Of a DNA stretch of 64,000 nt, positions 1-64,000 are shown in pieces. This stretch comes from an uncultured Lachnospiraceae bacterium (GTDB taxonomy: Bacteria; Bacillota; Clostridia; Lachnospirales; Lachnospiraceae), in contig CANPTH010000001.1 in assembly GCA_947576945.1 (NCBI GenBank), forward strand, positions 84,490-148,489, read 5' to 3'. The position numbers were made by a program, and so were the translations under genes. The notes beneath the pieces are model-generated. The model searched no databases. It saw nothing but the letters and a program-made list of their open reading frames with translations, and had not been told where the DNA came from. Position 1 is the stretch's first letter. Each line of letters starts with the position of its first letter.

Positions 1-134
1 GACCTGTATTAGATTTGTATTGCAATTCGTGCAAAATGATTATAGAATAGATTTGTGTAAAGGAAAATTATGGCATTTTTCATAATGCTTTTGCATAAGA
101 GAAAATCCGAATTGCAATAAGGAGAGTGACCGAT

Positions 135-827
135 ATGCCTTGGTGTCCGGTGTGTAAGAATGAGTACAGGGAAGGAATAGCGCGTTGTGTGGACTGTAAT
201 GCTGCGCTGGTAGAAAGTCTGGATGAGGAGAACGGTGATGTCAACGATGCGCAGGAGAGGCTGGAGCGTCTGCACAGGATGTATGCTGCGGAACGGGTAA
301 GACAAATGGAAGGCACGGAGGAGATGCCGGAAGCAGAGGAAATACCGGCTTATCATCCTTATCAGAACAGTGCGGCCAGGGCGGAGGATAACAGATCTTC
401 TGCATACATATTATTGATTGTAGGGATTACTGGTTTTATCTTCATTCTTCTTGTCTTTACGGGAATGATTCCTCTGTATCGAAATGAAAGCACTACAAAG
501 TATCTGGTATGCGGTGTCATGGGAGCGATGTTCGTGCTCTTTATCGTGTTTGGCGTTGTATCCATGCGCAATTCCAGAATTTTGCTTGTGAAAGCGAAAT
601 CTGAGGATTCCCTGTTAAGTGAGTTGACGAAGTGGTGCGAGAATAATCTGTCTGTTGAAATGCTGGATGCGGAGCTTTTGGCGGAGGAGGCCGGAGAGGA
701 GCAGAAGTATTTTATGCGTACCGACAGGATGAAGGCTATTATCAGCAATAAATTTATGAATTTAGATGAAGCATTTCTGGAACACTTTGTGGACGAGTAT
801 TACCAGAAGCTATATGAGGACAGATGA
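135..827 (+). CDS. Zinc-ribbon protein with two membrane segments
   Basis: Uncharacterised 230-residue protein. It opens with a zinc-ribbon-like pair of cysteine knuckles (CPVC near residue 4 and CVDC near 19), followed by an acidic, Glu-rich linker. Two hydrophobic segments lie near residues 90-110 and 125-145, and the tail is acidic and cytoplasmic-looking. I chose the ATG at 135 because AAGGAG at 119-124 stands 10 nt upstream; the in-frame GTG at 126 almost touches that site. The stop overlaps the rlmH start (ATGA), so the two are probably cotranscribed. A metal-binding or regulatory membrane protein is a reasonable guess, but no function is recognised. Confidence 0.8.
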   Translation: MPWCPVCKNEYREGIARCVDCNAALVESLDEENGDVNDAQERLERLHRMYAAERVRQMEGTEEMPEAEEIPAYHPYQNSAARAEDNRSSAYILLIVGITGFIFILLVFTGMIPLYRNESTTKYLVCGVMGAMFVLFIVFGVVSMRNSRILLVKAKSEDSLLSELTKWCENNLSVEMLDAELLAEEAGEEQKYFMRTDRMKAIISNKFMNLDEAFLEHFVDEYYQKLYEDR

Positions 828-1303
828 AGATAACAGTAATTGCAGTTGGTAAAGTGAAAGAGAAATTCTATCGGGAAGCCATAGCGGAATATGAGAAACG
901 GCTCAGCCGTTATTGCAGATTGGAGATCGTACAGGTAGACGATGAGAAAACGCCGGATAAGGCAGGAATGGCGATGGAACAGCTGATCCTCAGGAAAGAG
1001 GCCGAGAGAATTCTGAAATATATCCGGGAAGATGCATTAGCAGTCACATTGGAGATCCAGGGCAAAGAATATGATTCGGAAGGATTTGCGGCTGTGTTGG
1101 AGAGAGCGGCAACGCAGGGCATCAGCCATATTCAATTTATCATTGGCGGTTCGTTGGGGCTGCATGAAGAGATTTGTAAGAGAGCTGACCATGCGGTCAG
1201 CTTTTCTAAAATGACTTTTCCGCATCAGTTGATGCGGGTAATCCTGTTAGAACAGATTTACAGGGGATACCGCATTATAAATGGAGAACCATATCATAAG
1301 TGA
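824..1303 (+). CDS. rlmH: 23S rRNA (pseudouridine-1915-N3)-methyltransferase RlmH
   Basis: SPOUT-class methyltransferase that methylates N3 of pseudouridine 1915 in helix 69 of 23S rRNA on assembled ribosomes, using S-adenosylmethionine. The 159-residue length is exactly typical. The family start (MKITVIAVGKVKEKF), the knot region with FIIGGSLGLHEE, and the C-terminal signature with FPHQLMR and EQIYRGYRI through GEPYHK are all visible. It overlaps the upstream zinc-ribbon gene by four bases. About 180 nt without a clear gene follow before yqfC. Confidence 0.97.
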   Translation: MKITVIAVGKVKEKFYREAIAEYEKRLSRYCRLEIVQVDDEKTPDKAGMAMEQLILRKEAERILKYIREDALAVTLEIQGKEYDSEGFAAVLERAATQGISHIQFIIGGSLGLHEEICKRADHAVSFSKMTFPHQLMRVILLEQIYRGYRIINGEPYHK

Positions 1304-1482
1304 GGGTAGGATTTTACGCAATTCCAGGAAATATATGAGCGATAGGATTTAGATTTCAACCCATTGAAGAAGAATCACAGAGATAGTTAAGGTGTTGATA
1401 AGTGGAGGGGAGCGGCATTACTCGTTAGTATATTGTGGAAGAATAAAGGTATGATTTTGTGTGATGCAACATATAGTGAACT

Positions 1483-1782
1483 ATGAGAAGGAATCATAGA
1501 AAACTGCCTATACCAACCTTATCCGGTTCTAAAGAACTGATCGTTGAGTCCCTGAAACTTCCAAAGGATACGATGCTGGGCGCGTCGATCGTCACAGTCA
1601 CCGGAAACAGGGAAGCTTTTATAGAAAATTATAAGGGAATACTGGAGTATACAAAGGAATCCATCGTGCTGCAGGGTAAGAACTGTAAGATCTGTTTTGA
1701 GGGCAGGCAGCTGGCGATTGATTACTATACCAATGAAGATATGAAGATCAGCGGCAGTATTGAGGCTGTCCGTTACGTCTAG
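1483..1782 (+). CDS. yqfC: Sporulation protein YqfC
   Basis: Small 99-residue protein of the YabP/YqfC family, found in endospore formers and made in the mother cell in Bacillus; its molecular role is not settled. Family features seen are the LPKD segment, the ENYKGILEYT segment and the C-terminal half ending in an ISGxIEAVRY-like motif. It directly precedes yqfD, as in other Firmicutes. The ribosome binding site in front of the ATG is poor, so the start is less certain than the identity. The 180 nt upstream contain no obvious sigma-A promoter. Confidence 0.9.
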   Translation: MRRNHRKLPIPTLSGSKELIVESLKLPKDTMLGASIVTVTGNREAFIENYKGILEYTKESIVLQGKNCKICFEGRQLAIDYYTNEDMKISGSIEAVRYV

Positions 1783-1799
1783 TGTATGGGGGTGCAGAA

Positions 1800-3047
1800 A
1801 TGCTTCATTGGGTACAGTATATCCGAGGCTATGTGAAGATCAGGGTATGGGGATATTCCACGGAAAGACTGCTGAATCTGTGCGGAAATCATGATATTCT
1901 GGTGTGGGATATCGTCAATCATGGTGATCATGATACTATGAAGATCAGTGTGCGCGGTTTTTTTGCATTGAAACCGTTGTTGAAGAAGACCGGAACCAGG
2001 GCAGCCGTTTTACAGAAATATGGACTGCCTTTTTTTATGTCTAAAATGCAGAAGCGCAAAATGTTTGTTGCCGGACTGCTGGGCTGCCTTCTTTTCTGGG
2101 TAATCATGGCAGGTTATATCTGGAATATTGAGATCGAGGGGAATTATGTCCTGACAGAGGATGTGCTGATGGACTACCTGGATGAGAAGGGTGTGCATGT
2201 TGCCATGAAAAAGAGCCGGCTGCAGATAGAAGGTCTGGAGAAAGCGCTGCGGGAAGATCATGACATTATTACATGGACATCTGTGCAGGTAAAAGGTACT
2301 ACGCTTCTGATTCACATCAAGGAAAATGAAATGCCGGACTATGAGCAGAACATGCAGCAGGCACAGGAAGATGGTATCGATCTTATCGCGACCAGGCCGG
2401 GAACCGTATCCTATATTATCACCAGAAGCGGTGTGCCGCAGGTGGCGCTGGGAGATACGGTGGAAAAGGGAGATGTTCTGGTCAGCGGAGCAGTACCGGT
2501 CTACAATGAGGATACTACAGTCAGAAAATACCAGTTTGTGCAGTCAGATGCGGATATTTTGCTTCGTTATACGGAATCGCTTTCCGTGAAAAGGGATATT
2601 CTATACGATGAGAAACTGTATTCCGGCAGACAGAAAGAGATGATCACTCTGGGTGTCAATGATAAAGAGTGGGACATTAGATTCGGAAAAGTTCCCTATG
2701 AACAGTATGATATCAGTGGAGAGAAGAAGCAGGTCCGTCTGCTGGACCGTTTATATCTGCCCTTTTTCTATGGCAGAAAGACAATTCAGGAATATGAGAT
2801 TGTAAGGAAGAAACATACGGCGGATGAGATGAATAACATCATGCAGGAAGAATGGCGAAAAATTATAGCATCTTTGGATGAAAAAGGGGTACAAATTACT
2901 GAAAAAAATGTTACAATAAAAAAGTATGATGATAATTGGGTATTAAATGCCCGTATGCAGTTGGAGGAGGCGGCAGTAGAGTCCGCACCGACTGAGGTCG
3001 AACCGGTGGCGCAGGAGGAAGCGTCTGAAGAGGAGAATGCTGAATAG
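1800..3047 (+). CDS. yqfD: Sporulation membrane protein YqfD
   Basis: Sporulation protein of the YqfD/SpoIV family, 415 residues. A cytoplasmic N-terminal part (RGYVKIRVWGYSTERLLNLC) is followed by one strong membrane segment near residues 85-105, then a large extracytoplasmic region starting with the typical IEGNYVLTEDVLMDYL motif, and an acidic tail. I prefer the ATG at 1800, preceded by GGGGGTG, over the in-frame GTG at 1782, which overlaps the yqfC stop. Gene order yqfC-yqfD-phoH-HD protein-ybeY is the classical Firmicute arrangement. In Bacillus it is needed for normal spore development. Confidence 0.93.
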   Translation: MLHWVQYIRGYVKIRVWGYSTERLLNLCGNHDILVWDIVNHGDHDTMKISVRGFFALKPLLKKTGTRAAVLQKYGLPFFMSKMQKRKMFVAGLLGCLLFWVIMAGYIWNIEIEGNYVLTEDVLMDYLDEKGVHVAMKKSRLQIEGLEKALREDHDIITWTSVQVKGTTLLIHIKENEMPDYEQNMQQAQEDGIDLIATRPGTVSYIITRSGVPQVALGDTVEKGDVLVSGAVPVYNEDTTVRKYQFVQSDADILLRYTESLSVKRDILYDEKLYSGRQKEMITLGVNDKEWDIRFGKVPYEQYDISGEKKQVRLLDRLYLPFFYGRKTIQEYEIVRKKHTADEMNNIMQEEWRKIIASLDEKGVQITEKNVTIKKYDDNWVLNARMQLEEAAVESAPTEVEPVAQEEASEEENAE

Positions 3048-3080
3048 CAGTACACTGCGAAAGAAAGAGGCGGAACAGAT

Positions 3081-4094
3081 ATGGAGGAATTTACGATCAG
3101 CATCGATATGCCGATGGAACATATGCAGAATCTTTTCGGCAGAGGAGATGCTTATATTAAGAAGATAGAAGACGATCTGCATGTGATGATCGTGGATCGA
3201 GACGGATCCGTAAAGATCAGCGGGAAGCGGGATGCAGTCATGAAAGCATCCCATATCGTGCGTGAGCTTTTAACCTTATCGGAACGGGGGAACGTTCTGG
3301 AAGAACAGAATGTGAATTACGCGCTGGAGATGGAGAAGGAGAGCGGAGAGGATGTTCTTCTGGAGATAGACGGGGACTGCATCTGTCATACGGTAAGCGG
3401 GAAACCGATCAAGCCGAAGACTCTGGGACAGAAAAAGTACGTGGATGCGATCAGGGATCATATGATAGTATTCGGTATCGGGCCTGCGGGAACCGGCAAG
3501 ACTTATCTGGCCATGGCCATGGCGATCACGGCCTTCAAGAACAATGAGGTCAGCCGGATCATTTTGACAAGACCGGCCATCGAGGCAGGTGAAAAGCTCG
3601 GATTTCTGCCGGGAGATCTGCAGAGTAAGGTGGATCCGTATCTGCGCCCGCTGTATGATGCCCTGTACCAGATCATGGGAGCAGAGAGTTTTGCCCGTAA
3701 TATGGAGAAGGGACTGATCGAGGTGGCGCCGCTTGCCTATATGCGGGGGCGGACGCTTGACAACGCTTATATTATTCTGGATGAGGCGCAGAATACGACG
3801 CCGGCGCAGATGAAGATGTTCCTGACCCGTATCGGTTTTGGCTCTAAAGTGGTGGTGACAGGCGATGCCTCGCAGAAGGATCTGGCACCGGATATGAAGT
3901 CAGGGTTGGATATTGCAGCGAGAGTGTTATCTAAAATCGATGATATCGCGTTTTGTAAATTGAGCAGCAAGGATGTGGTAAGGCATCCGCTTGTACAGAA
4001 GATCGTCAAAGCGTACGAGGATTTTGAGTCGAGAGAGACAAGACGCAGTGAATTAAAACTGAGAAGCAGGAATAATAATCGTGGAAAAAAGTAA
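3081..4094 (+). CDS. phoH: PhoH-like ATPase
   Basis: Cytoplasmic P-loop ATPase of the PhoH family, 337 residues, probably acting in RNA metabolism alongside ybeY; the exact substrate is unknown. A KH-like N-terminal region (GDAYIKKIEDDLHVMIVDRD) precedes the ATPase core. Walker A is GPAGTGKT at residues 134-141 and Walker B is ILDEAQN with D234-E235. The later sequence TGDASQKDLA is also typical. It overlaps the next gene by 14 bases. Length and motifs are intact. Confidence 0.95.
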   Translation: MEEFTISIDMPMEHMQNLFGRGDAYIKKIEDDLHVMIVDRDGSVKISGKRDAVMKASHIVRELLTLSERGNVLEEQNVNYALEMEKESGEDVLLEIDGDCICHTVSGKPIKPKTLGQKKYVDAIRDHMIVFGIGPAGTGKTYLAMAMAITAFKNNEVSRIILTRPAIEAGEKLGFLPGDLQSKVDPYLRPLYDALYQIMGAESFARNMEKGLIEVAPLAYMRGRTLDNAYIILDEAQNTTPAQMKMFLTRIGFGSKVVVTGDASQKDLAPDMKSGLDIAARVLSKIDDIAFCKLSSKDVVRHPLVQKIVKAYEDFESRETRRSELKLRSRNNNRGKK

Positions 4095-5280
4095 AAACAA
4101 TCGTATAAAAAGAATCATGATATTCAGCATTATGTTTGTGGCGGCAGGCGGGATCGCATTTTTCGGAAGTATTCTGAATCAGCCCGGCACCGACAGCCTG
4201 ATCCGTAATACAGTAATGGTACTGACGGGAACCGGTATTGTTATCTATGCCTATCTGTTAAGTGAAGTGACCGGTTTATTTATCTATCGCAACGAAGGTA
4301 AATATGTCAAATTTGCCGTTGTTTATCTTGGAAGCCTGGCTGCTGCGGTTTTTTTCCCGATGCTGCCGGTAACGGGATGGCCGTTTCTTGCAATCTTTGT
4401 CTTTCTTGGCGTGTTCAGCAACGGTATAACGGGAATGGCGGCGGGCAGTGTATGTCTGCTTCTGGCAGTTAACTTTGCGGGCGGTGATATGACAGTTTTC
4501 TGGCTTTATTTTATCAGCGGTCTGGCAGGCATTCTCATGTTCTGCAATCTGAATGATGATTTTCTGGTAGGCCTGCCGGTGGTCGTTTCCCTGCTGGTGC
4601 TGATCCTTTGCCTGACTGCCAATGTGGTTCTGTTCTCCAAAGAGCAGCTTGCGCTGGAACAATATACGATTCCGGCAGTCAACGTGATCGTATGCTGTAT
4701 TCTGCTTCTGATCATACTGAAGGCATTCAGCTCGTCGGTGATCCATAAGGATCAGGAGAAATATATGGAGATCAACGATCCGGAATGTCCGCTTTTAGTA
4801 CAGCTCAAGAATCTGTCCAGGGATGAATATTATCATGCGATACATACGGCGTATCTGGGCGATCGGATCGCCAAGCGTCTGCAGTTGGATGCGTCCGCCG
4901 TTAAGGCATGCGGCTATTATCACAGAATCGGTAAATTAAAAGGAGAAAACAGCTGGGAAAATGTGTCCGCTATCTGCGACGAATACCATTTTCCTGCAAA
5001 AACGAAAAGGATCCTGAAAGAGTATGTAGACGGATCCGAGAAGGTGGTGTCAGGCGAAACGATCGTGGTATTGTTCGCTGACTGTATTGTTTCATCTATT
5101 CTGTATCTGTTTGAGAAAGACCCTAAGGCGCAGTTGGATTACGGACAGCTGATCGATACTGTGTTTAAGAAGAAGCTGGAGACGGACGAGCTGTGGGAGA
5201 ATCAGATTTCTCTGGCTCAGCTTTATGAGATGAAGAAGATATTTGTGGAGGAGAAATTATATTATGACTTCTTACGTTGA
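4081..5280 (+). CDS. Short PgpH/YqfF-like membrane protein with a degenerate HD domain
   Basis: This sits where yqfF (pgpH, a cyclic-di-AMP phosphodiesterase) is normally found between phoH and ybeY. It has only 399 residues against about 700 in the family. The large extracellular 7TMR-HDED domain is missing, leaving about seven hydrophobic segments in residues 10-225 and a C-terminal HD-like domain. The region after INDPECPLL aligns with the family, but the HD motif reads YYHRIGK: His281 is followed by Arg282 in place of the metal-binding Asp. His252 (YYHAIH) remains. It is therefore probably not an active phosphodiesterase. Start is GTG, with AGGA about 9 nt upstream. It overlaps both neighbours. 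Confidence 0.8.
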   Translation: MEKSKNNRIKRIMIFSIMFVAAGGIAFFGSILNQPGTDSLIRNTVMVLTGTGIVIYAYLLSEVTGLFIYRNEGKYVKFAVVYLGSLAAAVFFPMLPVTGWPFLAIFVFLGVFSNGITGMAAGSVCLLLAVNFAGGDMTVFWLYFISGLAGILMFCNLNDDFLVGLPVVVSLLVLILCLTANVVLFSKEQLALEQYTIPAVNVIVCCILLLIILKAFSSSVIHKDQEKYMEINDPECPLLVQLKNLSRDEYYHAIHTAYLGDRIAKRLQLDASAVKACGYYHRIGKLKGENSWENVSAICDEYHFPAKTKRILKEYVDGSEKVVSGETIVVLFADCIVSSILYLFEKDPKAQLDYGQLIDTVFKKKLETDELWENQISLAQLYEMKKIFVEEKLYYDFLR

Positions 5281-5767
5281 AAATGAAACAGACGTTTCTT
5301 TTCCCTTTACCATGCAGGAGATCTTGGAGCAGATCATGGAAACAGTACTGGAGACAGAAAACTGCCCCTATGAGACTACGGTAAATCTTCTTCTTACCGA
5401 TCGAAATGGGATCCGGGAATACAACAGAGAGTATCGTGATCTGGATAAGGAGACAGATGTGCTGTCGTTTCCGAACATTCCTTTTGTCAAGGCGGGGGAC
5501 TTTACGATCGTTGAGGAGGATGAAGCGGAGTATTTCGACCCGGACAGCGGGGAACTGGTGTTGGGAGATATTATTTTGTCGGCTGATCATGTTGCAGCAC
5601 AGGCGCAGGAGTACGGGCATTCTCTTCTGCGGGAATTTGCTTTTCTGACAGCCCACAGTATGTTTCATCTGTGCGGTTATGACCATATGACACCGCAGGA
5701 AGCGGAGATCATGGAGAGAAAGCAGGAGGAAGTATTAGAACAGCTTAAGATTACGCGTGATCTATAG
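5264..5767 (+). CDS. ybeY: Endoribonuclease / rRNA maturation factor YbeY
   Basis: Single-strand-specific metal-dependent endoribonuclease involved in 16S rRNA 3'-end maturation and ribosome quality control. The zinc motif HSMFHLCGYDH is intact and the core DKETDVLSFP is typical; 167 residues is the usual size. I chose the ATG at 5264, 10 nt after GGAGGAG, rather than a TTG at 5243 that lies upstream of that site. It overlaps the HD-protein gene by 17 bases. In most Firmicutes dgkA, cdd and era follow; here the cluster stops at ybeY. Confidence 0.95.
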   Translation: MTSYVENETDVSFPFTMQEILEQIMETVLETENCPYETTVNLLLTDRNGIREYNREYRDLDKETDVLSFPNIPFVKAGDFTIVEEDEAEYFDPDSGELVLGDIILSADHVAAQAQEYGHSLLREFAFLTAHSMFHLCGYDHMTPQEAEIMERKQEEVLEQLKITRDL

Positions 5768-5813
5768 AAAGTATGTTACTATTCACGGGGGCCTGAACTG
5801 TTGCAAGGGCATT

Positions 5814-5828
5814 GAGTACGTAGTACTC
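5814..5828. repeat. Short palindrome GAGTAC-GTA-GTACTC
   Basis: Perfect 6-bp inverted repeat with a 3-nt loop. It is the first of four consecutive hairpins in the 218-bp gap between ybeY and the flippase gene. Confidence 0.5.
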
Positions 5829-5850
5829 GCTGATAACTTTACGTTTTCAG

Positions 5851-5894
5851 ACATCCAGCCTCTCGCCGAAGGCGACCTGGAATGTGCTGGATGT
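5851..5894 (+). repeat. Nested intergenic stem-loop
   Basis: Outer arms ACATCCAGC and GCTGGATGT pair over 9 bp. Inside them TCGCC-GAA-GGCGA forms a second 5-bp stem. No T-run follows, so it does not look like an ordinary terminator. It lies between ybeY and the flippase gene, next to other hairpins. Confidence 0.6.
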
Positions 5895-5897
5895 GTA

Positions 5898-5928
5898 ACA
5901 GTTTGCGGCTGGTCAGGCCGTGAACTGT
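5898..5928 (+). repeat. GU-rich hairpin repeat, copy 1
   Basis: Arms ACAGTTTGCGGCT and GGCCGTGAACTGT pair over about 13 positions, several as GU wobbles, which suggests RNA rather than DNA function. A close relative lies at 34624-34658, so this is a dispersed family. Confidence 0.65.
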
Positions 5929-5941
5929 AACGAAATTACTG

Positions 5942-5972
5942 CATGCGCTCGGGATTCAGGACCGGCCGCATG
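5942..5972 (+). promoter_or_regulatory. Hairpin just before the flippase Shine-Dalgarno
   Basis: CATGCG (5942-5947) pairs with CGCATG (5967-5972), ending two bases before the GGAGG (5975-5979) of the flippase gene. It could affect ribosome access; the stem is short, so this is a weak inference. Confidence 0.35.
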
Positions 5973-5985
5973 ATGGAGGTATACA

Positions 5986-7653
5986 ATGAAGGTACGAAAG
6001 AAAGCGGGTCCGGGGAGAAATTCTGCGCTGGCAGCGATTAAAACCTCGATGATCCAGTCTGCCGGGATCTTGTCCTATGTTATCTTACTTATCATGCGGA
6101 TACCATTGTGTAAGGTGATAGGTGATGCAGGTGTAGGATTGTTTGCGCCGGCGTTTGAGATATTTATGCTGATTACTTATATTACATCATACAGTGTGAC
6201 GGGCGCTGTGTCCGGTATGATCCGATACAGAGTGAAGCGGGAACAGCACCGAAATGCCAGAAGAGTGTTTGGCGCGGTCTTTATCATGGATCTGGTGGTC
6301 AGTTCCGTGATTGCTGCTGTGCTTGTTCTAACGGCTTCTAAGATAGCCGATTTCGTGATACTGGAATCCTTGAGCCGGATGGCAGTGCTTGTTGCTGCAC
6401 CGACTATCGTTCTTGCAGCGTTGATCGGGACATTCCGTGGATTTTTCAACGGCTATGGTCTGGGAACACTGACGGCACACTCACAATATATAGAGAGGAT
6501 ATCCATGTTCCTTTGCGCTCTGGGGTGCGGAAGAACGCTTTATGCATACGGGAATAAGGTTTCTGCATTGCGGCAGAATGCGGAATTTAGTTTTGCCCAT
6601 GGAGCGATGGGCGCTATGTTGGGGGTGCTGCTTTCACAGGTGATCACAACGATCTATCTTCTGATCATTTATTTATTTTACTCCAGAACATTGCGCGACC
6701 GGATTAAGGCGGAGAGCGGCAAAGGGGGAGACTCTCAGTATTCTATACAGAGAACAGTGCTTCTGAATTGTATCCCGATGGCGATCGTTGCCGTTTTTAC
6801 GAATCTGTTCATGCTGATCGATCAGCGTATGTTTAATTACTGCATGAACAAAAGAGCAGAAGAACTGGGGGAGATACGTACGGCGTCCTGGGGAGCCTAT
6901 TACGGTAAATTTGCTGTTTTGATCGGGGTTGGGGCTGCATTGTGTCTGTTGGGGGTAACGGTGACGGTCAGCAAGATCAAGAATGCGTACGACAAGGAAG
7001 ACTATCGGATCATGAGAGAGCGGTTGGACAAGGCTGTATGCAAATTGTCCATAACGGCGTTTCCGATGGCGGTCTATCTGGCGGCTCTGGCTGAGGCCAT
7101 TGTCAAGTGTCTGTACAAGCATGAAACGGCGGCAGTCGGAGCATGGATCCAAAAGGGAGCAGTCATTATCGTACTTTGCAGTTTCAGCTTTTTCTTTGCG
7201 CAGCTTTTGTTCCGAATGCATATGCTGCGTGAGCTGTTTGTCTCGATACTTGCTTCTATGATCGTGCATATTCTCGTTGCTTATCTGTTTGTGCAGAAAG
7301 CGCTGCTTGGAGCGGATGGGATCATCTATGCATTGATTGCTTACTTTGCCGTTTTTTGTGTAATGAACTTCCTGTTTATCAGCAGGAACTTAAGATATCA
7401 GCCCAGTTGGTTCGCGGGCGTCGCATTTCCGGCTGCCGCCGCTGTCGTATCCGGACTGGTGGTTATGCTGATTGGCAGATTCATGCTGGAACCGGCTGGA
7501 GCGACAGTTACAATCCTTACTGGCATTGCGGCGGGGATTTTTCTCGATCTGACTATGCTGATGATACTGCGGGTGATCGGAGAAGAAGAGCTGTCCCGGA
7601 TACCGCTTGGTTTTTTCTTTATCATGTTCGGAAAGAATATCGGGGTTTTATAG
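5986..7653 (+). CDS. Polysaccharide flippase, SpoVB/MurJ-like (MOP superfamily)
   Basis: Polytopic membrane protein of 555 residues with about 14 hydrophobic segments, in the multidrug/oligosaccharidyl-lipid/polysaccharide exporter superfamily. Such proteins move lipid-linked glycan precursors across the membrane. The N-terminal half has the GVGLFAPAFEIFMLI region and the RGFFNGYG motif near residue 150, as in SpoVB/MurJ relatives. The ATG follows GGAGG. It could be a spore-cortex precursor flippase (SpoVB type) or a general lipid II flippase; sequence alone does not decide. It stands alone between two gaps of about 210 bp. Confidence 0.85.
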   Translation: MKVRKKAGPGRNSALAAIKTSMIQSAGILSYVILLIMRIPLCKVIGDAGVGLFAPAFEIFMLITYITSYSVTGAVSGMIRYRVKREQHRNARRVFGAVFIMDLVVSSVIAAVLVLTASKIADFVILESLSRMAVLVAAPTIVLAALIGTFRGFFNGYGLGTLTAHSQYIERISMFLCALGCGRTLYAYGNKVSALRQNAEFSFAHGAMGAMLGVLLSQVITTIYLLIIYLFYSRTLRDRIKAESGKGGDSQYSIQRTVLLNCIPMAIVAVFTNLFMLIDQRMFNYCMNKRAEELGEIRTASWGAYYGKFAVLIGVGAALCLLGVTVTVSKIKNAYDKEDYRIMRERLDKAVCKLSITAFPMAVYLAALAEAIVKCLYKHETAAVGAWIQKGAVIIVLCSFSFFFAQLLFRMHMLRELFVSILASMIVHILVAYLFVQKALLGADGIIYALIAYFAVFCVMNFLFISRNLRYQPSWFAGVAFPAAAAVVSGLVVMLIGRFMLEPAGATVTILTGIAAGIFLDLTMLMILRVIGEEELSRIPLGFFFIMFGKNIGVL

Positions 7654-7710
7654 GAGCCGGGACTTTGGAATCCGGTTCGGCAGACTGAACAGATTCCGTT
7701 AGATTTTGTG

Positions 7711-7734
7711 ACGCTTCAGAATGGAGTAAGGATG
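7711..7734 (+). repeat. Decayed relative of the SD-linked repeat (family 1)
   Basis: CGCTTCAG-AATGGAG (7712-7726) matches the 3' end of the full element (CGCTTCGG-AATGGAGG). It is followed by ATG at 7732, which opens an 11-codon reading frame ending TAA at 7765-7767. No coding potential is otherwise seen between 7654 and 7863. It may be the remnant of a repeat and its lost gene. Confidence 0.45.
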
Positions 7735-7863
7735 AAGCTGGGAGAACAGGATATCGATTTGAAGTAAAATATTAAAACAGAAATTTGGAGTGAAGCTGAA
7801 TATTTTTTTGTAAATGACTGATACTGATTACAGGAGAATCCGATAAGAAGGGCTTGTGTAAGG

Positions 7864-8541
7864 ATGAAATTTGTAAGACGTGTCAGTCTTTTTTTTGTAA
7901 TATCAATATTTTTGTTGGGAGCGGGCGGCTATATGGCGCTGAAAGCGGAGCAGTTCTTCTATCCAAACAAATATCAGGAAAAAGAAATTGAGAAAAGTAT
8001 GTATGATTCTGACAGCATGAAAAACAGTAACAGCGGTCAGTGGACTTCCGGAAAAGAGACGCAGGAAGAGATGATTATAGAGACAGCGGTAGAGAAGATT
8101 CCTGTGGTGACGGCAGATACTATGTATTTAATCGAGGAAGTCAATCTTGCGGATGGTACGATTCAGGAGAAGCAGGAGGATGTACCGGTGAAATATATTG
8201 GACTGGATCGAGAGAGCCTGATCAAAGAACTGGAATCCTATGACAAGAATCCACCGCTCACGGAATTGGAAATGGGATTCGAGACTATAGAGCTGACGGC
8301 CTTTTCCAAAGACAGAGTGGTAGTATGTAAGTATTATAAAGCAGCAGAGGAAAAGGGATACTATTTGATGGTGGAAGATCATTTTATCGTGGTATATGAG
8401 GAAGATAAGAGACGGCTTCATATGAATACAGATATCCTGTTGTCCGATCTCAGTGATCAGCTGAAGGCGGAAATCATACAGGGTAAATTTATTGAAAATG
8501 ATGAAGAACTGTATAATTTTCTGGAATCTTATTCAAGCTGA
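7864..8541 (+). CDS. BofC-C-terminal-like secreted/membrane-anchored protein
   Basis: 225 residues with one N-terminal hydrophobic segment (residues 8-27), so probably anchored with an extracytoplasmic body. The last 60 residues resemble the C-terminal domain of BofC, the forespore protein that controls SpoIVB signalling in Bacillus: a VEDHFIVVYEED-like strand, then LSDLSDQLKAEIIQGKFIENDEELYNFLE. The rest is acidic and poorly conserved. The start has AAGG just upstream. A strong terminator follows. A role in sporulation is inference from the partial BofC resemblance only. Confidence 0.65.
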   Translation: MKFVRRVSLFFVISIFLLGAGGYMALKAEQFFYPNKYQEKEIEKSMYDSDSMKNSNSGQWTSGKETQEEMIIETAVEKIPVVTADTMYLIEEVNLADGTIQEKQEDVPVKYIGLDRESLIKELESYDKNPPLTELEMGFETIELTAFSKDRVVVCKYYKAAEEKGYYLMVEDHFIVVYEEDKRRLHMNTDILLSDLSDQLKAEIIQGKFIENDEELYNFLESYSS

Positions 8542-8555
8542 AGATTAAAGGCAGG

Positions 8556-8600
8556 TTCCCCTTGTGCTTACCAGAAAAGGTATCTGAAAGGGGAATTTTT
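8556..8600 (+). terminator. Rho-independent terminator after the BofC-like gene
   Basis: TTCCCCTT (8556-8563) pairs with AAGGGGAA (8588-8595), followed immediately by TTTTT. Confidence 0.8.
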
Positions 8601-8622
8601 AATGCTGAAAGGTTATATTTTA

Positions 8623-8631
8623 TGATATAAT
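8623..8631 (+). promoter_or_regulatory. Extended -10 promoter for the flavoprotein genes
   Basis: TG-A-TATAAT, an extended -10 element with perfect TATAAT at 8626-8631. No good -35 is present, which an extended -10 can tolerate. It lies about 75 nt before the start at 8707. Confidence 0.6.
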
Positions 8632-8637
8632 GTCTCA

Positions 8638-8667
8638 GGGCGTGTATTCTTTTGTTCACTGAGGGTA
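8638..8667 (+). repeat. Half copy of the 18-bp hairpin repeat (family 3)
   Basis: The loop GGCGTGTATTC and the arm TTTGTTCACTGAGGGTA match the complement of the full hairpin at 33530-33578. The other arm is missing. It lies in the 5' leader just downstream of the 8626 promoter. Confidence 0.7.
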
Positions 8668-8706
8668 TTGTCGATTTATAAAGAAAGGTTTGAAAATACA
8701 GGAAAT

Positions 8707-10272
8707 ATGAGGAGAAAGATTGCCGTGGTGGGCGGTGGAGCGGCCGGGATGATGGCAGCAATCCAGGCGGCATATGCGGGAGCGTGTGTGACGTTATACG
8801 AAAGGAATGACAGAGTTGGAAAGAAAATTCTGTCTACGGGAAATGGAAAATGCAATTTCTCCAATGAGGTTATGGAGGCAGGCTGCTATTATGGAGGAGG
8901 CGCTGCCTGCGTGGCAAGGATCTATGAGCGGTTTGGGGTAACGGAGACGAAAGACTTTTTTCGGAAGCTGGGTATGCGGATCAAAAACAGGAACGGCTAT
9001 TTGTATCCGGCCAGTGAGCAGGCGGCAACGGTGTCGGATGTGCTGCGATATGAGATGGAAAGCCTGGGAATTCAGCTTTATACGCAGTGCCGGGTTACCG
9101 GGGTCAGAAACGTGGCAGAGAAGGAAGGCGTTACCCGACTGATGGTGGAGACCGATCCGAAGACATGCAAAGTGCAGGAAACTGATACAGGGCAAAGATA
9201 CGATGCTGTGATCCTGGCCTGCGGAGGTAAGGCAGCTCCAAGAACAGGATCGGATGGGACGGGGTTTGAGCTTGCAGGGCAGCTGGGGCATGGAATTGTG
9301 CCGACGGTGCCGGCGCTTACGGCGCTCCGATGCGAGGGATCCTTCTGGAAGCAGGTGGCAGGGGTGCGCTGTGAGGCGCGTCTGATGCTATACATAGATG
9401 GAACTGCTGTCAGCGTTGTAGATGGCGAATTGCAGCTGACAGATTATGGGATTTCAGGAATTCCGGTTTTTCAGTTCAGCAGGATTGCAGCATATGCGCT
9501 GCTGGAGAAAAAGAAGGTAACGGCAGCGATAGATTTTATGCCGGATACGGATGCCGCTTTCTGGGAGCAGCGATGGGAGCAGCAGAGAAAGCAGCATATG
9601 GAGCAGTTTGTGACCGGGATTGTCAATAAGAAAACAGGCTTATTGCTGTTAAAACTGGCCGGGATCCGGGAAGCGGAAGCAGTATGTGAGATCAATGCGT
9701 CCCGGAGAAAGAAGCTGGAGTCACTTTTTCATTCTTTTCAGGTAACGGTGCGGGAGACGAATTCTTTTGAACAGGCACAGGTGTGTGCCGGCGGTGTGGA
9801 TTTCAAAGAAATTACGGACAGGCTGCAGTCAGTTAAAGTGCCGGGATTGTTTTTCGCGGGGGAGATACTGGATATCGACGGGATCTGCGGCGGATATAAT
9901 CTGCAGTGGGCATGGAGCAGCGGTGCTGTGGCAGGGCGTGCAGCGGCAGGAGCGCCGGAATTTGAAATCAATACCCGTACGGACGGAACGGTTGAAGTCA
10001 GGGTGACAGAGCTGACGGACCATTTAGACAGATTACATACAACGGAATTGGGCGGTATTCGGATCAGGAAGAATCTTGCTTTGGATGTAGAGGATATTGC
10101 GGCGTGGTGCAGAACAAAGATCGAGTGCGGGCAGGCTGTGATAACAAGACAGGGCAAGAACTGGTATATTGAGGTCGATAATTGTGTCATAACAGTCAAT
10201 GCGTACAGTTATACGATCATAACGGCACACAGAAAAGTGCATAATCCGCAGAAACCATTACAGGAGAGATGA
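8707..10272 (+). CDS. HI0933/YhiN-like FAD oxidoreductase fused to a DUF3781-like domain
   Basis: 521-residue flavoprotein. Residues 1-425 are the HI0933-like family of unknown physiological substrate: dinucleotide fold VVGGGAAGMMAA at the N terminus, KKILSTGNGKCNFSN, and the final FAD motif GICGGYNLQWAWSSGAVAG. The family normally ends soon after that motif. Here about 90 more residues follow, and 434-510 look like a complete DUF3781 domain (LHTTELG, RIRKNL, then GKNWYIEVDNCVITVNAYSY). I set the start at the ATG at 8707, where family similarity begins; a TTG at 8668 lacks a site. Function of the fusion is unknown. Confidence 0.88.
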   Translation: MRRKIAVVGGGAAGMMAAIQAAYAGACVTLYERNDRVGKKILSTGNGKCNFSNEVMEAGCYYGGGAACVARIYERFGVTETKDFFRKLGMRIKNRNGYLYPASEQAATVSDVLRYEMESLGIQLYTQCRVTGVRNVAEKEGVTRLMVETDPKTCKVQETDTGQRYDAVILACGGKAAPRTGSDGTGFELAGQLGHGIVPTVPALTALRCEGSFWKQVAGVRCEARLMLYIDGTAVSVVDGELQLTDYGISGIPVFQFSRIAAYALLEKKKVTAAIDFMPDTDAAFWEQRWEQQRKQHMEQFVTGIVNKKTGLLLLKLAGIREAEAVCEINASRRKKLESLFHSFQVTVRETNSFEQAQVCAGGVDFKEITDRLQSVKVPGLFFAGEILDIDGICGGYNLQWAWSSGAVAGRAAAGAPEFEINTRTDGTVEVRVTELTDHLDRLHTTELGGIRIRKNLALDVEDIAAWCRTKIECGQAVITRQGKNWYIEVDNCVITVNAYSYTIITAHRKVHNPQKPLQER

Positions 10273-10279
10273 CAGAGCA

Positions 10280-11983
10280 ATGATTCGTATCAATCAGATC
10301 AAAGTTCCATTGGAACATACCAGTCAGGATATTGTGTGCAAAGCTGCCGCAGTGCTGCGTATCGCACCTGAAGAGATTTTGACGTGGCAGATTGTGAAGA
10401 AGTCGATTGATGCCAGAAAGAAACCGGAAATCCGGATTAACTATGCGCTGCATGTGTCAGTAGCTTCTCAGAAAAAAGTGATTGCCAGATGCAAAAGCAA
10501 GCAGGTACAGGCGGTGGAAGAGAAGAACTATGAATTTCCGGCGGCAGGCGGCAGGCAGCTTCTTCACCGGCCGGTTATTATCGGTACGGGGCCGGCCGGT
10601 CTGTTTTGCGGTTATATGCTGGCAAAGTACGGATACAGGCCTTTGCTTTTAGAGCGGGGTAATTGCGTGGAGCGGCGGCTTGCAGATGTGGAGAGATTCT
10701 GGAAAGAAGGTATACTTGACCCGGATTCCAATGTACAGTTCGGAGAAGGGGGAGCAGGTACTTTCTCGGATGGTAAGTTAAATACGCTTGTAAAAGATAA
10801 ATTCGGCAGGAACAAAGAGGTTCTGCGTATTTTTGTGGAAGCCGGGGCGCCGGAACAGATTCTGTATGAATCGAAACCGCATATCGGAACGGATATTCTG
10901 GTCTTTGTGGTGAAGCGGCTGCGGGAACAGATCATAGACTGGGGCGGTGAAGTGAGATTTGGTGCGCAGGTGACGGATCTGCTTTATGAAGAAGAACAGG
11001 TAGAGGGTGTAGTCGTCCGGTATCAGGAGAACGCCGGCGAAACAGAGGATGACGCAGTAACGTATAATAGACACTCGGTGAAAGAACAACTTATAGAGAG
11101 TGAGACGGTCGTGCTGGCGACAGGACACAGTGCAAGGGATACCTTTGAGATGCTGCATCGGAAGCAGGTGCCTATGGCCGCCAAATCATTTGCTGTGGGG
11201 CTGCGCATGGAACATCCACGCCGGATGATCGATCAGATGCAATATGGCTGCTCACAGCATCCGCTGCTGCCGGCAGCCAGCTACAAAGTGACTGCGCAGA
11301 CCGCTTCAGGCAGAGGGGTATATTCTTTCTGTATGTGTCCCGGCGGTTATGTGGTCAATGCTTCTTCCGAGCCGGAGCGGCTGGCGGTGAACGGTATGAG
11401 CTACAGTGGACGCGGCGGCGATAACAGTAACAGCGCCATGATTGTTACGGTGACACCGGACGATTATGCAGATAAGTCTCCGCTGGGCGGGATCGCCTTT
11501 CAGCGGGAATTGGAGGCGCGGGCATACCGGATCGGAAAAGGCGCGGTACCGGTGGAAACCTATGGAGAGTTCCGGAAGGCGGTGACCGGTACAGCTTTCA
11601 AAGATATAGTACAGACAGCAGAATCGTATGACTCCGTAATCGAACAGCATTATCCCGATTTTGCTCCTGCAGTCAAAGGAAAATATCGTTTGGCGCCGGT
11701 ACATGAAATTCTGCCGGCGGAACTTAACCGTGCGCTGGTGGAAGGGATTGAACTGATCGGCCGGAACGTACATGGCTTTTCGGACGGCAGCGCCTGTCTT
11801 TCAGGGGTTGAGAGCAGGACATCCTCTCCAGTGAGGATTATACGGGACGAGACGGGACAGTCGGTGATCCGGGGACTTTATCCGTGTGGGGAAGGCGCCG
11901 GATATGCGGGCGGCATTACTTCGGCGGCGATGGATGGTATGGTAATCGCGGAGAAGATAGCGGCGGAATTTATGCCATTGTAA
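10280..11983 (+). CDS. FAD-dependent oxidoreductase of the COG2509 family
   Basis: 567-residue flavoprotein, 7 nt after the previous gene and surely cotranscribed. A 95-residue N-terminal domain (start MIRINQIKVPLEH) is followed by a Rossmann FAD motif IIGTGPAGLFCGYMLA and by the family hallmark NVQFGEGGAGTFSDGKL. The C-terminal FAD contact PCGEGAGYAGGITSAAMDG is intact. The family is widespread in anaerobes and its substrate is not known. The two adjacent flavoproteins belong to different families, so this is not a tandem duplication. Confidence 0.9.
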   Translation: MIRINQIKVPLEHTSQDIVCKAAAVLRIAPEEILTWQIVKKSIDARKKPEIRINYALHVSVASQKKVIARCKSKQVQAVEEKNYEFPAAGGRQLLHRPVIIGTGPAGLFCGYMLAKYGYRPLLLERGNCVERRLADVERFWKEGILDPDSNVQFGEGGAGTFSDGKLNTLVKDKFGRNKEVLRIFVEAGAPEQILYESKPHIGTDILVFVVKRLREQIIDWGGEVRFGAQVTDLLYEEEQVEGVVVRYQENAGETEDDAVTYNRHSVKEQLIESETVVLATGHSARDTFEMLHRKQVPMAAKSFAVGLRMEHPRRMIDQMQYGCSQHPLLPAASYKVTAQTASGRGVYSFCMCPGGYVVNASSEPERLAVNGMSYSGRGGDNSNSAMIVTVTPDDYADKSPLGGIAFQRELEARAYRIGKGAVPVETYGEFRKAVTGTAFKDIVQTAESYDSVIEQHYPDFAPAVKGKYRLAPVHEILPAELNRALVEGIELIGRNVHGFSDGSACLSGVESRTSSPVRIIRDETGQSVIRGLYPCGEGAGYAGGITSAAMDGMVIAEKIAAEFMPL

Positions 11984-12027
11984 GAAATGATAACCGAAAC
12001 GGGAAATTTTAAGACTGGAGAGAAGAG

Positions 12028-12897
12028 ATGTCAGGGAATACAAAGATCAGAGAGATGATGAAAGATAAGAAACGGATCGTGATCAAGATAGGATCTTCCT
12101 CATTGCAGCATGTACAGACGGGAGATCTGGATTACACGAAGCTGGACGTGCTGGTGCGGGAGTTGTGCGATATCAGAAACCGCGGCAAAGATGTGGTGCT
12201 TGTAACGTCCGGCGCTGTGGCGGTGGGCAGGAAAGCGGTGATGATGCAGGGGATCGATGAGGACAATCCTACGGCGGTGAAACAGGCATGCGCAGCCATT
12301 GGCCAGGCCAGGCTGATGATGACCTATCAGAAGATTTTTGCGGAATATAATCAAGTGGCAGCGCAAATTTTGATGACGAAGAATACGATCATTGATAATC
12401 TGAACCGTTTTAATGCACGCAATACTTTCGCAGAACTGTTTAAGCTGGGAGTAGTGCCTATCGTCAATGAAAATGACACGGTGGCTACCTATGAGCTGGG
12501 GATTGGGGATAATGATACTTTATCGGCCATCGTGGCGGCGCTGATCGATGCGGACATGCTGATTCTGTTATCGGATATCGACGGACTCTACACGGATGAT
12601 CCAAGGAAGAATCCGAATGCGAAATATATAGAGGTGGTGGAGGAGCTGACGGAGGAGCTGCTGGATATGGGAAAGGCTTCCACCGGAAGCGCCTCTGGTA
12701 CAGGTGGAATGAACACCAAGCTGCAGGCAGCCAGAATTGCAGGTAATATGGGCGTGGACATGGTAATTGCAAACAGTGCGGACATTAAGGTGATCCATCG
12801 GATTTTGGCCGGACAGAACATAGGGACGCTTTTCAGAGCGCATAAGGAGGATGGTTTCGACCTGCCGTTGTTTGTACAGCAGATGGCGCATGAATGA
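12028..12897 (+). CDS. proB: Glutamate 5-kinase ProB
   Basis: First enzyme of proline synthesis: phosphorylates glutamate to gamma-glutamyl phosphate in the cytoplasm. The amino-acid kinase fold shows KIGSSSL near the N terminus, LVTSGAVAVG, IVNENDTVA and GTGGMNTKLQAA. At 289 residues it lacks the C-terminal PUA domain of the E. coli enzyme, a common short form. The ATG follows GGAGAG. Its partner proA is 5.4 kb downstream, separated by a folate gene and a glycan cassette. Confidence 0.96.
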   Translation: MSGNTKIREMMKDKKRIVIKIGSSSLQHVQTGDLDYTKLDVLVRELCDIRNRGKDVVLVTSGAVAVGRKAVMMQGIDEDNPTAVKQACAAIGQARLMMTYQKIFAEYNQVAAQILMTKNTIIDNLNRFNARNTFAELFKLGVVPIVNENDTVATYELGIGDNDTLSAIVAALIDADMLILLSDIDGLYTDDPRKNPNAKYIEVVEELTEELLDMGKASTGSASGTGGMNTKLQAARIAGNMGVDMVIANSADIKVIHRILAGQNIGTLFRAHKEDGFDLPLFVQQMAHE

Positions 12898-12899
12898 AA

Positions 12900-12955
12900 A
12901 TTCTGTTCGCGTCCTCAGCGTAAATCACTTCCCCAGACTGCTTCGGCATGGAGGT
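12900..12955 (+). repeat. Family 1 SD-linked repeat, 3' half, before the DUF896 gene
   Basis: Starts just after the proB stop. AATTCTG, CGCGT, CTCAGC and GCTTCGG-CATGGAGG align in order with the full copy at 51444-51576. The hairpin-loop partner (CCGAAGCG) is absent, so the pseudoknot cannot form. The ATG inside it (12948) is in frame with the next gene. Confidence 0.65.
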
Positions 12956-12992
12956 AAAAATCATAGAAAGTAAGAAGGAGAAAAGCAGGGAT

Positions 12993-13214
12993 ATGAGTGT
13001 AGAACAGATGATAGCCAGAATCAACGAACTGTATCATAAATCGCAGACAGAAGGGCTGACAGAAGAAGAGAAAGAAGAGCAGAAACAGCTGCGCAGCGCA
13101 TATGTGGCGAATGTGCGGGCGAATTTAAGAGGGCAGCTTGATAATATTTCTATTGTGGAGAAGGACGGTTCTATTACTGACCTTGGGAAAAAGCATGGAC
13201 ATAAGCGTGGATAA
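12993..13214 (+). CDS. DUF896 family protein (YnzC-like)
   Basis: Small soluble protein of 73 residues in the DUF896/YnzC family: helical hairpin core with IARINELYHKSQTEGLTEEE and then RSAYVANVRANLRGQLDNI. Function is unknown; the Bacillus relative YneA-operon gene ynzC is the best-known member. The ATG at 12993 gives the usual family start (MSVEQMIARIN) and has AAGGAG upstream. The earlier in-frame ATG at 12948 is part of a repeat element. It overlaps the next gene by 20 bases. Confidence 0.85.
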   Translation: MSVEQMIARINELYHKSQTEGLTEEEKEEQKQLRSAYVANVRANLRGQLDNISIVEKDGSITDLGKKHGHKRG

Positions 13215-13836
13215 GAGCAAGATACGCAGACAGATACTTTCGGTACGTGATCAAATGGATCCGGAAGTGAGGGCGCGGTGTAATGCGGCAATACGGGAAC
13301 GGGTTTTTGCACATCAGGTCTATCAGGAGTCACAGATCATTTTAGCCTATGTCAGTTATCGGAGTGAAGTGGATACGATGGAAATGATTGGCCAGGCGCT
13401 GGCTGATGGGAAATATGTGTTTGCGCCAAAGGTTTGCGGCGGGGAAATGGAGTTTTTGCAGATCTTTTCGCTGAAGGATTTATGCAGCGGCTATAAGGGG
13501 ATTCCGGAGCCGGCGAGGGGAATTCCCTTGCCGGAATGGATGGGGCGGGCAAACGGTTCGGCAGCTGCTGACCAGAGGGAGCTTCTGCAGTATAAAATAA
13601 TGATGTGGATGCCGGGGGCTGTGTTTGACAGGGAACGGCATCGGATCGGATACGGGAAGGGTTTTTATGACCGTTATCTGGGCAGATTGAGCGACGCGAA
13701 AGGACGGAGCGGCAGTGTCATGGAACGGTTGACCACGGCTGCGTTCGCTTATACGTGTCAGCTGGTGCACACGATTCCTTATGAGGTACATGACGTGAGA
13801 CCGGATATGGTGATTACGGAAGAGGGGATACGATGA
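13195..13836 (+). CDS. 5-formyltetrahydrofolate cyclo-ligase
   Basis: Converts 5-formyl-THF to 5,10-methenyl-THF with ATP, returning stored folate to one-carbon metabolism. 213 residues, cytoplasmic. Seen are the basic N terminus KSKIRRQILSVRDQM, the IILAYVSYRSEVDT strand, and the C-terminal substrate loop RHRIGYGKGFYDRYL. The start is probably the ATG at 13195, inside the end of the DUF896 gene; a GTG at 13207 is possible. It overlaps the GT2 start by four bases (ATGA), placing both in one transcript. Confidence 0.93.
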   Translation: MDISVDKSKIRRQILSVRDQMDPEVRARCNAAIRERVFAHQVYQESQIILAYVSYRSEVDTMEMIGQALADGKYVFAPKVCGGEMEFLQIFSLKDLCSGYKGIPEPARGIPLPEWMGRANGSAAADQRELLQYKIMMWMPGAVFDRERHRIGYGKGFYDRYLGRLSDAKGRSGSVMERLTTAAFAYTCQLVHTIPYEVHDVRPDMVITEEGIR

Positions 13837-14558
13837 AAAAGACGATCATCGTCATGCCGGTAGCCAATGAAGAAGATACCATGGAGAGGATCCTGGATGA
13901 AATTCTTGCGCTGCCATATGACAATTTACATATTTATCCGGTGATTGACAGCTATTCTAAAGACCGGACAGAGGAGATCATCAGAAGGAAAGCTGCTGAG
14001 AACGATAAGGTGAAATGTATTTTTTACAAGGAATCCAGAGGGGTGATCAGTTGTTATCTGGAAGGTTTTCGTCAGGCGCTGGCGGACGGCGCGGAACAAA
14101 TCGTGGAGATGGATGGAGGAGGAAGCCATCTGCCCGCAGAGATACCGCAGTTTCTTGCAAAAATGGAAGAAGGGTATGACTGTGTGTGGGGTTCCCGGTT
14201 TATGGAAGGCGGTTCCATGCGCAGGCAGCCTTTATACAGAAGGGTATTAAGTCAGGGCGGTACGCTTCTGGCTAATCTGGTTCTTGGAACAAGACTGAAG
14301 GATATGACAAGTGGATTTGAAGGATTTCAGCGGAAGGTCCTGGAAAATATGAATCTGGACGCTTTCTTGTCTACAGGGCATATGTATCAGACAGAAATGC
14401 GCTTTTACTGCAGGAAACTGCGGACAGTAGAGGTGCCGATCCACTATGTGGGGACGACATCCAGCCTGAAAAGCAGTTCCGTGACGGAGGCGCTGCGCCT
14501 TCTGTTTCAGCTGAAAAAGAATGAACGCCGTATTGGTCTTTCACGGACGATGGAATAA
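13833..14558 (+). CDS. Family 2 glycosyltransferase, dolichol-phosphate-mannose-synthase-like
   Basis: GT-A fold glycosyltransferase of 241 residues resembling polyprenyl-phosphate sugar synthases: nucleotide-sugar binding strand IIVMPVANEEDTMERIL, acidic motif VEMDGGGSH in place of DxD, then GSRFMEGGSMRRQPLYRR and DMTSGFEGFQRKVL, all typical of DPM1-like enzymes. It lacks membrane segments. It likely loads a sugar onto undecaprenyl phosphate, giving a donor for the GT-C enzyme two genes downstream. The sugar cannot be told from sequence. Confidence 0.85.
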   Translation: MKKTIIVMPVANEEDTMERILDEILALPYDNLHIYPVIDSYSKDRTEEIIRRKAAENDKVKCIFYKESRGVISCYLEGFRQALADGAEQIVEMDGGGSHLPAEIPQFLAKMEEGYDCVWGSRFMEGGSMRRQPLYRRVLSQGGTLLANLVLGTRLKDMTSGFEGFQRKVLENMNLDAFLSTGHMYQTEMRFYCRKLRTVEVPIHYVGTTSSLKSSSVTEALRLLFQLKKNERRIGLSRTME

Positions 14559-14586
14559 AGGTTGAAGAAATTTGGCTCACACCTTT

Positions 14587-14616
14587 CGCAAAAACTGTTT
14601 CGGAATGGAGGCGAAT
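14587..14616 (+). repeat. Family 1 SD-linked repeat, short 3' fragment
   Basis: GTTTCGG-AATGGAGG (14597-14611) preceded by an A-run matches the last 25 bases of the full element and supplies the ribosome binding site of the FAD gene. No hairpin partner is visible upstream. Confidence 0.5.
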
Positions 14617-15915
14617 ATGGAAAAAGTAAAATATTTGATTCTTGGAGCCGGGCCTTCAGGGCTTACCTTAGCGAACCGATTAAAAGAACTGGGTGAAACT
14701 GATTTTCTGCTTCTGGAGAAAGAGGAAGAAGCGGGCGGTTTGTGCCGTTCTGTGATGGTGGACGGCAGCCCTTTCGATATTGGCGGCGGTCATTTTCTGG
14801 ATGTGAGAAGACCGCAGGTCAATGAATTCCTGTTTCAGTTTATGCCAAAGGAGGAATGGCAGCTTTTTACGCGGGACAGTCGTATCTGGGTGGACGGAGC
14901 CGAGATTGGCCATCCGTTGGAGGCTAATATCTGGCAGCTGGATTTACAGGAGCAGGTGGCTTATCTGACATCTATAGCGAAGGCAGGCTGTAATCTGGAT
15001 CAGCCCATGCCTACACGGTTTGTGAAATGGATGGTCTGGAAGCTGGGACAGCGGATTGCCGATCATTATATGCTGCCTTATAATCAGAAGATGTTCGCGG
15101 ATGAACTGGACGAGCTGGGTACCTATTGGCTGGAAAAGCTGCCCGATGTGAGCTTTGAGGAAACCCTTTTGTCCTGTCTGACGCATAAACCCTATGGAAC
15201 GCAGCCGGGCCATGCCGCTTTCTATTATCCGAAAAAATATGGGTATGGCGAAGTGTGGATCCGTATGTCCGGAGAAATCTCACCCCAGGTACTGTACGGA
15301 ATGGAAGCCTGCGTTCTGAATTGCGAAAACCGCAGCGTGAAGACGAAGACAGGGGAAGTATTTGAAGGGGAATATGTGATCACTACAGTTCCATGGAGGA
15401 GCTTTGAGCAGATTGTTGGTATGCCGGAGGAAATCAGGAATCTGGCGTCGGAGATAAAATCCAGCGCTATAGAAGTCCGTTATGTACCGAAGCATCTTTC
15501 TACGGCAGCGCAGTGGATTTATGAGCCGGACCTGCAGGTTCCGTGGCACAGAATCCTGGTGCGGCACAATTTCTGTCCGGGAAGCAGAGGGTACTGGCTG
15601 GAGACAAGAAAGGAACGGATAGAGATGTTTGGAGACGCCGCCATTAACCTTCCGGGCGTTACAGATCATGATGCGCAGGGAATGGAGACAGCGTGTGCCA
15701 GAAATAATTGTAACGGCGCAGATTTTCGGTATCTGAATGAATATGCTTATCCACTGAATACCATCGGCAAGCCGGAGGCCGTGAGAAAGCTGCTTGCGTT
15801 CTGCCGATCAAGGCAAATATACGGTTTGGGACGCTGGGGCGAACACTGTCATTATAATTCGGATGTGGTGGTGGATCTTGCCATGCAGTTAGCCAGGCAG
15901 TTGATTATATTATAA
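14617..15915 (+). CDS. FAD-dependent amine-oxidase/UDP-galactopyranose-mutase-like protein
   Basis: 432 residues with an N-terminal FAD fold (YLILGAGPSGLTLANRL, LLLEKEEEAGGLCRS) and the GGHFLDVRRPQV motif. The family includes protoporphyrinogen-oxidase-like and UDP-galactopyranose-mutase-like proteins often found in glycan loci. The C terminus YGLGRWGEHCHYNSDVVVDLA is the usual FAD contact. The ATG at 14617 follows GGAGG; earlier in-frame ATGs are inside the repeat. Position between a polyprenyl-sugar synthase and a GT-C suggests it modifies the sugar donor, for example ring contraction, but this is inference. Confidence 0.78.
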   Translation: MEKVKYLILGAGPSGLTLANRLKELGETDFLLLEKEEEAGGLCRSVMVDGSPFDIGGGHFLDVRRPQVNEFLFQFMPKEEWQLFTRDSRIWVDGAEIGHPLEANIWQLDLQEQVAYLTSIAKAGCNLDQPMPTRFVKWMVWKLGQRIADHYMLPYNQKMFADELDELGTYWLEKLPDVSFEETLLSCLTHKPYGTQPGHAAFYYPKKYGYGEVWIRMSGEISPQVLYGMEACVLNCENRSVKTKTGEVFEGEYVITTVPWRSFEQIVGMPEEIRNLASEIKSSAIEVRYVPKHLSTAAQWIYEPDLQVPWHRILVRHNFCPGSRGYWLETRKERIEMFGDAAINLPGVTDHDAQGMETACARNNCNGADFRYLNEYAYPLNTIGKPEAVRKLLAFCRSRQIYGLGRWGEHCHYNSDVVVDLAMQLARQLIIL

Positions 15916-15930
15916 AGGAATAGATTTAAA

Positions 15931-18117
15931 ATGAAAAAAGGAATCATCCATAAAATAATCGAGACCTGTATACTTGCCCTGTGCTTTGGGGTTGTAATGC
16001 TGGTGCTGACGCATACAGCGCAGAACGGGATGCAGACTACGCAGATCCTGCCGGGCATCAATCCGGATCCGGTGTATGTGTCCTGTGAGGCGGGAGAAAC
16101 GCTGGAAGTTATGATTACAGCTGCAGAAGATTTTCAGGTCAGCGGCTTTCAGGTGCTGTTAGTCAATATCGCGGAAGACAGCAGAGGAACTCTCCGCTTT
16201 ACGGTGTCTGATGATTCTTCCAGCATTTTGGTCAGTCAGGTAGTTCCGGTGGAAACCGTTACACCGGGAAAATGGTTTGCGATTCCCGGGGAAATGGCCT
16301 TTGCGGCAGAACAGACCTATAAAGTGTCCGTCTATGCGGACGGCAGTTCCCCGTATTTTATGCAGGTGCCAGAGGGGGAAGGGACAGCGCTGCCTTTTAC
16401 AGAACAGGTCATTAAGGATGGAGAAGTTCTGGAATGTGGTATTTCTATGGGTATCAACCGGGTGGAGCCTGTCCGGATGACATATGGGGATATCTTTTAC
16501 TATTCCGTACCGCTTTCCGTAGTGCTGACTGTCATAGGACTGCTCTGTATCTGGGCGGGATGGCAGAAAGTGTGGGCGGCGGTTCTGAAGCTCAGAATGC
16601 CGGCGCAGGTATTTGCGCAAAAGTATGGCAGTGATCTGTTCCTGTTGTTGCTGTTCGGTTGTATCTGTATCAGTATATATTCGCGGGCTTATCTGAAAGG
16701 CGTCTATATTTCGGCGGATTCAGCCGGGTATCTGCGGGAGGCAGTGAATCTGGTAAATGGAAAAGGATTTTCCTATGACGGTCTGGCAGGATACGATACA
16801 TGGTTTGCCAATTGGCCGATTCTGTATCCTGTACTGATTGCGGCGGTGATGCTTGTCACAGGAACCGGCGCTTATCTGGCATCGAAGATTGTGGCCATGG
16901 TGACGGCAGGGGTGATCCTGCTTGTGCTGCGCAGATGTTTCGGTAAAGACGCGTGGCTGTACGGTCTGTGTCTGACCAATATCGGCTATTTGAATCTGAG
17001 TTATTATACGTGGAGTGAGATCCCGTTTATGCTGTTTATGCTTTGCTTTGCACTTCTTTTTGCCAAAGTGCTGCAGGAGAAACATCCGGCATGGGGCTGG
17101 TATGCGGCCCTCGGCATCATGGGCATATGCTGCTTTATGACCAGATATTACGGTATCTTTGTATGGATTGTGACCGGGCTGTATCTGCTGGCGTTGTTTG
17201 TATCCTACAGGAAGAAGAAAGAACAGGCAGTTTTTAGCAAAATAATCGGATTGACAGTGACGGCGTTTGTTTCGGGTGTTTTGAGCATGGCATATCTGTT
17301 GATGAATAAGATAATGAACGGTATGGCGTCTGGAGTGAGCCGGACAATGTGGTGGGATGATTACCGGATCCTGACGGATGATCTGATTGAGAGTCTGCTG
17401 ACGGAGTTTTTCAATATATTTTCCATGCAGATACCGGAACTGGTGGAAGGCTTTCCGTATCAGATCAAAGTATTCGTGGTGGTGGGCATATTGGTGGGCA
17501 TTGGCTGGATAATTGCCGGAAACTGCGGACGTTTTACGAGAGAGTCCGTGTTAATCATGATGGCGGTAGTTTATGATGTGGTCTTTATCGGTATCCGTTA
17601 TGTTTCTTCGATGGACAGTTTTTATTTCCGCTTCTTTGAACCGGCGACTTTTCTGCTATGCATTGCATTGATCAGCCTGCTGCTGCCATATCTGCGGAGA
17701 AAAAAAGGATTTTATTATTTTGCAGGTATGGTAACGCTGCTGCTTGTGACCGCGGTATGGTCTGTTTTTGCAAACGGGGGGATGAATCGAAACGACAACT
17801 ATTATCTGTCGCTGGAAGCGCAGTGGGAGGAAGCCTATAATGGGATTCCGGAAAAGTCGGTGGTAATTTTTAATGATATTGATTTCCGTTCAGCCTATTA
17901 CCGTCCGGATGTGGTGGAAGGGATGATTACGCCGGCAGATGAATTCTCTGATCTGCAGCATACTTATTATGGCTCTGATTATTTATGCATTCGTGCGGAG
18001 TTTGCAGATGCCATGCTGGAATCGGGCGAATATCACAGCAGTGTCGTAAAGAGACTGCAGCAGGAGATAGAAGGGAAGGCGCCGGCTGAGTTCGTAGTGA
18101 TCTCTTTGCGGGAGTGA
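15931..18117 (+). CDS. GT-C type membrane glycosyltransferase (GT39/ArnT-like)
   Basis: 728-residue membrane protein. One N-terminal hydrophobic segment is followed by an extracytoplasmic beta-rich domain (about residues 40-185), then about 11 membrane segments and a short C-terminal outer domain. The loop after the first membrane segment of the core carries acidic ISADSAGYLREAVNLVNGKG, resembling the catalytic D of GT-C enzymes that use polyprenyl-phosphate sugars. It follows the FAD gene by 15 nt with AAGGAA upstream. The acceptor, perhaps a wall polymer or protein, is unknown. Confidence 0.8.
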   Translation: MKKGIIHKIIETCILALCFGVVMLVLTHTAQNGMQTTQILPGINPDPVYVSCEAGETLEVMITAAEDFQVSGFQVLLVNIAEDSRGTLRFTVSDDSSSILVSQVVPVETVTPGKWFAIPGEMAFAAEQTYKVSVYADGSSPYFMQVPEGEGTALPFTEQVIKDGEVLECGISMGINRVEPVRMTYGDIFYYSVPLSVVLTVIGLLCIWAGWQKVWAAVLKLRMPAQVFAQKYGSDLFLLLLFGCICISIYSRAYLKGVYISADSAGYLREAVNLVNGKGFSYDGLAGYDTWFANWPILYPVLIAAVMLVTGTGAYLASKIVAMVTAGVILLVLRRCFGKDAWLYGLCLTNIGYLNLSYYTWSEIPFMLFMLCFALLFAKVLQEKHPAWGWYAALGIMGICCFMTRYYGIFVWIVTGLYLLALFVSYRKKKEQAVFSKIIGLTVTAFVSGVLSMAYLLMNKIMNGMASGVSRTMWWDDYRILTDDLIESLLTEFFNIFSMQIPELVEGFPYQIKVFVVVGILVGIGWIIAGNCGRFTRESVLIMMAVVYDVVFIGIRYVSSMDSFYFRFFEPATFLLCIALISLLLPYLRRKKGFYYFAGMVTLLLVTAVWSVFANGGMNRNDNYYLSLEAQWEEAYNGIPEKSVVIFNDIDFRSAYYRPDVVEGMITPADEFSDLQHTYYGSDYLCIRAEFADAMLESGEYHSSVVKRLQQEIEGKAPAEFVVISLRE

Positions 18118-18206
18118 TTTCTTTTTTGCGTTTTCCTGATGCATTGACGTGTCTGTTGACATGTGATATGAATTAAACGGATGCTGAATCAGAGCATACT
18201 GGTATA

Positions 18207-18295
18207 TTAGTAAACCACAATCATGCGCAGCCTGCCTCCTGGCGGGCCGCATGGCCATCCATGCTATGAAAGCCAGGGACTTTCATAGTAAAAGA
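18207..18295 (-). repeat. MITE-like element (family 2), truncated copy
   Basis: TTAGTAAAC at the left edge, AGCCTGC, CGGGCCGCATGGCCATCC, ATGCT and TGAAAG-N7-CTTTCA match in order the complement of the 113-bp element at 29098-29210. The right end stops after CTTTCATAGTAAA, so the second terminal repeat is lost. It lies between the GT-C gene and proA. Confidence 0.8.
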
Positions 18296-18308
18296 AATGA
18301 GGAATCAT

Positions 18309-19553
18309 ATGGAATATTTAGAAAACTTAGGAAAAAAAGCCGTTGCGGCGAAATATGAATTGCAGAGATTATTGGTCGATGATAAAAATCGGGCGCTGCG
18401 GACAGTGGCGGCGGCGTTGACGGACTCGACAGACCGTATTTTAGCGGCAAATGACAGGGATTATGAGATTGCGGCGGCAGGCGGTATGGCGGCAGGACTG
18501 CTGGATCGTCTGAAACTGACACCGGAGCGTATTCAGAGTATGGCGCAGGGACTGTTACAGATTGTGGAGCTGGAAGATCCGGTGGGGACTGTTATGGAGT
18601 CTTTTGACCGGCCGAACGGTCTGCACATTGACCAGGTGAGGGTGCCCATGGGAGTGATCGGAATCATTTATGAGGCCAGGCCCAATGTGACGGCAGATGC
18701 CTTTGGTCTGTGCTTTAAGACCGGGAATGCGGTGATCCTGAAGGGTGGCAGAGACGCGGCCAATTCGAATGCGGCTATCACGGAAGTGATTCGCGAGGCG
18801 CTTGCGTCAGAAGCGATTACAGCAGATGCGGTACAGTTGATCGAAGATAATGACAGAGCCGTTACAACTGCCTTTATGAAATTAAAACAATATGTGGATG
18901 TCCTGATCCCCAGAGGCGGAGCAGGATTGATTCGTGCGGTGGTGGAGAACAGCACCATACCTGTGATCGAGACGGGAACCGGGAACTGTCATATCTACGT
19001 AGACGAGGATGCGGATCTGGAGCAGGCAGTGTCCATAATCATCAATGCCAAGACGCAGAGAATCGGTGTGTGTAATGCCTGTGAATCGCTGCTGATTCAT
19101 GAGAAGATCGCAGATAAGCTGCTGCCCGTGCTGGGATGTGCATTGCGTGATAGAAATGTAGAGATGCGCGGGGATGAAAGGGTACGCATGCTGCTTCCGG
19201 ATGCCGCAGCGGCAACAGAAGAAGATTATGCGGCAGAATATCTGGATTATATCATTTCCATGAAGACAGTATCATCCCTGGAAGAAGCCATTGCACATAT
19301 TAACCGTTATAATACGAAACATTCCGATGCCATTCTTACCAGGAACAGAGAACACGCAGAACAGTTCCTGAAGGAAGTCGATTCCGCCTGCGTGTATGCT
19401 AATGCGTCCACACGCTTTACAGACGGTTTTGAATTCGGATTCGGTGCAGAGATCGGGATCAGCACGCAGAAGCTGCATGCGAGAGGCCCTATGGGGCTTA
19501 AACAACTGACAACCTACAAATATCTGATTCGCGGAGACGGGCAGATCAGGTGA
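18309..19553 (+). CDS. proA: Glutamate-5-semialdehyde dehydrogenase ProA
   Basis: Second step of proline synthesis: NADPH-dependent reduction of gamma-glutamyl phosphate. 414 residues, aldehyde-dehydrogenase fold, with LKGGRDAANSNAAI, IPRGGAGLIRAVVENSTIPVIETGTGNCHIYVD-type motifs and the catalytic cysteine in RIGVCNACE. The end ARGPMGLKQLTTYKY is typical. The ATG at 18309 has GAGG upstream; an ATG at 18297 overlaps that site. It is separated from proB by 5.4 kb, and a MITE-like repeat lies directly upstream. Confidence 0.96.
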   Translation: MEYLENLGKKAVAAKYELQRLLVDDKNRALRTVAAALTDSTDRILAANDRDYEIAAAGGMAAGLLDRLKLTPERIQSMAQGLLQIVELEDPVGTVMESFDRPNGLHIDQVRVPMGVIGIIYEARPNVTADAFGLCFKTGNAVILKGGRDAANSNAAITEVIREALASEAITADAVQLIEDNDRAVTTAFMKLKQYVDVLIPRGGAGLIRAVVENSTIPVIETGTGNCHIYVDEDADLEQAVSIIINAKTQRIGVCNACESLLIHEKIADKLLPVLGCALRDRNVEMRGDERVRMLLPDAAAATEEDYAAEYLDYIISMKTVSSLEEAIAHINRYNTKHSDAILTRNREHAEQFLKEVDSACVYANASTRFTDGFEFGFGAEIGISTQKLHARGPMGLKQLTTYKYLIRGDGQIR

Positions 19554-19561
19554 CAAATGGG

Positions 19562-19590
19562 TTGACAGAGATGAATAAATCTATTATTAT
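19562..19590 (+). promoter_or_regulatory. Promoter of the arsR-HMA operon
   Basis: TTGACA (19562-19567), 17-bp spacer, TATTAT (19585-19590). The -10 overlaps the left arm of a long palindrome, the expected layout for an autorepressed ArsR promoter. Confidence 0.75.
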
Positions 19591-19617
19591 ACATATGAAC
19601 ACTTGAACATATGTATA
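19588..19617. promoter_or_regulatory. Probable ArsR/SmtB-type operator
   Basis: Inverted repeat TATACATATG-N10-CATATGTATA. It contains an ATATGAACA half-site of the kind bound by SmtB/CzrA regulators and covers the transcription start region of the arsR operon. A metal-released autorepression circuit is likely. Confidence 0.65.
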
Positions 19618-19726
19618 ATGAATTCAGTACACATGATTGAGAATATCTGGGACATGATTGATTTGGATCACATCTGTACAGAGTTAAATCCGGTGTATTG
19701 TCTGCAGGAAAGGAAGATGACAGTTA

Positions 19727-20110
19727 ATGACGGAAGATACCTTGAGAACAGAGAGTATCCCGGCGGCCGAGGGTAAAGAGTTTTCACAGGAACGGGAAGA
19801 CATTATCCAAAGCGTGCAGGAACAGCAGCCGGATGATGAAATTTTATACGATCTCGCAGAGCTGTTTAAAGTATTCGGCGACTCTACCAGGATCAAGATT
19901 CTGTATTCCATGTTTGAAAACGAGTTGTGTGTCAACGATATAGCCAGGCTTTTGAACTTAAGTCAGTCTTCTGTAAGCCATCAGCTGCGGATTCTTAAGA
20001 CATCGAAACTGGTAAAATTCCGGCGGGAAGGGAAATCCATCTTTTATTCTCTGGATGACGAGCATGTGCGGTCGATCATCAGTATGGGAATGGAGCATGT
20101 GGAAGAATAG
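19727..20110 (+). CDS. ArsR/SmtB family metal-responsive repressor (CzrA-like)
   Basis: 127 residues: a 35-residue acidic N-terminal extension, then a winged helix with DSTRIKILYSMFENELCVNDIA, recognition helix LSQSSVSHQLRILKTSKLV and the wing FRREGKSIFYSL. The last helix reads DDEHVRSIISMGMEHVEE, placing Asp, His, His and Glu as in the alpha-5 zinc site of SmtB/CzrA. It probably senses zinc, cobalt or cadmium. An ELCV motif also resembles the alpha-3N region. It precedes an HMA-domain gene and lies behind a palindromic promoter. Confidence 0.9.
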   Translation: MTEDTLRTESIPAAEGKEFSQEREDIIQSVQEQQPDDEILYDLAELFKVFGDSTRIKILYSMFENELCVNDIARLLNLSQSSVSHQLRILKTSKLVKFRREGKSIFYSLDDEHVRSIISMGMEHVEE

Positions 20111-20162
20111 AATTCAAGACATGTTCAGGGGAGACAGAAGGCAGTGGAATGGAGGATTGCTG

Positions 20163-20381
20163 ATGAACAAAACGTATAAAATTGAAGTGGATTGTGCTAA
20201 CTGCGCAGAGAAAATGCAGGAGGCGGCTAAGAAGACAGAAGGTGTTGCAGATGCAGTGGTCAGTTTTATGACGCAGAAGATGAAGGTAGTGTTTGCAGAA
20301 GGAGCTGATGAGAAAGAGGTTATGAAGAAGGTACTGAAAGCCTGCAGGAAGGTTGAGCCGGACTGTGAGATCTCTTTCTAG
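20163..20381 (+). CDS. Stand-alone heavy-metal-associated (HMA) domain protein
   Basis: 72 residues forming a single HMA ferredoxin-like domain with the metal-binding DCANCAEKM motif (CxxC at residues 11-14). The sequence resembles the N-terminal domain of zinc/cadmium P-type ATPases more than copper chaperones. I chose the ATG at 20163, 7 nt after GGAGG; longer reading from 20055 overlaps arsR. No ATPase gene follows; uraA is next, in the opposite direction. It may be a free metal chaperone or the remnant of a lost efflux operon. Confidence 0.88.
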   Translation: MNKTYKIEVDCANCAEKMQEAAKKTEGVADAVVSFMTQKMKVVFAEGADEKEVMKKVLKACRKVEPDCEISF

Positions 20382-20419
20382 GATAATTACCGTGGGTATA
20401 CTGGTACTTCGTACCTGAG

Positions 20420-20449
20420 TTCTCGTGCAGATTTTCGAGGATATTTTTT
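20420..20449 (+). terminator. Possible terminator after the HMA gene
   Basis: TTCTCG pairs with CGAGGA (one GU pair), followed by TATTTTTT. The stem is short. A perfect GGTAC-TTC-GTACC mini-hairpin lies just upstream at 20403-20415. Confidence 0.4.
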
Positions 20450-20494
20450 GAGTGTACAGATACCGGGATCATAAAAGAAAGAATATTCAGAACT

Positions 20495-20532
20495 AAGGGC
20501 CGTTTGCATTTTTCTACACTGCAACGGCCCTT
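20495..20532. terminator. Bidirectional hairpin between HMA gene and uraA
   Basis: AAGGGCCGTTTGC (20495-20507) pairs with GCAACGGCCCTT (20521-20532). It lies between two convergent transcripts. T-runs are short on both sides. Confidence 0.65.
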
Positions 20533-20587
20533 TAATTCTGCTCTGCGATCAATAGAGTTTGTTGAACTGAATTGCTCCTCAGAGAAT

Positions 20588-21970
20588 TTATTTAACCTTC
20601 TTCTGCGGATTAAAGCTGACGCCTCGATTGATATCACCGTTGGGATTCGCACCGAAGGTATAATCGTTACCCGGCAGGATGGCATTAAGAATGATGCCCG
20701 CCAGCGCGGCGATTGCGAGAGAAGTCAAAGTGATGGAAGTGCCTCCTGCAGAAAAAGTAAGGCCGCCGGAGAAGCCAAGACCGCATACCAGGATAACCGC
20801 AGCGATGATCAGATTTCTTGACTTCGTGAAATCCACTTTGTTTTCCACGATATTCCTGACGCCGATGGCAGAGATCATACCATAGAGGATGAAACTGACA
20901 CCGCCGATAATCGCCGATGGCAGAGAGCCGATAATTGCAGACATCTTCGGTATAAAGCTTAAGATGATGGCATAGAGGGCCGCCAGACGGATCACCTTGG
21001 GGTCGTGAACGCCGCTCAGTTCAAGAACGCCGGTATTCTCTCCGTAAGTCGTGTTGGCGGGACCGCCAAACAGTGCGGAAAGTGAGGTGGCAAGGCCATC
21101 GCCGATCATTGTGCGGTGCAGTCCGGGATCTTCCAGATAATTTTCTCCCACAGTTGCGGAGATGGCGGATATATCGCCGATGTGTTCCATCATGGTGGCC
21201 AGGGCGATGGGCGCCATTACCAGGATCGCCGTGACATCGAATTTACAAAGAAGGAAAGGCGGCAGCCCCACCAGGGATGAGGACGCAACGCCTGAAAAGT
21301 CCAGGATGGCGCTTCCGTCTGCATTGGTAAAGCCAAGTGCATTCATGACCAGGGCTGCTATGTACGAGACTACGACGCCCAGAAGGATAGGAATGATCTT
21401 CCACATGCCTTTGCCCCAGATATTAAAGATAACGATGACTGCCAGCGCGATCAGCGCCAGGAACCAGTTGGAGGATGCGTTGTTTACTGCGGACGGCGCC
21501 AGGCTCAGGCCGATGCAGATGATGATTGGTCCGGTTACCACCGGCGGCAGAAACCGCATGACCTTCTTTACACCAACAAACTTGATCACCAGCGCCAGGA
21601 TCAGGTACAGCAGGCCGGCAATCACGATACCGCCGCAGGCATAGGGCAGCTTTTCTCCGTAAGTCATGCCGGCAAAGATACCGCTGTCTAAATTTGCCAC
21701 CGTGGCAAATCCGCCCAGAAAGGCGAAAGAGGAACCCAGGAAGGCCGGCACTTTCAGCTTGGAGCAGACATGGAAAAAGAGGGTGCCGATTCCTGCAAAA
21801 AACAGTGTTACCTGAATCGAAAGACCCTCTCCGTTAAAATAACTGTTGACCAGAATCGGTACAAGAATTGTTGCACCGAACATTGCGAACATATGCTGCA
21901 GACCAAGCAGCAGCATCTTGGGAACTCCAAGGCTCCTTGCGTCGCGAATGGTTTCGAAGTTGTTACTCAT
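20588..21970 (-). CDS. uraA: Uracil/xanthine permease of the NCS2 family (UraA-like)
   Basis: Polytopic membrane transporter of 460 residues with about 14 hydrophobic segments. The N terminus (LGLQHMFAMFGATILVPIL) is the typical NCS2 opening; later FLGSSFAFLGG and the GGPANTTYGENTGVLELSGV motif of uracil transporters are present. Divergent neighbour upp converts uracil to UMP, so the pair forms a uracil uptake and salvage unit. It has its own promoter at 22027-22055. GGGAGA precedes the start. Confidence 0.92.
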   Translation of the reverse strand: MSNNFETIRDARSLGVPKMLLLGLQHMFAMFGATILVPILVNSYFNGEGLSIQVTLFFAGIGTLFFHVCSKLKVPAFLGSSFAFLGGFATVANLDSGIFAGMTYGEKLPYACGGIVIAGLLYLILALVIKFVGVKKVMRFLPPVVTGPIIICIGLSLAPSAVNNASSNWFLALIALAVIVIFNIWGKGMWKIIPILLGVVVSYIAALVMNALGFTNADGSAILDFSGVASSSLVGLPPFLLCKFDVTAILVMAPIALATMMEHIGDISAISATVGENYLEDPGLHRTMIGDGLATSLSALFGGPANTTYGENTGVLELSGVHDPKVIRLAALYAIILSFIPKMSAIIGSLPSAIIGGVSFILYGMISAIGVRNIVENKVDFTKSRNLIIAAVILVCGLGFSGGLTFSAGGTSITLTSLAIAALAGIILNAILPGNDYTFGANPNGDINRGVSFNPQKKVK

Positions 21971-22026
21971 TATAAATCTCCCTTCTCAAATGTATTGGTA
22001 ATTGGATTAACAGGTAGCCTAAAGAG

Positions 22027-22055
22027 ATTATAAAGATTGCGGTTCTATTTGGCAA
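22027..22055 (-). promoter_or_regulatory. uraA promoter
   Basis: On the - strand: TTGCCA, 17-bp spacer, perfect TATAAT. Distance to the uraA start is about 55 nt. Confidence 0.8.
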
Positions 22056-22093
22056 GAGAATTTGTGAAACTCTGGGAAAACAGATAAAAGTTG

Positions 22094-22122
22094 TTGACTT
22101 AAACGTCAGAAATCATTACTAT
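22094..22122 (+). promoter_or_regulatory. upp promoter
   Basis: TTGACT (22094-22099), 17-bp spacer, TACTAT (22117-22122). Confidence 0.65.
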
Positions 22123-22291
22123 TTATAGATAGGAGTGATTCTGGAAGATACCTGTAACCGCATTTTTAAAGAATGGAAAGTGTCTGCATAAGAAGAAGCC
22201 ATGAGGTGCAGATCTAGGGACGGGAGCAGGAAGGACGCGGGAGAAGTGAGGTTTTGGATACAGAACCGAAAACAGGAAGAAAGGACGAAAG

Positions 22292-22930
22292 ATGGAAAAG
22301 AAGGAAAATGTATTTATTATGGATCATCCGCTGATACAGCACAAGATCTCCCATATCAGAGATATCAGTACGGGAACCAACGAGTTTCGGAAATGTATCG
22401 AGGAGATCGCAATGCTGATGGGATATGAAGCGCTGAGAGATCTGCCGTTGGAGAATGTGGAGGTGGAAACGCCGATTGAGAAGTGCATGACGCCTATGCT
22501 GGCCGGCAAGAAACTGGCTGTGGTACCTATCTTAAGAGCGGGACTGGGTATGGTTAACGGCATTCTGGCTCTGGTACCCAGCGCCAAAGTAGGGCATATC
22601 GGGCTTTACAGGGATCCGGAGACTCATGAACCTCATGAATACTACTGTAAGCTGCCTGAACCGATTGATTTGAGAACGATTGTTGTTGTGGACCCGATGC
22701 TTGCCACGGGCGGATCCGGTTCCGAGGCAGTGGATTTCATCAAACAGCATGGCGGGAGACATATCAAATTTATGTGTATTATCGCTGCACCGGAAGGACT
22801 GGAACGACTGAAAAAGGATCATCCGGATATTCAGATCTATGTAGGACATCTGGATCGCTGTCTGAATGAACATGCTTATATCTGTCCTGGACTGGGGGAT
22901 GCCGGGGACAGAATCTTCGGAACCAGATAG
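22292..22930 (+). CDS. upp: Uracil phosphoribosyltransferase Upp
   Basis: Salvage enzyme making UMP from uracil and PRPP. 212 residues, close to the usual 209. Seen are the N-terminal [10 protein letters not shown], the flexible segment [11 protein letters not shown], the PRPP loop [13 protein letters not shown] and the uracil-binding end [16 protein letters not shown]. The last 30 bases are imperfectly repeated directly after the stop. Divergently transcribed from uraA. Confidence 0.97.
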
Positions 22931-22971
22931 GTAATGTCAGGGACAGGATCTTTGGAACCAGACAGGTAATA
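22902..22971 (+). repeat. Imperfect 35-bp tandem duplication of the upp 3' end
   Basis: Bases 22902-22936 (upp codons for the DRIFGTR end plus stop) and 22937-22971 agree at 29 of 35 positions; all six differences are transitions. The second unit is non-coding. Confidence 0.85.
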
Positions 22972-22999
22972 CCAGAATATATGACCGGAGGAAATATTT

Positions 23000-23677
23000 G
23001 TGAAGACTGGAAATGGAGTCTCGAAGATTCGAGGCGTTTTCCGATGTAATAAAATAGTGATCTTATGTGTACTTCTTGTGTGTGGTGTTCTGCTCACGGC
23101 CTGCGGACAGGATGAGGAACTGACGGCTTATCAGGAAGACATGAATACGTTTTTTGAGCATATTGCTTCTTATCACGAAGGGATGAATGCGATCGATGCT
23201 TCCGCCCCGGATGCAAAGAATCAGCTGCTTTCTTATCTGGATCAGCTGCAGACGGAGTTTGCCTGGATGGCGGAACTTACTGTACCGGATGAGTTTTCGG
23301 CAGTGGACAGTCTGGCGGATGAGGCGGACGAGAATATGCGGCAGGCAGTGGCGCTGTATCACAGCGCCTATGAGGCGGAAGTTTTCGACGAACCGACGGC
23401 GCAGGCTGCCAGAGAATATTATGACAGAGCAAATATCCGCATACAGTATATCGTCTCCATTCTGCACGGAGAGATTCCGGAGGGTGAAGGGATTACTTAC
23501 ACGGAAGAGAGCGGTATCCTGGGCGGCGGTTATCTGAATAAGGATGATGAGGAAGAGGATGGAGCCGAAGGAGAGACATCCTCAGAGACGCAGACGGAGA
23601 CAGGTACAGAGGAAGCAGATGATTTCGATACGGACGATACCGTTTTCTATGAGGAAACGGATACGGATGAGGAATAA
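23000..23677 (+). CDS. Putative lipoprotein, acidic tail
   Basis: 225 residues. A basic N terminus and hydrophobic stretch end in a lipobox (LLTAC, Cys near residue 35), so it is likely lipid-anchored on the outer face of the membrane. The middle 120 residues look helical. The last 60 are strongly acidic with many Glu, Asp and Thr, which suggests a disordered tail. GTG start, 8 nt after GGAGG. I do not recognise the family. It sits alone between upp and metH. Confidence 0.8.
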   Translation: MKTGNGVSKIRGVFRCNKIVILCVLLVCGVLLTACGQDEELTAYQEDMNTFFEHIASYHEGMNAIDASAPDAKNQLLSYLDQLQTEFAWMAELTVPDEFSAVDSLADEADENMRQAVALYHSAYEAEVFDEPTAQAAREYYDRANIRIQYIVSILHGEIPEGEGITYTEESGILGGGYLNKDDEEEDGAEGETSSETQTETGTEEADDFDTDDTVFYEETDTDEE

Positions 23678-23737
23678 ATGTGATTACCATTGAATCATCA
23701 GCTGTATAAGACAGAAAACAGGAGAGTACACGAGGGG

Positions 23738-26200
23738 ATGAAGAAACAGGAATTTCATGCATTGATGAAAGAAAATCCTATTTTTCTGGACGGAGCAACA
23801 GGATCGAATTTACAGCGGCAGGGAATGCCCGCGGGAGTATGTCCGGAGCGGTGGATCCTGGAAAACAGGGAGGTTCTGATAAATCTTCAACGGGGTTTTG
23901 TGGATGCGGGCACGAATATCGTCTATGCGCCTACGTTTACTGCCAACCGTATAAAGCTGGCAGAGTATGGATTGGAAGCACAGATCCGTGAAATCAATCG
24001 GGAGCTGGTGGCGCTGTCCAGGAAGGCTGTCGGTGACAGGGCTTTGGTAGCAGGTGACCTTACCATGACGGGGGCACAGCTGGCGCCGATGGGAAATCTC
24101 GACTTTGAGGAATTGATCGATGTCTATAAGGAGCAGATCGCCTTTCTGGTGGAGGCTGGAGTGGATCTTCTGGTTGTGGAGACAATGATGAGCCTGCAGG
24201 AGACCAGGGCCGCACTGATTGCGGCGAAGGAGGTCTGCGAACTGCCGGTGATGGCTACGATGACTTTTGAGTCAGACGGCAGAACATTGTACGGGACGGA
24301 TGCCGTGACGGCGGCTGTGGTACTGGAGAGCCTGGGCGCCGATGCGGTGGGGACCAACTGCTCTTCAGGACCGGATAAAATGCTGGATATAATCCGACAG
24401 ATGGCCGAGGTTACTTCTGTACCGATCATTGCCAAACCCAATGCCGGACTTCCGTCTCTTGATCGGAACGGAGATACGGTCTATGATATGGATCCGGCTG
24501 TCTTTGGAGAGAGTATGAAGATGCTTGTAGAAGCCGGCGCCTCCATCGTAGGCGGCTGCTGCGGAACCACACCGGATCATATCAAAGCACTGCGCGGGGC
24601 GGTAAGCGCCATGACGCTGCCACCCAGACAGATAACCGAAAAGCGGTATCTGACAAGTGAGCGGCAGACCATTGCCTTCGGGCTGGAGGATAATTTTGTC
24701 ATTGTCGGGGAGCGGATCAATCCCACGGGGAAGAAGAAACTGCAGGAACAGCTGCGGGCCGGTTCCATGGAGCTGGTGGCTGATTTTGCCGAGGAACAAG
24801 AAGCCTGTGGCGCAGGCATTCTGGATATTAATATGGGGATGGGGGGTATTGACGAGAAGAAGATGATGCTGAAAGCCATCGATACGGTGAGCGGCATTAC
24901 GAGTCTGCCTCTTTCTCTTGACTCCAGTCATGTAGATGTGCTGGAAGCAGCGCTGCGCAGATATCCGGGGAGGGCGTTGATTAATTCCATCTCTTATGAG
25001 AAGGCGAAAGTTGATGCCTTGTTACCGCTTGCGAAGAAGTATGGCGCGATGTTCGTTCTGCTGCCGCTGTCAGACGCGGGTCTGCCAGGAAGTCTGCAGG
25101 AGAAGATTGCTATTATAGAGAAGATACAGGAACGGGCCTGTGCCATCGGCCTGACCAAAGAAGATATTGTAGTGGATGGCCTGGTGACAACGGTGGGCGC
25201 TAACAGGAATGCGGCGCTGGAGACGCTGGAGACAATCCGTTACTGTAAGGAACAGGGGCTGGCGACGATCTGCGGTCTTTCCAATATTTCTTTTGGACTG
25301 CCGGAGCGCAGTTTTGTCAATACGACATTTTTGACGATGGCGATTCAGGCCGGCCTGACCATGGCTATTGCCAATCCGTCTCAGGAGCTGCTTGTCAGCT
25401 GTGCTTTCGCATCGGATCTTCTTCTGGGGAAAAAGGAGGCGGATCTGCGCTATATACAGCTGATGGATGCGGTAAAGGCCAAACGGGAAGCGATGGGTGT
25501 TACGCAGACGCAGGGTACAGGTATCCATATGCGTCAGACGGCTGCCGGGCAGGCTCAGGGCGGTACCGCGAAGGACAGGCTGTATGCCGACGTACTCAAA
25601 GGCAGCGGCGGCGCTATCGTGGAGGATACGAAGAAGGCGCTTGCGGAAGGTCATGAAGCGAAGGCGCTTTTGGATGAAGTTCTGCTGCCTGCTATCAATG
25701 AGGTGGGGGAGCTTTTTGACAGGGGAAAATATTTCCTCCCTCAGCTGATCGCCAGTGCAGAGGCTATGAAAGCCTCTATAGAGTATCTGGAACCGTTATT
25801 GATGGACAAACAGTCTGCTCAGGAGATGCCCACGGTGGTGATCGCCACAGTAGAAGGGGATATCCATGATATCGGTAAGAATCTTGTGGCGTTGATGCTT
25901 AAAAACTATGGATTTAAGGTGATCGATCTTGGCAAGGATGTGCCGAAGGAAAAGATCGTTGAGGCTGCAAAGGAACATCATGCTCAGGTTATCGCCCTGT
26001 CTGCCTTGATGACGACCACTATGCGGCAGATGCAGCAGGTGATCGATTACGCAAGAATGCAGCAGGTAGATGCCAGGATTATTGTGGGCGGTGCCGTGAT
26101 CACACAGGAATATGCGGATGAGATTGGGGCGGACGGATATTCCAAAGACGCGGCGGATGCCGTGAAGCTGACGAAACGGCTTCTGCAGATAGGAAAGTAA
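23738..26200 (+). CDS. metH: Cobalamin-dependent methionine synthase, without the reactivation domain
   Basis: 820 residues. Domain order: homocysteine methyltransferase barrel (LDGATGSNLQ, GGCCGTTPDHI with zinc Cys274-Cys275), pterin-binding barrel (IVGERINPTGKKKL), cobalamin cap, and B12-binding domain with GDIHDIGKN (His710 would ligate cobalt). It transfers a methyl group from methyl-THF to homocysteine. The C-terminal AdoMet reactivation domain of the E. coli enzyme is absent, so a separate protein must do this if it is done. The ATG at 23738 is chosen over an upstream TTG. No S-box or cobalamin riboswitch is seen in the short gap upstream. Confidence 0.93.
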   Translation: MKKQEFHALMKENPIFLDGATGSNLQRQGMPAGVCPERWILENREVLINLQRGFVDAGTNIVYAPTFTANRIKLAEYGLEAQIREINRELVALSRKAVGDRALVAGDLTMTGAQLAPMGNLDFEELIDVYKEQIAFLVEAGVDLLVVETMMSLQETRAALIAAKEVCELPVMATMTFESDGRTLYGTDAVTAAVVLESLGADAVGTNCSSGPDKMLDIIRQMAEVTSVPIIAKPNAGLPSLDRNGDTVYDMDPAVFGESMKMLVEAGASIVGGCCGTTPDHIKALRGAVSAMTLPPRQITEKRYLTSERQTIAFGLEDNFVIVGERINPTGKKKLQEQLRAGSMELVADFAEEQEACGAGILDINMGMGGIDEKKMMLKAIDTVSGITSLPLSLDSSHVDVLEAALRRYPGRALINSISYEKAKVDALLPLAKKYGAMFVLLPLSDAGLPGSLQEKIAIIEKIQERACAIGLTKEDIVVDGLVTTVGANRNAALETLETIRYCKEQGLATICGLSNISFGLPERSFVNTTFLTMAIQAGLTMAIANPSQELLVSCAFASDLLLGKKEADLRYIQLMDAVKAKREAMGVTQTQGTGIHMRQTAAGQAQGGTAKDRLYADVLKGSGGAIVEDTKKALAEGHEAKALLDEVLLPAINEVGELFDRGKYFLPQLIASAEAMKASIEYLEPLLMDKQSAQEMPTVVIATVEGDIHDIGKNLVALMLKNYGFKVIDLGKDVPKEKIVEAAKEHHAQVIALSALMTTTMRQMQQVIDYARMQQVDARIIVGGAVITQEYADEIGADGYSKDAADAVKLTKRLLQIGK

Positions 26201-26220
26201 CTTACAGTGCATATTTGATG

Positions 26221-26269
26221 AAACACCTGACCATTTCAGGGAAAGCCACACCATGCGGCACAGGTGTTT
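26221..26269 (+). promoter_or_regulatory. Stem-loop in the metH-ilvB gap
   Basis: AAACACCTG (26221-26229) pairs with CAGGTGTTT (26261-26269), 9 perfect bp around a 31-nt loop. It ends 19 nt before the ilvB start. No T-run follows on the + strand, so termination is doubtful; it may be a leader structure. Confidence 0.45.
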
Positions 26270-26288
26270 GAAAAAGGGAGAGTGAACT

Positions 26289-27905
26289 ATGTTAGGTGCA
26301 GACGCGATCGTAAAATGTCTGGAAGAAGAAGGAGTAAAGTATGTATTCGGTTATCCTGGGGTGGCGATATGCCCTTTTTTCAATAGTATTCTAAATTCCC
26401 CGGTGGAGACAATATTGATACGCACGGAGCAGAACGCGGCTCATGCGGCCAGCGGGTTTGCCCGGGTGACGGGACAGGTGGGCGTCTGTGCCGTCACATC
26501 CGGCCCCGGAGCTACGAATGTGATCACCGGTATTGCTACAGCCTTTGCGGACAGTATTCCGCTTGTATGCATTACAGGACAGGTGAACAGTGAGCTGATT
26601 GGCTCTGATGTGTTCCAGGAGGCTGATATCACCGGTGCGGTGGAGTCTTTTGTCAAATACAGCTATCTGATAAAGGATGCGGCCGAGATACCGCGGGTCT
26701 TCAAAGAGGCATTTTACATTGCCAATTCCGGACGGAAAGGGCCTGTTCTGATCGATGTGCCCATCGATATCCAGAATGCGGTTGTTAACAGATTCAAATA
26801 TCCGGAAGAAGTCAGTCTGCGCACCTATAAACCGACCATCAGAGGGCATGCAGTGCAGATCCAGAAGGTGGTAAAGGAACTTTCCAAAGCGAAACGTCCT
26901 ATTATCTGCGTGGGCGGCGGCGTGCTTTTAAGTGAAGCAGTGGAGGAATTCCGGTCCTTTGTGGAGAAACACCATGTGCCGGTTGTCTCTACGATGATGG
27001 GAATCAGCGCCATGCCTACCAGACATCCGATGTATTACGGTATGGTAGGGAATAACGGACATCCATATGCCAACCGGGCCATGAACGAATCGGATCTCCT
27101 CATCATGGTAGGCGCCAGAGTGGCGGATCGGGCCGTAAGTCAGCCGGATCTGATCACGGAAAATAAGGTGCTGGTACATATCGATGTGGATCCGGCAGAG
27201 ATCGGTAAGAATGTAGGGCCAACCATCCCTCTGGTGGGTGATGCAAGGCATATTTTTGAAGACTTTAACAAGGAAAACTTTACCTGTGACCATGAAGAGT
27301 GGATCGGAACTCTGGATGCATATCGTTCCACCATGGCGCGGGTGCGAAAACCTGATCCGGCTTATGTAGATCCGGCGGAGTTTATCCGTATGCTGTCGGA
27401 ATCCATGGAGGAGGATGCGGTCTATGTGGCTGATGTCGGGCAGAATCAGATCTGGTCCTGTAACTATCATATAGTTAAGAACGGAAGATTTCTGACTACG
27501 GGCGGCATGGGTACCATGGGGTACTCCATTCCGGCGGCTATGGGAGCCAAACTGGCTGCGCCGGACAGACAGGTGGTGGCGGTATGCGGCGATGGTTCTT
27601 TTCAAATGTCCATGATGGAGCTGGCTACCATGCGGCAGTTCCATGTGCCGGTAAAGATCATCGTGCTTAAGAATAATTTTCTGGGGATGGTCAGGGAGTT
27701 TCAGCACTATACCTACAAAGATAATTATTCGGTTGTAGATCTTTCGGGAAGCCCTGATCTGGAGAAACTGTCTTCGGCCTACGATATGAAGTTTATGCGG
27801 CTGCATACGATGGAGCGTGCACAGGAAACAATCGAGGAGTTTCTGAAGAAGGACGAATCGGTGCTGTTAGAGTGCATCATCGATCCGATGGATCTGGTAA
27901 AATAG
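26289..27905 (+). CDS. ilvB: Acetolactate synthase large subunit IlvB
   Basis: Thiamine-diphosphate enzyme for the first common step of valine, leucine and isoleucine synthesis. 538 residues. The catalytic glutamate is E47 (IRTEQNAAHAASGFAR), followed by the TSGPGATN motif. The ThDP/Mg motif reads CGDGSFQMSMMEL with LKNN downstream. Start follows GGGAG. It is directly followed by a small subunit gene, supporting the anabolic type rather than the catabolic AlsS. Confidence 0.94.
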   Translation: MLGADAIVKCLEEEGVKYVFGYPGVAICPFFNSILNSPVETILIRTEQNAAHAASGFARVTGQVGVCAVTSGPGATNVITGIATAFADSIPLVCITGQVNSELIGSDVFQEADITGAVESFVKYSYLIKDAAEIPRVFKEAFYIANSGRKGPVLIDVPIDIQNAVVNRFKYPEEVSLRTYKPTIRGHAVQIQKVVKELSKAKRPIICVGGGVLLSEAVEEFRSFVEKHHVPVVSTMMGISAMPTRHPMYYGMVGNNGHPYANRAMNESDLLIMVGARVADRAVSQPDLITENKVLVHIDVDPAEIGKNVGPTIPLVGDARHIFEDFNKENFTCDHEEWIGTLDAYRSTMARVRKPDPAYVDPAEFIRMLSESMEEDAVYVADVGQNQIWSCNYHIVKNGRFLTTGGMGTMGYSIPAAMGAKLAAPDRQVVAVCGDGSFQMSMMELATMRQFHVPVKIIVLKNNFLGMVREFQHYTYKDNYSVVDLSGSPDLEKLSSAYDMKFMRLHTMERAQETIEEFLKKDESVLLECIIDPMDLVK

Positions 27906-27921
27906 AAAATGGGGGATGGCG

Positions 27922-28410
27922 ATGAAGAAAATATATTCGGTTTTGGTGGAGAACAGATCCGGTGTACTTTGCAAAGTGTCGGGGCTTTTTTCCAGAAGAT
28001 CTTTCAATATTGACAGTCTGGCAGTAGGGGAGACGGACGATCCGACAACTTCCTGCATGACCATTGTCAGCAGCGGAGACGAGCGCACGCTGGAGCAGAT
28101 CGAGAAGCAGCTGAACAAGAAGCTGGATGTCTTCAAGGTGAAGACGTTTGATGAGACGGCCAGCATCAGTCGGGAACTGATGCTGATGAAAGTCAAATAT
28201 AACAAGGGTAACCGCCGGGATATCATGGAAACATGTGAGATTATGAAGGCGCAGATCGTGGATATGTCCAAAAAGACGATGATCATTCAGATCTGTGACG
28301 TGCCGGAGCGGATCCGGCTGTTCATCGGTATGATGCAGTCCATCAGTATTGTGGAGGTGGCACGTACCGGGACTCTGGCTCTGCAGAAATGCCTGGAGAC
28401 GGATAACTAA
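27922..28410 (+). CDS. ilvN: Acetolactate synthase small (regulatory) subunit, copy 1
   Basis: 162 residues: N-terminal ACT domain (YSVLVENRSGVLCKVSGLFSRRSFNIDSL) and C-terminal small-subunit domain ending GTLALQK. Such subunits activate IlvB and give valine feedback inhibition. The ATG at 27922 is preferred because GGGGGA lies 5 nt upstream; an ATG two codons earlier touches that site. It lies 16 nt after ilvB. A second, diverged paralogue follows 150 bp downstream. Confidence 0.93.
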   Translation: MKKIYSVLVENRSGVLCKVSGLFSRRSFNIDSLAVGETDDPTTSCMTIVSSGDERTLEQIEKQLNKKLDVFKVKTFDETASISRELMLMKVKYNKGNRRDIMETCEIMKAQIVDMSKKTMIIQICDVPERIRLFIGMMQSISIVEVARTGTLALQKCLETDN

Positions 28411-28426
28411 GGTGCCTGGCTGCGTG

Positions 28427-28447
28427 ACAGGCCGGTTTCCGGCCTGT
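28427..28447 (+). terminator. Hairpin after ilvN copy 1
   Basis: ACAGGCCGG-TTT-CCGGCCTGT, a perfect 9-bp GC-rich stem. There is no T-run behind it, so it may protect the 3' end or terminate only partly. Confidence 0.5.
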
Positions 28448-28479
28448 TAAGACGTCGTAAGCAGAATCGTTATAAGCGG

Positions 28480-28508
28480 TTGACTTTTGTCTGGTAAATT
28501 GTTAAAAT
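28480..28508 (+). promoter_or_regulatory. Promoter of the second ilvN gene
   Basis: TTGACT (28480-28485), 17-bp spacer, TAAAAT (28503-28508). This gives the second small subunit its own transcript, separate from ilvB. Confidence 0.75.
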
Positions 28509-28558
28509 AATGGACAGCGTGTGACAGATAAGCAGTCATGTGCGGAAAGGTTTACTTT

Positions 28559-29059
28559 ATGCAGAAGAAAGTATTTCAGTTATTAGTGGATAATACCTCC
28601 GGGGTGCTCAGCCGGATTGCAGGACTTTTTTCCAGGCGGGGTTACAACATTGACAGTATCACGGCAGGCGGGACCGCAGATGAACGTTTTACCCGTATTA
28701 CGATCGTAACATCGGGGGACGATGAGATCCTGGATCAGATCGAGAAGCAGGTGGCAAAGCTGATTGATGTACGGGACATCAAGGAATTAAAGCCGGAAGA
28801 CAGTGTCTACAGAGAACTGGTCATGATCAAGGTTAAGACTTCTGCCGAAGAACGGCAGGGAGTGATTGCTATTGCCGATATTTTCCGGGCGAAGATTATT
28901 GATGTGGCGCCGGAAAGCCTGGTTATCGAATTGACCGGTACGCAGGATAAGGTGGGAGCATTTATCAATCTGCTGGAAAGCTATGAGATTCTGGAGCTTG
29001 CCAGAACGGGTATCACGGGTCTGGGAAGAGGAATCGAGAATGTGACTTATCTGGAATAG
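28559..29059 (+). CDS. ilvN: Acetolactate synthase small subunit, copy 2
   Basis: 166 residues with the same layout as copy 1: ACT domain (FQLLVDNTSGVLSRIAGLFSRRGYNIDSI) and C-terminal domain ending TGITGLGRG. The two proteins share the family core but differ at many positions, so they are old paralogues. The ATG at 28559 has GGAAAGG upstream; the earlier ATG at 28538 does not. It has its own promoter and precedes ilvC, while copy 1 is paired with ilvB. Different effector sensitivity is possible but not shown. Confidence 0.93.
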   Translation: MQKKVFQLLVDNTSGVLSRIAGLFSRRGYNIDSITAGGTADERFTRITIVTSGDDEILDQIEKQVAKLIDVRDIKELKPEDSVYRELVMIKVKTSAEERQGVIAIADIFRAKIIDVAPESLVIELTGTQDKVGAFINLLESYEILELARTGITGLGRGIENVTYLE

Positions 29060-29097
29060 TGACGGATTGACAGAGGGAAAGATTCTCTCTTGTTATA

Positions 29098-30268
<1,171 letters not shown>

Positions 30269-30330
30269 TAGAATGCCGTGTCATCTGGCATTACCTCTAA
30301 AGTAGAAGCAGACAGTTAAGAGAGCCTAAG

Positions 30331-30900
30331 ATGAATACACAGTCCAAAACCGATGTGGATCAGATGTTGGCAGAGAGCTTTAAGGATCTTGCGCTCAGAA
30401 TGCCGATCGATAAGATAACGATCAAGCAGATAACAGACGGGGCGGGTGTTATCCGCCCGACTTTCTACAATCATTTTCAGGACAAATATGAACTGCTGGA
30501 GTGGATCATCCGCGCGGAGGTGCTTGATCCGGTCATTCCGCTTATGCAGTCCGGGAATCTGAAAGACAGCATGGTGCAGATCTTTCACAACATGCATCAG
30601 AACAAGAAGTTCTATAAGAAGGTTACCCGTCTGGAAGGGCAGAACTCCTGTGAGAGTATCGCGAAGAAGTTCATTATGGAGATTCTTTTCACTTTCATTA
30701 ATGAGAAGGTCGGGGAGAAGAAGCTGGCAAAAAGAGGTCTGACAGTCAGCATGGTGGCGGAATACTATGCACAGTCCATGGCTTTTGTCGTCATCCAGTG
30801 GACAAAGCTGGATATGAGTCTGACACCGGAGCAGGTGGCGGATATTTTCGAGTATATTACGACGCATTCCATGGATGAAGTGATAGCAGAGATGAATTGA
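30331..30900 (+). CDS. TetR-family regulator
   Basis: 189 residues. The N-terminal helix-turn-helix ([36 protein letters not shown]) is a clear TetR DNA-binding domain. The C-terminal ligand domain resembles the DhaS-like subgroup that lacks conserved ligand residues. It lies between ilvC and leuC on the same strand and ends in its own terminator. It could control the branched-chain genes, but nothing in the sequence proves it. Confidence 0.88.
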
Positions 30901-30903
30901 TAC

Positions 30904-30940
30904 CAGGGCTTGTCTGGGGTTTCCGGATAGGCCCTGTTTT
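30904..30940 (+). terminator. Terminator after the TetR gene
   Basis: CAGGGC pairs with GCCCTG, with a partly paired inner region, followed by TTTT at 30937-30940. Confidence 0.6.
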
Positions 30941-30988
30941 CGAAGAGCAGAAAGCAGTATGAGAATAACAGGTAAGGAGAACTGGAGT

Positions 30989-32254
30989 ATGGGAATGACA
31001 ATGACACAGAAAATTCTGGCGGCACATGCGGGGCTGGATCATGTGGAAGCGGGACAGCTGATTGAGGCCGATCTTGATCTGGTGCTGGGCAATGATATCA
31101 CCAGTCCGGTAGCCATCAAGGAGATGGAGAAGATGAACGTGGACGGTGTATTCCACAAAGATAAGATAGCGCTTGTGCCGGACCATTTCGTGCCGAACAA
31201 GGATATTAAGTCGGCGGAGCACTGTAAGTGTGTGCGGGAGTTTGCAAAGCGCAATGAGATCACCAATTATTTTGAAGTGGGCGAGATGGGGATCGAACAT
31301 GCGCTGTTACCCGAGAAAGGGTTGACGGTGGCCGGAGACGTCGTGATCGGTGCGGATTCCCACACCTGTACTTACGGTGCACTCGGCGCTTTCTCCACGG
31401 GCGTAGGCAGTACGGATATGGCGGCAGGCATGGCAACTGGTAAGGCCTGGTTTAAAGTGCCGGCGGCGATCCGTTTTAATCTGACCGGCAAACCGGCAGA
31501 GTGGGTAAGCGGCAAGGATGTGATCTTACATATCATCGGCATGATCGGCGTGGACGGTGCGCTGTATAAATCCATGGAGTTCGTGGGAGATGGTATCCGG
31601 AATCTTTCCATGGATGACCGTTTTACGATTGCCAATATGGCCATCGAGGCGGGCGGCAAGAACGGCATCTTCCCTGTAGACGAGCTGGCGGTGGCTTACA
31701 TGAAGGAGCACTCCACGAAAGAATATAAGATCTATGAAGCGGATGCGGACGCCGTGTACGATGAAGAGTATACCATTGATCTAAGCGCGCTTCGGCCGAC
31801 CATTGCATTTCCCCATCTGCCGGAGAATACGAAGACCATTGACGAGATCACGGAAGATATCGCGATCGACCAGGTGGTGATCGGTTCCTGCACCAACGGC
31901 AGGCTGGACGATCTGCGGATCGCTGCCAAAGTGCTTCAGGGCAGGCACGTGGCTTCGGGAATGCGCTGCATCGTGATCCCGGCTACGCAGGCGATCTACT
32001 TACAGGCGATGGAGGAGGGGCTTTTAAAGACCTTTATCGAGGCCGGAGCAATCGTGAGCACGCCTACCTGCGGGCCTTGTCTCGGCGGCTATATGGGTAT
32101 TCTGGCAGAAGGGGAGCGGTGTGTCTCCACCACCAACCGTAATTTTGTAGGCCGCATGGGCCATGTTGATTCCGAGATTTATCTGGCCAGTCCGGCGGTA
32201 GCGGCGGCAAGTGCAGTGGCCGGAAAGATTTCCTGTCCCTGCAGGCTTGCATGA
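30989..32254 (+). CDS. leuC: 3-isopropylmalate dehydratase large subunit LeuC
   Basis: Large subunit of the [4Fe-4S] enzyme that converts 2- to 3-isopropylmalate in leucine synthesis. 421 residues, the short form. Cluster cysteines are in [11 protein letters not shown] and TCGPCLGG, and the [13 protein letters not shown] motif is present. The ATG at 30989 follows AAGGAG by 9 nt. An earlier ATG at 30959 gives extra residues without a site. It is 44 nt before leuD. Confidence 0.95.
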
Positions 32255-32298
32255 CAGATGACATAACAGAATAAAGAAAATAAAACGGAGGTAGGATC

Positions 32299-32787
32299 AT
32301 GCAATCAGCGAAAGGGATTGTTTTTAAATACGGGGACAATGTGGATACGGACGTGATCATTCCGGCACGGTACTTGAATTCTTCCGATCCGGCAGAACTG
32401 GCCACACATTGTATGGAAGATATTGACAGGGAATTTATACAGAAGGTGAGCAAAGGGGACATCATCGTGGCTACCAAAAATTTTGGCTGCGGTTCCTCCA
32501 GAGAGCACGCGCCGATCGCCATCAAGGCCGCCGGCGTAAGCTGTGTCATCGCCGAAACTTTTGCCAGGATCTTCTATCGGAATGCGATCAATATCGGACT
32601 GCCGATCATTGAGTGTCCGGAGGCGGCGCAGGCGATCGAGGCGGGCGATACCGTGGAAGTGAATTTCGATACCGGTGTGATCACGGATGTCACCAAAGGC
32701 ACAACATATAAGGGGCAGGCATTTCCGGAATTCATGCAGAAGATCATTGCGGCGGAAGGGCTTGTGAATTATATCAATCAGAAATAA
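32299..32787 (+). CDS. leuD: 3-isopropylmalate dehydratase small subunit LeuD
   Basis: Swivelling small subunit, 162 residues, partner of LeuC. It shows the typical opening ([18 protein letters not shown]) and the substrate motif [14 protein letters not shown]. The ATG follows GGAGG. A perfect hairpin follows the gene. leuA and leuB are not in this window. Confidence 0.96.
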
Positions 32788-32815
32788 GGTATTTTAGATT
32801 TTATAACATTGTGTA

Positions 32816-32839
32816 GAAGCCGTCAGAAATGACGGCTTC
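32816..32839. terminator. Hairpin between convergent leuD and acetyltransferase genes
   Basis: GAAGCCGTCA-GAAA-TGACGGCTTC, a perfect 10-bp stem with a GAAA loop. It lacks a T-run on either side but sits exactly where both transcripts should end. Confidence 0.65.
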
Positions 32840-32846
32840 ACTGCAT

Positions 32847-33458
32847 TCATACATCTGTTCGATTGAGCTGCCTGATCACACGGCAGGGATTACCGACGGC
32901 CAGAGAATTTGCCGGGATATCCTTTGTCACAACGCTTCCGGCGCCGATCACGGAGCCGTCGCCGATGGTCACACCGGGCAGGACGATCACGCCGCCGCCC
33001 AGCCAGCAGCCGTTCCCGATGTGGATCGGCAGGGCATAAGTGCGGCAGAAGTATTGTCCGGTTCCGGGACACCAGTCAGGAGTCAGACGGTCAGTCAGTT
33101 CTACGGGATGCGTCGCCGTATAGAGCTGCACATTGGAGGCGATCAGAACATCGTCTCCGATGGTTATCGTATTGCAGTCTACGAATGTACAGTTCATGTT
33201 TACGGATACATTGTTTCCCAGATGGATATTTCGTCCATAATCACAGATAAAAGGCAGGCCAACGGATACGTTCGTCCCGAGGCTGCCAAATAGCTGCTTT
33301 AGGATATTGGTTTTTTCGCTTTTCTGCTCATAGGCAAGAGCATGATACTCTTTCAGCAGTTTTCTGGCCTGGGTCTTATATTCCAGAAAGATCCCATCAT
33401 GGCAGTTATAATATTCACCGGCCATGCATTTTTCCAGTTCATTCGTACATTCACTCAT
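32847..33458 (-). CDS. Maltose/galactoside O-acetyltransferase-like hexapeptide protein
   Basis: 203 residues. A helical N terminus (KCMAGEYYNCHD, as in Maa/LacA) precedes a left-handed beta-helix of hexapeptide repeats. The catalytic His is in TATHPVELTDR. It probably acetylates a sugar hydroxyl using acetyl-CoA. It is transcribed against leuD, with GGAGG before its start. Close relatives include maa, lacA and nodL, so the exact sugar is uncertain. Confidence 0.9.
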   Translation of the reverse strand: MSECTNELEKCMAGEYYNCHDGIFLEYKTQARKLLKEYHALAYEQKSEKTNILKQLFGSLGTNVSVGLPFICDYGRNIHLGNNVSVNMNCTFVDCNTITIGDDVLIASNVQLYTATHPVELTDRLTPDWCPGTGQYFCRTYALPIHIGNGCWLGGGVIVLPGVTIGDGSVIGAGSVVTKDIPANSLAVGNPCRVIRQLNRTDV

Positions 33459-33529
33459 TCGGTCATACCTCCGGGGACAGCGTTCGGTTTTAAGATTATA
33501 GATATAACACCTTTAATTATCCTTGTTGG

Positions 33530-33578
33530 TTACCCTCAGTGAACAAAGGAATACACGCCTTTTGTTCACTGAGGGTAA
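33530..33578. repeat. 18-bp perfect stem-loop repeat (family 3), full copy
   Basis: TTACCCTCAGTGAACAAA pairs perfectly with TTTGTTCACTGAGGGTAA around a 13-nt loop. Half of the same sequence occurs at 8638-8667. No T-run follows. Confidence 0.8.
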
Positions 33579-33805
33579 TGGAAAGTAATGAAACTATATC
33601 ACAAAATAAATGATATCACAATGCTGTTTTAGAATCTGTTCCGGAAACGCATATTTTATGATACAGCCAGTATACTGACACGTTTCTGTCTCACCGGATG
33701 ATTTGCCTGCACTGGTTGATTTCTGCTTCAACGGACAGTTGTTTTACAATACCGGATTTATGAGCTATGATGCAGATAGAGTAATGTTGGAGGCGGAAGT
33801 AAGAC

Positions 33806-33866
33806 TGAAAAATCACACCGATGCGCTGATTTTTCAATCGGAAATCCGGACGCTTCGGAATGGAGG
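33806..33866 (+). repeat. Family 1 SD-linked repeat, internally deleted copy
   Basis: TGAAAAATCA-N11-TGATTTTTCA (33806-33836) equals the first hairpin of the full copy. The middle part is missing. CGCTTCGG-AATGGAGG (33851-33866) then supplies the XRE gene's ribosome binding site. Confidence 0.75.
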
Positions 33867-33871
33867 AAAAT

Positions 33872-34651
33872 ATGCAGCAAATAGGTGAAAATATCAGCAG
33901 GTTACGGAAAGAACAGAACATGACACAAGATGAATTCGCACTGCGGCTCGGCGTAACGCCGCAGGCCGTGAGTAAATGGGAGCGGGGTTATAGTCTTCCG
34001 GATGTTACCCTGGTCGCGGAAATCTGCCGCTTGCTGAAGGTACGGGCGGATTCCCTGCTTGGCATGGAAGATGTTCTTTTTTGTGAAAACGAGAATACTG
34101 TGGTGGAACGGGAGATCAGACAGAACCTGATCGCGGAACCCCTTCGTATTGAAGTGGGCGTTGCATTGATTTCCTGTATTGCGGAAGGTTTAAAAACCGA
34201 TTACGTGAACAAATGTCGGAAAAAACTTGCGGCTGAGACAGGAATGTTACTGCCAATCCTTAGAATTCGGGATTCTCTGCATCTGTCAGAGAAGGAAGTC
34301 CGCATCACGTCCTATGATCAGGTGTTACTGCAAAATGAATACGTACAGCCGGATGAGCATACATTTTATGCGGTCATTGACGAGACTGTCAGGCTGTGTA
34401 GAGAGAACTATGACAGGATCTTAAACAAGCAGATTGTAAAAAGTCTGCTGGATAATCTGCAGGAGCAGTATCCGGGCACATTGGATGGACTGGTGCCGGA
34501 CAGAGCAGGCTATTTTGAAGTGATGGAATATTTGCGTACAGTGATCGCGCAGAAGGGGACGTTACGGGATCTGATCCATATCATGGAGGAACTGGAGCGG
34601 TTACTTTCTATGGGTGGAATATGTTACAGTTCGCGGCTGGTTAAGCCGTGA
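33872..34651 (+). CDS. XRE-family transcriptional regulator
   Basis: 259 residues. The N-terminal lambda-repressor-like helix-turn-helix (ISRLRKEQNMTQDEFALRLGVTPQAVSKWERG, with SLPDVTLVAEICRLL) is complete. The C-terminal 180 residues are an unrecognised helical effector part. The ATG at 33872 has GGAGG 5 nt upstream. The last residues (SSRLVKP) and the stop codon are encoded inside the 34624-34658 hairpin, which suggests that a repeat insertion reset the C terminus. Confidence 0.88.
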   Translation: MQQIGENISRLRKEQNMTQDEFALRLGVTPQAVSKWERGYSLPDVTLVAEICRLLKVRADSLLGMEDVLFCENENTVVEREIRQNLIAEPLRIEVGVALISCIAEGLKTDYVNKCRKKLAAETGMLLPILRIRDSLHLSEKEVRITSYDQVLLQNEYVQPDEHTFYAVIDETVRLCRENYDRILNKQIVKSLLDNLQEQYPGTLDGLVPDRAGYFEVMEYLRTVIAQKGTLRDLIHIMEELERLLSMGGICYSSRLVKP

Positions 34652-34658
34652 GCTGTAA
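34624..34658 (+). repeat. GU-rich hairpin repeat (family 4), copy 2
   Basis: TTACAGTTCGCGGCT pairs with AGCCGTGAGCTGTAA (13 Watson-Crick, 2 wobble). Similar to 5898-5928. It overlaps the last nine codons of the XRE gene and may act as its transcript end. Confidence 0.7.
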
Positions 34659-34696
34659 TAACGGAAGAGGCTTACGAAGACAGAAAATGATAGTAG

Positions 34697-34725
34697 TTGC
34701 TTTCCGGGGAAGAACAGGATATACT
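34697..34725 (+). promoter_or_regulatory. Promoter of the 34821 gene
   Basis: TTGCTT (34697-34702), 17-bp spacer, TATACT (34720-34725). Confidence 0.6.
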
Positions 34726-34820
34726 TATAAAAAAGATAAAAAGAGCAGTGTTTATGAGAGGCGTTTTGATAACCCGGAAATTTGTTTAATCAAAGTGCTC
34801 ATCACGGAAAGCAAGATACC

Positions 34821-35642
34821 ATGATCAACAGAGTCAGTGATAACGATTATTATGATTACAAAAAATTGAATATGCCCACAACCGCAGATACAAACAGCAG
34901 CGGCGAAAAGTTCAGTCTGGATTACCAGCGTGCGGATGATAAAAAAGAGGACGACGAGAAAAAAGAGAAGATATCCAAAGAAGGAATGGACAAAAATCTT
35001 GCCGGAAACAGGCCGCGCACGGTAGTACAGAGCGGTGTTAAGCTGGAACTGTCAGGAGACGGTCAGGAGAAAGCAGAAACCGGCGGCGGAAGCGCTTTTT
35101 CGGATTTGATCCAGACTGTCCGCTCATGGCTGACCATGATGGTACAGTCGTTCAAGGGACTTCTCGACAGAATCTGGAATGATCCGGTGCCGGAGGATAT
35201 GGTATTGTCTGCAGATGAAGCACCGGTAGAGGAAACCGACCGTCTGTCGGAAGAATATCTGGAGATGAACTCGTCCGGGCAGGAGAACGCGATGAAAGCG
35301 GAGACTGTGGAAGCAGTACAGACCGGGTCTGCGGAAGGGTCGGCACTGGAATCTGCTGCGGACGCTGACAGGACGGGCAATCCGTCAGACAGGGCGGACT
35401 CTATGGAGAGAATCGGTCAACTGCTGTCAGGCCGGGGAGCCAGGGATCAGGAGATTCAGAAATATCTTCGTTCCGGCAATCTGGAGCAGGTGATTACTCT
35501 GCTGACAGAGAATGGACACCGGACAATGGCCAGGAATTCGTCTCTGTTGACTTATTATGACCGGACCGGCAGGCTCACGTCACTCAGCGCATCGGATCAG
35601 GAACGGATCCTGCACGGGGACAGGAATGTGAAGAAGCTGTAG
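34821..35642 (+). CDS. Uncharacterised soluble protein with conserved ends
   Basis: 273 residues, no signal peptide or membrane segment. The N terminus (MINRVSDNDYYDYKKLNMPT) and the Tyr/Leu-rich C terminus (SLLTYYDRTGRLTSL, ILHGDRN) look like structured, conserved parts. Between them are acidic low-complexity stretches and one hydrophobic helix-like block near residues 93-115. I do not recognise the family. The ATG at 34821 has GGAAAG upstream and suits the ordered N terminus; a TTG at 34782 is less likely. It has its own promoter and a terminator about 130 nt downstream. Confidence 0.75.
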   Translation: MINRVSDNDYYDYKKLNMPTTADTNSSGEKFSLDYQRADDKKEDDEKKEKISKEGMDKNLAGNRPRTVVQSGVKLELSGDGQEKAETGGGSAFSDLIQTVRSWLTMMVQSFKGLLDRIWNDPVPEDMVLSADEAPVEETDRLSEEYLEMNSSGQENAMKAETVEAVQTGSAEGSALESAADADRTGNPSDRADSMERIGQLLSGRGARDQEIQKYLRSGNLEQVITLLTENGHRTMARNSSLLTYYDRTGRLTSLSASDQERILHGDRNVKKL

Positions 35643-35769
35643 CGACTGTTATCTGGAGGTCTCATCAAAATAATCTGCAGGAAATAATTCGAAAGAATTT
35701 TGGGAATATTGAGAATGAAGATTTCAGGCATAAAAGCAATGATGGATTTGACTTTGCGGACAACAAAGC

Positions 35770-35805
35770 AGGCGGTATGTTGCTCTCTTTGGGAACATAC
35801 CGCTT
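35770..35805 (+). terminator. Rho-independent terminator
   Basis: GCGGTATGTT (35770-35779) pairs with AACATACCGC (35792-35801), followed by TTTT. It ends the 34821 transcript. Confidence 0.75.
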
Positions 35806-35905
35806 TTGCTGTTGCCCTGACTCTGCTCAGGGAACAATTTTCTTTGACGCAGAAAGAGCTTGCGCTGGGACTTGGGTGGACAGTGGACCAGATAAAACAA
35901 AACGC

Positions 35906-35934
35906 TTGTTCGAGTCGGGTTTTTCTGCTATACT
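35906..35934 (+). promoter_or_regulatory. Promoter of the 36010 gene
   Basis: TTGTTC (35906-35911), 17-bp spacer, TATACT (35929-35934). Confidence 0.65.
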
Positions 35935-36009
35935 GATAAAAGCAGCATCTGGAACCCTTTTACAAGGCTGCTCTGCCAAACACAACAGTAACAGTAAGGA
36001 ACAACAGCT

Positions 36010-36765
36010 GTGAATACACTAAACCGGGAAGCCTTTGAACAGGCCAAGCTTAAAGTACTTTTAAAACAGAATGATCCTCATGGTTTCGGTACGCTGCAGG
36101 AGAAGACGGTTCATGCGGTGATGAAGCTCTATTATGAACCGGATGAAGACTACCATGAGGTGCCCATCGAAGGGTACATAGCGGATATTTATACGGGAAA
36201 GAGGATCATAGAGATCCAGAACGGTAATTTCAACAGGCTGCGGCCGAAGCTGGCAGCATTTTTGCCGTTGTATCCTGTGACGGTAGTCTATCCGATTCCT
36301 CATTATAAATGGGTGATCTGGATGGAGGAGAAGACGGGAGAACTGTCGAAGAAGCACAAGTCTCCGGTCACGGGCAATGTCTATCATGCCTTTCCGGAGT
36401 TGTACAGGATCAAGCAGTTTCTGGGGCATCCGAACCTGTCTTTTGCCTTTCCGCTGCTGGATATAGATGAGTACAGACTGCTGAACGGCTGGAGTAAGAA
36501 CAGGAAGCGGGGATCAAGCCGGTATGACAGGATGCCGCTGGCGCTGGCCGATGAGATACGGATCGACTGTGCGGCGGATTTTCTACAACTTGTGCCTTAT
36601 GAACTGCAGGAGCCTTTTACGGTGAAGGAGTTCGCACAGGCCACAGGGATACACAGGGATCTTGCGGGTTCGACGCTGCCTCTGCTCACGTATATGCAGC
36701 TGCTTGCGCGCGCCGGGAAGCGGGGCCGGGAATATTTGTATGAAGTGGATGACAACTATAGATAG
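36010..36765 (+). CDS. Uncharacterised protein with a nuclease-like D-ExQ motif
   Basis: 251 residues, soluble. The N-terminal half contains D59 in IADIYTGKR, then E68 and Q70 in IIEIQNG, and a Lys at 79, an arrangement like the PD-(D/E)xK nuclease superfamily. The sequence then reads VVYPIPHYKWVIWM and has a basic loop (SKNRKRGSSRYDR). The C-terminal 70 residues look like a winged helix (FTVKEFAQATGIHRDLAGSTLPLLTYMQLL). A DNA-interacting enzyme is therefore plausible but unproven. GTG start with AAGGA upstream. It has its own promoter and no clear partner gene. Confidence 0.7.
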   Translation: MNTLNREAFEQAKLKVLLKQNDPHGFGTLQEKTVHAVMKLYYEPDEDYHEVPIEGYIADIYTGKRIIEIQNGNFNRLRPKLAAFLPLYPVTVVYPIPHYKWVIWMEEKTGELSKKHKSPVTGNVYHAFPELYRIKQFLGHPNLSFAFPLLDIDEYRLLNGWSKNRKRGSSRYDRMPLALADEIRIDCAADFLQLVPYELQEPFTVKEFAQATGIHRDLAGSTLPLLTYMQLLARAGKRGREYLYEVDDNYR

Positions 36766-36768
36766 AAC

Positions 36769-36797
36769 TTGTTTCGGGCGGATATGTCCGTTATAAT
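36769..36797 (+). promoter_or_regulatory. Promoter of the hybrid histidine kinase gene
   Basis: TTGTTT (36769-36774), 17-bp spacer, perfect TATAAT (36792-36797). The spacer contains a small palindrome, CGGATATGTCCG (36779-36790), which could bind a regulator. Confidence 0.7.
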
Positions 36798-36848
36798 GTA
36801 GGTGTAAATTTTCCGAAGGCTTTCGGACAGTGTAAAACGGGGTTTCTT

Positions 36849-39047
36849 ATGGGGGCGATCATAACAGTACACGGAATGGGCGTATTGGTCTGTTTTGTCA
36901 TGATCCTTTTGGTGTGGATGGCGAAGCCGACTGTACAGCAGAAGATCCTGCTGGTGGGGACAATATGTACTTTTCTGGACATGACCGGATATTTTCTGGA
37001 ACTGCAGAGTGTCAGCGAGGAAGCGGCGCGCCTTTCGATCAAGGTGGAATATATCGGCACCACGATGGGGCTTCTCAGTTTCCTGTATTTTTCATGCCTG
37101 TACAGCACCCATCTGGGGGACTGGCATGTCAGGCTGATTAAGCGGTTTTATGCGGTGAATCATCTGTTTATTCTGGTTGTGGTGTTTACGATCGACTTCA
37201 ATACGATCTTCTACAGGAAAGTGGAACGTGTGGTCCAGAACGGGTATCATCTGTGGTCTATTGATCCGGGACCGGTCTATTACTGGTGGTTTATAACGAC
37301 GATGGTTCTTGGATTTCTGATCACATTCATCGTGCTGCAGTCGGCATTGGAGCACAGGGGAGAGAAGCGTCCGGAACTGTTTCTGCTCTGTCTGGCTTCT
37401 CTGCTGCCAATCTGCCTGTGGTTTTTTAGAATGGCAGGGGTATTCGGTTATTACGACCCTTATCCTATGTCGATGATGATCACGGAATGTTTCCTGGTAT
37501 TTATCATGTACAAATACCGTCTGTTTGATACCGTCAAGACGGCGAAAGACCGGGTGATCGATAACATCCGGGAAGGAATTCTCGTCACCGATCATAACGG
37601 GGAGGTCATCTATCTGAACCGGGAAATTTCAAGAATCTTTCCGGAGGTGGACTGGAAGGACCGTCGCATGGTGGAAGAGCGGGTGTTTCGGTTCCTGGAG
37701 GATCACAGAGACGGATTTACGACGGTGAAGAATCAATATTATCAGTGGAAGTCGGGAGAGATTCTTGACGATAACCGCCGCCGGGCAGGCGTGCTCTACC
37801 GCATCAGTGATATAACGGAGGGTCATCTGTATACCCGGCAGCTGATCAGCTTAAAGGAAGAGGCGGAACGCGCCAATGCAGCCAAGAGTATCTTCCTCGC
37901 GCATATGTCCCACGAGATCAGGACGCCGATCAACGCGGTGCTGGGCATGAATGAGATGATACTGCGGGAGAGCTGTTCCGACACGATCAAAGATTATGCC
38001 CGAAACATTCAGAGTGCGGGCAAGATCCTGCTCTCCATCATCAATGACATTCTCGATCTTTCCAAGATAGAATCGGGCCAGATGGAGATCGTGGAGAAGG
38101 ATTATCATCTCGGCAGGATGCTGATCGATATCGAGAATATGGTGACCATGCGGGCGGAGGAGAACAGTCTGGCCTTACATATTCAGGCAAATCCGATGCT
38201 GCCAGAAACGCTCCACGGAGATGAACAGCGGATCAAGCAGTGCATCATCAATTTCCTCACCAATTCGCTCAAATACACGAGAGAGGGGCAGGTTACGCTC
38301 CAGGTGGATTTTACCGATAAAGACAAAGATACGATCGATTTGCGGATTATTGTAACGGATACCGGCATCGGTATCGAGGAAGACAAACTGGCGGTACTCT
38401 TCGAGCCGTTTGTCAGGCTGGACAGGTCGAAGAACGAACATATAGAGGGTACGGGACTGGGCTTAAGCATCACGAAGAAGCTGATCGACAGGATGAAGGG
38501 CAGCCTGAGCGTTGAAAGCGTGTACGGCAGGGGCAGCGTATTTTCCTTTGCCCTGCCGCAGAAGGTGGCAGGCCCGGATCTGCTGGGAGACTATAAGGAT
38601 AAGCACAGGCGGGTGACGGAGCGTGAGCAGGCCCGGGAGAAATTTACCGCGCCCGGCGCCAGAATCCTTGCCGTGGATGATAACCGTGTCAATATCACAG
38701 TGGCCAGAGGGCTGCTTCGAAGACTGAAAGTGCAGTTTGATTCTGCGACAAGCGGGCAGGAATGTCTGGACAAATTCGCGAAGAACGATTATGATATCAT
38801 TCTGCTGGATCATATGATGCCTGTGATGGACGGTGTGCAGACGCTGCACCGGATGCAGGAGACGGAACGTTTCCGGCAGAATGCACCGGCGGTCATCGCG
38901 ATGACGGCCAATGCAGTCATCGGGGCAAGAGAAAAATATCTTGAAGAAGGGTTTACGGATTATCTGTCGAAACCGATCGATCATAAGAGACTGGAAGAAA
39001 TGATCCGTGCCTATCTGCCGGAGGAGATGATCCGGTACAACGAATAA
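36849..39047 (+). CDS. Hybrid sensor histidine kinase/response regulator
   Basis: 732-residue membrane kinase. Seven or eight hydrophobic segments in residues 1-225 form the sensor. A PAS-like region (VIDNIREGILVTDHNGEVIYLN) follows, then the phospho-acceptor H355 in MSHEIRTPINAVLG. The ATPase domain has NSLKYT, DTGIGI and GTGLGLS boxes. The C-terminal receiver has D654 in IILLDHMMPVMDG. All key residues are present. No HPt or separate regulator is adjacent, so its output is unknown. It has its own promoter and lies alone before parE. Confidence 0.93.
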   Translation: MGAIITVHGMGVLVCFVMILLVWMAKPTVQQKILLVGTICTFLDMTGYFLELQSVSEEAARLSIKVEYIGTTMGLLSFLYFSCLYSTHLGDWHVRLIKRFYAVNHLFILVVVFTIDFNTIFYRKVERVVQNGYHLWSIDPGPVYYWWFITTMVLGFLITFIVLQSALEHRGEKRPELFLLCLASLLPICLWFFRMAGVFGYYDPYPMSMMITECFLVFIMYKYRLFDTVKTAKDRVIDNIREGILVTDHNGEVIYLNREISRIFPEVDWKDRRMVEERVFRFLEDHRDGFTTVKNQYYQWKSGEILDDNRRRAGVLYRISDITEGHLYTRQLISLKEEAERANAAKSIFLAHMSHEIRTPINAVLGMNEMILRESCSDTIKDYARNIQSAGKILLSIINDILDLSKIESGQMEIVEKDYHLGRMLIDIENMVTMRAEENSLALHIQANPMLPETLHGDEQRIKQCIINFLTNSLKYTREGQVTLQVDFTDKDKDTIDLRIIVTDTGIGIEEDKLAVLFEPFVRLDRSKNEHIEGTGLGLSITKKLIDRMKGSLSVESVYGRGSVFSFALPQKVAGPDLLGDYKDKHRRVTEREQAREKFTAPGARILAVDDNRVNITVARGLLRRLKVQFDSATSGQECLDKFAKNDYDIILLDHMMPVMDGVQTLHRMQETERFRQNAPAVIAMTANAVIGAREKYLEEGFTDYLSKPIDHKRLEEMIRAYLPEEMIRYNE

Positions 39048-39135
39048 ATGGCGGGAAAAGTTATTCAAGGCATTCCATGGCAGGCGTATCTGTCAGGTTT
39101 GAAGTTTGTGAAAACAGAACAAGAGGTATGACTAA

Positions 39136-41064
39136 ATGGCAAAGAATACGGCAAACAATTATGATGCTTCCAGCATTACCGTGCTGGAAGGGCTGGAGGC
39201 GGTGCGTGTCCGGCCGGGCATGTATATCGGCAGTGTGTCCACCAAGGGCCTGAACCATCTGATCTATGAGATCATGGACAATGCAGTGGATGAACATCTG
39301 GCGGGTTTCTGTTCCACGATACATGTGACGCTGGAAGCGGACGGTTCGGCCACCGTGTCGGACAACGGACGCGGCATTCCGGTGGGGATGCATGAGAAAG
39401 GGATCAGCGCGGAACGGCTGGTCTTCACCACGCTCCATGCGGGCGGCAAGTTCGACAATGACGCCTATAAGACCAGCGGCGGTCTGCACGGCGTAGGCTC
39501 TTCCGTGGTGAATGCCCTGTCGGCGCATATGCATGTGACGGTAAAGACCGGCGGCTATATCTATGAAGACCGCTATGAGCGCGGTATCCCCACTCTGGAA
39601 CTGCAGGACGGCCTTCTGCCGGTGGTGGGTAAGACGAAGGAATCCGGCACCACCATCAATTTTCTGCCGGACGACACCATATTTGACCGGACGCGGTTTA
39701 AGGAGGATGAGGTCAAGAGCCGTCTTCACGAGACCGCCTATCTGAATCCGGCGCTGACGATCATCTATGAGGATAAGCGCAGAGAAGAGATTGAGCATAT
39801 TGAGTATCATGAACCGGAGGGGATTATCGGTTTCATCAAGGACATGAACAAGTCCAAGGAAGCGATCCATGACGTGATCTACTACAAAGGGGAGTCGGAA
39901 GGCATCACGGTGGAAGTGGCTTTGCAGTATGTAAATGAGTTCCACGAGAATGTGCTGGGCTTCTGCAACAATATCTATAACGCGGAGGGCGGCACCCATC
40001 TGACCGGTTTTAAGACCATGTTTACCAACGTGATCAATACCTATGCCAGAGGACTGAATATCTTAAAGGAGAAGGACGTCAACTTTACCGGAGCGGATGT
40101 GCGAAACGGCATGACGGCCGTTGTTTCCATCAAGCATCCGGATCCCCGTTTCGAGGGGCAGACGAAGACCAAGCTGGACAACCAGGATGCCACGAAGATT
40201 GTGAGCAAGGTGACGGGAGAGGAGATCGTGCGTTTCTTCGACCGCAATCTGGAAACATTAAAAAGTATTATCGGCTGTGCGGAGAAGGCAGCGAAGATCC
40301 GCAAGACGGAGGAGAAGGCGAAGACGAATCTGCTGACCAAGCAGAAATTCTCTTTTGACTCCAACGGGAAGCTGGCCAACTGCGAGTCCAGAGACGCTTC
40401 CAAGTGTGAGATCTTTATCGTGGAGGGAGATTCCGCAGGGGGCAGCGCCAAGACGGCGCGCAACCGTATGTTTCAGGCGATCCTGCCCATCCGCGGTAAG
40501 ATCCTGAATGTGGAGAAAGCCAGTATCGACAAGATTCTGGCCAACGCGGAGATCAAGACGATGATCAACGCTTTCGGCTGCGGTTTTTCGGAAGGCTACG
40601 GCAATGACTTCGATATCAGCAGGCTGCGCTACGACAAGATCATCATCATGGCCGATGCGGACGTGGACGGAGAACATATCTCCACCCTGCTTTTGACCTT
40701 ATTCTACCGGTTTATGCCGGAACTGATCTATGAGGGGCACGTGTATATCGCCATGCCGCCTCTCTATAAAGTCATGCCTTCGAAGGGGGCGGAAGAGTAT
40801 CTTTACGACGATAAGGCGCTGGAGAAGTACCGGAAGCGGCACAAGGGGCCTTTTACCCTGCAGCGCTACAAAGGTCTGGGTGAGATGGACGCCGAGCAGC
40901 TGTGGGAGACGACCCTTGATCCTGACACGAGGCTGTTGAAGCAGGTGGAGATTGAGGACGCCCGCATGGCTACCGAGGTGACGGAAATGCTGATGGGCAC
41001 GGAAGTGCTGCCGCGCAAAGAATTTATCTACCGGCACGCGCAGGATGCGGAGCTGGATATCTGA
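39136..41064 (+). CDS. parE: Type II topoisomerase ATPase subunit (ParE/GyrB-like)
   Basis: 642 residues. GHKL ATPase motifs DNAVDEH, DNGRGIPV and GGLHGVGSSVVNALS are complete, then the transducer domain and a TOPRIM domain with E430 in VEGDSAGGSAKTARNR and DADVDGEH. It ends with the conserved QRYKGLGEMDAEQLWETT. It lies next to the breakage subunit and away from dnaA/recF genes, which favours a ParE-like second topoisomerase over the main gyrase. Naming rests partly on the partner, so gyrB remains possible. AGAGG precedes the start. Confidence 0.85.
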   Translation: MAKNTANNYDASSITVLEGLEAVRVRPGMYIGSVSTKGLNHLIYEIMDNAVDEHLAGFCSTIHVTLEADGSATVSDNGRGIPVGMHEKGISAERLVFTTLHAGGKFDNDAYKTSGGLHGVGSSVVNALSAHMHVTVKTGGYIYEDRYERGIPTLELQDGLLPVVGKTKESGTTINFLPDDTIFDRTRFKEDEVKSRLHETAYLNPALTIIYEDKRREEIEHIEYHEPEGIIGFIKDMNKSKEAIHDVIYYKGESEGITVEVALQYVNEFHENVLGFCNNIYNAEGGTHLTGFKTMFTNVINTYARGLNILKEKDVNFTGADVRNGMTAVVSIKHPDPRFEGQTKTKLDNQDATKIVSKVTGEEIVRFFDRNLETLKSIIGCAEKAAKIRKTEEKAKTNLLTKQKFSFDSNGKLANCESRDASKCEIFIVEGDSAGGSAKTARNRMFQAILPIRGKILNVEKASIDKILANAEIKTMINAFGCGFSEGYGNDFDISRLRYDKIIIMADADVDGEHISTLLLTLFYRFMPELIYEGHVYIAMPPLYKVMPSKGAEEYLYDDKALEKYRKRHKGPFTLQRYKGLGEMDAEQLWETTLDPDTRLLKQVEIEDARMATEVTEMLMGTEVLPRKEFIYRHAQDAELDI

Positions 41065-41084
41065 TTTGAAATTATATTTGATCG

Positions 41085-41178
41085 GGAGTTTGTGCCGAAG
41101 CGTCCCAAACTCCTTACGCGCAGAGCAGAATTTGGGATTCTGCCCGCATTTTTCAATAAAAACGCTTCGGAATGGAAG
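41085..41178 (+). repeat. Family 1 SD-linked structured repeat, parC leader copy
   Basis: Hairpin 41085-41113 (GGAGTTT / AAACTCC) has the 15-nt loop GTGCCGAAGCGTCCC. A second hairpin 41125-41143 is GCAGAAT-TTGGG-ATTCTGC. CGCTTCGG at 41163-41170 is the exact complement of loop bases 41095-41102 and touches the AATGGAAG ribosome site. The first hairpin of the 51444 copy is not present here. Confidence 0.8.
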
Positions 41179-41183
41179 AAAAT

Positions 41184-43436
41184 ATGAGTGTGAATGACAG
41201 AAACGACAGAATTATCAAGACAGAATATTCCGAGGTGATGCAGAAGTCTTTTATCGACTATGCCATGAGCGTGATCATCGCCAGAGCGCTGCCGGATGTG
41301 CGGGACGGTTTAAAACCGGTGCAGAGAAGGACGCTGTACGATATGTATGAGCTTGGCATCCGCTATGACAGGCCCTACCGTAAGTCGGCGCGTATCGTGG
41401 GCGATACCATGGGTAAATATCATCCTCACGGAGACAGTTCGATCTATGAGGCGCTGGTGGTCATGTCCCAGGACTTCAAGAAGGGGTTGCCCCTGATCGA
41501 CGGGCACGGCAACTTCGGCAATATCGAAGGGGACGGCGCCGCGGCCATGCGTTACACGGAGGCCCGGCTGGAAAAGATCACGCAGGAGGCGTTTTTGGCC
41601 GATCTGGACAAGGATGTGGTGGATTTTCTGCCCAACTTCGACGCCACGGAGAAGGAGCCGGGCGTGCTGCCGGTGAAGATCCCGAATCTGCTCATCAACG
41701 GTTCCGAGGGAATCGCGGTAGGTATGGCGACCAGCATTCCGCCCCATAATCTGGCGGAGGTGATCGAGGCTGTAAAGGCCTATATGCTGGATGAGAATAT
41801 CACCACCAGAGAGTTGATGCGTTATGTGAAAGGGCCGGATTTTCCCACCGGCGGCATCGTCATCAACGAGGACGAACTGCTGGGGATCTACGAGAGCGGA
41901 ACGGGCAAGATCAAGATCCGTGGTAAAGTGGAGGTGGAAAAGGCCAAAGGCGGTAAGACCAATCTGGTGATCACGGAAATTCCCTATACCATGATCGGGG
42001 CGGGCATCGGCAAATTCCTGATGGACGTGGCGGCACTGGCAGAGACCAAGAAGACGCAGGATATCGTGGACATCACCAACCAGTCTTCCAAGGAAGGCAT
42101 CCGCATCGTCATCGAACTGCGCAAAGATGCGGACGTGGAGAATTTTAAGAATCTTCTTTATAAGAAAACCCGGCTGGAGGATACGTTCGGCGTCAATATG
42201 CTGGCCATCTGCGACGGCAGGCCGGAGACTATGGGGCTTAAGCAGATCCTGAAGGAGAATGTCAGGTTCCAGTATGAGGTGGCCACGAGGAAATACACGA
42301 ATCTGCTGGCAAAAGAGCTGGAACGCAAGGAGATACAGGAAGGACTGATCAAAGCCTGCAACGTGATCGACCTGATCATCGAGATCCTGCGCGGTTCCAA
42401 GGACAGGGCCATGGCGAAGGCCTGCCTGATTGAGGGCAAAATCGACGGCATCAAATTTAAATCCAAGGAATCCAAGATCATGGCTGCACAGCTGATGTTT
42501 ACCGAGAAACAGGCCAATGCCATTCTGGATATGCGGCTCTACAAGCTGATCGGTCTGGAGATCGAAGCGCTGATCAACGAGCATGAGGATACCATGGCCA
42601 ATATTTACCGCTATGAGGATATCCTGGCCAGAAAGGATTCCATGGCCCAGGTCATCATCAACGAGCTGGACGAGATCCGGGAAGAATACAGGCGTAGCCG
42701 CAGGACGGTGATCACGCAGGCCAGTGAGGCGGTCTATGTGGAAAAGAAGGTGGAGGAGATGGATATCGTCTTCCTGATGGACCGTTTCGGCTACGCCAGA
42801 ACGATAGATACCGCCACCTATGAGAGAAACAAAGAGGCGGCGGACAGCGAGAACAAGTATGCCTTTGTCTGCAGGAATACGGGTAAGGTGTGCCTGTTTA
42901 CGAATACCGGCCAGCTGCATACCCTGAAGGTGATGGATCTGCCTATGGGCAAATTCCGCGATAAGGGCGTGCCGGTGGACAATATCAGCAATTTTGATTC
43001 CTCGAAGGAAACCATCCTTTATGCCGCCAGCCAGAGCGACTTAAATCTCTACCGGGTCATCTTTGCCACCAGACAGGCCATGCTCAAGGTGGTGGACGGC
43101 GGTGAATTTGACGTGGCCAAGCGGACGGTGGCGGCCACGAAGCTGGCAGACGGGGATGAGGTGATAAGCGTTGCGACACTGAAAGAACAGCGCAATATCG
43201 TCCTGCAGTCGGCAGAAGGGTATTTTCTGCGGTTTCCGGTGGAGGAGATACCGGAGAAGAAGAAAGGGGCTATCGGCGTCCGCGGCATGAAGCTGGGAGC
43301 AAAAGACAGCCTGGAAGCAGTTTACTACACCCGCAATGCAGTGGAGCAGACGATCGAGTATGGCGGGAAGGAAATCGAGCTGAATAAGATCAAGCCGGGA
43401 AAACGGGACGGCAAAGGGTTTAAGATCCGGGTTTGA
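41184..43436 (+). CDS. parC: Type II topoisomerase breakage-reunion subunit (ParC/GyrA-like)
   Basis: 750 residues. The winged-helix core carries the catalytic Y124 (AAAMRYTEARL) and the quinolone region HPHGDSSIYEALVVMSQD at residues 80-97, with Ser85 and Glu89 as in ParC/GrlA; both are the drug-sensitive type. The C-terminal domain lacks the GyrA box (QRRGGKG), which supports a decatenase role. The ATG at 41184 follows GGAAGAA; an in-frame ATG at 41172 lies inside the repeat. Together with the upstream ATPase subunit it forms the tetramer that separates daughter chromosomes. Confidence 0.87.
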   Translation: MSVNDRNDRIIKTEYSEVMQKSFIDYAMSVIIARALPDVRDGLKPVQRRTLYDMYELGIRYDRPYRKSARIVGDTMGKYHPHGDSSIYEALVVMSQDFKKGLPLIDGHGNFGNIEGDGAAAMRYTEARLEKITQEAFLADLDKDVVDFLPNFDATEKEPGVLPVKIPNLLINGSEGIAVGMATSIPPHNLAEVIEAVKAYMLDENITTRELMRYVKGPDFPTGGIVINEDELLGIYESGTGKIKIRGKVEVEKAKGGKTNLVITEIPYTMIGAGIGKFLMDVAALAETKKTQDIVDITNQSSKEGIRIVIELRKDADVENFKNLLYKKTRLEDTFGVNMLAICDGRPETMGLKQILKENVRFQYEVATRKYTNLLAKELERKEIQEGLIKACNVIDLIIEILRGSKDRAMAKACLIEGKIDGIKFKSKESKIMAAQLMFTEKQANAILDMRLYKLIGLEIEALINEHEDTMANIYRYEDILARKDSMAQVIINELDEIREEYRRSRRTVITQASEAVYVEKKVEEMDIVFLMDRFGYARTIDTATYERNKEAADSENKYAFVCRNTGKVCLFTNTGQLHTLKVMDLPMGKFRDKGVPVDNISNFDSSKETILYAASQSDLNLYRVIFATRQAMLKVVDGGEFDVAKRTVAATKLADGDEVISVATLKEQRNIVLQSAEGYFLRFPVEEIPEKKKGAIGVRGMKLGAKDSLEAVYYTRNAVEQTIEYGGKEIELNKIKPGKRDGKGFKIRV

Positions 43437-43505
43437 CGGTTTATGACAGGAAGTATTCGAGATTTCGCAGAGCGGAGTTACAGAGGTTAATGTGGAGGAT
43501 GGACA

Positions 43506-44060
43506 ATGAGAGTGATTGCGGGAACGGCGAGAAGCCTGCCGCTTAAGACGCCGGCGGGGATGGATACCAGGCCGACAACGGACAGGATCAAAGAGACTTT
43601 ATTTAATATGCTGCAGCCGTATCTGCCGGGCGCCGTATTCTTAGACTTATACAGTGGCAGCGGCGGCATCGGGATCGAGGCGCTGAGCAGAGGGGCAGGA
43701 CACGCCTATTTCGTGGAGAATAACAGGAATGCAATCTCCTGTATCACGGAAAATCTGCAGTTTACGAAGTTTACGGACAGAGCCACTGTCTTACGGCAGG
43801 ACGTACTTGGTGCGCTGCCCGGTATTCATGAGAAGGAAGTGGACGTGATCTTTATGGATCCACCCTATCACAGCGAGTATGAACAGCAGGTATTCAGGAT
43901 GTTACGTGGATTGCCTTATGTGACAGAGGATACTTTAATTGTGACGGAGGCTGCTTTGAAGACAGATTTTTCATATTTGAAAGAAGAAGGATTTTATATA
44001 GAAAAAGAGAAATGCTACAAAACAAATAAACATGTGTTCAGCAGAATCGTAAAAAAATAA
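43506..44060 (+). CDS. rsmD: 16S rRNA (guanine-966-N2)-methyltransferase RsmD
   Basis: 184 residues, Rossmann-fold SAM methyltransferase. Start MRVIAGTARSLPLKTP is the family opening. The SAM motif is LDLYSGSGGIGIEALSRGA and the catalytic motif is FMDPPY. It methylates G966 of 16S rRNA in the assembling 30S subunit. rsmD-coaD adjacency is widely conserved (ylbH-coaD in Bacillus), often followed by ylbJ, which is also nearby here. GGAGG precedes the start. Confidence 0.95.
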   Translation: MRVIAGTARSLPLKTPAGMDTRPTTDRIKETLFNMLQPYLPGAVFLDLYSGSGGIGIEALSRGAGHAYFVENNRNAISCITENLQFTKFTDRATVLRQDVLGALPGIHEKEVDVIFMDPPYHSEYEQQVFRMLRGLPYVTEDTLIVTEAALKTDFSYLKEEGFYIEKEKCYKTNKHVFSRIVKK

Positions 44061-44069
44061 AAAAAGATA

Positions 44070-44098
44070 GAGACATTTTGCGCAAAGTGATTTATAAT
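44070..44098 (+). promoter_or_regulatory. Promoter before coaD
   Basis: GAGACA (44070-44075, 4 of 6 to consensus), 17-bp spacer, perfect TATAAT (44093-44098), 68 nt before coaD. Confidence 0.6.
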
Positions 44099-44165
44099 GC
44101 CAAAAGTGGATATTTTTTCCAGTGTTTATTTGGGTTGATATGATACATGAGGAGATGGAAGATCT

Positions 44166-44654
44166 ATGAAAGCAGCAATTTACCCGGGAAGTTTTGATCC
44201 GGTCACCTATGGTCATCTGGATATTATTAAGCGTGCGGCCGAGATATTTGATGAATTAACGGTAAGTGTGTTGAATAATAAAGCAAAGACTCCATTGTTT
44301 TCTGTGGAAGAACGTGTTAAGATGTTAGAGGAAGCGACAAAGGATATGCCAAATGTGGTGATTGATTCTTTTAGCGGATTGTTGATCGATTACGCAAAAG
44401 AGAAAGACATTCATGTAGCGATCAGAGGACTTCGTGCAATTACGGATTTTGAATATGAACTGCAGATTGCACAGACGAACAGGAAGTTTTCAGGCGGTGA
44501 TCTGGATACGATGTTTCTGACTACCAGTCTGGAATATGCTTATTTGAGTTCGTCCACTGTCAGGGAGTTTGCCAGCTTTAACGGTGATATTTCTCAGTGT
44601 GTGCCGGAATTTGTAGCGAAGCTGATCTATGAGAAATATGGGCATATGAAGTAG
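44166..44654 (+). CDS. coaD: Phosphopantetheine adenylyltransferase CoaD
   Basis: Fourth step of coenzyme A synthesis: adenylates 4'-phosphopantetheine. 162 residues. The nucleotidyltransferase motif is [12 protein letters not shown] (T14-Y15-G16-H17), with [13 protein letters not shown] and SSSTVRE for substrate and nucleotide. GGAG lies upstream of the ATG. Preceded by its own promoter although it follows rsmD closely. Confidence 0.97.
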
Positions 44655-44759
44655 GGAAGAGACAGAATATGGGAGATACTCATCCTGCCGTGGCTGTAAA
44701 TCCAGACATGGATGAAGTAAAGGCCATGTCTTATAGAATATTCAGGAATGAGGATAAAA

Positions 44760-45362
44760 ATGAGCAGTAAAATTGAACAACTTATCGATGAGATCGAAGA
44801 TTACATTGATGGCTGCAAATATCAGCCCTTATCTAAGTCGAACATAATTGTAAATAAAGAAGAAATCGATGAGCTTCTGCGGGAACTTCGCATGAAGACA
44901 CCGGATGAAATCAAACGATATCAGAAGATTATCACCAATAAGGAAGCTATTTTAAATGATGCGCGTTCTAAGGCAGAGGCTTTGATCAAAGATGCAACGG
45001 TACAGACCACTGAATTGATCAACGAGCATGAAATCATGCAGCAGGCTTATGCACAGGCGAATGAAGTGGTTCGAATGGCCACGATGCAGGCTCAGGAAAT
45101 TCTTAATAATGCAACCCTGGAGGCAAATGGAGTTCGAACGTCTGCCATGCAGTATCTTGATGAGATGCTGGCCAATCTGGAGAATGCCATGACGGCTACT
45201 TTGGCAACGACGACAGAACACTATGAGAGTTTCTATAACACGATCAGCGGTTATAATGAAACCGTTAAGGCAAATCGTGCCGAGCTGCGTCCAATCGAGG
45301 TAGAACAGATGCTGAAGGAAGCTGAGGGCGAAAGTGAACCGGCTGAACTGAATTTGATGTAA
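44760..45362 (+). CDS. Coiled-coil protein, DivIVA-like / ATPase subunit-H-like
   Basis: 200 residues, soluble and strongly helical. Residues 50-140 form a long Ala/Glu/Gln-rich coiled coil with many heptad-like repeats, similar to DivIVA-type or V-ATPase H-like proteins. The N terminus contains SKIEQLIDEIEDYIDGCKYQPLSKSNIIVNKEEIDELL. The family is common beside coaD in Lachnospiraceae-type genomes, with unknown role. The ATG at 44760 has GAGGA upstream; an ATG four codons earlier is worse placed. Two terminators follow. Confidence 0.8.
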   Translation: MSSKIEQLIDEIEDYIDGCKYQPLSKSNIIVNKEEIDELLRELRMKTPDEIKRYQKIITNKEAILNDARSKAEALIKDATVQTTELINEHEIMQQAYAQANEVVRMATMQAQEILNNATLEANGVRTSAMQYLDEMLANLENAMTATLATTTEHYESFYNTISGYNETVKANRAELRPIEVEQMLKEAEGESEPAELNLM

Positions 45363-45386
45363 AGCCATGGGTTTGGCTTGAATGAT

Positions 45387-45416
45387 AGAGTTTGCCACAG
45401 GGCAGACTCTTTTTTA
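45387..45416 (+). terminator. Rho-independent terminator 1 after the coiled-coil gene
   Basis: AGAGTTTGCC pairs with GGCAGACTCT around ACAG-type loop, followed by a run of six to seven T. Confidence 0.85.
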
Positions 45417-45451
45417 TCCCACAGGATAAAAAGCGGTCCTCCGCAGGCGGA

Positions 45452-45477
45452 GAATCCTGCAGGCGGGATTCTTTTTT
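45452..45477 (+). terminator. Rho-independent terminator 2
   Basis: GAATCC and GGATTC pair, followed by TTTTTT at 45472-45477. A further CTCCGC-AG-GCGGAG hairpin lies just upstream. Two terminators in a row make a firm transcript end. Confidence 0.75.
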
Positions 45478-45527
45478 ATGGTACGGGAAATGTATAGAAT
45501 TAAGGCAACAATGGTGGGAACATTAAG

Positions 45528-46964
45528 ATGAGTGTGCGGCTATCGACAAGTGCGGTTCTATGCGGAATCATTATATGCTGCTGTGGTATTTTCTACAGAG
45601 CCTTTAGCGGCTCTGATGCCGGGATGATAACTGTATGTGCGGCGGAGAAGGATACAGTGGTTGATATAAATGCAGATGCAGAGACAGATTTCAGGGATGC
45701 AACGGATAACGAAGGGATTACAGCAGATGCAGCGAATGTTGACAATGCATTATGCATTGTGATAGATCCCGGTCACGGCGGAGAGAATTTGGGTGGTGAA
45801 TATGAGGATTATACAGAAAAAGAAATGACCATGGTTGTAGCAAAGGCCATGAAAGAAGAGTTGGAGAAATACGAAGGCGTAAACGTTTATCTGACCAGGG
45901 ACGGAGATCAGGAGCTGTCTTTGGAAGAGAGATGTGAATATGCAGAAAGCGTTAATGCGGATTTTCTGTTCTGCCTGCACTTTAACCTGTCGGAATATCA
46001 TACGTTGTTTGGTGCAGAATGCTGGGTGTCGGCGTTTGGTGAGAACTATAGTAAGGGATATCAGTTTGCCAGTGTCGAGATGGAATTGCTGCAGGAACTT
46101 GGCCTGTATTCCAGAGGAATCAAGACGAGACTTAACAGCAGGGGACTGGACTATTATGGGATTATCCGTCATGCCACAGAACGGGAAATTCCCTGTGTAT
46201 TGATAGAGCACTGTCATCTGGACCAGGATAACGATAAGCCCTTCTATGACCATGACGAGAAACTGAAAGCTTTTGGCAGACTGGACGCCACCGCAGTGGC
46301 AAAATACTTTCATCTCAGTTCCGGGGAACTGGGTGTTGACTATACGGAATATCAGAATCCAGAGGTGGATGTACCGACGGATGTGGTGGAGCCGGATCAC
46401 ACGGAACCGGATTTCTGTACAATTGAAATATTGGAACAGAATGCAGACAACGGTGAAATTACAGTGCAGGTTTCGGCAAAGGACCAGGATAGCGGTATGC
46501 TGTATTATGCGTACAGTTATGATGGCGGAGAGGTATTTTCCGAACTGATGAGATGGCCGGACCGATCGTCTGATACATTCAGCTTCACCATACAGGTTCC
46601 GCCCCGGGAAGTGCCGCGTATCGTGGTGAACGGTTATAACGGTTATGATCTGTATACCGCCAGCAATATGATTTCGCTGCCCGCTATGGATTATAAGACG
46701 CCGGAAGAGATCGCCGCAGAGGCGGCCGGGAAAGAAGCGCTGGAAAGTATCTCCATTCATGTTGATCTCATAGAGAATATGGCTGAAGATACAGCGGCGG
46801 TCAGTAAGAAGGAAAAGACAGAATACGATAGATTTTTGATTGCCATATGTGCTGCATGTGTATTGCTGGCTGTAGGTATGACAGTTGCTATGATAATGAT
46901 CCTGCGCGGCAGAAACAGAAAAAGACGGCTCAGGAGAAAAAAATCCAGGAGAAGAAGACATTAG
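45528..46964 (+). CDS. N-acetylmuramoyl-L-alanine amidase with C-terminal membrane anchor
   Basis: 478 residues. N-terminal signal/anchor (residues 8-25), then a zinc Amidase_3 domain (about 75-265): IVIDPGHGG with the first His, EKEMTMVVA with the Glu, HFNLSEYH, and IEHCHLDQ with a final acidic residue. It cleaves the bond between muramic acid and the stem peptide outside the cell. A beta-rich linker domain follows, and a second membrane segment near 447-467 ends in a polybasic tail (RRKKSRRRRH). A two-anchor amidase is unusual; CwlD is the nearest relative I can name. Confidence 0.88.
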   Translation: MSVRLSTSAVLCGIIICCCGIFYRAFSGSDAGMITVCAAEKDTVVDINADAETDFRDATDNEGITADAANVDNALCIVIDPGHGGENLGGEYEDYTEKEMTMVVAKAMKEELEKYEGVNVYLTRDGDQELSLEERCEYAESVNADFLFCLHFNLSEYHTLFGAECWVSAFGENYSKGYQFASVEMELLQELGLYSRGIKTRLNSRGLDYYGIIRHATEREIPCVLIEHCHLDQDNDKPFYDHDEKLKAFGRLDATAVAKYFHLSSGELGVDYTEYQNPEVDVPTDVVEPDHTEPDFCTIEILEQNADNGEITVQVSAKDQDSGMLYYAYSYDGGEVFSELMRWPDRSSDTFSFTIQVPPREVPRIVVNGYNGYDLYTASNMISLPAMDYKTPEEIAAEAAGKEALESISIHVDLIENMAEDTAAVSKKEKTEYDRFLIAICAACVLLAVGMTVAMIMILRGRNRKRRLRRKKSRRRRH

Positions 46965-47026
46965 TGTTTATACTGTAATTGATTTGGATCATGAGCACAA
47001 TTCTTTATCTATGTGTTCAGGAGATT

Positions 47027-48004
47027 TCAGTGCAGATACAGAAACAGGTAGCATAACGCAGTAACAGCTGTTTGCACAGTTTTGTGGAATAGGTAGGAAT
47101 GTATACTAAGATCGGTCTGTCGAATCATACTGTAGGTTTGGGCAATACAGGAAAAACCGCCAAAGGGCAGCAAAATAAGAACAGCATAATAGATTGACCG
47201 ACCGGAATAGTCAATACCGCTGGTGATTTCCAGAAGACACCTGTATACTTTCAGGATCTCTGTGTTAATATGATCAAAAGGTTGAAATATAATATTAAGC
47301 AGATTGAAGAAGACCATATAACCGCCCAGTTTGGCTATGCCGATCAGAGATGACAGTACAGAGGCATCAATGGCGGCCGGCAGGGAGCTGGAACTGTCCT
47401 TATGTGCAGGATGGGCACAGACTTCTGCATTCAACAGACATAATTCACTCCGGTTTTTACACTGTCCGCGTTTTATGCCCGGATTTGTTATTGTCGGCTT
47501 GATTCGCATCAACAGGAGACCATACAGTAGAGGAATACCGTACATAAGCAGAAACGGACCCAATGGCCTGTCAATCTCCAGCGTAGGGATCACATAGCTG
47601 AAAAAATAGACCGGACCGATATTATTGCAGAAATACAGCAGGAGTGCGCTTTCTTCCCGGGACAGTTTTCGCTGCTCGTAAAGCTCCCCGACGATTCGGG
47701 CGCCCATCGGAAAGCCGCACAGAAATCCCATCACAATAGTATAGGAACCGTTTCTGGAGGTTCTGAACAGAAAATGCAGGAGTGGATGGAGCAGTCGTAC
47801 GAAGTTTTCCGTCAGATTCATGCGGATCATGATCCCCGAGAGAATCATGAATGGCAGGAGGGTCGGCACCATTTTATTGAACCAGAGATTCAACCCGGTA
47901 GAGGCATATTTCAGGGCAGACGTCGGATAGCGGAGCAGCAGGAAGATCAGATAGAGAGCAAGCGCTGTGAACAGGAATTGATATAAAATCTCTCTCTTTT
48001 TCAT
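47027..48004 (-). CDS. Sporulation membrane protein YlbJ-like (nucleoside-recognition gate family)
   Basis: 325 residues with about eight hydrophobic segments and the gate motifs PTLLPFMILSGIM and MGFLCGFPMGARIVGELYEQ typical of YlbJ/SpoIIIAX-type nucleoside recognition proteins. In Bacillus ylbJ is a spore gene close to ylbH (rsmD) and coaD, which matches this neighbourhood, though here the gene is inverted. A hydrophilic loop (residues 175-208) with several Cys is a local insertion. Exact substrate unknown. Confidence 0.82.
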   Translation of the reverse strand: MKKREILYQFLFTALALYLIFLLLRYPTSALKYASTGLNLWFNKMVPTLLPFMILSGIMIRMNLTENFVRLLHPLLHFLFRTSRNGSYTIVMGFLCGFPMGARIVGELYEQRKLSREESALLLYFCNNIGPVYFFSYVIPTLEIDRPLGPFLLMYGIPLLYGLLLMRIKPTITNPGIKRGQCKNRSELCLLNAEVCAHPAHKDSSSSLPAAIDASVLSSLIGIAKLGGYMVFFNLLNIIFQPFDHINTEILKVYRCLLEITSGIDYSGRSIYYAVLILLPFGGFSCIAQTYSMIRQTDLSIHSYLFHKTVQTAVTALCYLFLYLH

Positions 48005-48082
48005 GACGATTGTTCCTCGTACAAGATGACTTACTTATTTATATTCTCAAGTATGGATTAATATTAACAGGATGTGACCAGG

Positions 48083-48796
48083 ATGCGTTTGGACAGATAT
48101 TTATGTGAATTGAATCTCGGCACAAGAAGTCAGATAAAAAAGGATATTAAGGCAGGTTTGGTATCCGTTAATGATGTGACGATTGTGCGGCCGGAGGAAC
48201 AGATTCAGACAGAAAGGGACTGTGTCTGTTATCGAGGGCAGCCTTGTATCTATGAAGAATGTGTCTATTATCTTCTGCATAAACCAGCAGGAGTGGTATC
48301 TGCCACAAAAGACCGGCGGGATCGGACAGTTCTTGATTTGATCGGTGACAAAGCGCGGAAAGATATTTTTCCGGTTGGAAGACTGGATAAGGATGCGGAG
48401 GGCCTCCTGCTGATCACCAATGACGGCGCGTTTGCACATGATCTGCTGGCGCCTGCCAGACATGTGGAGAAGGAATATGAATGCCATCTGGCCTATTCCT
48501 TTGATATCAGGCAGAGACAGCTGCTGGAACAGGGCGTGGATATTGGGGAGAAGAAGCCGGCCAGACCGGCAGTGGTACGGGTTCTGGAAGAAAAGAAGAT
48601 CACATTGACAATCACTGAGGGCAAATTTCATCAGGTAAAACGAATGCTGCACGCAGCAGGTAATGAAGTGACCTATCTGAAAAGAATTCGCATGGGAACG
48701 CTGACTTTGGATGATACTCTGCCCAAAGGAGCCTTCCGCAGACTGACAAAGGAAGAAGTGGAGAGCTTAAAACATGATAGAAGCAGTCATCTTTGA
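48083..48796 (+). CDS. rsuA: 16S rRNA pseudouridine-516 synthase RsuA-like
   Basis: 237 residues. An S4 RNA-binding domain (RLDRYLCELNLGTRSQIKKDIKAG) precedes the catalytic domain, with D102 in VGRLDKDAEGLLLIT. The later GKFHQVKRM is typical of the RsuA/RluB/E/F group. It most likely makes pseudouridine 516 in 16S rRNA; RluF-like specificity cannot be excluded. The ATG at 48083 begins the S4 domain; a GTG at 48074 is possible. It overlaps the HAD gene by 23 bases. Confidence 0.9.
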   Translation: MRLDRYLCELNLGTRSQIKKDIKAGLVSVNDVTIVRPEEQIQTERDCVCYRGQPCIYEECVYYLLHKPAGVVSATKDRRDRTVLDLIGDKARKDIFPVGRLDKDAEGLLLITNDGAFAHDLLAPARHVEKEYECHLAYSFDIRQRQLLEQGVDIGEKKPARPAVVRVLEEKKITLTITEGKFHQVKRMLHAAGNEVTYLKRIRMGTLTLDDTLPKGAFRRLTKEEVESLKHDRSSHL

Positions 48797-49427
48797 TCTG
48801 GATGGCTCCCTGGTGGATTCCATGTGGGTGTGGGAGAGCATTGATATAGAGTATCTGGGAAAATTTGACATTATGCCGCCGAAGAATCTGCAGGCCTCTA
48901 TTGGAGGAAGAAGTTTTACCGAGACGGCGATTTATTTTAAGGAACGATTTCAGATTCCCGATACATTGGAAATGATCAAAGCCGACTGGAACCGTATGGC
49001 CTGGGACAAGTATACACACAAAGTCCCTCTGAAAAAAGGGGTACGGGAACTCCTGCAATATTGCAGTGCACAGGGCATTAAAATGGGAATCGCCACCAGT
49101 AATTCACGGGAACTGGTGGAAAATGTTGTAGCGGTGCATCATTTGGAACATTATTTTTCCTGTATCATTACGGGCTGTGATGTGGAGAAGGGAAAACCGG
49201 CTCCGGATGTATATCTGGCTGCGGCACAGGTCCTTAAAGTAAATCCGGAGAACTGTCTTGTTTTTGAAGATATTGTTCAGGGTATTCAGGCTGGAAAGGC
49301 GGCAGGCATGAAAGTGTGTGCCGTCTATGACAGGCATTCGGAATATCAGGACGCGGAGAAAGGCCGACTGGCAGATTATTATACCCGTGAGTTTACGGAA
49401 TTGTTAAAAGCAGATATCTGGCGCTGA
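48774..49427 (+). CDS. HAD-superfamily phosphatase, beta-phosphoglucomutase-like
   Basis: 217 residues. Motif I is FDLDGSLVDS with nucleophile D8 and acid D10; motif II is ATSNSRE; motif III lysine lies in GKPAPDVY; motif IV is VFEDIVQGIQAG. The helical cap is the C1 type of phosphoglycolate-phosphatase and beta-phosphoglucomutase relatives. It removes phosphate from a small metabolite; the substrate is not readable from sequence. It starts inside rsuA with GGAGAG as its site. Confidence 0.88.
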   Translation: MIEAVIFDLDGSLVDSMWVWESIDIEYLGKFDIMPPKNLQASIGGRSFTETAIYFKERFQIPDTLEMIKADWNRMAWDKYTHKVPLKKGVRELLQYCSAQGIKMGIATSNSRELVENVVAVHHLEHYFSCIITGCDVEKGKPAPDVYLAAAQVLKVNPENCLVFEDIVQGIQAGKAAGMKVCAVYDRHSEYQDAEKGRLADYYTREFTELLKADIWR

Positions 49428-49501
49428 CACCCTTGGAACAGGATGTTTCATAAGTCAGCGGCTTCATTACCTGCGGGGATAAAGATACAGGAGCAGAGGA
49501 A

Positions 49502-51430
49502 ATGGATTTTTTACCGATTTCAAAAGAAGATATGGAAAAACAGGGTATAAAGCAGCTGGATTTCGTCTATGTGATCGGAGATGCCTATGTGGATCATCCT
49601 TCTTTCGGCCACGCCATTATCAGCAGAGTCCTGGAGGCTAACGGTTACCTTGTGGGTATCATCTCACAACCTGACTGGAAGGATGAACGCAGTATTACGG
49701 TATTGGGAAAGCCAAAGCTTGGGTTTCTGATCTCCGGCGGCAATATGGATTCCATGGTCAATCACTACTTTGTATCCGGCAGACATCGCCCTACGGATGC
49801 CTATACGCCCGGCGGTGAGGCCTATAAGAGACCCGATCATGCCACTGTCGTCTATGGCAATCTGATCCGCAGAGTCTATAAAGACGTGCCGGTAATCGTA
49901 GGCGGCATCGAGGCCAGTCTGCGCCGTATGGCACACTATGATTACTGGTCGGACAGTTTCAAACGTTCCATTCTGCTGGACAGTCAGGCGGATTTAATTT
50001 CTTACGGCATGGGCGAGAAATCCATAGTGGAGATTGCAGATGCACTGGCTGGCGGCATTGCAGTGAAAGATATTACATTTATCCCGGGAACAGTCTATAA
50101 GACGAAAGAGATCACAGGAATTTATGACGCCATCCGGCTTCCTTCCTATGAGGAAATGAAAGCTGTACCGCGCAGATACGCAGAAAGCTTCCAGGTACAA
50201 TACTGCAATACCGACCCTTTTGTGGGCAGGACACTGATCGAGGAATATCCGCATGGCGTCTTTGTTGTGCAGAATCCGCCTCAGATGCCGTTGACGACGC
50301 AGGAAATGGATGCAGTCTATGACCTGCCCTATATGCGCACCTATCATCCGTCTTATGAAGCGGCGGGAGGAGTACCGGCCATTTCGGAGATCAGATTTTC
50401 CCTTGTCAGTAACAGAGGGTGTTTCGGCGGCTGTAATTTCTGTGCCCTGACGTTTCATCAGGGACGGACTGTGCAGGTCAGAAGCCATGAATCGATCCTG
50501 CGGGAAGCGGAGAGAATGATTCGTGAGAAAGATTTTAAAGGTTATATACATGATGTAGGCGGTCCGACTGCCAATTTCAGGCAGCCATCCTGTCAGAAAC
50601 AGATGACACAAGGCGTCTGCAAAAACAGGCAGTGTCTTTTTCCGGAACCCTGTCCCAATCTGGAAGCGGATCATTCTGATTATCTGCAGCTGCTGCGCAG
50701 ACTGCGGGCGCTGCCCGGCGTGAAGAAGGTCTTTATCCGTTCGGGCATCCGTTTTGATTATCTGCTGGCGGACCGGGATGACACCTTTTTCAGGGAACTG
50801 GTGGAGCATCATGTCAGCGGACAGCTCAAGGTGGCGCCGGAGCATATTTCGGATGCGGTTCTTCAGAAGCTGGGCAAACCGAAGAAAGCGGTCTATGAAC
50901 GGTTTGTCAAAAAATATTACAGACTCAATGAACAGCTTGGCAAAAAGCAGTTTCTGGTGCCATATCTGATGTCCTCTCATCCCGGCTCCACCTTGAAAGA
51001 GGCCATTGAACTGGCGGAATATCTTCGGGATCTGGGTTATATGCCGGAGCAGGTGCAGGATTTCTATCCGACGCCCTCCACGGTATCTACGGTTATGTAC
51101 TATACAGGAATCGATCCACGGGACGGGACGAAAGTGTATGTCTGTCATAATCCTCACGAGAAGGCCATGCAGAGGGCGCTGATCCAGTACATAAATCCGA
51201 ACAATTATGAACTGGTGAAGGAGGCATTAATTAAGGGAGGCCGGGAAGATCTGATCGGGTTTGACAAAAAATGCCTGATCAGGCCGCGGAAGATGGACAA
51301 CAGGAATTCGAATTCATGCAAAACCTCTGTTGATGCGAAGCAGCGGAATAAAAAAGGGGAAAAAAGCAGGAATGCGAAAGCCGGAAAGAAGACGATCCGG
51401 AATGTGCATAAGAAAAAACGAGATATGTGA
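49502..51430 (+). CDS. YgiQ-family radical SAM protein
   Basis: 642 residues. An N-terminal UPF0313 domain ([21 protein letters not shown]) is followed by the radical SAM core with cysteines C307, C311 and C314 (CFGGCNFC). The C-terminal part has [18 protein letters not shown] and ends in a very basic tail (Lys/Arg-rich, residues 600-642), which may bind nucleic acid. The reaction of this widespread family is unknown. The ATG follows AGAGGA. Confidence 0.9.
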
Positions 51431-51443
51431 AAAGGAGACAAAA

Positions 51444-51576
51444 ATTGAAAAATCACACTGATGTGCTGATTTTTCAATCCAGAGTTTGTGCCGAAGCGTC
51501 CCAAACTCCTTGATCGCAGCGCAGAATTTGAAATTCTGCACGCGTTCCTCAGCAAAAAAACGCTTCGGAATGGAGG
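51444..51576 (+). promoter_or_regulatory. Family 1 SD-linked structured element, complete copy
   Basis: Hairpin 1: ATTGAAAAATCA / TGATTTTTCAAT (51444-51478). Hairpin 2: GAGTTT / AAACTC (51482-51508) with loop GTGCCGAAGCGTCCC. Hairpin 3: GCAGAATTTGAAATTCTGC (51521-51539). CGCTTCGG (51561-51568) complements loop bases 51491-51498 and lies three bases before GGAGG of the SDR gene. The architecture resembles a pseudoknot that could hide or expose the ribosome site. Confidence 0.75.
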
Positions 51577-51581
51577 AAACT

Positions 51582-52331
51582 ATGAATATTGCGCTTATTA
51601 CAGGTGCGTCTTCCGGGATGGGAATGGAATTTGCACGACAGCTGGACAGAAGTTTACATAAAACAGATGAAATTTGGCTTCTGGCCCGCAGGCGGGAGCC
51701 GATGGAGGAGCTGGCGCGTACCTTGCAGCACAAAACACAGATCATCGCCATGGATGTCACACTGGACAGTGCGGTGAAGCAGTTTGCAGAAGTGCTTGCG
51801 ATCAGCAATCCGAAGATTACAGTGCTGGTTAATTGTGCAGGGGTGGGAAAGTATGGTAAATTTGCGCATCAGAGTGATGAAGAAGTATCGAATATGATGC
51901 AGCTTAATATCGTGGCATTGACCAGAATGACGAAACTGTGTCTGCCGTATATGCGCAGAGGCAGCAAGATCATACAACTGGCATCAGGAGCAGCCTTTGT
52001 GCCGCAGAAGGCTTTCGCGGTCTATGCCGCATCTAAAGCTTATGTCTATTCTTTAAGCAGAGCGTTAAACAAAGAACTGGCAGAGCGCGGGATTCGTGTC
52101 ATGGCAGTCTGTCCGGGGCCTGTGAATACACCTTTTCTATCCAGAGCTTATGGAGAAGACTCCAATATAGGCAGACTGAAAAAACTTGCCACGATGGAGG
52201 CGGAGAGCGTGGTTAACAAGGCGGTCATGGACTGTAAGAGAGGAAAGTCGGTTTCCGTTTGCGGTCTGCCCATGAAGGCATTGTATTATGCCACGCAGGG
52301 GATACAGAATCTGTTATGTAAGTTTACATAA
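51582..52331 (+). CDS. Short-chain dehydrogenase/reductase
   Basis: 249 residues, classical SDR fold. Cofactor motif TGASSGMGMEFA at the N terminus, NCAGVG, and the catalytic triad S135, Y148 and K152 (YAASK). PGPVNTPFL follows. It is a NAD(P)-dependent oxidoreductase of unknown substrate, close to DltE/YqjQ-like proteins. The ATG at 51582 follows GGAGG; longer frames read through the repeat. The next gene starts 28 nt downstream. Confidence 0.9.
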   Translation: MNIALITGASSGMGMEFARQLDRSLHKTDEIWLLARRREPMEELARTLQHKTQIIAMDVTLDSAVKQFAEVLAISNPKITVLVNCAGVGKYGKFAHQSDEEVSNMMQLNIVALTRMTKLCLPYMRRGSKIIQLASGAAFVPQKAFAVYAASKAYVYSLSRALNKELAERGIRVMAVCPGPVNTPFLSRAYGEDSNIGRLKKLATMEAESVVNKAVMDCKRGKSVSVCGLPMKALYYATQGIQNLLCKFT

Positions 52332-52358
52332 CACAAGATGGATAAGGAGTTTTATGCT

Positions 52359-52931
52359 ATGAAAAACTGGTTAGTTCCAAAGGGATCCTATGGATATCTC
52401 AAAGCGCACAGGGCAGTGGCGGCAATCCGAACGCTTCTTTTCTTTGGCGTCAGTATCGGTTTGTATGCCATGGGGTATAAGACGACCGGAAGCAATCGGA
52501 ATCTGCTGACAATCGTTGCGGTTTTGGGCTGTCTTCCGGCCTGTAAAAGTCTGGTGAACTTTATTATCTTTCTGAAGGCGGAAGGATGCAGTGAAGCGCT
52601 GAAAAACAGAGTAAACGCCTATGACGAATGCCTGCGCACTTTCTATGATATGTATTTTACTTCTTATCAGAAAAATTTTGCCATCAGTCATATGGCGCTG
52701 AAAGGCAATGTGCTCTGCGGCATAACGGAGACATCTGAATGTGACTGCAGCGCAGCGGAGAAACATCTGGATCAAATGCTTTCTCAGGAAGGTATTCATA
52801 ATATCACGGTTAAGATTTACGCGAATGGGGATAAGTATATTGACCGACTGAGTCAGATTGTAAATCTGGAGACGGATGAGAATAGAAATCAGGAACGGAT
52901 TCCTGATCTGCTGTATTCTATTTCCTTATAG
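52359..52931 (+). CDS. Uncharacterised small membrane protein
   Basis: 190 residues. Two hydrophobic segments near residues 24-42 and 51-73 form a hairpin in the membrane. The C-terminal 115 residues are soluble and carry a Cys-containing stretch (TETSECDCSAAEKHLDQML) and an acidic end. I do not recognise the family. The ATG at 52359 has AAGGAG 9 nt upstream; an ATG seven codons earlier has no site. It is probably cotranscribed with the SDR gene. Confidence 0.75.
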   Translation: MKNWLVPKGSYGYLKAHRAVAAIRTLLFFGVSIGLYAMGYKTTGSNRNLLTIVAVLGCLPACKSLVNFIIFLKAEGCSEALKNRVNAYDECLRTFYDMYFTSYQKNFAISHMALKGNVLCGITETSECDCSAAEKHLDQMLSQEGIHNITVKIYANGDKYIDRLSQIVNLETDENRNQERIPDLLYSISL

Positions 52932-53064
52932 GACTATATCAGTATCACGACAAATGTATGCAATATTTATATTCTTTCAATATGACAAAGACATATTAAT
53001 GGAAGGCAGGATATCATCTGCGCAGACAGTGTGGGAATCAGCATGAAGGACAGCGATATATAAT

Positions 53065-54057
53065 ATGTATCAGAAAACGATTACGAACAGGGAAGCCGGG
53101 CAAAGGTTTGATAAATATCTGCACAGGCTTCTGCCGGAAGCCGGAAGCAGCTTTTTATACAAGATGCTGCGCAAAAAGAATATTACTTTAAATGGAAAGA
53201 GAGCAGACGGCAGCGAAAAGATTGCGGCCGGAGACAGCGTATCAATTTATTTTGCGGAGGATACACTGGCCAAATTTATGGGAAGAGGCATTGCAGAATG
53301 TGGAGAGTTTACACTTGCCTATGAAAAGCTGGAAGGCATTAAGATCCTGTATGAGGATGCTCATATTCTTCTGGCAGACAAGCCGGCCGGTATTCTATCC
53401 CAGAAGGCAGCAAAGACGGATCTGTCCCTGAATGAATGGCTGACAGGTTATCTGCTTCACAGTAAAGCGATGACACTGGAGGATCTCGCCGTGTATAAAC
53501 CGGCTGTCTGTAATCGTCTGGATCGTAATACAAGCGGTATCGTACTTTGTGCCAAATCTCTTCAGGGTGCACAGCTGTTGGGAGATCTGTTGAAAAACAG
53601 GACTCTTCATAAATATTATCAGCTTTACGTTAAAGGATCTGTTACAAAAGAGCAGGTAATTGAAGGGTATCTGCAAAAGGATGAGAGACATAATAAAGTG
53701 TTCATTGTATCAGAAGGCACGGCGGATTCCTATATTAAAACAAAATACAGACCACTGCAGGCACAGGGGGACAAAACTCTGCTGGAAGTGGAACTGATGA
53801 CAGGACGATCCCATCAGATCAGAGCGCATCTGGCCAGCATTGGACACCCGCTTCTGGGAGATTATAAGTACGGTGACAGAGTGTGGAATAATTTCTATCA
53901 AAAAAAATATCAGATTAATTCACAGCTGCTGCACGCTTATAAGGTGACATTTCCTGAACTGGCTTCTCCTTTTGAAGGGGTAAGCGGTATAAGTTTCTAT
54001 GCACAGATTCCGGAAGTCTTTGAGAAAGTTTCAAAAGAATGTAATGAATTGCGTTGA
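53065..54057 (+). CDS. RluA-family 23S rRNA pseudouridine synthase
   Basis: 330 residues. S4-like N-terminal domain (RFDKYLHRLLP, MLRKKNITLNGKRA), then the catalytic domain with D153 in CNRLDRNTSGIVL. The end GRSHQIRAHLASIGHPLLGDYKYG is the RluC/RluD signature. It modifies uridines in 23S rRNA; whether it is RluC or RluD type is not clear. It ends shortly before recU. Confidence 0.93.
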   Translation: MYQKTITNREAGQRFDKYLHRLLPEAGSSFLYKMLRKKNITLNGKRADGSEKIAAGDSVSIYFAEDTLAKFMGRGIAECGEFTLAYEKLEGIKILYEDAHILLADKPAGILSQKAAKTDLSLNEWLTGYLLHSKAMTLEDLAVYKPAVCNRLDRNTSGIVLCAKSLQGAQLLGDLLKNRTLHKYYQLYVKGSVTKEQVIEGYLQKDERHNKVFIVSEGTADSYIKTKYRPLQAQGDKTLLEVELMTGRSHQIRAHLASIGHPLLGDYKYGDRVWNNFYQKKYQINSQLLHAYKVTFPELASPFEGVSGISFYAQIPEVFEKVSKECNELR

Positions 54058-54079
54058 AATTCAGAATGGAGGAGCCGTT

Positions 54080-54613
54080 ATGGCTACTTGGAATTCCCGC
54101 GGGCTGCGCGGATCCACGTTGGAAGATCTGATCAACAGGACGAATGAAAAATATCTGGAAAATGGATTGGCCTTGATCCAAAAGGTTCCTACGCCCATCA
54201 CGCCTGTCAACATCGACAAGGAGAGCCGCCATATCACGCTGGCCTATTTCGATCAGAAAAGTACAGTGGATTATATCGGTGTGGTGCAGGGAATCCCGGT
54301 CTGCTTCGACGCCAAGGAGTGCGCCGCAGATACTTTTGCTCTTCAGAATATCCATGAGCATCAGGTTAAGTTTATGGGAGACTTCGAGAACCAAAAAGGG
54401 ATCGCCTTTTTTCTGATCTATTATACGCACAGAGACAGTTTCTATTATCTGCCCTATGAGATGCTTCGCTTTTTCTGGGACAGGGCCAGAGATGGCGGGC
54501 GGAAAAGCTTTCGCTATGAAGAGTTGAATCCGGCCTATGTTCTGCCGAAAAAGCATGGAATCCTCGTGCCGTATCTGGACGCGCTGCAGAGAGATCTGGA
54601 AGACAGGGAGTAG
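54080..54613 (+). CDS. recU: Holliday junction resolvase RecU
   Basis: 177 residues. Nuclease of the PD-(D/E)xK fold that cleaves four-way junctions in recombinational repair and chromosome segregation in Firmicutes. Start MATWNSRGLRGSTLED is typical. Catalytic region: STVDYIG and FDAKEC, with the His/Gln motif IHEHQVKFM. The usual FEAKET reads FDAKEC here, a conservative change. The ATG at 54080 follows GGAGGAG; longer frames run into the rluA-like gene. Confidence 0.93.
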   Translation: MATWNSRGLRGSTLEDLINRTNEKYLENGLALIQKVPTPITPVNIDKESRHITLAYFDQKSTVDYIGVVQGIPVCFDAKECAADTFALQNIHEHQVKFMGDFENQKGIAFFLIYYTHRDSFYYLPYEMLRFFWDRARDGGRKSFRYEELNPAYVLPKKHGILVPYLDALQRDLEDRE

Positions 54614-54628
54614 ATAACATGGATAACG

Positions 54629-54657
54629 TTGACAAACGCTCTGAAGTATCTTATAGT
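54629..54657 (+). promoter_or_regulatory. his operon promoter
   Basis: TTGACA (54629-54634), 17-bp spacer, TATAGT (54652-54657). A leader of about 145 nt follows, containing a CATCCTGT-TTTTGAG-ACAGGATG hairpin (54750-54772). I find no T-box motif and no His-rich leader peptide. Confidence 0.75.
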
Positions 54658-54806
54658 ATATAAGATTGAATTTTAACAAATTATCACTTCGCAGTATTAA
54701 AGTGCTGGAAGTTGATATTATATGGTTTTGCTGTACTGATAACAGCACACATCCTGTTTTTGAGACAGGATGCTGAAACGTAAACAGAAATTACAGGGGA
54801 AAGTAT

Positions 54807-55919
54807 ATGAGTAAAAGATTAGTACATACACCGGAAGGCGTAAGGGATATTTATGGCGACGAGAAAGCCGCGAAGAACATTGTGGAACATCTTCTGCAGG
54901 ATAAGATCAGAAGCTACGGCTATCAGGACATTCAAACGCCGACCTTTGAATTTTTTGATGTTTTTTCCAGGGAGGTGGGCACTACACCGTCCAGAGAGTT
55001 ATATAAATTCTTTGACAAAGAAGGCAATACGCTGGTTCTGCGTCCTGATTTTACACCGTCCATTGCCAGATGCGCTGCCAAATATTTTATGGATGAGGAT
55101 GTGCCGATCCGTTTCTGTTACCGTGGCAACACGTTTACGAATACTTCAAGCCTGCAGGGTAAATTGAAAGAAGCGACTCAAATGGGAGCTGAACTGATTG
55201 GAGATGCATCTGTACAGGCAGATGCAGAGATGATAGCCATGGTGATCGAGGCTTTATACCATGCCGGGTTGTCTGATTTTCAGATCAGCATTGGAAATCT
55301 GGAATATTTCAAGGGCATCTGTGCGGAAGCCGGACTGGATGAGGAGACGGAACTGGAACTCAGAGAGCTGATTTCCGGTAAGAATTATTTTGGTGCGGAG
55401 GAACTGTTGGAGGGCATTCATGTCGGCAGAAAAGATAAGGAGCTTCTTCTGAAGGTGAGCGATTTGTTCGGAACATCCGAAATTCTGCGGGAGGCGAAAC
55501 AGGCGGCTTCCAATAAGCGGTCTGAACAGGCTGTTGACAGGCTTGAGAAAGTTTATCAGGTGTTGTGTGAGTACGGTGTCGAGAAATATGTTTCCTTTGA
55601 CCTGGGCATGTTAAGTAAGTATAATTATTATACAGGTATTATTTTTAAAGGCTTTACTTACGGTGTCGGGGACGCCATTGTGAAAGGCGGGCGTTACGAC
55701 AATTTGCTGCAGCGTTTCGGCAAGAATGCGCCGGCCATCGGGTTTATGATCGTGGTGGATGACCTGTTGGCGGCGATGAACCGGCAGGGCGTTATTATTT
55801 CCGGTATAGAACGATGCGGAAAGTTATATTATACGCCGGAGAATTTTCGGGATAAGCTGTTGGAAGCCAGACAGATGCGCGCCGCCGGGAAATGTGTGGA
55901 ACTGCTGCCGGACAAATAA
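54807..55919 (+). CDS. hisZ: ATP phosphoribosyltransferase regulatory subunit HisZ
   Basis: 370 residues, a paralogue of histidyl-tRNA synthetase without tRNA charging. It forms the hetero-octamer with short HisG and gives histidine feedback. Class II synthetase-like motifs include VLRPDFTPSIARCAAKYF and the C-terminal GGRYDNLLQRFG. The N terminus (HTPEGVRDIYGDEK) matches the family. The ATG follows GGGGAAAG. First gene of a four-gene his operon with its own promoter. Confidence 0.94.
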   Translation: MSKRLVHTPEGVRDIYGDEKAAKNIVEHLLQDKIRSYGYQDIQTPTFEFFDVFSREVGTTPSRELYKFFDKEGNTLVLRPDFTPSIARCAAKYFMDEDVPIRFCYRGNTFTNTSSLQGKLKEATQMGAELIGDASVQADAEMIAMVIEALYHAGLSDFQISIGNLEYFKGICAEAGLDEETELELRELISGKNYFGAEELLEGIHVGRKDKELLLKVSDLFGTSEILREAKQAASNKRSEQAVDRLEKVYQVLCEYGVEKYVSFDLGMLSKYNYYTGIIFKGFTYGVGDAIVKGGRYDNLLQRFGKNAPAIGFMIVVDDLLAAMNRQGVIISGIERCGKLYYTPENFRDKLLEARQMRAAGKCVELLPDK

Positions 55920-55952
55920 GTTGATGTTCATAAGAAATAGAGGATAGAACAG

Positions 55953-56600
55953 ATGAGTGAGAACAGATATTTAACTTTTGCGCTCGGAAAAGGACGGCTC
56001 GCCAATAAAACTATGGAGCTGTTGGAAGAGATCGGTATCACCTGCGAAGAGATGAAGGATAAGAATTCCCGAAAACTGATCTTTGTGAACGAAGAGCTGA
56101 AACTGAAATTTTTCCTGGCAAAAGGCCCGGATGTGCCAACCTATGTAGAATATGGTGCGGCGGATATTGGCGTAGTAGGCAAGGATACAATTCTGGAGGA
56201 GAATCGCCGGGTTTATGAGGTGCTTGACCTTGGTTATGGTAAATGCCGAATGTGTGTGTGCGGCCCTAAAAGCGCCGCAGACCTGCTGAAGCATCATGAG
56301 ATGATCCGTGTAGCTACAAAGTATCCAAATATTGCCAAGGATTATTTCTACAATAAAAAACATCAGACGGTTGATATTATTAAGCTGAACGGTTCTGTGG
56401 AACTGGGGCCGATTGTAAAACTGGCGGATGTAATCGTAGATATAGTGGAGACAGGCTCAACCTTAAAGGAAAACGGCCTGGAAGTGCTGGATGAAATCTG
56501 CCCTTTATCTGCCCGCATGATTGTCAATCAGGTCAGTATGCAAATGGAACCGGAACGGATCAAGAAGTTGATCACGGATATCCGCAGTAAGTTGAACTGA
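55953..56600 (+). CDS. hisG: ATP phosphoribosyltransferase catalytic subunit HisG, short form
   Basis: 215 residues, the short HisG that needs HisZ. It joins ATP and PRPP in the first step of histidine synthesis. Motifs: LTFALGKGRLANKTMELLEE, the AADIGVVGKDTI strand and the PRPP loop IVDIVETGSTLKENGL. The missing regulatory domain is supplied by hisZ directly upstream. GAGGAT precedes the ATG. Confidence 0.96.
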   Translation: MSENRYLTFALGKGRLANKTMELLEEIGITCEEMKDKNSRKLIFVNEELKLKFFLAKGPDVPTYVEYGAADIGVVGKDTILEENRRVYEVLDLGYGKCRMCVCGPKSAADLLKHHEMIRVATKYPNIAKDYFYNKKHQTVDIIKLNGSVELGPIVKLADVIVDIVETGSTLKENGLEVLDEICPLSARMIVNQVSMQMEPERIKKLITDIRSKLN

Positions 56601-56655
56601 GTCTTTTTTGATAAAAGAATATTGATTTCAAATGATAAGATGAAAAGAGGAGACA

Positions 56656-57951
56656 ATGAAAACAATAAAACTGACGGAAGAAACCAGAAAAGATATTCTG
56701 AATACGCTGTTAAAACGCAGTCCTGACAATTACTCTGATTACGAAAATGTAGTGGCAGGCATTATCTCAGATGTGCGTTCGAATGGCGACCAGGCGGTTT
56801 TTGCCTACACGAAGAAATTCGACCAATGGACCTGCAGCGCCGAAAATATCCGTGTGACTGAGGCGGAGATTGAAGAGGCTTTCGACAGCATCGAGGAGGC
56901 CTTCGTGGAGGTAATGCGCAAGTCTGCCGCCAATATCGAAGTTTTCCACAGGAAACAGCTTCGTAACAGCTGGATTGACACAAAGCCGGACGGCAGCCTT
57001 CTGGGCCAGAGAATCCTGCCTTTATCTGTATCCGGCGTTTATGTACCGGGTGGCAGGGCTGCTTATCCCAGCAGCGTGCTGATGAATGTGATTCCGGCGA
57101 AAGTAGCAGGCGTGCGGCGGATCATTATGACCACACCGGCGGGAGCAGACGGTAAAGTAAATCCCGGCACGCTGGCAGCGGCAAAGATTGCAGGCGTAGA
57201 TGAGATCTACAAAGTCGGCGGTGCACAGGCAATTGCGGCTATGGCTTTTGGAACGGAGAGTATCCCCAGGGTGGATAAGATTACAGGGCCGGGCAATATC
57301 TTTGTCGCCCTTGCGAAAAAGGCCTGCTTTGGCCATGTCAGCATCGATTCCATCGCAGGTCCCAGTGAAATTCTGATCATTGCAGACGAAACCGCAAATC
57401 CCCGTTATGTGGCGGCCGATCTGCTTTCACAGGCGGAACACGACGAGCTGGCCAGCGCGATCCTGATTACTACAGATGCAAAACTGGCGGCGGAAGTAGA
57501 GCGGCAGATCGAAAAATTCCTGCAGGAACTGTCTCGAACGGAGATCATCCGCAGATCATTGGACAATTATGGTTATATTCTGCTGGCTGATTCTATGGAA
57601 GAAGCAGTGAATACAGCCAACGTTATCGCATCGGAGCATCTGGAAATTCTGACAAGGGACCCTTATGCGGTGATGACAGGGATCGAAAACGCAGGAGCTG
57701 TTTTCCTGGGAGAGTATTCTTCCGAACCGTTAGGCGATTATTATGCAGGACCGAACCATATCCTGCCCACAAACGGCACGGCAAAATTCTTTTCCCCGCT
57801 GAATGTAGATGATTTCACGAAGAAAATGAGTCTGATTTCCTATTCGAGAGAAGCGCTTGAGAAAGCGCATCAGGATATTGAGCTTTTTGCAGAAAAAGAA
57901 GGATTGACTGCTCATGCTAATTCTATCCGGGTGCGGTTCGAACAGGAGTGA
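56656..57951 (+). CDS. hisD: Histidinol dehydrogenase HisD
   Basis: 431 residues, zinc- and NAD-dependent, last two oxidations of histidine synthesis. Seen are [46 protein letters not shown], the zinc/base segment [10 protein letters not shown] and [16 protein letters not shown]. Length is typical. The ATG follows GGAGA. It lies 55 nt after hisG and 64 nt before hisIE. Confidence 0.97.
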
Positions 57952-58015
57952 TGTGCAACAGATAAAGCAAATAACCGGCAGTAAATTGGCGGGACACCAA
58001 AAAGGAAATAATGTC

Positions 58016-59299
58016 ATGTTTTACAAGAAATTTATCCCCTGTATTTATTTATATAAAGGCAATGCCGTTAAAGGATTCCATGACCACACGATCATCGATA
58101 CGAATCCGGCAGCGCTTGGAAAGTTTTACAGTGATAATAACGCAGATGAACTGATTGTATATGATATGTCGGAGGGTGATGCGGAACACGATGAGGCGCT
58201 GGACATCATCAAATCGATCTGTACAGCGGCTGAGATTCCTGTGACAGGCGCCGGAAACGTGAAACGCATGGAGGATATTAAGAAACTGCTCTATGCGGGC
58301 TGTAAGAGAGCCGCACTCAATTACTCCAGGCAGGACAATGTGGAAATTACGGAAGAGGTTTCATTAAAATTCGGCAGGGACAAGATTTCAGCCTGTGTGA
58401 CGGAGGCAGATACCATCACTCGTAATGACAGGCTGTTGGACGAATATGTATCGGAATTGATCCTTGTGCGGGAGAAGGAGCTGAAGGACGTGATCTCTGT
58501 ATCCAGATTCCCGGTTATAGTTTCCATACCGGAGGTTTCTCTCGACAAGCTGCTTGAGCTGTTGGCGAAAGATAACATCTGTGGCATTTCAGGATATGCG
58601 ATTAATGAGAATGCCAGGGAACTGCTGGCCATCAAGAATCTTTGTCAGAACAACGGTATTGCAGTCAATACTTTTGATGCAGCCGTCAGATGGGAAGAGT
58701 TCAAGTTGAATACCGAAGGACATGTGCCGGTAATTGTACAGGATTATAAGACGGATGAAGTGCTGATGATGGCCTATATGAATGAAGAAGCTTACCGTAT
58801 GACCATTAAAACCGGCAGAATGACCTACTATAGCAGGAGTCGTCAGGAGTTGTGGATCAAAGGCGAGACGAGCGGACACTATCAGTATGTGAAATCGCTG
58901 ACGGCAGATTGTGATATGGATACCATACTGGCCCGTGTCTCACAGGTTGGCGCTGCCTGCCATACCGGCGCGCATTCATGCTTCTTTCATGAAATCATGG
59001 GCAAAGAGTATGCGGCTTCTAATCCTCTGCGGGTATTTGAACAGGTATTCGACGTAATCAATGACCGAAAGAAGCATCCGAAAGAAGGATCCTACACGAA
59101 TTATCTGTTTGACAAGGGGTTGGACAAGATCCTGAAAAAACTGGGCGAAGAGGCGACGGAAATTGTGATCGCAGCCAAGAATCCGAATGCTAATGAGGTA
59201 AAGTATGAGATATCCGATTTCCTGTATCATATGATGGTGCTGATGGCAGAGAAAAACATTACCTGGGAAGAGATCACAGCGGAACTGGCACAGCGTTGA
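58016..59299 (+). CDS. hisI: HisIE with an N-terminal HisF-like pseudo-domain
   Basis: 427 residues in three parts. Residues 231-330 are HisI (phosphoribosyl-AMP cyclohydrolase: [34 protein letters not shown]). Residues 332-427 are HisE (phosphoribosyl-ATP pyrophosphatase: [28 protein letters not shown]). Residues 1-220 align with the HisF barrel ([27 protein letters not shown]) but the catalytic Asp11 is Tyr11 and the second Asp (about position 130 in HisF) is also lost. The domain is thus probably structural or regulatory. The ATG at 58016 follows AAGGAA. Last gene of the his operon here. Confidence 0.9.
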
Positions 59300-59385
59300 T
59301 ACGTCCTAATTGCTCTTTTTGGACTTCTTTTTTTCCTGTATGGATCATAGAATGTACCAACAGATGTATGGGATAGGCAATCAGA

Positions 59386-59805
59386 ATGGATCATAAAGTT
59401 CCTTTGGAAAAGAAAATGCAGCTGGCGCAGTATATTCGGGAGGAAAATCTGGGAAACCGCATGAAGATCAGACAGCGGGAGCGGATTTTGTACGGCACGG
59501 ATACGCAGCAGCCGCTTTTTGATAAGGGCAGGCTGCAGCAGGCAATGCCCTATGACAACCACCAGCAGCAGCCGGAACAGGAGGGAATGGCGCCAATAGT
59601 TTCTGCAAATACTTTCCGATACCGGATGATTCTTGCCGTTCTTCTGTTCGTAGGGTTTCTGCTCTGCGACACAAGAGACGGCCGGGTCGGCGCCTACACG
59701 ACAAATGAGATTCATGAGATGATCGTGGCGGATACGTTTCATTTGTATGACGGGGAGGGAAACGAGACGATGGAGGGACTGGCGTCGCTGTTTGAACTGG
59801 ATTGA
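59386..59805 (+). CDS. Small uncharacterised membrane protein
   Basis: 139 residues. The first 75 are hydrophilic, with Gln-rich stretch (DNHQQQPEQEG), and one hydrophobic segment lies near 80-96; the rest is acidic. The ribosome binding site is weak. It is placed between hisIE and the radical SAM gene, ending 10 nt before the latter. No family recognised. Confidence 0.6.
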   Translation: MDHKVPLEKKMQLAQYIREENLGNRMKIRQRERILYGTDTQQPLFDKGRLQQAMPYDNHQQQPEQEGMAPIVSANTFRYRMILAVLLFVGFLLCDTRDGRVGAYTTNEIHEMIVADTFHLYDGEGNETMEGLASLFELD

Positions 59806-59815
59806 AAGGAAAGAT

Positions 59816-61684
59816 ATGAGAAAAACAGCTCTGAGCGAAGAGATATTACTGCAGGTCGAGAAGCCTGCCAGATATATCGGCAATGAAGTTAACAGTGTGG
59901 TAAAGAACCGGGAAGACGTGGCGGTCCGTTTTGCCATGTGCTTTCCGGATGTGTATGAGATCGGCATGTCGCACCTGGGAATTCAGATTCTGTACAGCAT
60001 GTTTAATTCCTGGGAAGATGTGTGGTGTGAACGGGTCTATTCTCCATGGACGGACCTGGATCGGATTATGCGGGAGCAGGATATCCCGCTTTTTGGGCTG
60101 GAATCCCAGGAACCGGTGAAAGAGATGGACTTCCTGGGGATCACGCTGCAGTATGAGATGTGTTATACGAATATTCTGCAGATTCTGGAGCTTTCGCAGA
60201 TTCCTCTGCAGGCCACAGAACGGGGCGAGGACATGCCTGTAGTGATCGGCGGCGGCCCCTGTACTTACAATCCGGAGCCGATTGCAGATTTCTTCGACCT
60301 CTTCTATATCGGGGAAGGAGAGACCCAGTACCGCAGGCTTCTGGACTGGTATGTGGAGAACCGGAAACAGGGTGGAACGAGACAGGAATTCCTGCGGGGT
60401 GCAGCACAGATTCCGGGTATTTATGTGCCGCAGTTCTATGAAGAGCTGTATCATGAGGACGGCACGATAAGCGGCCGGCGGAAATTATACGAAGAGCTGC
60501 CGGACAGAGTTCGCAAGGAGATTGTGACGGATGTATCGGATACCTATTATCCGTTAAAGCCCGTGGTGCCCTTTATCAAAGTGACGCAGGACCGTGTGGT
60601 GCTGGAGATCCAGAGGGGGTGCATCCGGGGCTGCCGTTTTTGTCAGGCGGGGCAGATCTACCGGCCGGTACGGGAGCGGGATGCGGAAGTGCTGAAAAAG
60701 TACGCCGTGGAAATGCTGGCGAATACGGGCCATGAGGAGATCTCCTTAAGTTCCTTAAGTTCCAGCGATTATTCCCGGCTGGACGAGCTGCTGGAATTTC
60801 TGATCGAGGAATGCGGCAGGAAGCATATCAATATCTCCCTGCCTTCGCTGCGGATCGACGCCTTTTCCCTGGATGTGATGAGCAAGGTACAGGATGTGAA
60901 GAAGAGCAGCCTCACTTTTGCGCCGGAGGCGGGCAGCCAGAGACTGCGGGATGTGATCAACAAGGGATTGACCGAAGAAGTCATTCTAAAAGGCTCAGCG
61001 CTGGCATTCGAAGGCGGCTGGACGCGGGTCAAGCTGTACTTTATGCTGGGGCTTCCCACCGAGACAGAGGAAGATATCAGGGGGATCGGCGAGCTTTCCA
61101 ATAAAATCGCAGCCACCTTTTTTGAGACAGTGCCGAAGGACAGGCGTGTGAACGGCAAAGTACAGATCGTCACCAGCACTTCCTTCTTCATTCCCAAGCC
61201 TTTTACCCCTTTCCAGTGGGCGTCCATGTGTACGAAGGAGGAATTTCTGGAGAAGGCTTATCAGACGAAAAAAGGGATCATGGAACAGCTGAACCAGAAG
61301 AGCATCAAATACAACTGGCATGAGGCGGACGTGAGTGTGCTGGAGGGTGTGTTTGCCCGGGGCGACCGCAGGATCGCGAAAGTGATTCTTGAGGCATACA
61401 GGCGGGGCTGCCTGTTTGATTCCTGGAGCGAATATTTTAAGAACGACGTATGGCTGCAGTGTTTCGAAGACTGTGGAGTGGATATCGGTTTCTATACGAC
61501 GAGAGAGCGGGCGGACGATGAGATATTCCCCTGGGATTTCATCGACTGCGGCATTACCAGACAATTCCTCTTAAAGGAATGGAAGAAAGCGCAGGAGGGC
61601 GTCGTGTCCCCGAACTGTCAGACGCAGTGCCAGGGGTGCGGGGCGGGCACTTTCCAGTGCGGGATTTGTCCGACGGCTTCCTGA
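59816..61684 (+). CDS. TIGR03960-type B12-binding-fold radical SAM protein
   Basis: 622 residues. N-terminal cobalamin-like fold region (AMCFPDVYEIGMSHLG, IGGGPCTYNPEPIADFFD, IGEGE) precedes the radical SAM core with cysteines C269, C273 and C276 (RGCIRGCRFCQAG). The C terminus holds extra cysteines (CQTQCQGCGAGTFQCGIC) that could bind another cluster. In most Clostridia it is followed by a TIGR03936 gene and then ribonuclease G, rplU and rpmA. Here the first partner is present but the others are not. The reaction is unknown; AAAGGA precedes the start. Confidence 0.9.
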   Translation: MRKTALSEEILLQVEKPARYIGNEVNSVVKNREDVAVRFAMCFPDVYEIGMSHLGIQILYSMFNSWEDVWCERVYSPWTDLDRIMREQDIPLFGLESQEPVKEMDFLGITLQYEMCYTNILQILELSQIPLQATERGEDMPVVIGGGPCTYNPEPIADFFDLFYIGEGETQYRRLLDWYVENRKQGGTRQEFLRGAAQIPGIYVPQFYEELYHEDGTISGRRKLYEELPDRVRKEIVTDVSDTYYPLKPVVPFIKVTQDRVVLEIQRGCIRGCRFCQAGQIYRPVRERDAEVLKKYAVEMLANTGHEEISLSSLSSSDYSRLDELLEFLIEECGRKHINISLPSLRIDAFSLDVMSKVQDVKKSSLTFAPEAGSQRLRDVINKGLTEEVILKGSALAFEGGWTRVKLYFMLGLPTETEEDIRGIGELSNKIAATFFETVPKDRRVNGKVQIVTSTSFFIPKPFTPFQWASMCTKEEFLEKAYQTKKGIMEQLNQKSIKYNWHEADVSVLEGVFARGDRRIAKVILEAYRRGCLFDSWSEYFKNDVWLQCFEDCGVDIGFYTTRERADDEIFPWDFIDCGITRQFLLKEWKKAQEGVVSPNCQTQCQGCGAGTFQCGICPTAS

Positions 61685-61724
61685 AATCAGACGAGAGCTT
61701 AACATAGTGAAAGGCTATTTATGC

Positions 61725-62435
61725 ATGAAGATAAGAATTAAATTTTCCAAATATGGAACGATGAAATATATCGGGCATCTGGATATGATGCGCTTTTTTC
61801 AGAAAGCAATCCGGCGTGCCGGAATTGACGTAAGATACTCGGAAGGGTTCAGTCCCCATCAGATCATGTCCTTTGCAGCGCCGTTGGGAGTCGGGATGGA
61901 GAGCTGTGGGGAATATATGGACATCGAGGTACTTTCCATGACCACCGCACAGGAGATGAAAGAGGCGCTTAACCGTGTGATGGTGGAGGGGGTGGAAATC
62001 CTGTCCGTAAGTATTCTGCCGGATCATGTCCAAAATGCCATGGCCAGTGTGGCGGCGGCTTCCTACCTGCTGCAGAAGAAAGAAGGCGATTACCCGGTGG
62101 ACGAGCTGACCGGAAAATTGGAGGCTTTTCTGGCACAGGAGACAATTCCCTATACAAAAGAGACAAAAAAAGGTGTGAAGGAGTTGAATTTAAAAGAAGG
62201 GATTTATGAACTGGAGGCCGAAAGTAACAGAGCCATCCGTATGCTGGTAAATGCCAGCAGCAGCGGCAATATCAAGCCGGGGATGGTCATGGACGCATTC
62301 AGCGCCTTTGCCGGGGTGGAGATTCCACCAAGTGCATACCGGATCATAAAACTGGAAACCTACATGGATCCTGCAGCAAATGGCAAAGACCGGCAGGGCA
62401 GTCATAAATTGATTCCTTTGGACGCTGTCCAATAA
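61725..62435 (+). CDS. TIGR03936 / DUF2344 family protein
   Basis: 236 residues, the usual companion of the TIGR03960 radical SAM protein. The start MKIRIKFSKYGTMKYIGHLD and the motif YSEGFSPHQIMSFAAPLGVG are diagnostic; the end has IKPGMVMDAF and PPSAYRIIKLE. It is thought to work with its partner on RNA, but no reaction is proven. The ATG at 61725 is the family start; a GTG at 61707 is upstream. The next 245 bp hold no gene until the MerR operon. Confidence 0.9.
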   Translation: MKIRIKFSKYGTMKYIGHLDMMRFFQKAIRRAGIDVRYSEGFSPHQIMSFAAPLGVGMESCGEYMDIEVLSMTTAQEMKEALNRVMVEGVEILSVSILPDHVQNAMASVAAASYLLQKKEGDYPVDELTGKLEAFLAQETIPYTKETKKGVKELNLKEGIYELEAESNRAIRMLVNASSSGNIKPGMVMDAFSAFAGVEIPPSAYRIIKLETYMDPAANGKDRQGSHKLIPLDAVQ

Positions 62436-62541
62436 AGTGTATCGAGAAAGAGCTTTCCTGTCTTTTGGGCAAAGGAAAGCGGCATAATTAACGGATGCTG
62501 TCCGTGAAAAGTAACTTTTCGGTTGATTTTAACAAAAACCA

Positions 62542-62572
62542 TTGACATTCCACCTTGTGTAAGGCTTATTCT
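62542..62572 (+). promoter_or_regulatory. MerR-type promoter with 19-bp spacer
   Basis: TTGACA (62542-62547), 19-bp spacer, TATTCT (62567-62572). The spacer carries the dyad CCTT-GTGT-AAGG (62552-62563), the classical arrangement that a MerR protein untwists to activate transcription. Confidence 0.8.
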
Positions 62573-62681
62573 GACAGTGTAAGACGAAGAAATGAGGCTG
62601 TCTTTCGACAGACCAATAGCTGACAAAGCCGGTGAGGTATTCAGGAACCCTGAAAAAGAAAGTATGGAGGAGGCGGATTCG

Positions 62682-63323
62682 ATGAAGATCAATGAAGTGG
62701 AACAACAGGCTGGCATCACCAAGCGAAACATCCGCTTCTATGAACAGCAGGGACTTTTGTCTCCAAAACGCAACGGTGAGAACGGGTATCGTGATTATTC
62801 GGAAGAAGATGTGGAGGAATTAAAGAAGATAAAACTTCTTCGAAAACTGTCTCTGCCCATTGAAGAGATCCGTAAGATCCAGAGCGGAGCACTTGTTCTG
62901 GAAGACGCCCTGATGCGTCAGGTCATCGTCCTGGAGCGCGAAAAGACGGATCTGGAAGCGATGTCCAGACTCTGCCGCAGCCTCAGTGAGGAGCGCTGTC
63001 AGTATCTTACTCTTTTGCCTGAACAATATTTGGAAAGGATGGTAGAAATGGAAAAAGACGGAACAAGATTTTCAAATGTGGACAAACAGGATGTGATCCG
63101 CAGAAAGCGCGGTTCAATCCTTGCAGCGGCAGTTTTTATCCTGATCATGGTATTCCTGATCATGATCTTCATCTGGGGCTTTCTGGAGGATCCGATCCCG
63201 GTGTGGATGTTATGTGGTTTTGTTATGATCCCGGCAGTGTTTATTCTGGGGGTAATCATATCGCTGGTGCAGCGAATCAAAGAGATTGAAGGAGGAGAAG
63301 AAGATGTTGCTCGTAAATACTGA
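62682..63323 (+). CDS. MerR-family regulator with C-terminal membrane segments
   Basis: 213 residues. N-terminal MerR winged helix (MKINEVEQQAGITKRNIRFYEQQGLL, then GYRDYSEEDVEELKKI) and a long dimerisation helix, then two hydrophobic segments near residues 147-167 and 174-198. No cysteines for metal sensing appear in the effector part. The tail after the membrane is short and acidic. The ATG at 62682 follows GGAGGAGG. It lies behind a 19-bp-spacer promoter and overlaps the YbjQ-like gene by 20 bases, so it is probably autoregulated. Confidence 0.9.
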   Translation: MKINEVEQQAGITKRNIRFYEQQGLLSPKRNGENGYRDYSEEDVEELKKIKLLRKLSLPIEEIRKIQSGALVLEDALMRQVIVLEREKTDLEAMSRLCRSLSEERCQYLTLLPEQYLERMVEMEKDGTRFSNVDKQDVIRRKRGSILAAAVFILIMVFLIMIFIWGFLEDPIPVWMLCGFVMIPAVFILGVIISLVQRIKEIEGGEEDVARKY

Positions 63324-63615
63324 TTATATTTCAGGAAAGGAACTGGAGACCCTGGGAGTCGTGAAGGGGAATATCGTGCAGACGAAGAATTTCGGCAAGG
63401 ACTTTATGGCCGGCATTAAGACCCTGGTGGGCGGTGAAATCACGCAGTATACGGAGATGCTCAATCAGGCAAGACAGATCGCCGTGAAGCGTATGGTAGA
63501 CGAGGCCCAGGCCATGGGTGCGGACGCCATTGTCAATGTCCGGTATGCTTCTGCGTCTGTGATGCAGGGTGCGGCAGAAGTGATCGCCTATGGCACTGCT
63601 GTAAAGTACAAATAA
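63304..63615 (+). CDS. YbjQ/UPF0145 family protein
   Basis: 103 residues, a small pentamer-forming family sometimes called heavy-metal-binding; function is not established. Motifs: LVNTDYISGKELETLGVVKGNIVQT, FMAGIKTLVGGEITQYTEML, and GADAIVNVRYASASVMQGAAEV. The ATG at 63304 follows GGAGGAG by 6 nt and lies inside the MerR gene, so the two are translated from one message. Confidence 0.92.
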   Translation: MLLVNTDYISGKELETLGVVKGNIVQTKNFGKDFMAGIKTLVGGEITQYTEMLNQARQIAVKRMVDEAQAMGADAIVNVRYASASVMQGAAEVIAYGTAVKYK

Positions 63616-63616
63616 G

Positions 63617-63632
63617 CATTGTTTCGACAATG
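63617..63632 (+). repeat. Perfect UUCG-loop hairpin after the ybjQ-like stop
   Basis: CATTGT-TTCG-ACAATG, one base after the stop codon. A 6-bp stem capped by a stable UUCG tetraloop, without T-run. The real terminator follows. Confidence 0.6.
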
Positions 63633-63661
63633 TTCCTGAGAAGTAAGTGTTTGCATGTAAG

Positions 63662-63698
63662 GCGGTATAGCTGCGTTATAAAGCTATACCGTCTTTTT
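63662..63698 (+). terminator. Rho-independent terminator of the merR-ybjQ operon
   Basis: GCGGTATAGCT (63662-63672) pairs with AGCTATACCGT (63682-63692), followed by TTTTT at 63694-63698. Confidence 0.85.
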
Positions 63699-63837
63699 GT
63701 ATAAAAATATCCTTTAAAATAATTATTCTATATATCATAATGGGTAGACTTTACTCCTTTATCTGTGATATGCTTATCGCACACAGGAGACATACATCAA
63801 CCAGCAGTCACAACAGTTACGAAAAGGCGGTGAAATA

Positions 63838-64000
63838 ATGACAGATAATGAATTGTTGCTTGCAATATCGAATATGATTGATCCATTGAGAGAAGATATT
63901 GGTTCAATGAAAACAGAAATTGGTTCTGTAAAAGAGGAACTTGGCTCTGTAAAAGAGGAACTTGGCTCTGTAAAAGAGGAACTTGGCTCTGTAAAAGAGG
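63838..64000 (+). CDS. Heptad-repeat coiled-coil protein (partial, runs off the window)
   Basis: The ATG at 63838 follows AGGCGGTG. The 54 visible codons start with a short hydrophobic helix (NELLLAISNMIDPLREDIG) and then repeat a seven-residue unit, SVKEELG, in an apparently continuous coiled coil. The final residues are not in the window. Such repeat proteins beside short non-conserved starts occur in several Lachnospiraceae genomes, often as tropomyosin-like proteins of unknown role. Confidence 0.75.
   Translation, partial: MTDNELLLAISNMIDPLREDIGSMKTEIGSVKEELGSVKEELGSVKEELGSVKE
63901..64000 (+). repeat. 21-bp tandem repeat array inside a coding region
   Basis: Five consecutive units from 63901, the last cut by the window end. 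Units at 63943 and 63964 are identical, and 63922 differs from them by one base; the first is more diverged. Each unit encodes one coiled-coil heptad, so unit gain or loss keeps the frame. Confidence 0.9.

Follow-up and report, generated by a model that had tools for sequence, protein, structure and literature searches.

The analyzed window is a stretch of 64,000 nt from an uncultured Lachnospiraceae bacterium, the genome of which (4.37 Mb, 133 contigs) is referred to as G000. Within the window, a structured sequence of 134 nt separates a radical SAM protein gene from a short-chain dehydrogenase (SDR) gene (table 1). It is composed of three hairpins in a row, as the initial annotation had described, and ends in a tail that reads CGCTTCGG-AAT-GGAGG, with the ATG start codon of the SDR gene at position 51582. 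The 8-base loop of hairpin 2, CCGAAGCG (51491-51498), is exactly complementary to CGCTTCGG (51561-51568), and the three bases AAT separate the latter from GGAGG (51572-51576); the complementarity and the gap had both been claimed and were confirmed in the sequence. The span proposed originally (51444..51584) captured a real feature with slightly different ends (table 1), which are flanked by the triplet AAA on either side. Three other locations in the genome hold copies that are 94-97% identical to the window element.

The window contains further copies (table 1). The one that had been placed at 41085 is real but has a degenerate first hairpin, and it sits between genes resembling subunits B and A of gyrase/topoisomerase IV. 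The open reading frame (ORF) behind the short copy (33860-34651) encodes a helix-turn-helix domain and a partial FHIPEP match. A degenerate hairpin 1 followed by a fragment of hairpin 3, without a tail, is present on the minus strand at 20561-20597, and a 98-nt inverted repeat pair (18208-18305 and 29111-29208, 77% complementary) is spaced 10.8 kb apart.

Table 1. Positions of the features in the window.
Feature	Position	Strand	Evidence
Upstream gene, radical SAM protein (Radical_SAM_N, DUF3362)	49502..51430	+	Pfam
Native Shine-Dalgarno region for the SDR gene (AAAGGAGAC), displaced to the left side of the element	51431..51439	+	Sequence; element-free G050 ortholog reads AAAGGGGAACAGACTATG
Left copy of the 3-bp target-site duplication, AAA	51440..51442	+	Register set over 72 unique non-tandem full copies
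Full-length copy of the probable mobile element, 134 nt	51443..51576	+	Covariance-model match, 131.5 bits (this copy is one of the model's 46 rows)
Hairpin 1	51443..51479	+	Covarying stem
NTG codon in hairpin 1 (TTG), two bases from the insertion point	51445-51447	+	NTG in 91/96 full copies
Hairpin 2, loop CCGAAGCG	51482..51508	+	Sequence, alignment
Hairpin 3	51515..51544	+	Covarying stem
CGCTTCGG, predicted to pair with the loop of hairpin 2 in the pseudoknot	51561..51568	+	Sequence, covariation
GGAGG, Shine-Dalgarno sequence carried by the 3' end of the element	51572..51576	+	ATG exactly 5 nt downstream in 138/217 tails
Right copy of the 3-bp target-site duplication, AAA	51577..51579	+	Register over full copies; letters at the site
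SDR gene (short-chain dehydrogenase)	51582..52331	+	Pfam PF00106, 4.1e-43
Second copy, hairpin 1 decayed	41081..41178	+	Covariance model, 84.3 bits over 41050-41178
Short copy, hairpin 1 and tail only	33803..33866	+	Covariance model, 37.9 bits
5'-shortened copy (tail at 14597)	14567..14611	+	Tail match
5'-shortened copy (tail at 12940)	12898..12954	+	Tail match
Degenerate short-type tail, TTTGTGACGCTTCAGAATGGAGT (tail at 7713)	7705..7727	+	Tail match

Structure and Covariation

Full copies are mostly 130-134 nt long (a repeat of about 133 nt) and share one order: hairpin 1 at the extreme 5' end, hairpin 2 with the CCGAAGCG loop, hairpin 3, and the CGCTTCGG-AAT-GGAGG tail. The RNA fold of the window copy has a z-score of -2.87, with equally good folds in 2 out of 200 shuffles; the minimum-energy fold replaces hairpin 2 with the loop/tail helix because the folding program cannot draw pseudoknots. 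In an alignment of 46 copies, 90.2% of the cells are paired in the proposed structure, and the covariation score is 0.329 compared with 0.114 for shuffled and 0.045-0.087 for slid controls. Two-sided changes are found in hairpins 1 and 3 and in the outer part of hairpin 2. The loop/tail helix is 99.2% paired and nearly invariant in this alignment, partly by construction: the exact loop-plus-tail pattern was used to find the loci that supply 32 of the 46 rows.

The initial annotation had proposed a pseudoknot between the loop and the downstream sequence and had named covariation across genomes as its check. Covariance-model hits in other genera and species, which were chosen independently of the loop sequence, contain the compensatory pairs that bear it out. 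The loop CCGGAGC(G) occurs with the tail GCTCC in copies of three genomes (G059, G195, and G211), CCGAGC with GCTCGG represents the loss of a base on both sides, and a further compensated pair joins GGAACGTC to GACGTTCT. Among 13 divergent copies, pairing of each loop with its own tail is stronger than crosswise pairing (mean -15.6 vs. -12.0 kcal/mol, 0 of 20000 permutations), a count that is not a strict probability because the copies (12 of 30 listed rows and L195) were hand-picked as departing from the consensus and some are close relatives. The own tail is weaker than the consensus tail in L294 (-9.7 vs. -12.4) and slightly weaker in L304 (-12.1 vs. -12.3), and the L293 tail pairs more strongly with the consensus loop than with its own. 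One pair is broken in L314, which lies outside the 13-copy set, and in 18 CAGAAGCGT copies and two CCGAAACGT copies from a search that also contained many spurious rows.

A fourth hairpin (AGCG..CGCT) that would compete with the pseudoknot was rejected (69% paired, covariation not above shuffles). Across hairpins 1-3 and the pseudoknot, G.U cells (76) are not clearly in excess of A.C cells (60; 5 vs. 0 in the pseudoknot alone), and selection on the RNA strand is therefore unproven. Overall, the element RNA is predicted to form a pseudoknot that adjoins the newly supplied ribosome site.

Copy Number and Distribution

The tail CGCTTCGGAATGGAGG was identified 236 times in G000 when up to two mismatches were allowed (89 exact matches, counted from the listing), compared with a single match for the reversed control. 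A 149-nt query returned at least 50 matches in the same genome (40 of 199 candidates scored), and hairpin 1 of one subfamily returned 54, of which 39 are exact (counted from the list). At one mismatch or fewer, 56 out of 98 relatives contain at least one tail. A covariance-model search of the genomes of the order, conducted with strict filters and no more than 13 scored candidates in each genome, identified the element in at least 12 out of 246 genomes that belong to two families. In the second family (G066 and G122), the element is abundant but patchily distributed, a pattern that could reflect horizontal transfer or loss. The exact loop-plus-tail pattern was found at no fewer than 80 named loci, the titles of which give Lachnospiraceae, Eisenbergiella, Parablautia, and others, or merely Clostridia or uncultured bacterium. 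No element match was found in plasmids and phages by blastn or in viral contigs with one exact pattern.

Empty Sites and the Insertion Target

The initial annotation had considered a mobile repeat that brings its own ribosome site, and this idea gained support from empty orthologous sites and a 3-bp duplication. The uvrA site in G000 (gene identified by Pfam) reads ATGGAGG-GAA-element-GGAGG, followed by GAA-TT-ATG, whereas the three closest relatives (G053, G050, and G009) read ATGGAGGAAACTATG, and no tail is present within 200 nt upstream of uvrA in 29 out of 29 relatives. For the window copy, the G050 ortholog AAAGGGGAACAGACTATG corresponds to AAAGGAGAC-AAA-CTATG, the sequence obtained when the element and one AAA are taken out. 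Besides uvrA, six genes gave 14 informative orthologs, all of which lack the element and display the usual order of Shine-Dalgarno (SD) sequence, spacer, and ATG; the closest of these (G009, 98.3% identity over 299 nt) has the site AGGAGGGCAGGAAAGATG. The comparison comprised 24 gene-locus pairs, including six that aligned inside the gene only and four others: two with an element (L266 and L286), one in which a tail-like sequence is present but degenerate (L274), and another with an unclear junction (L275). In G009, the L266 copy is common to both genomes and the L286 gene bears a different copy.

The ATG is located exactly 5 nt behind GGAGG in 138 out of 217 distinct tails. Within 462 kb of scanned sequence, the spacing is 5 nt in 20 out of 25 element genes with GGAGG, and the element-free genes display a broad spread, mostly 4-10 nt. 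On the left side, a strong SD sequence is found within 16 nt of the element in 23 out of 48 non-tandem full copies, compared with 0-3 of 48 in 13 overlapping windows farther upstream; no SD motif is present at the left of 31 out of 75 non-tandem full copies. The base triplets on the two sides of the element are identical in 21 out of 72 unique non-tandem full copies (11.9 expected from shuffles, p = 0.002) and differ in at least one base in the other 51, and the mean number of left/right matches exceeds that of shuffled pairs (p below 0.0002), with the register being the best of several tried and one of its three positions near-constant and uninformative. Neighboring positions show no excess agreement. 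An 8-bp duplication that includes GGAGG was rejected, since L009, L005, and the window copy show GGAGG to be part of the element itself and the excess agreement covers three positions.

When the flanks are rejoined, they display a purine-rich SD sequence, N-A/T-A, the insertion point, two bases, and ATG (SD-NWA^NNATG). An ORF of at least 60 codons (or one that runs off the end of the locus) follows 62 out of 72 full copies and is absent behind ten. An SD sequence lies to the left of 40 out of 62 copies that precede an ORF and of two out of ten that do not; the recognized motif is therefore probably NWA^NNATG, with the SD sequence following from survival at gene starts. Furthermore, 21 out of 96 full copies are located directly behind another tail, a nesting that would be expected if older copies offered a target in their own tail region.

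Shortened, Short, and Mosaic-Like Copies

Nearly half of the tails (102 out of 217) belong to copies that are shortened at the 5' end. No duplication is found at the edge of these copies (observed 1.87, null 1.86, p = 0.44) and SD sequences at their left edge are weakly enriched (9 of 102 vs. 2-8 of 102 elsewhere). They are tentatively read as later (secondary) deletions. In G000, 37 out of 53 shortened copies keep the full GCTTCGGAATGGAGG, many of them without the pairing loop; later deletion does not fully explain such exact tails, which look as if the tail alone were maintained or the deletions were recent.

A short form of about 65 nt consists of hairpin 1, TTTGTG, and ACGCTTCGGAATGGAGG (L320, L322, L122, and L073 in G000 and L098 in G006). 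Its internal junction is nearly constant (L322 has a C there), and some copies carry an SD sequence or a 3-bp repeat at their edges. This form lacks the pseudoknot loop and may represent a mobile subfamily in its own right; since such loop-free copies look inserted, mobility may not require the pseudoknot. Another group of copies in G000 (L326-L331 and L334) joins a similar 5' half to different 3' halves that end in CAGCGTAAAACGCTTCGG or CCGCAAAAAAACTGCTTCGG, which suggests recombination between copies.

Search for a Driving Enzyme

The element has no terminal inverted repeats (the ends of 96 full copies match at 5.27 vs. 6.16 of 16 positions when shuffled, best 8). A search for Y1_Tnp gave no match in G000; a Y1 transposase is likewise absent from four of seven other element-bearing genomes and present once in each of the remaining three. 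A single RVT_1 match represents the reverse transcriptases of G000 (L265, G000:C20:59774-60376). No element tail was found in the 2.2-kb locus around it, and its surroundings resemble what we take to be a phage neighborhood, possibly of the diversity-generating retroelement (DGR) type.

No larger autonomous copy with the same ends was found in the loci examined. Among the fetched loci, the tail lies within 220 nt of 85 out of 103 hairpin 1 matches (four hairpin patterns), and the 18 matches without a tail consist of 15 that represent the other strand of the palindrome and three that are degenerate. For one subfamily, 18 stretches around its genome-wide matches were inspected: 17 have the tail at a distance of 50-158 nt, and the 18th stretch ended early.

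Alternative Explanations and Known Systems

A translation-controlling RNA switch (a riboswitch, as had been suggested initially, or a thermosensor), in which the pseudoknot would hide or free GGAGG on a signal, would agree with a loop/tail helix that stops 3 nt short of GGAGG and that covaries in other genera. The preQ1 and SAM-II pseudoknot riboswitches likewise pair a loop with the sequence beside the ribosome site. The likeness is one of shape only: those riboswitches differ from the present element, which has no regulon, varies in presence between relatives, and reaches a high copy number. A conserved covarying structure was found, but the association with functionally related genes was not. 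As had been noted from the start, the genes behind the copies are unrelated (SDR, topoisomerase subunit A, UvrA, and a PDZ/radical-SAM protein), with no sign of a regulon among them, and no sign of a ligand was found. The same genes lack the element in relatives, ten of the 72 full copies precede no 60-codon ORF, 236 tails per genome are far above the usual regulon, and the G.U count is not clearly above that of A.C. These observations make a switch quite improbable. The initial annotation had not matched the element to a named RNA family, and an Rfam search of the window gave nothing at the gathering score. The TD-2 RNA matches the minus strand with 30.1 bits (E = 0.012), below its gathering score of 48.7; with the E-value cut-off for a 64-kb search, eight loci that bear divergent copies gave no such match. 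Palindromic hairpins yield reverse-strand matches of this kind. The match was taken as chance, and a TD-2 RNA on the opposite strand is extremely improbable.

Two known modes of mobility were also weighed against the data. A bacterial SINE-like retroposon, the RNA of which would be reverse-transcribed from its 3' end into nicked start-codon regions and often truncated at the 5' end, would account for the fixed 3' end, the many shortened copies (102/217 tails), the missing inverted repeats, the structured RNA, and the 3-bp duplication at full copies. It is nevertheless unlikely: the truncated copies lack duplications and have the weak SD enrichment described above, and the one reverse transcriptase match in G000 provides no partner that shares the 3' end. 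An IS200/IS605-type (REP/PATE-like) single-strand element would use a hairpin loop to guide cleavage at its own 3' site. REP/PATE elements of this type have hairpins, are orientation-specific, and lack terminal inverted repeats, and the present element resembles them in all three respects as well as in its loop/tail complementarity. The IS200/IS605 mechanism is not known to make a target duplication, whereas a duplication is present here, and no Y1 transposase was found in G000 or in four of the seven other genomes, which renders this origin very unlikely.

Among small repeats, the bcr1-bcr18 repeats of the Bacillus cereus group are described as interspersed sequences of 100-400 bp (bcr1 with up to 130 copies) with mobile features, a link to TTTAT, and possibly site-specific insertion (PMC6542083). 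The present element is alike in being a small interspersed repeat with many copies per genome, mobile features, and possibly site-specific insertion, and unlike in targeting NWA^NNATG before start codons, carrying its own SD sequence, and having a conserved loop/tail pseudoknot; the bcr1-type TTTAT motif was not found in its target logo. MITEs and the pneumococcal BOX, RUP, and SPRITE elements are described as short, apparently non-autonomous, and base-paired, with a target duplication (PMC3049150). The present element appears to share these traits and differs in its target (the gap between SD sequence and start codon) and in that neither terminal inverted repeats nor a matching IS or related autonomous element was found. 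In its behavior, the element would resemble small mobile repeats that are dispersed through genomes, such as bcr1 or MITEs. A literature search of open-licence PMC papers, which included the letters of the tail, found no description of it.

A Candidate Mobile Element at Gene Starts

Taken together, the feature is probably a non-autonomous mobile element that is moved in trans by a putative enzyme and the RNA of which is predicted to be pseudoknotted at the new ribosome site. Comparison among copies and genomes supports its occurrence at loci where relatives have no copy, the 3-bp duplication, the preference for ATG, the nesting, and the covariation. The putative enzyme would recognize approximately NWA^NNATG and duplicate NWA. 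An insertion immediately upstream of a start codon would leave the gene with a ribosome site at 5 nt, since GGAGG forms the 3' end of the element, and insertions at gene starts would survive through this substitution for the displaced SD sequence. It is likely that the element can jump before working genes without silencing them.

Bases 3-5 of the element are NTG in 91 out of 96 full copies (TTG 68, GTG 11, ATG 7, and CTG 5). The displaced native SD sequence thus faces an NTG where the native ATG stood, and a leader ORF may therefore be translated; such translation through the element may open the pseudoknot. The NTG frame is open past GGAGG in 46 out of 96 full copies, a set with many related members. 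A conserved leader peptide was rejected, as the frame is open but the peptide switches frame between clades, and no coding constraint is therefore claimed. With its end three bases away from GGAGG, the pseudoknot may act in mobility, in the tuning of initiation, or in both. We tentatively raise the possibility that the element represents a new mobile class that inserts specifically between SD sequence and start codon, with a 3-bp duplication, no terminal inverted repeats, a replacement ribosome site, and the native SD sequence driving a leader ORF through a pseudoknotted RNA.

If this is true, the element would spread across hundreds of gene starts, do little harm there, and bring these starts under a common RNA structure. 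An enzyme that generates a 3-bp duplication, needs no inverted repeats, and targets sites adjacent to ATG would be a concrete goal for searches. The element would provide the ribosome site of many genes in one genome, including uvrA and a topoisomerase subunit, and start-site annotation, expression models, and operon coupling at these genes would therefore depend on it. The translation start, usually an unforgiving place for an insertion, would serve as a safe harbor for an element that brings its own ribosome site.
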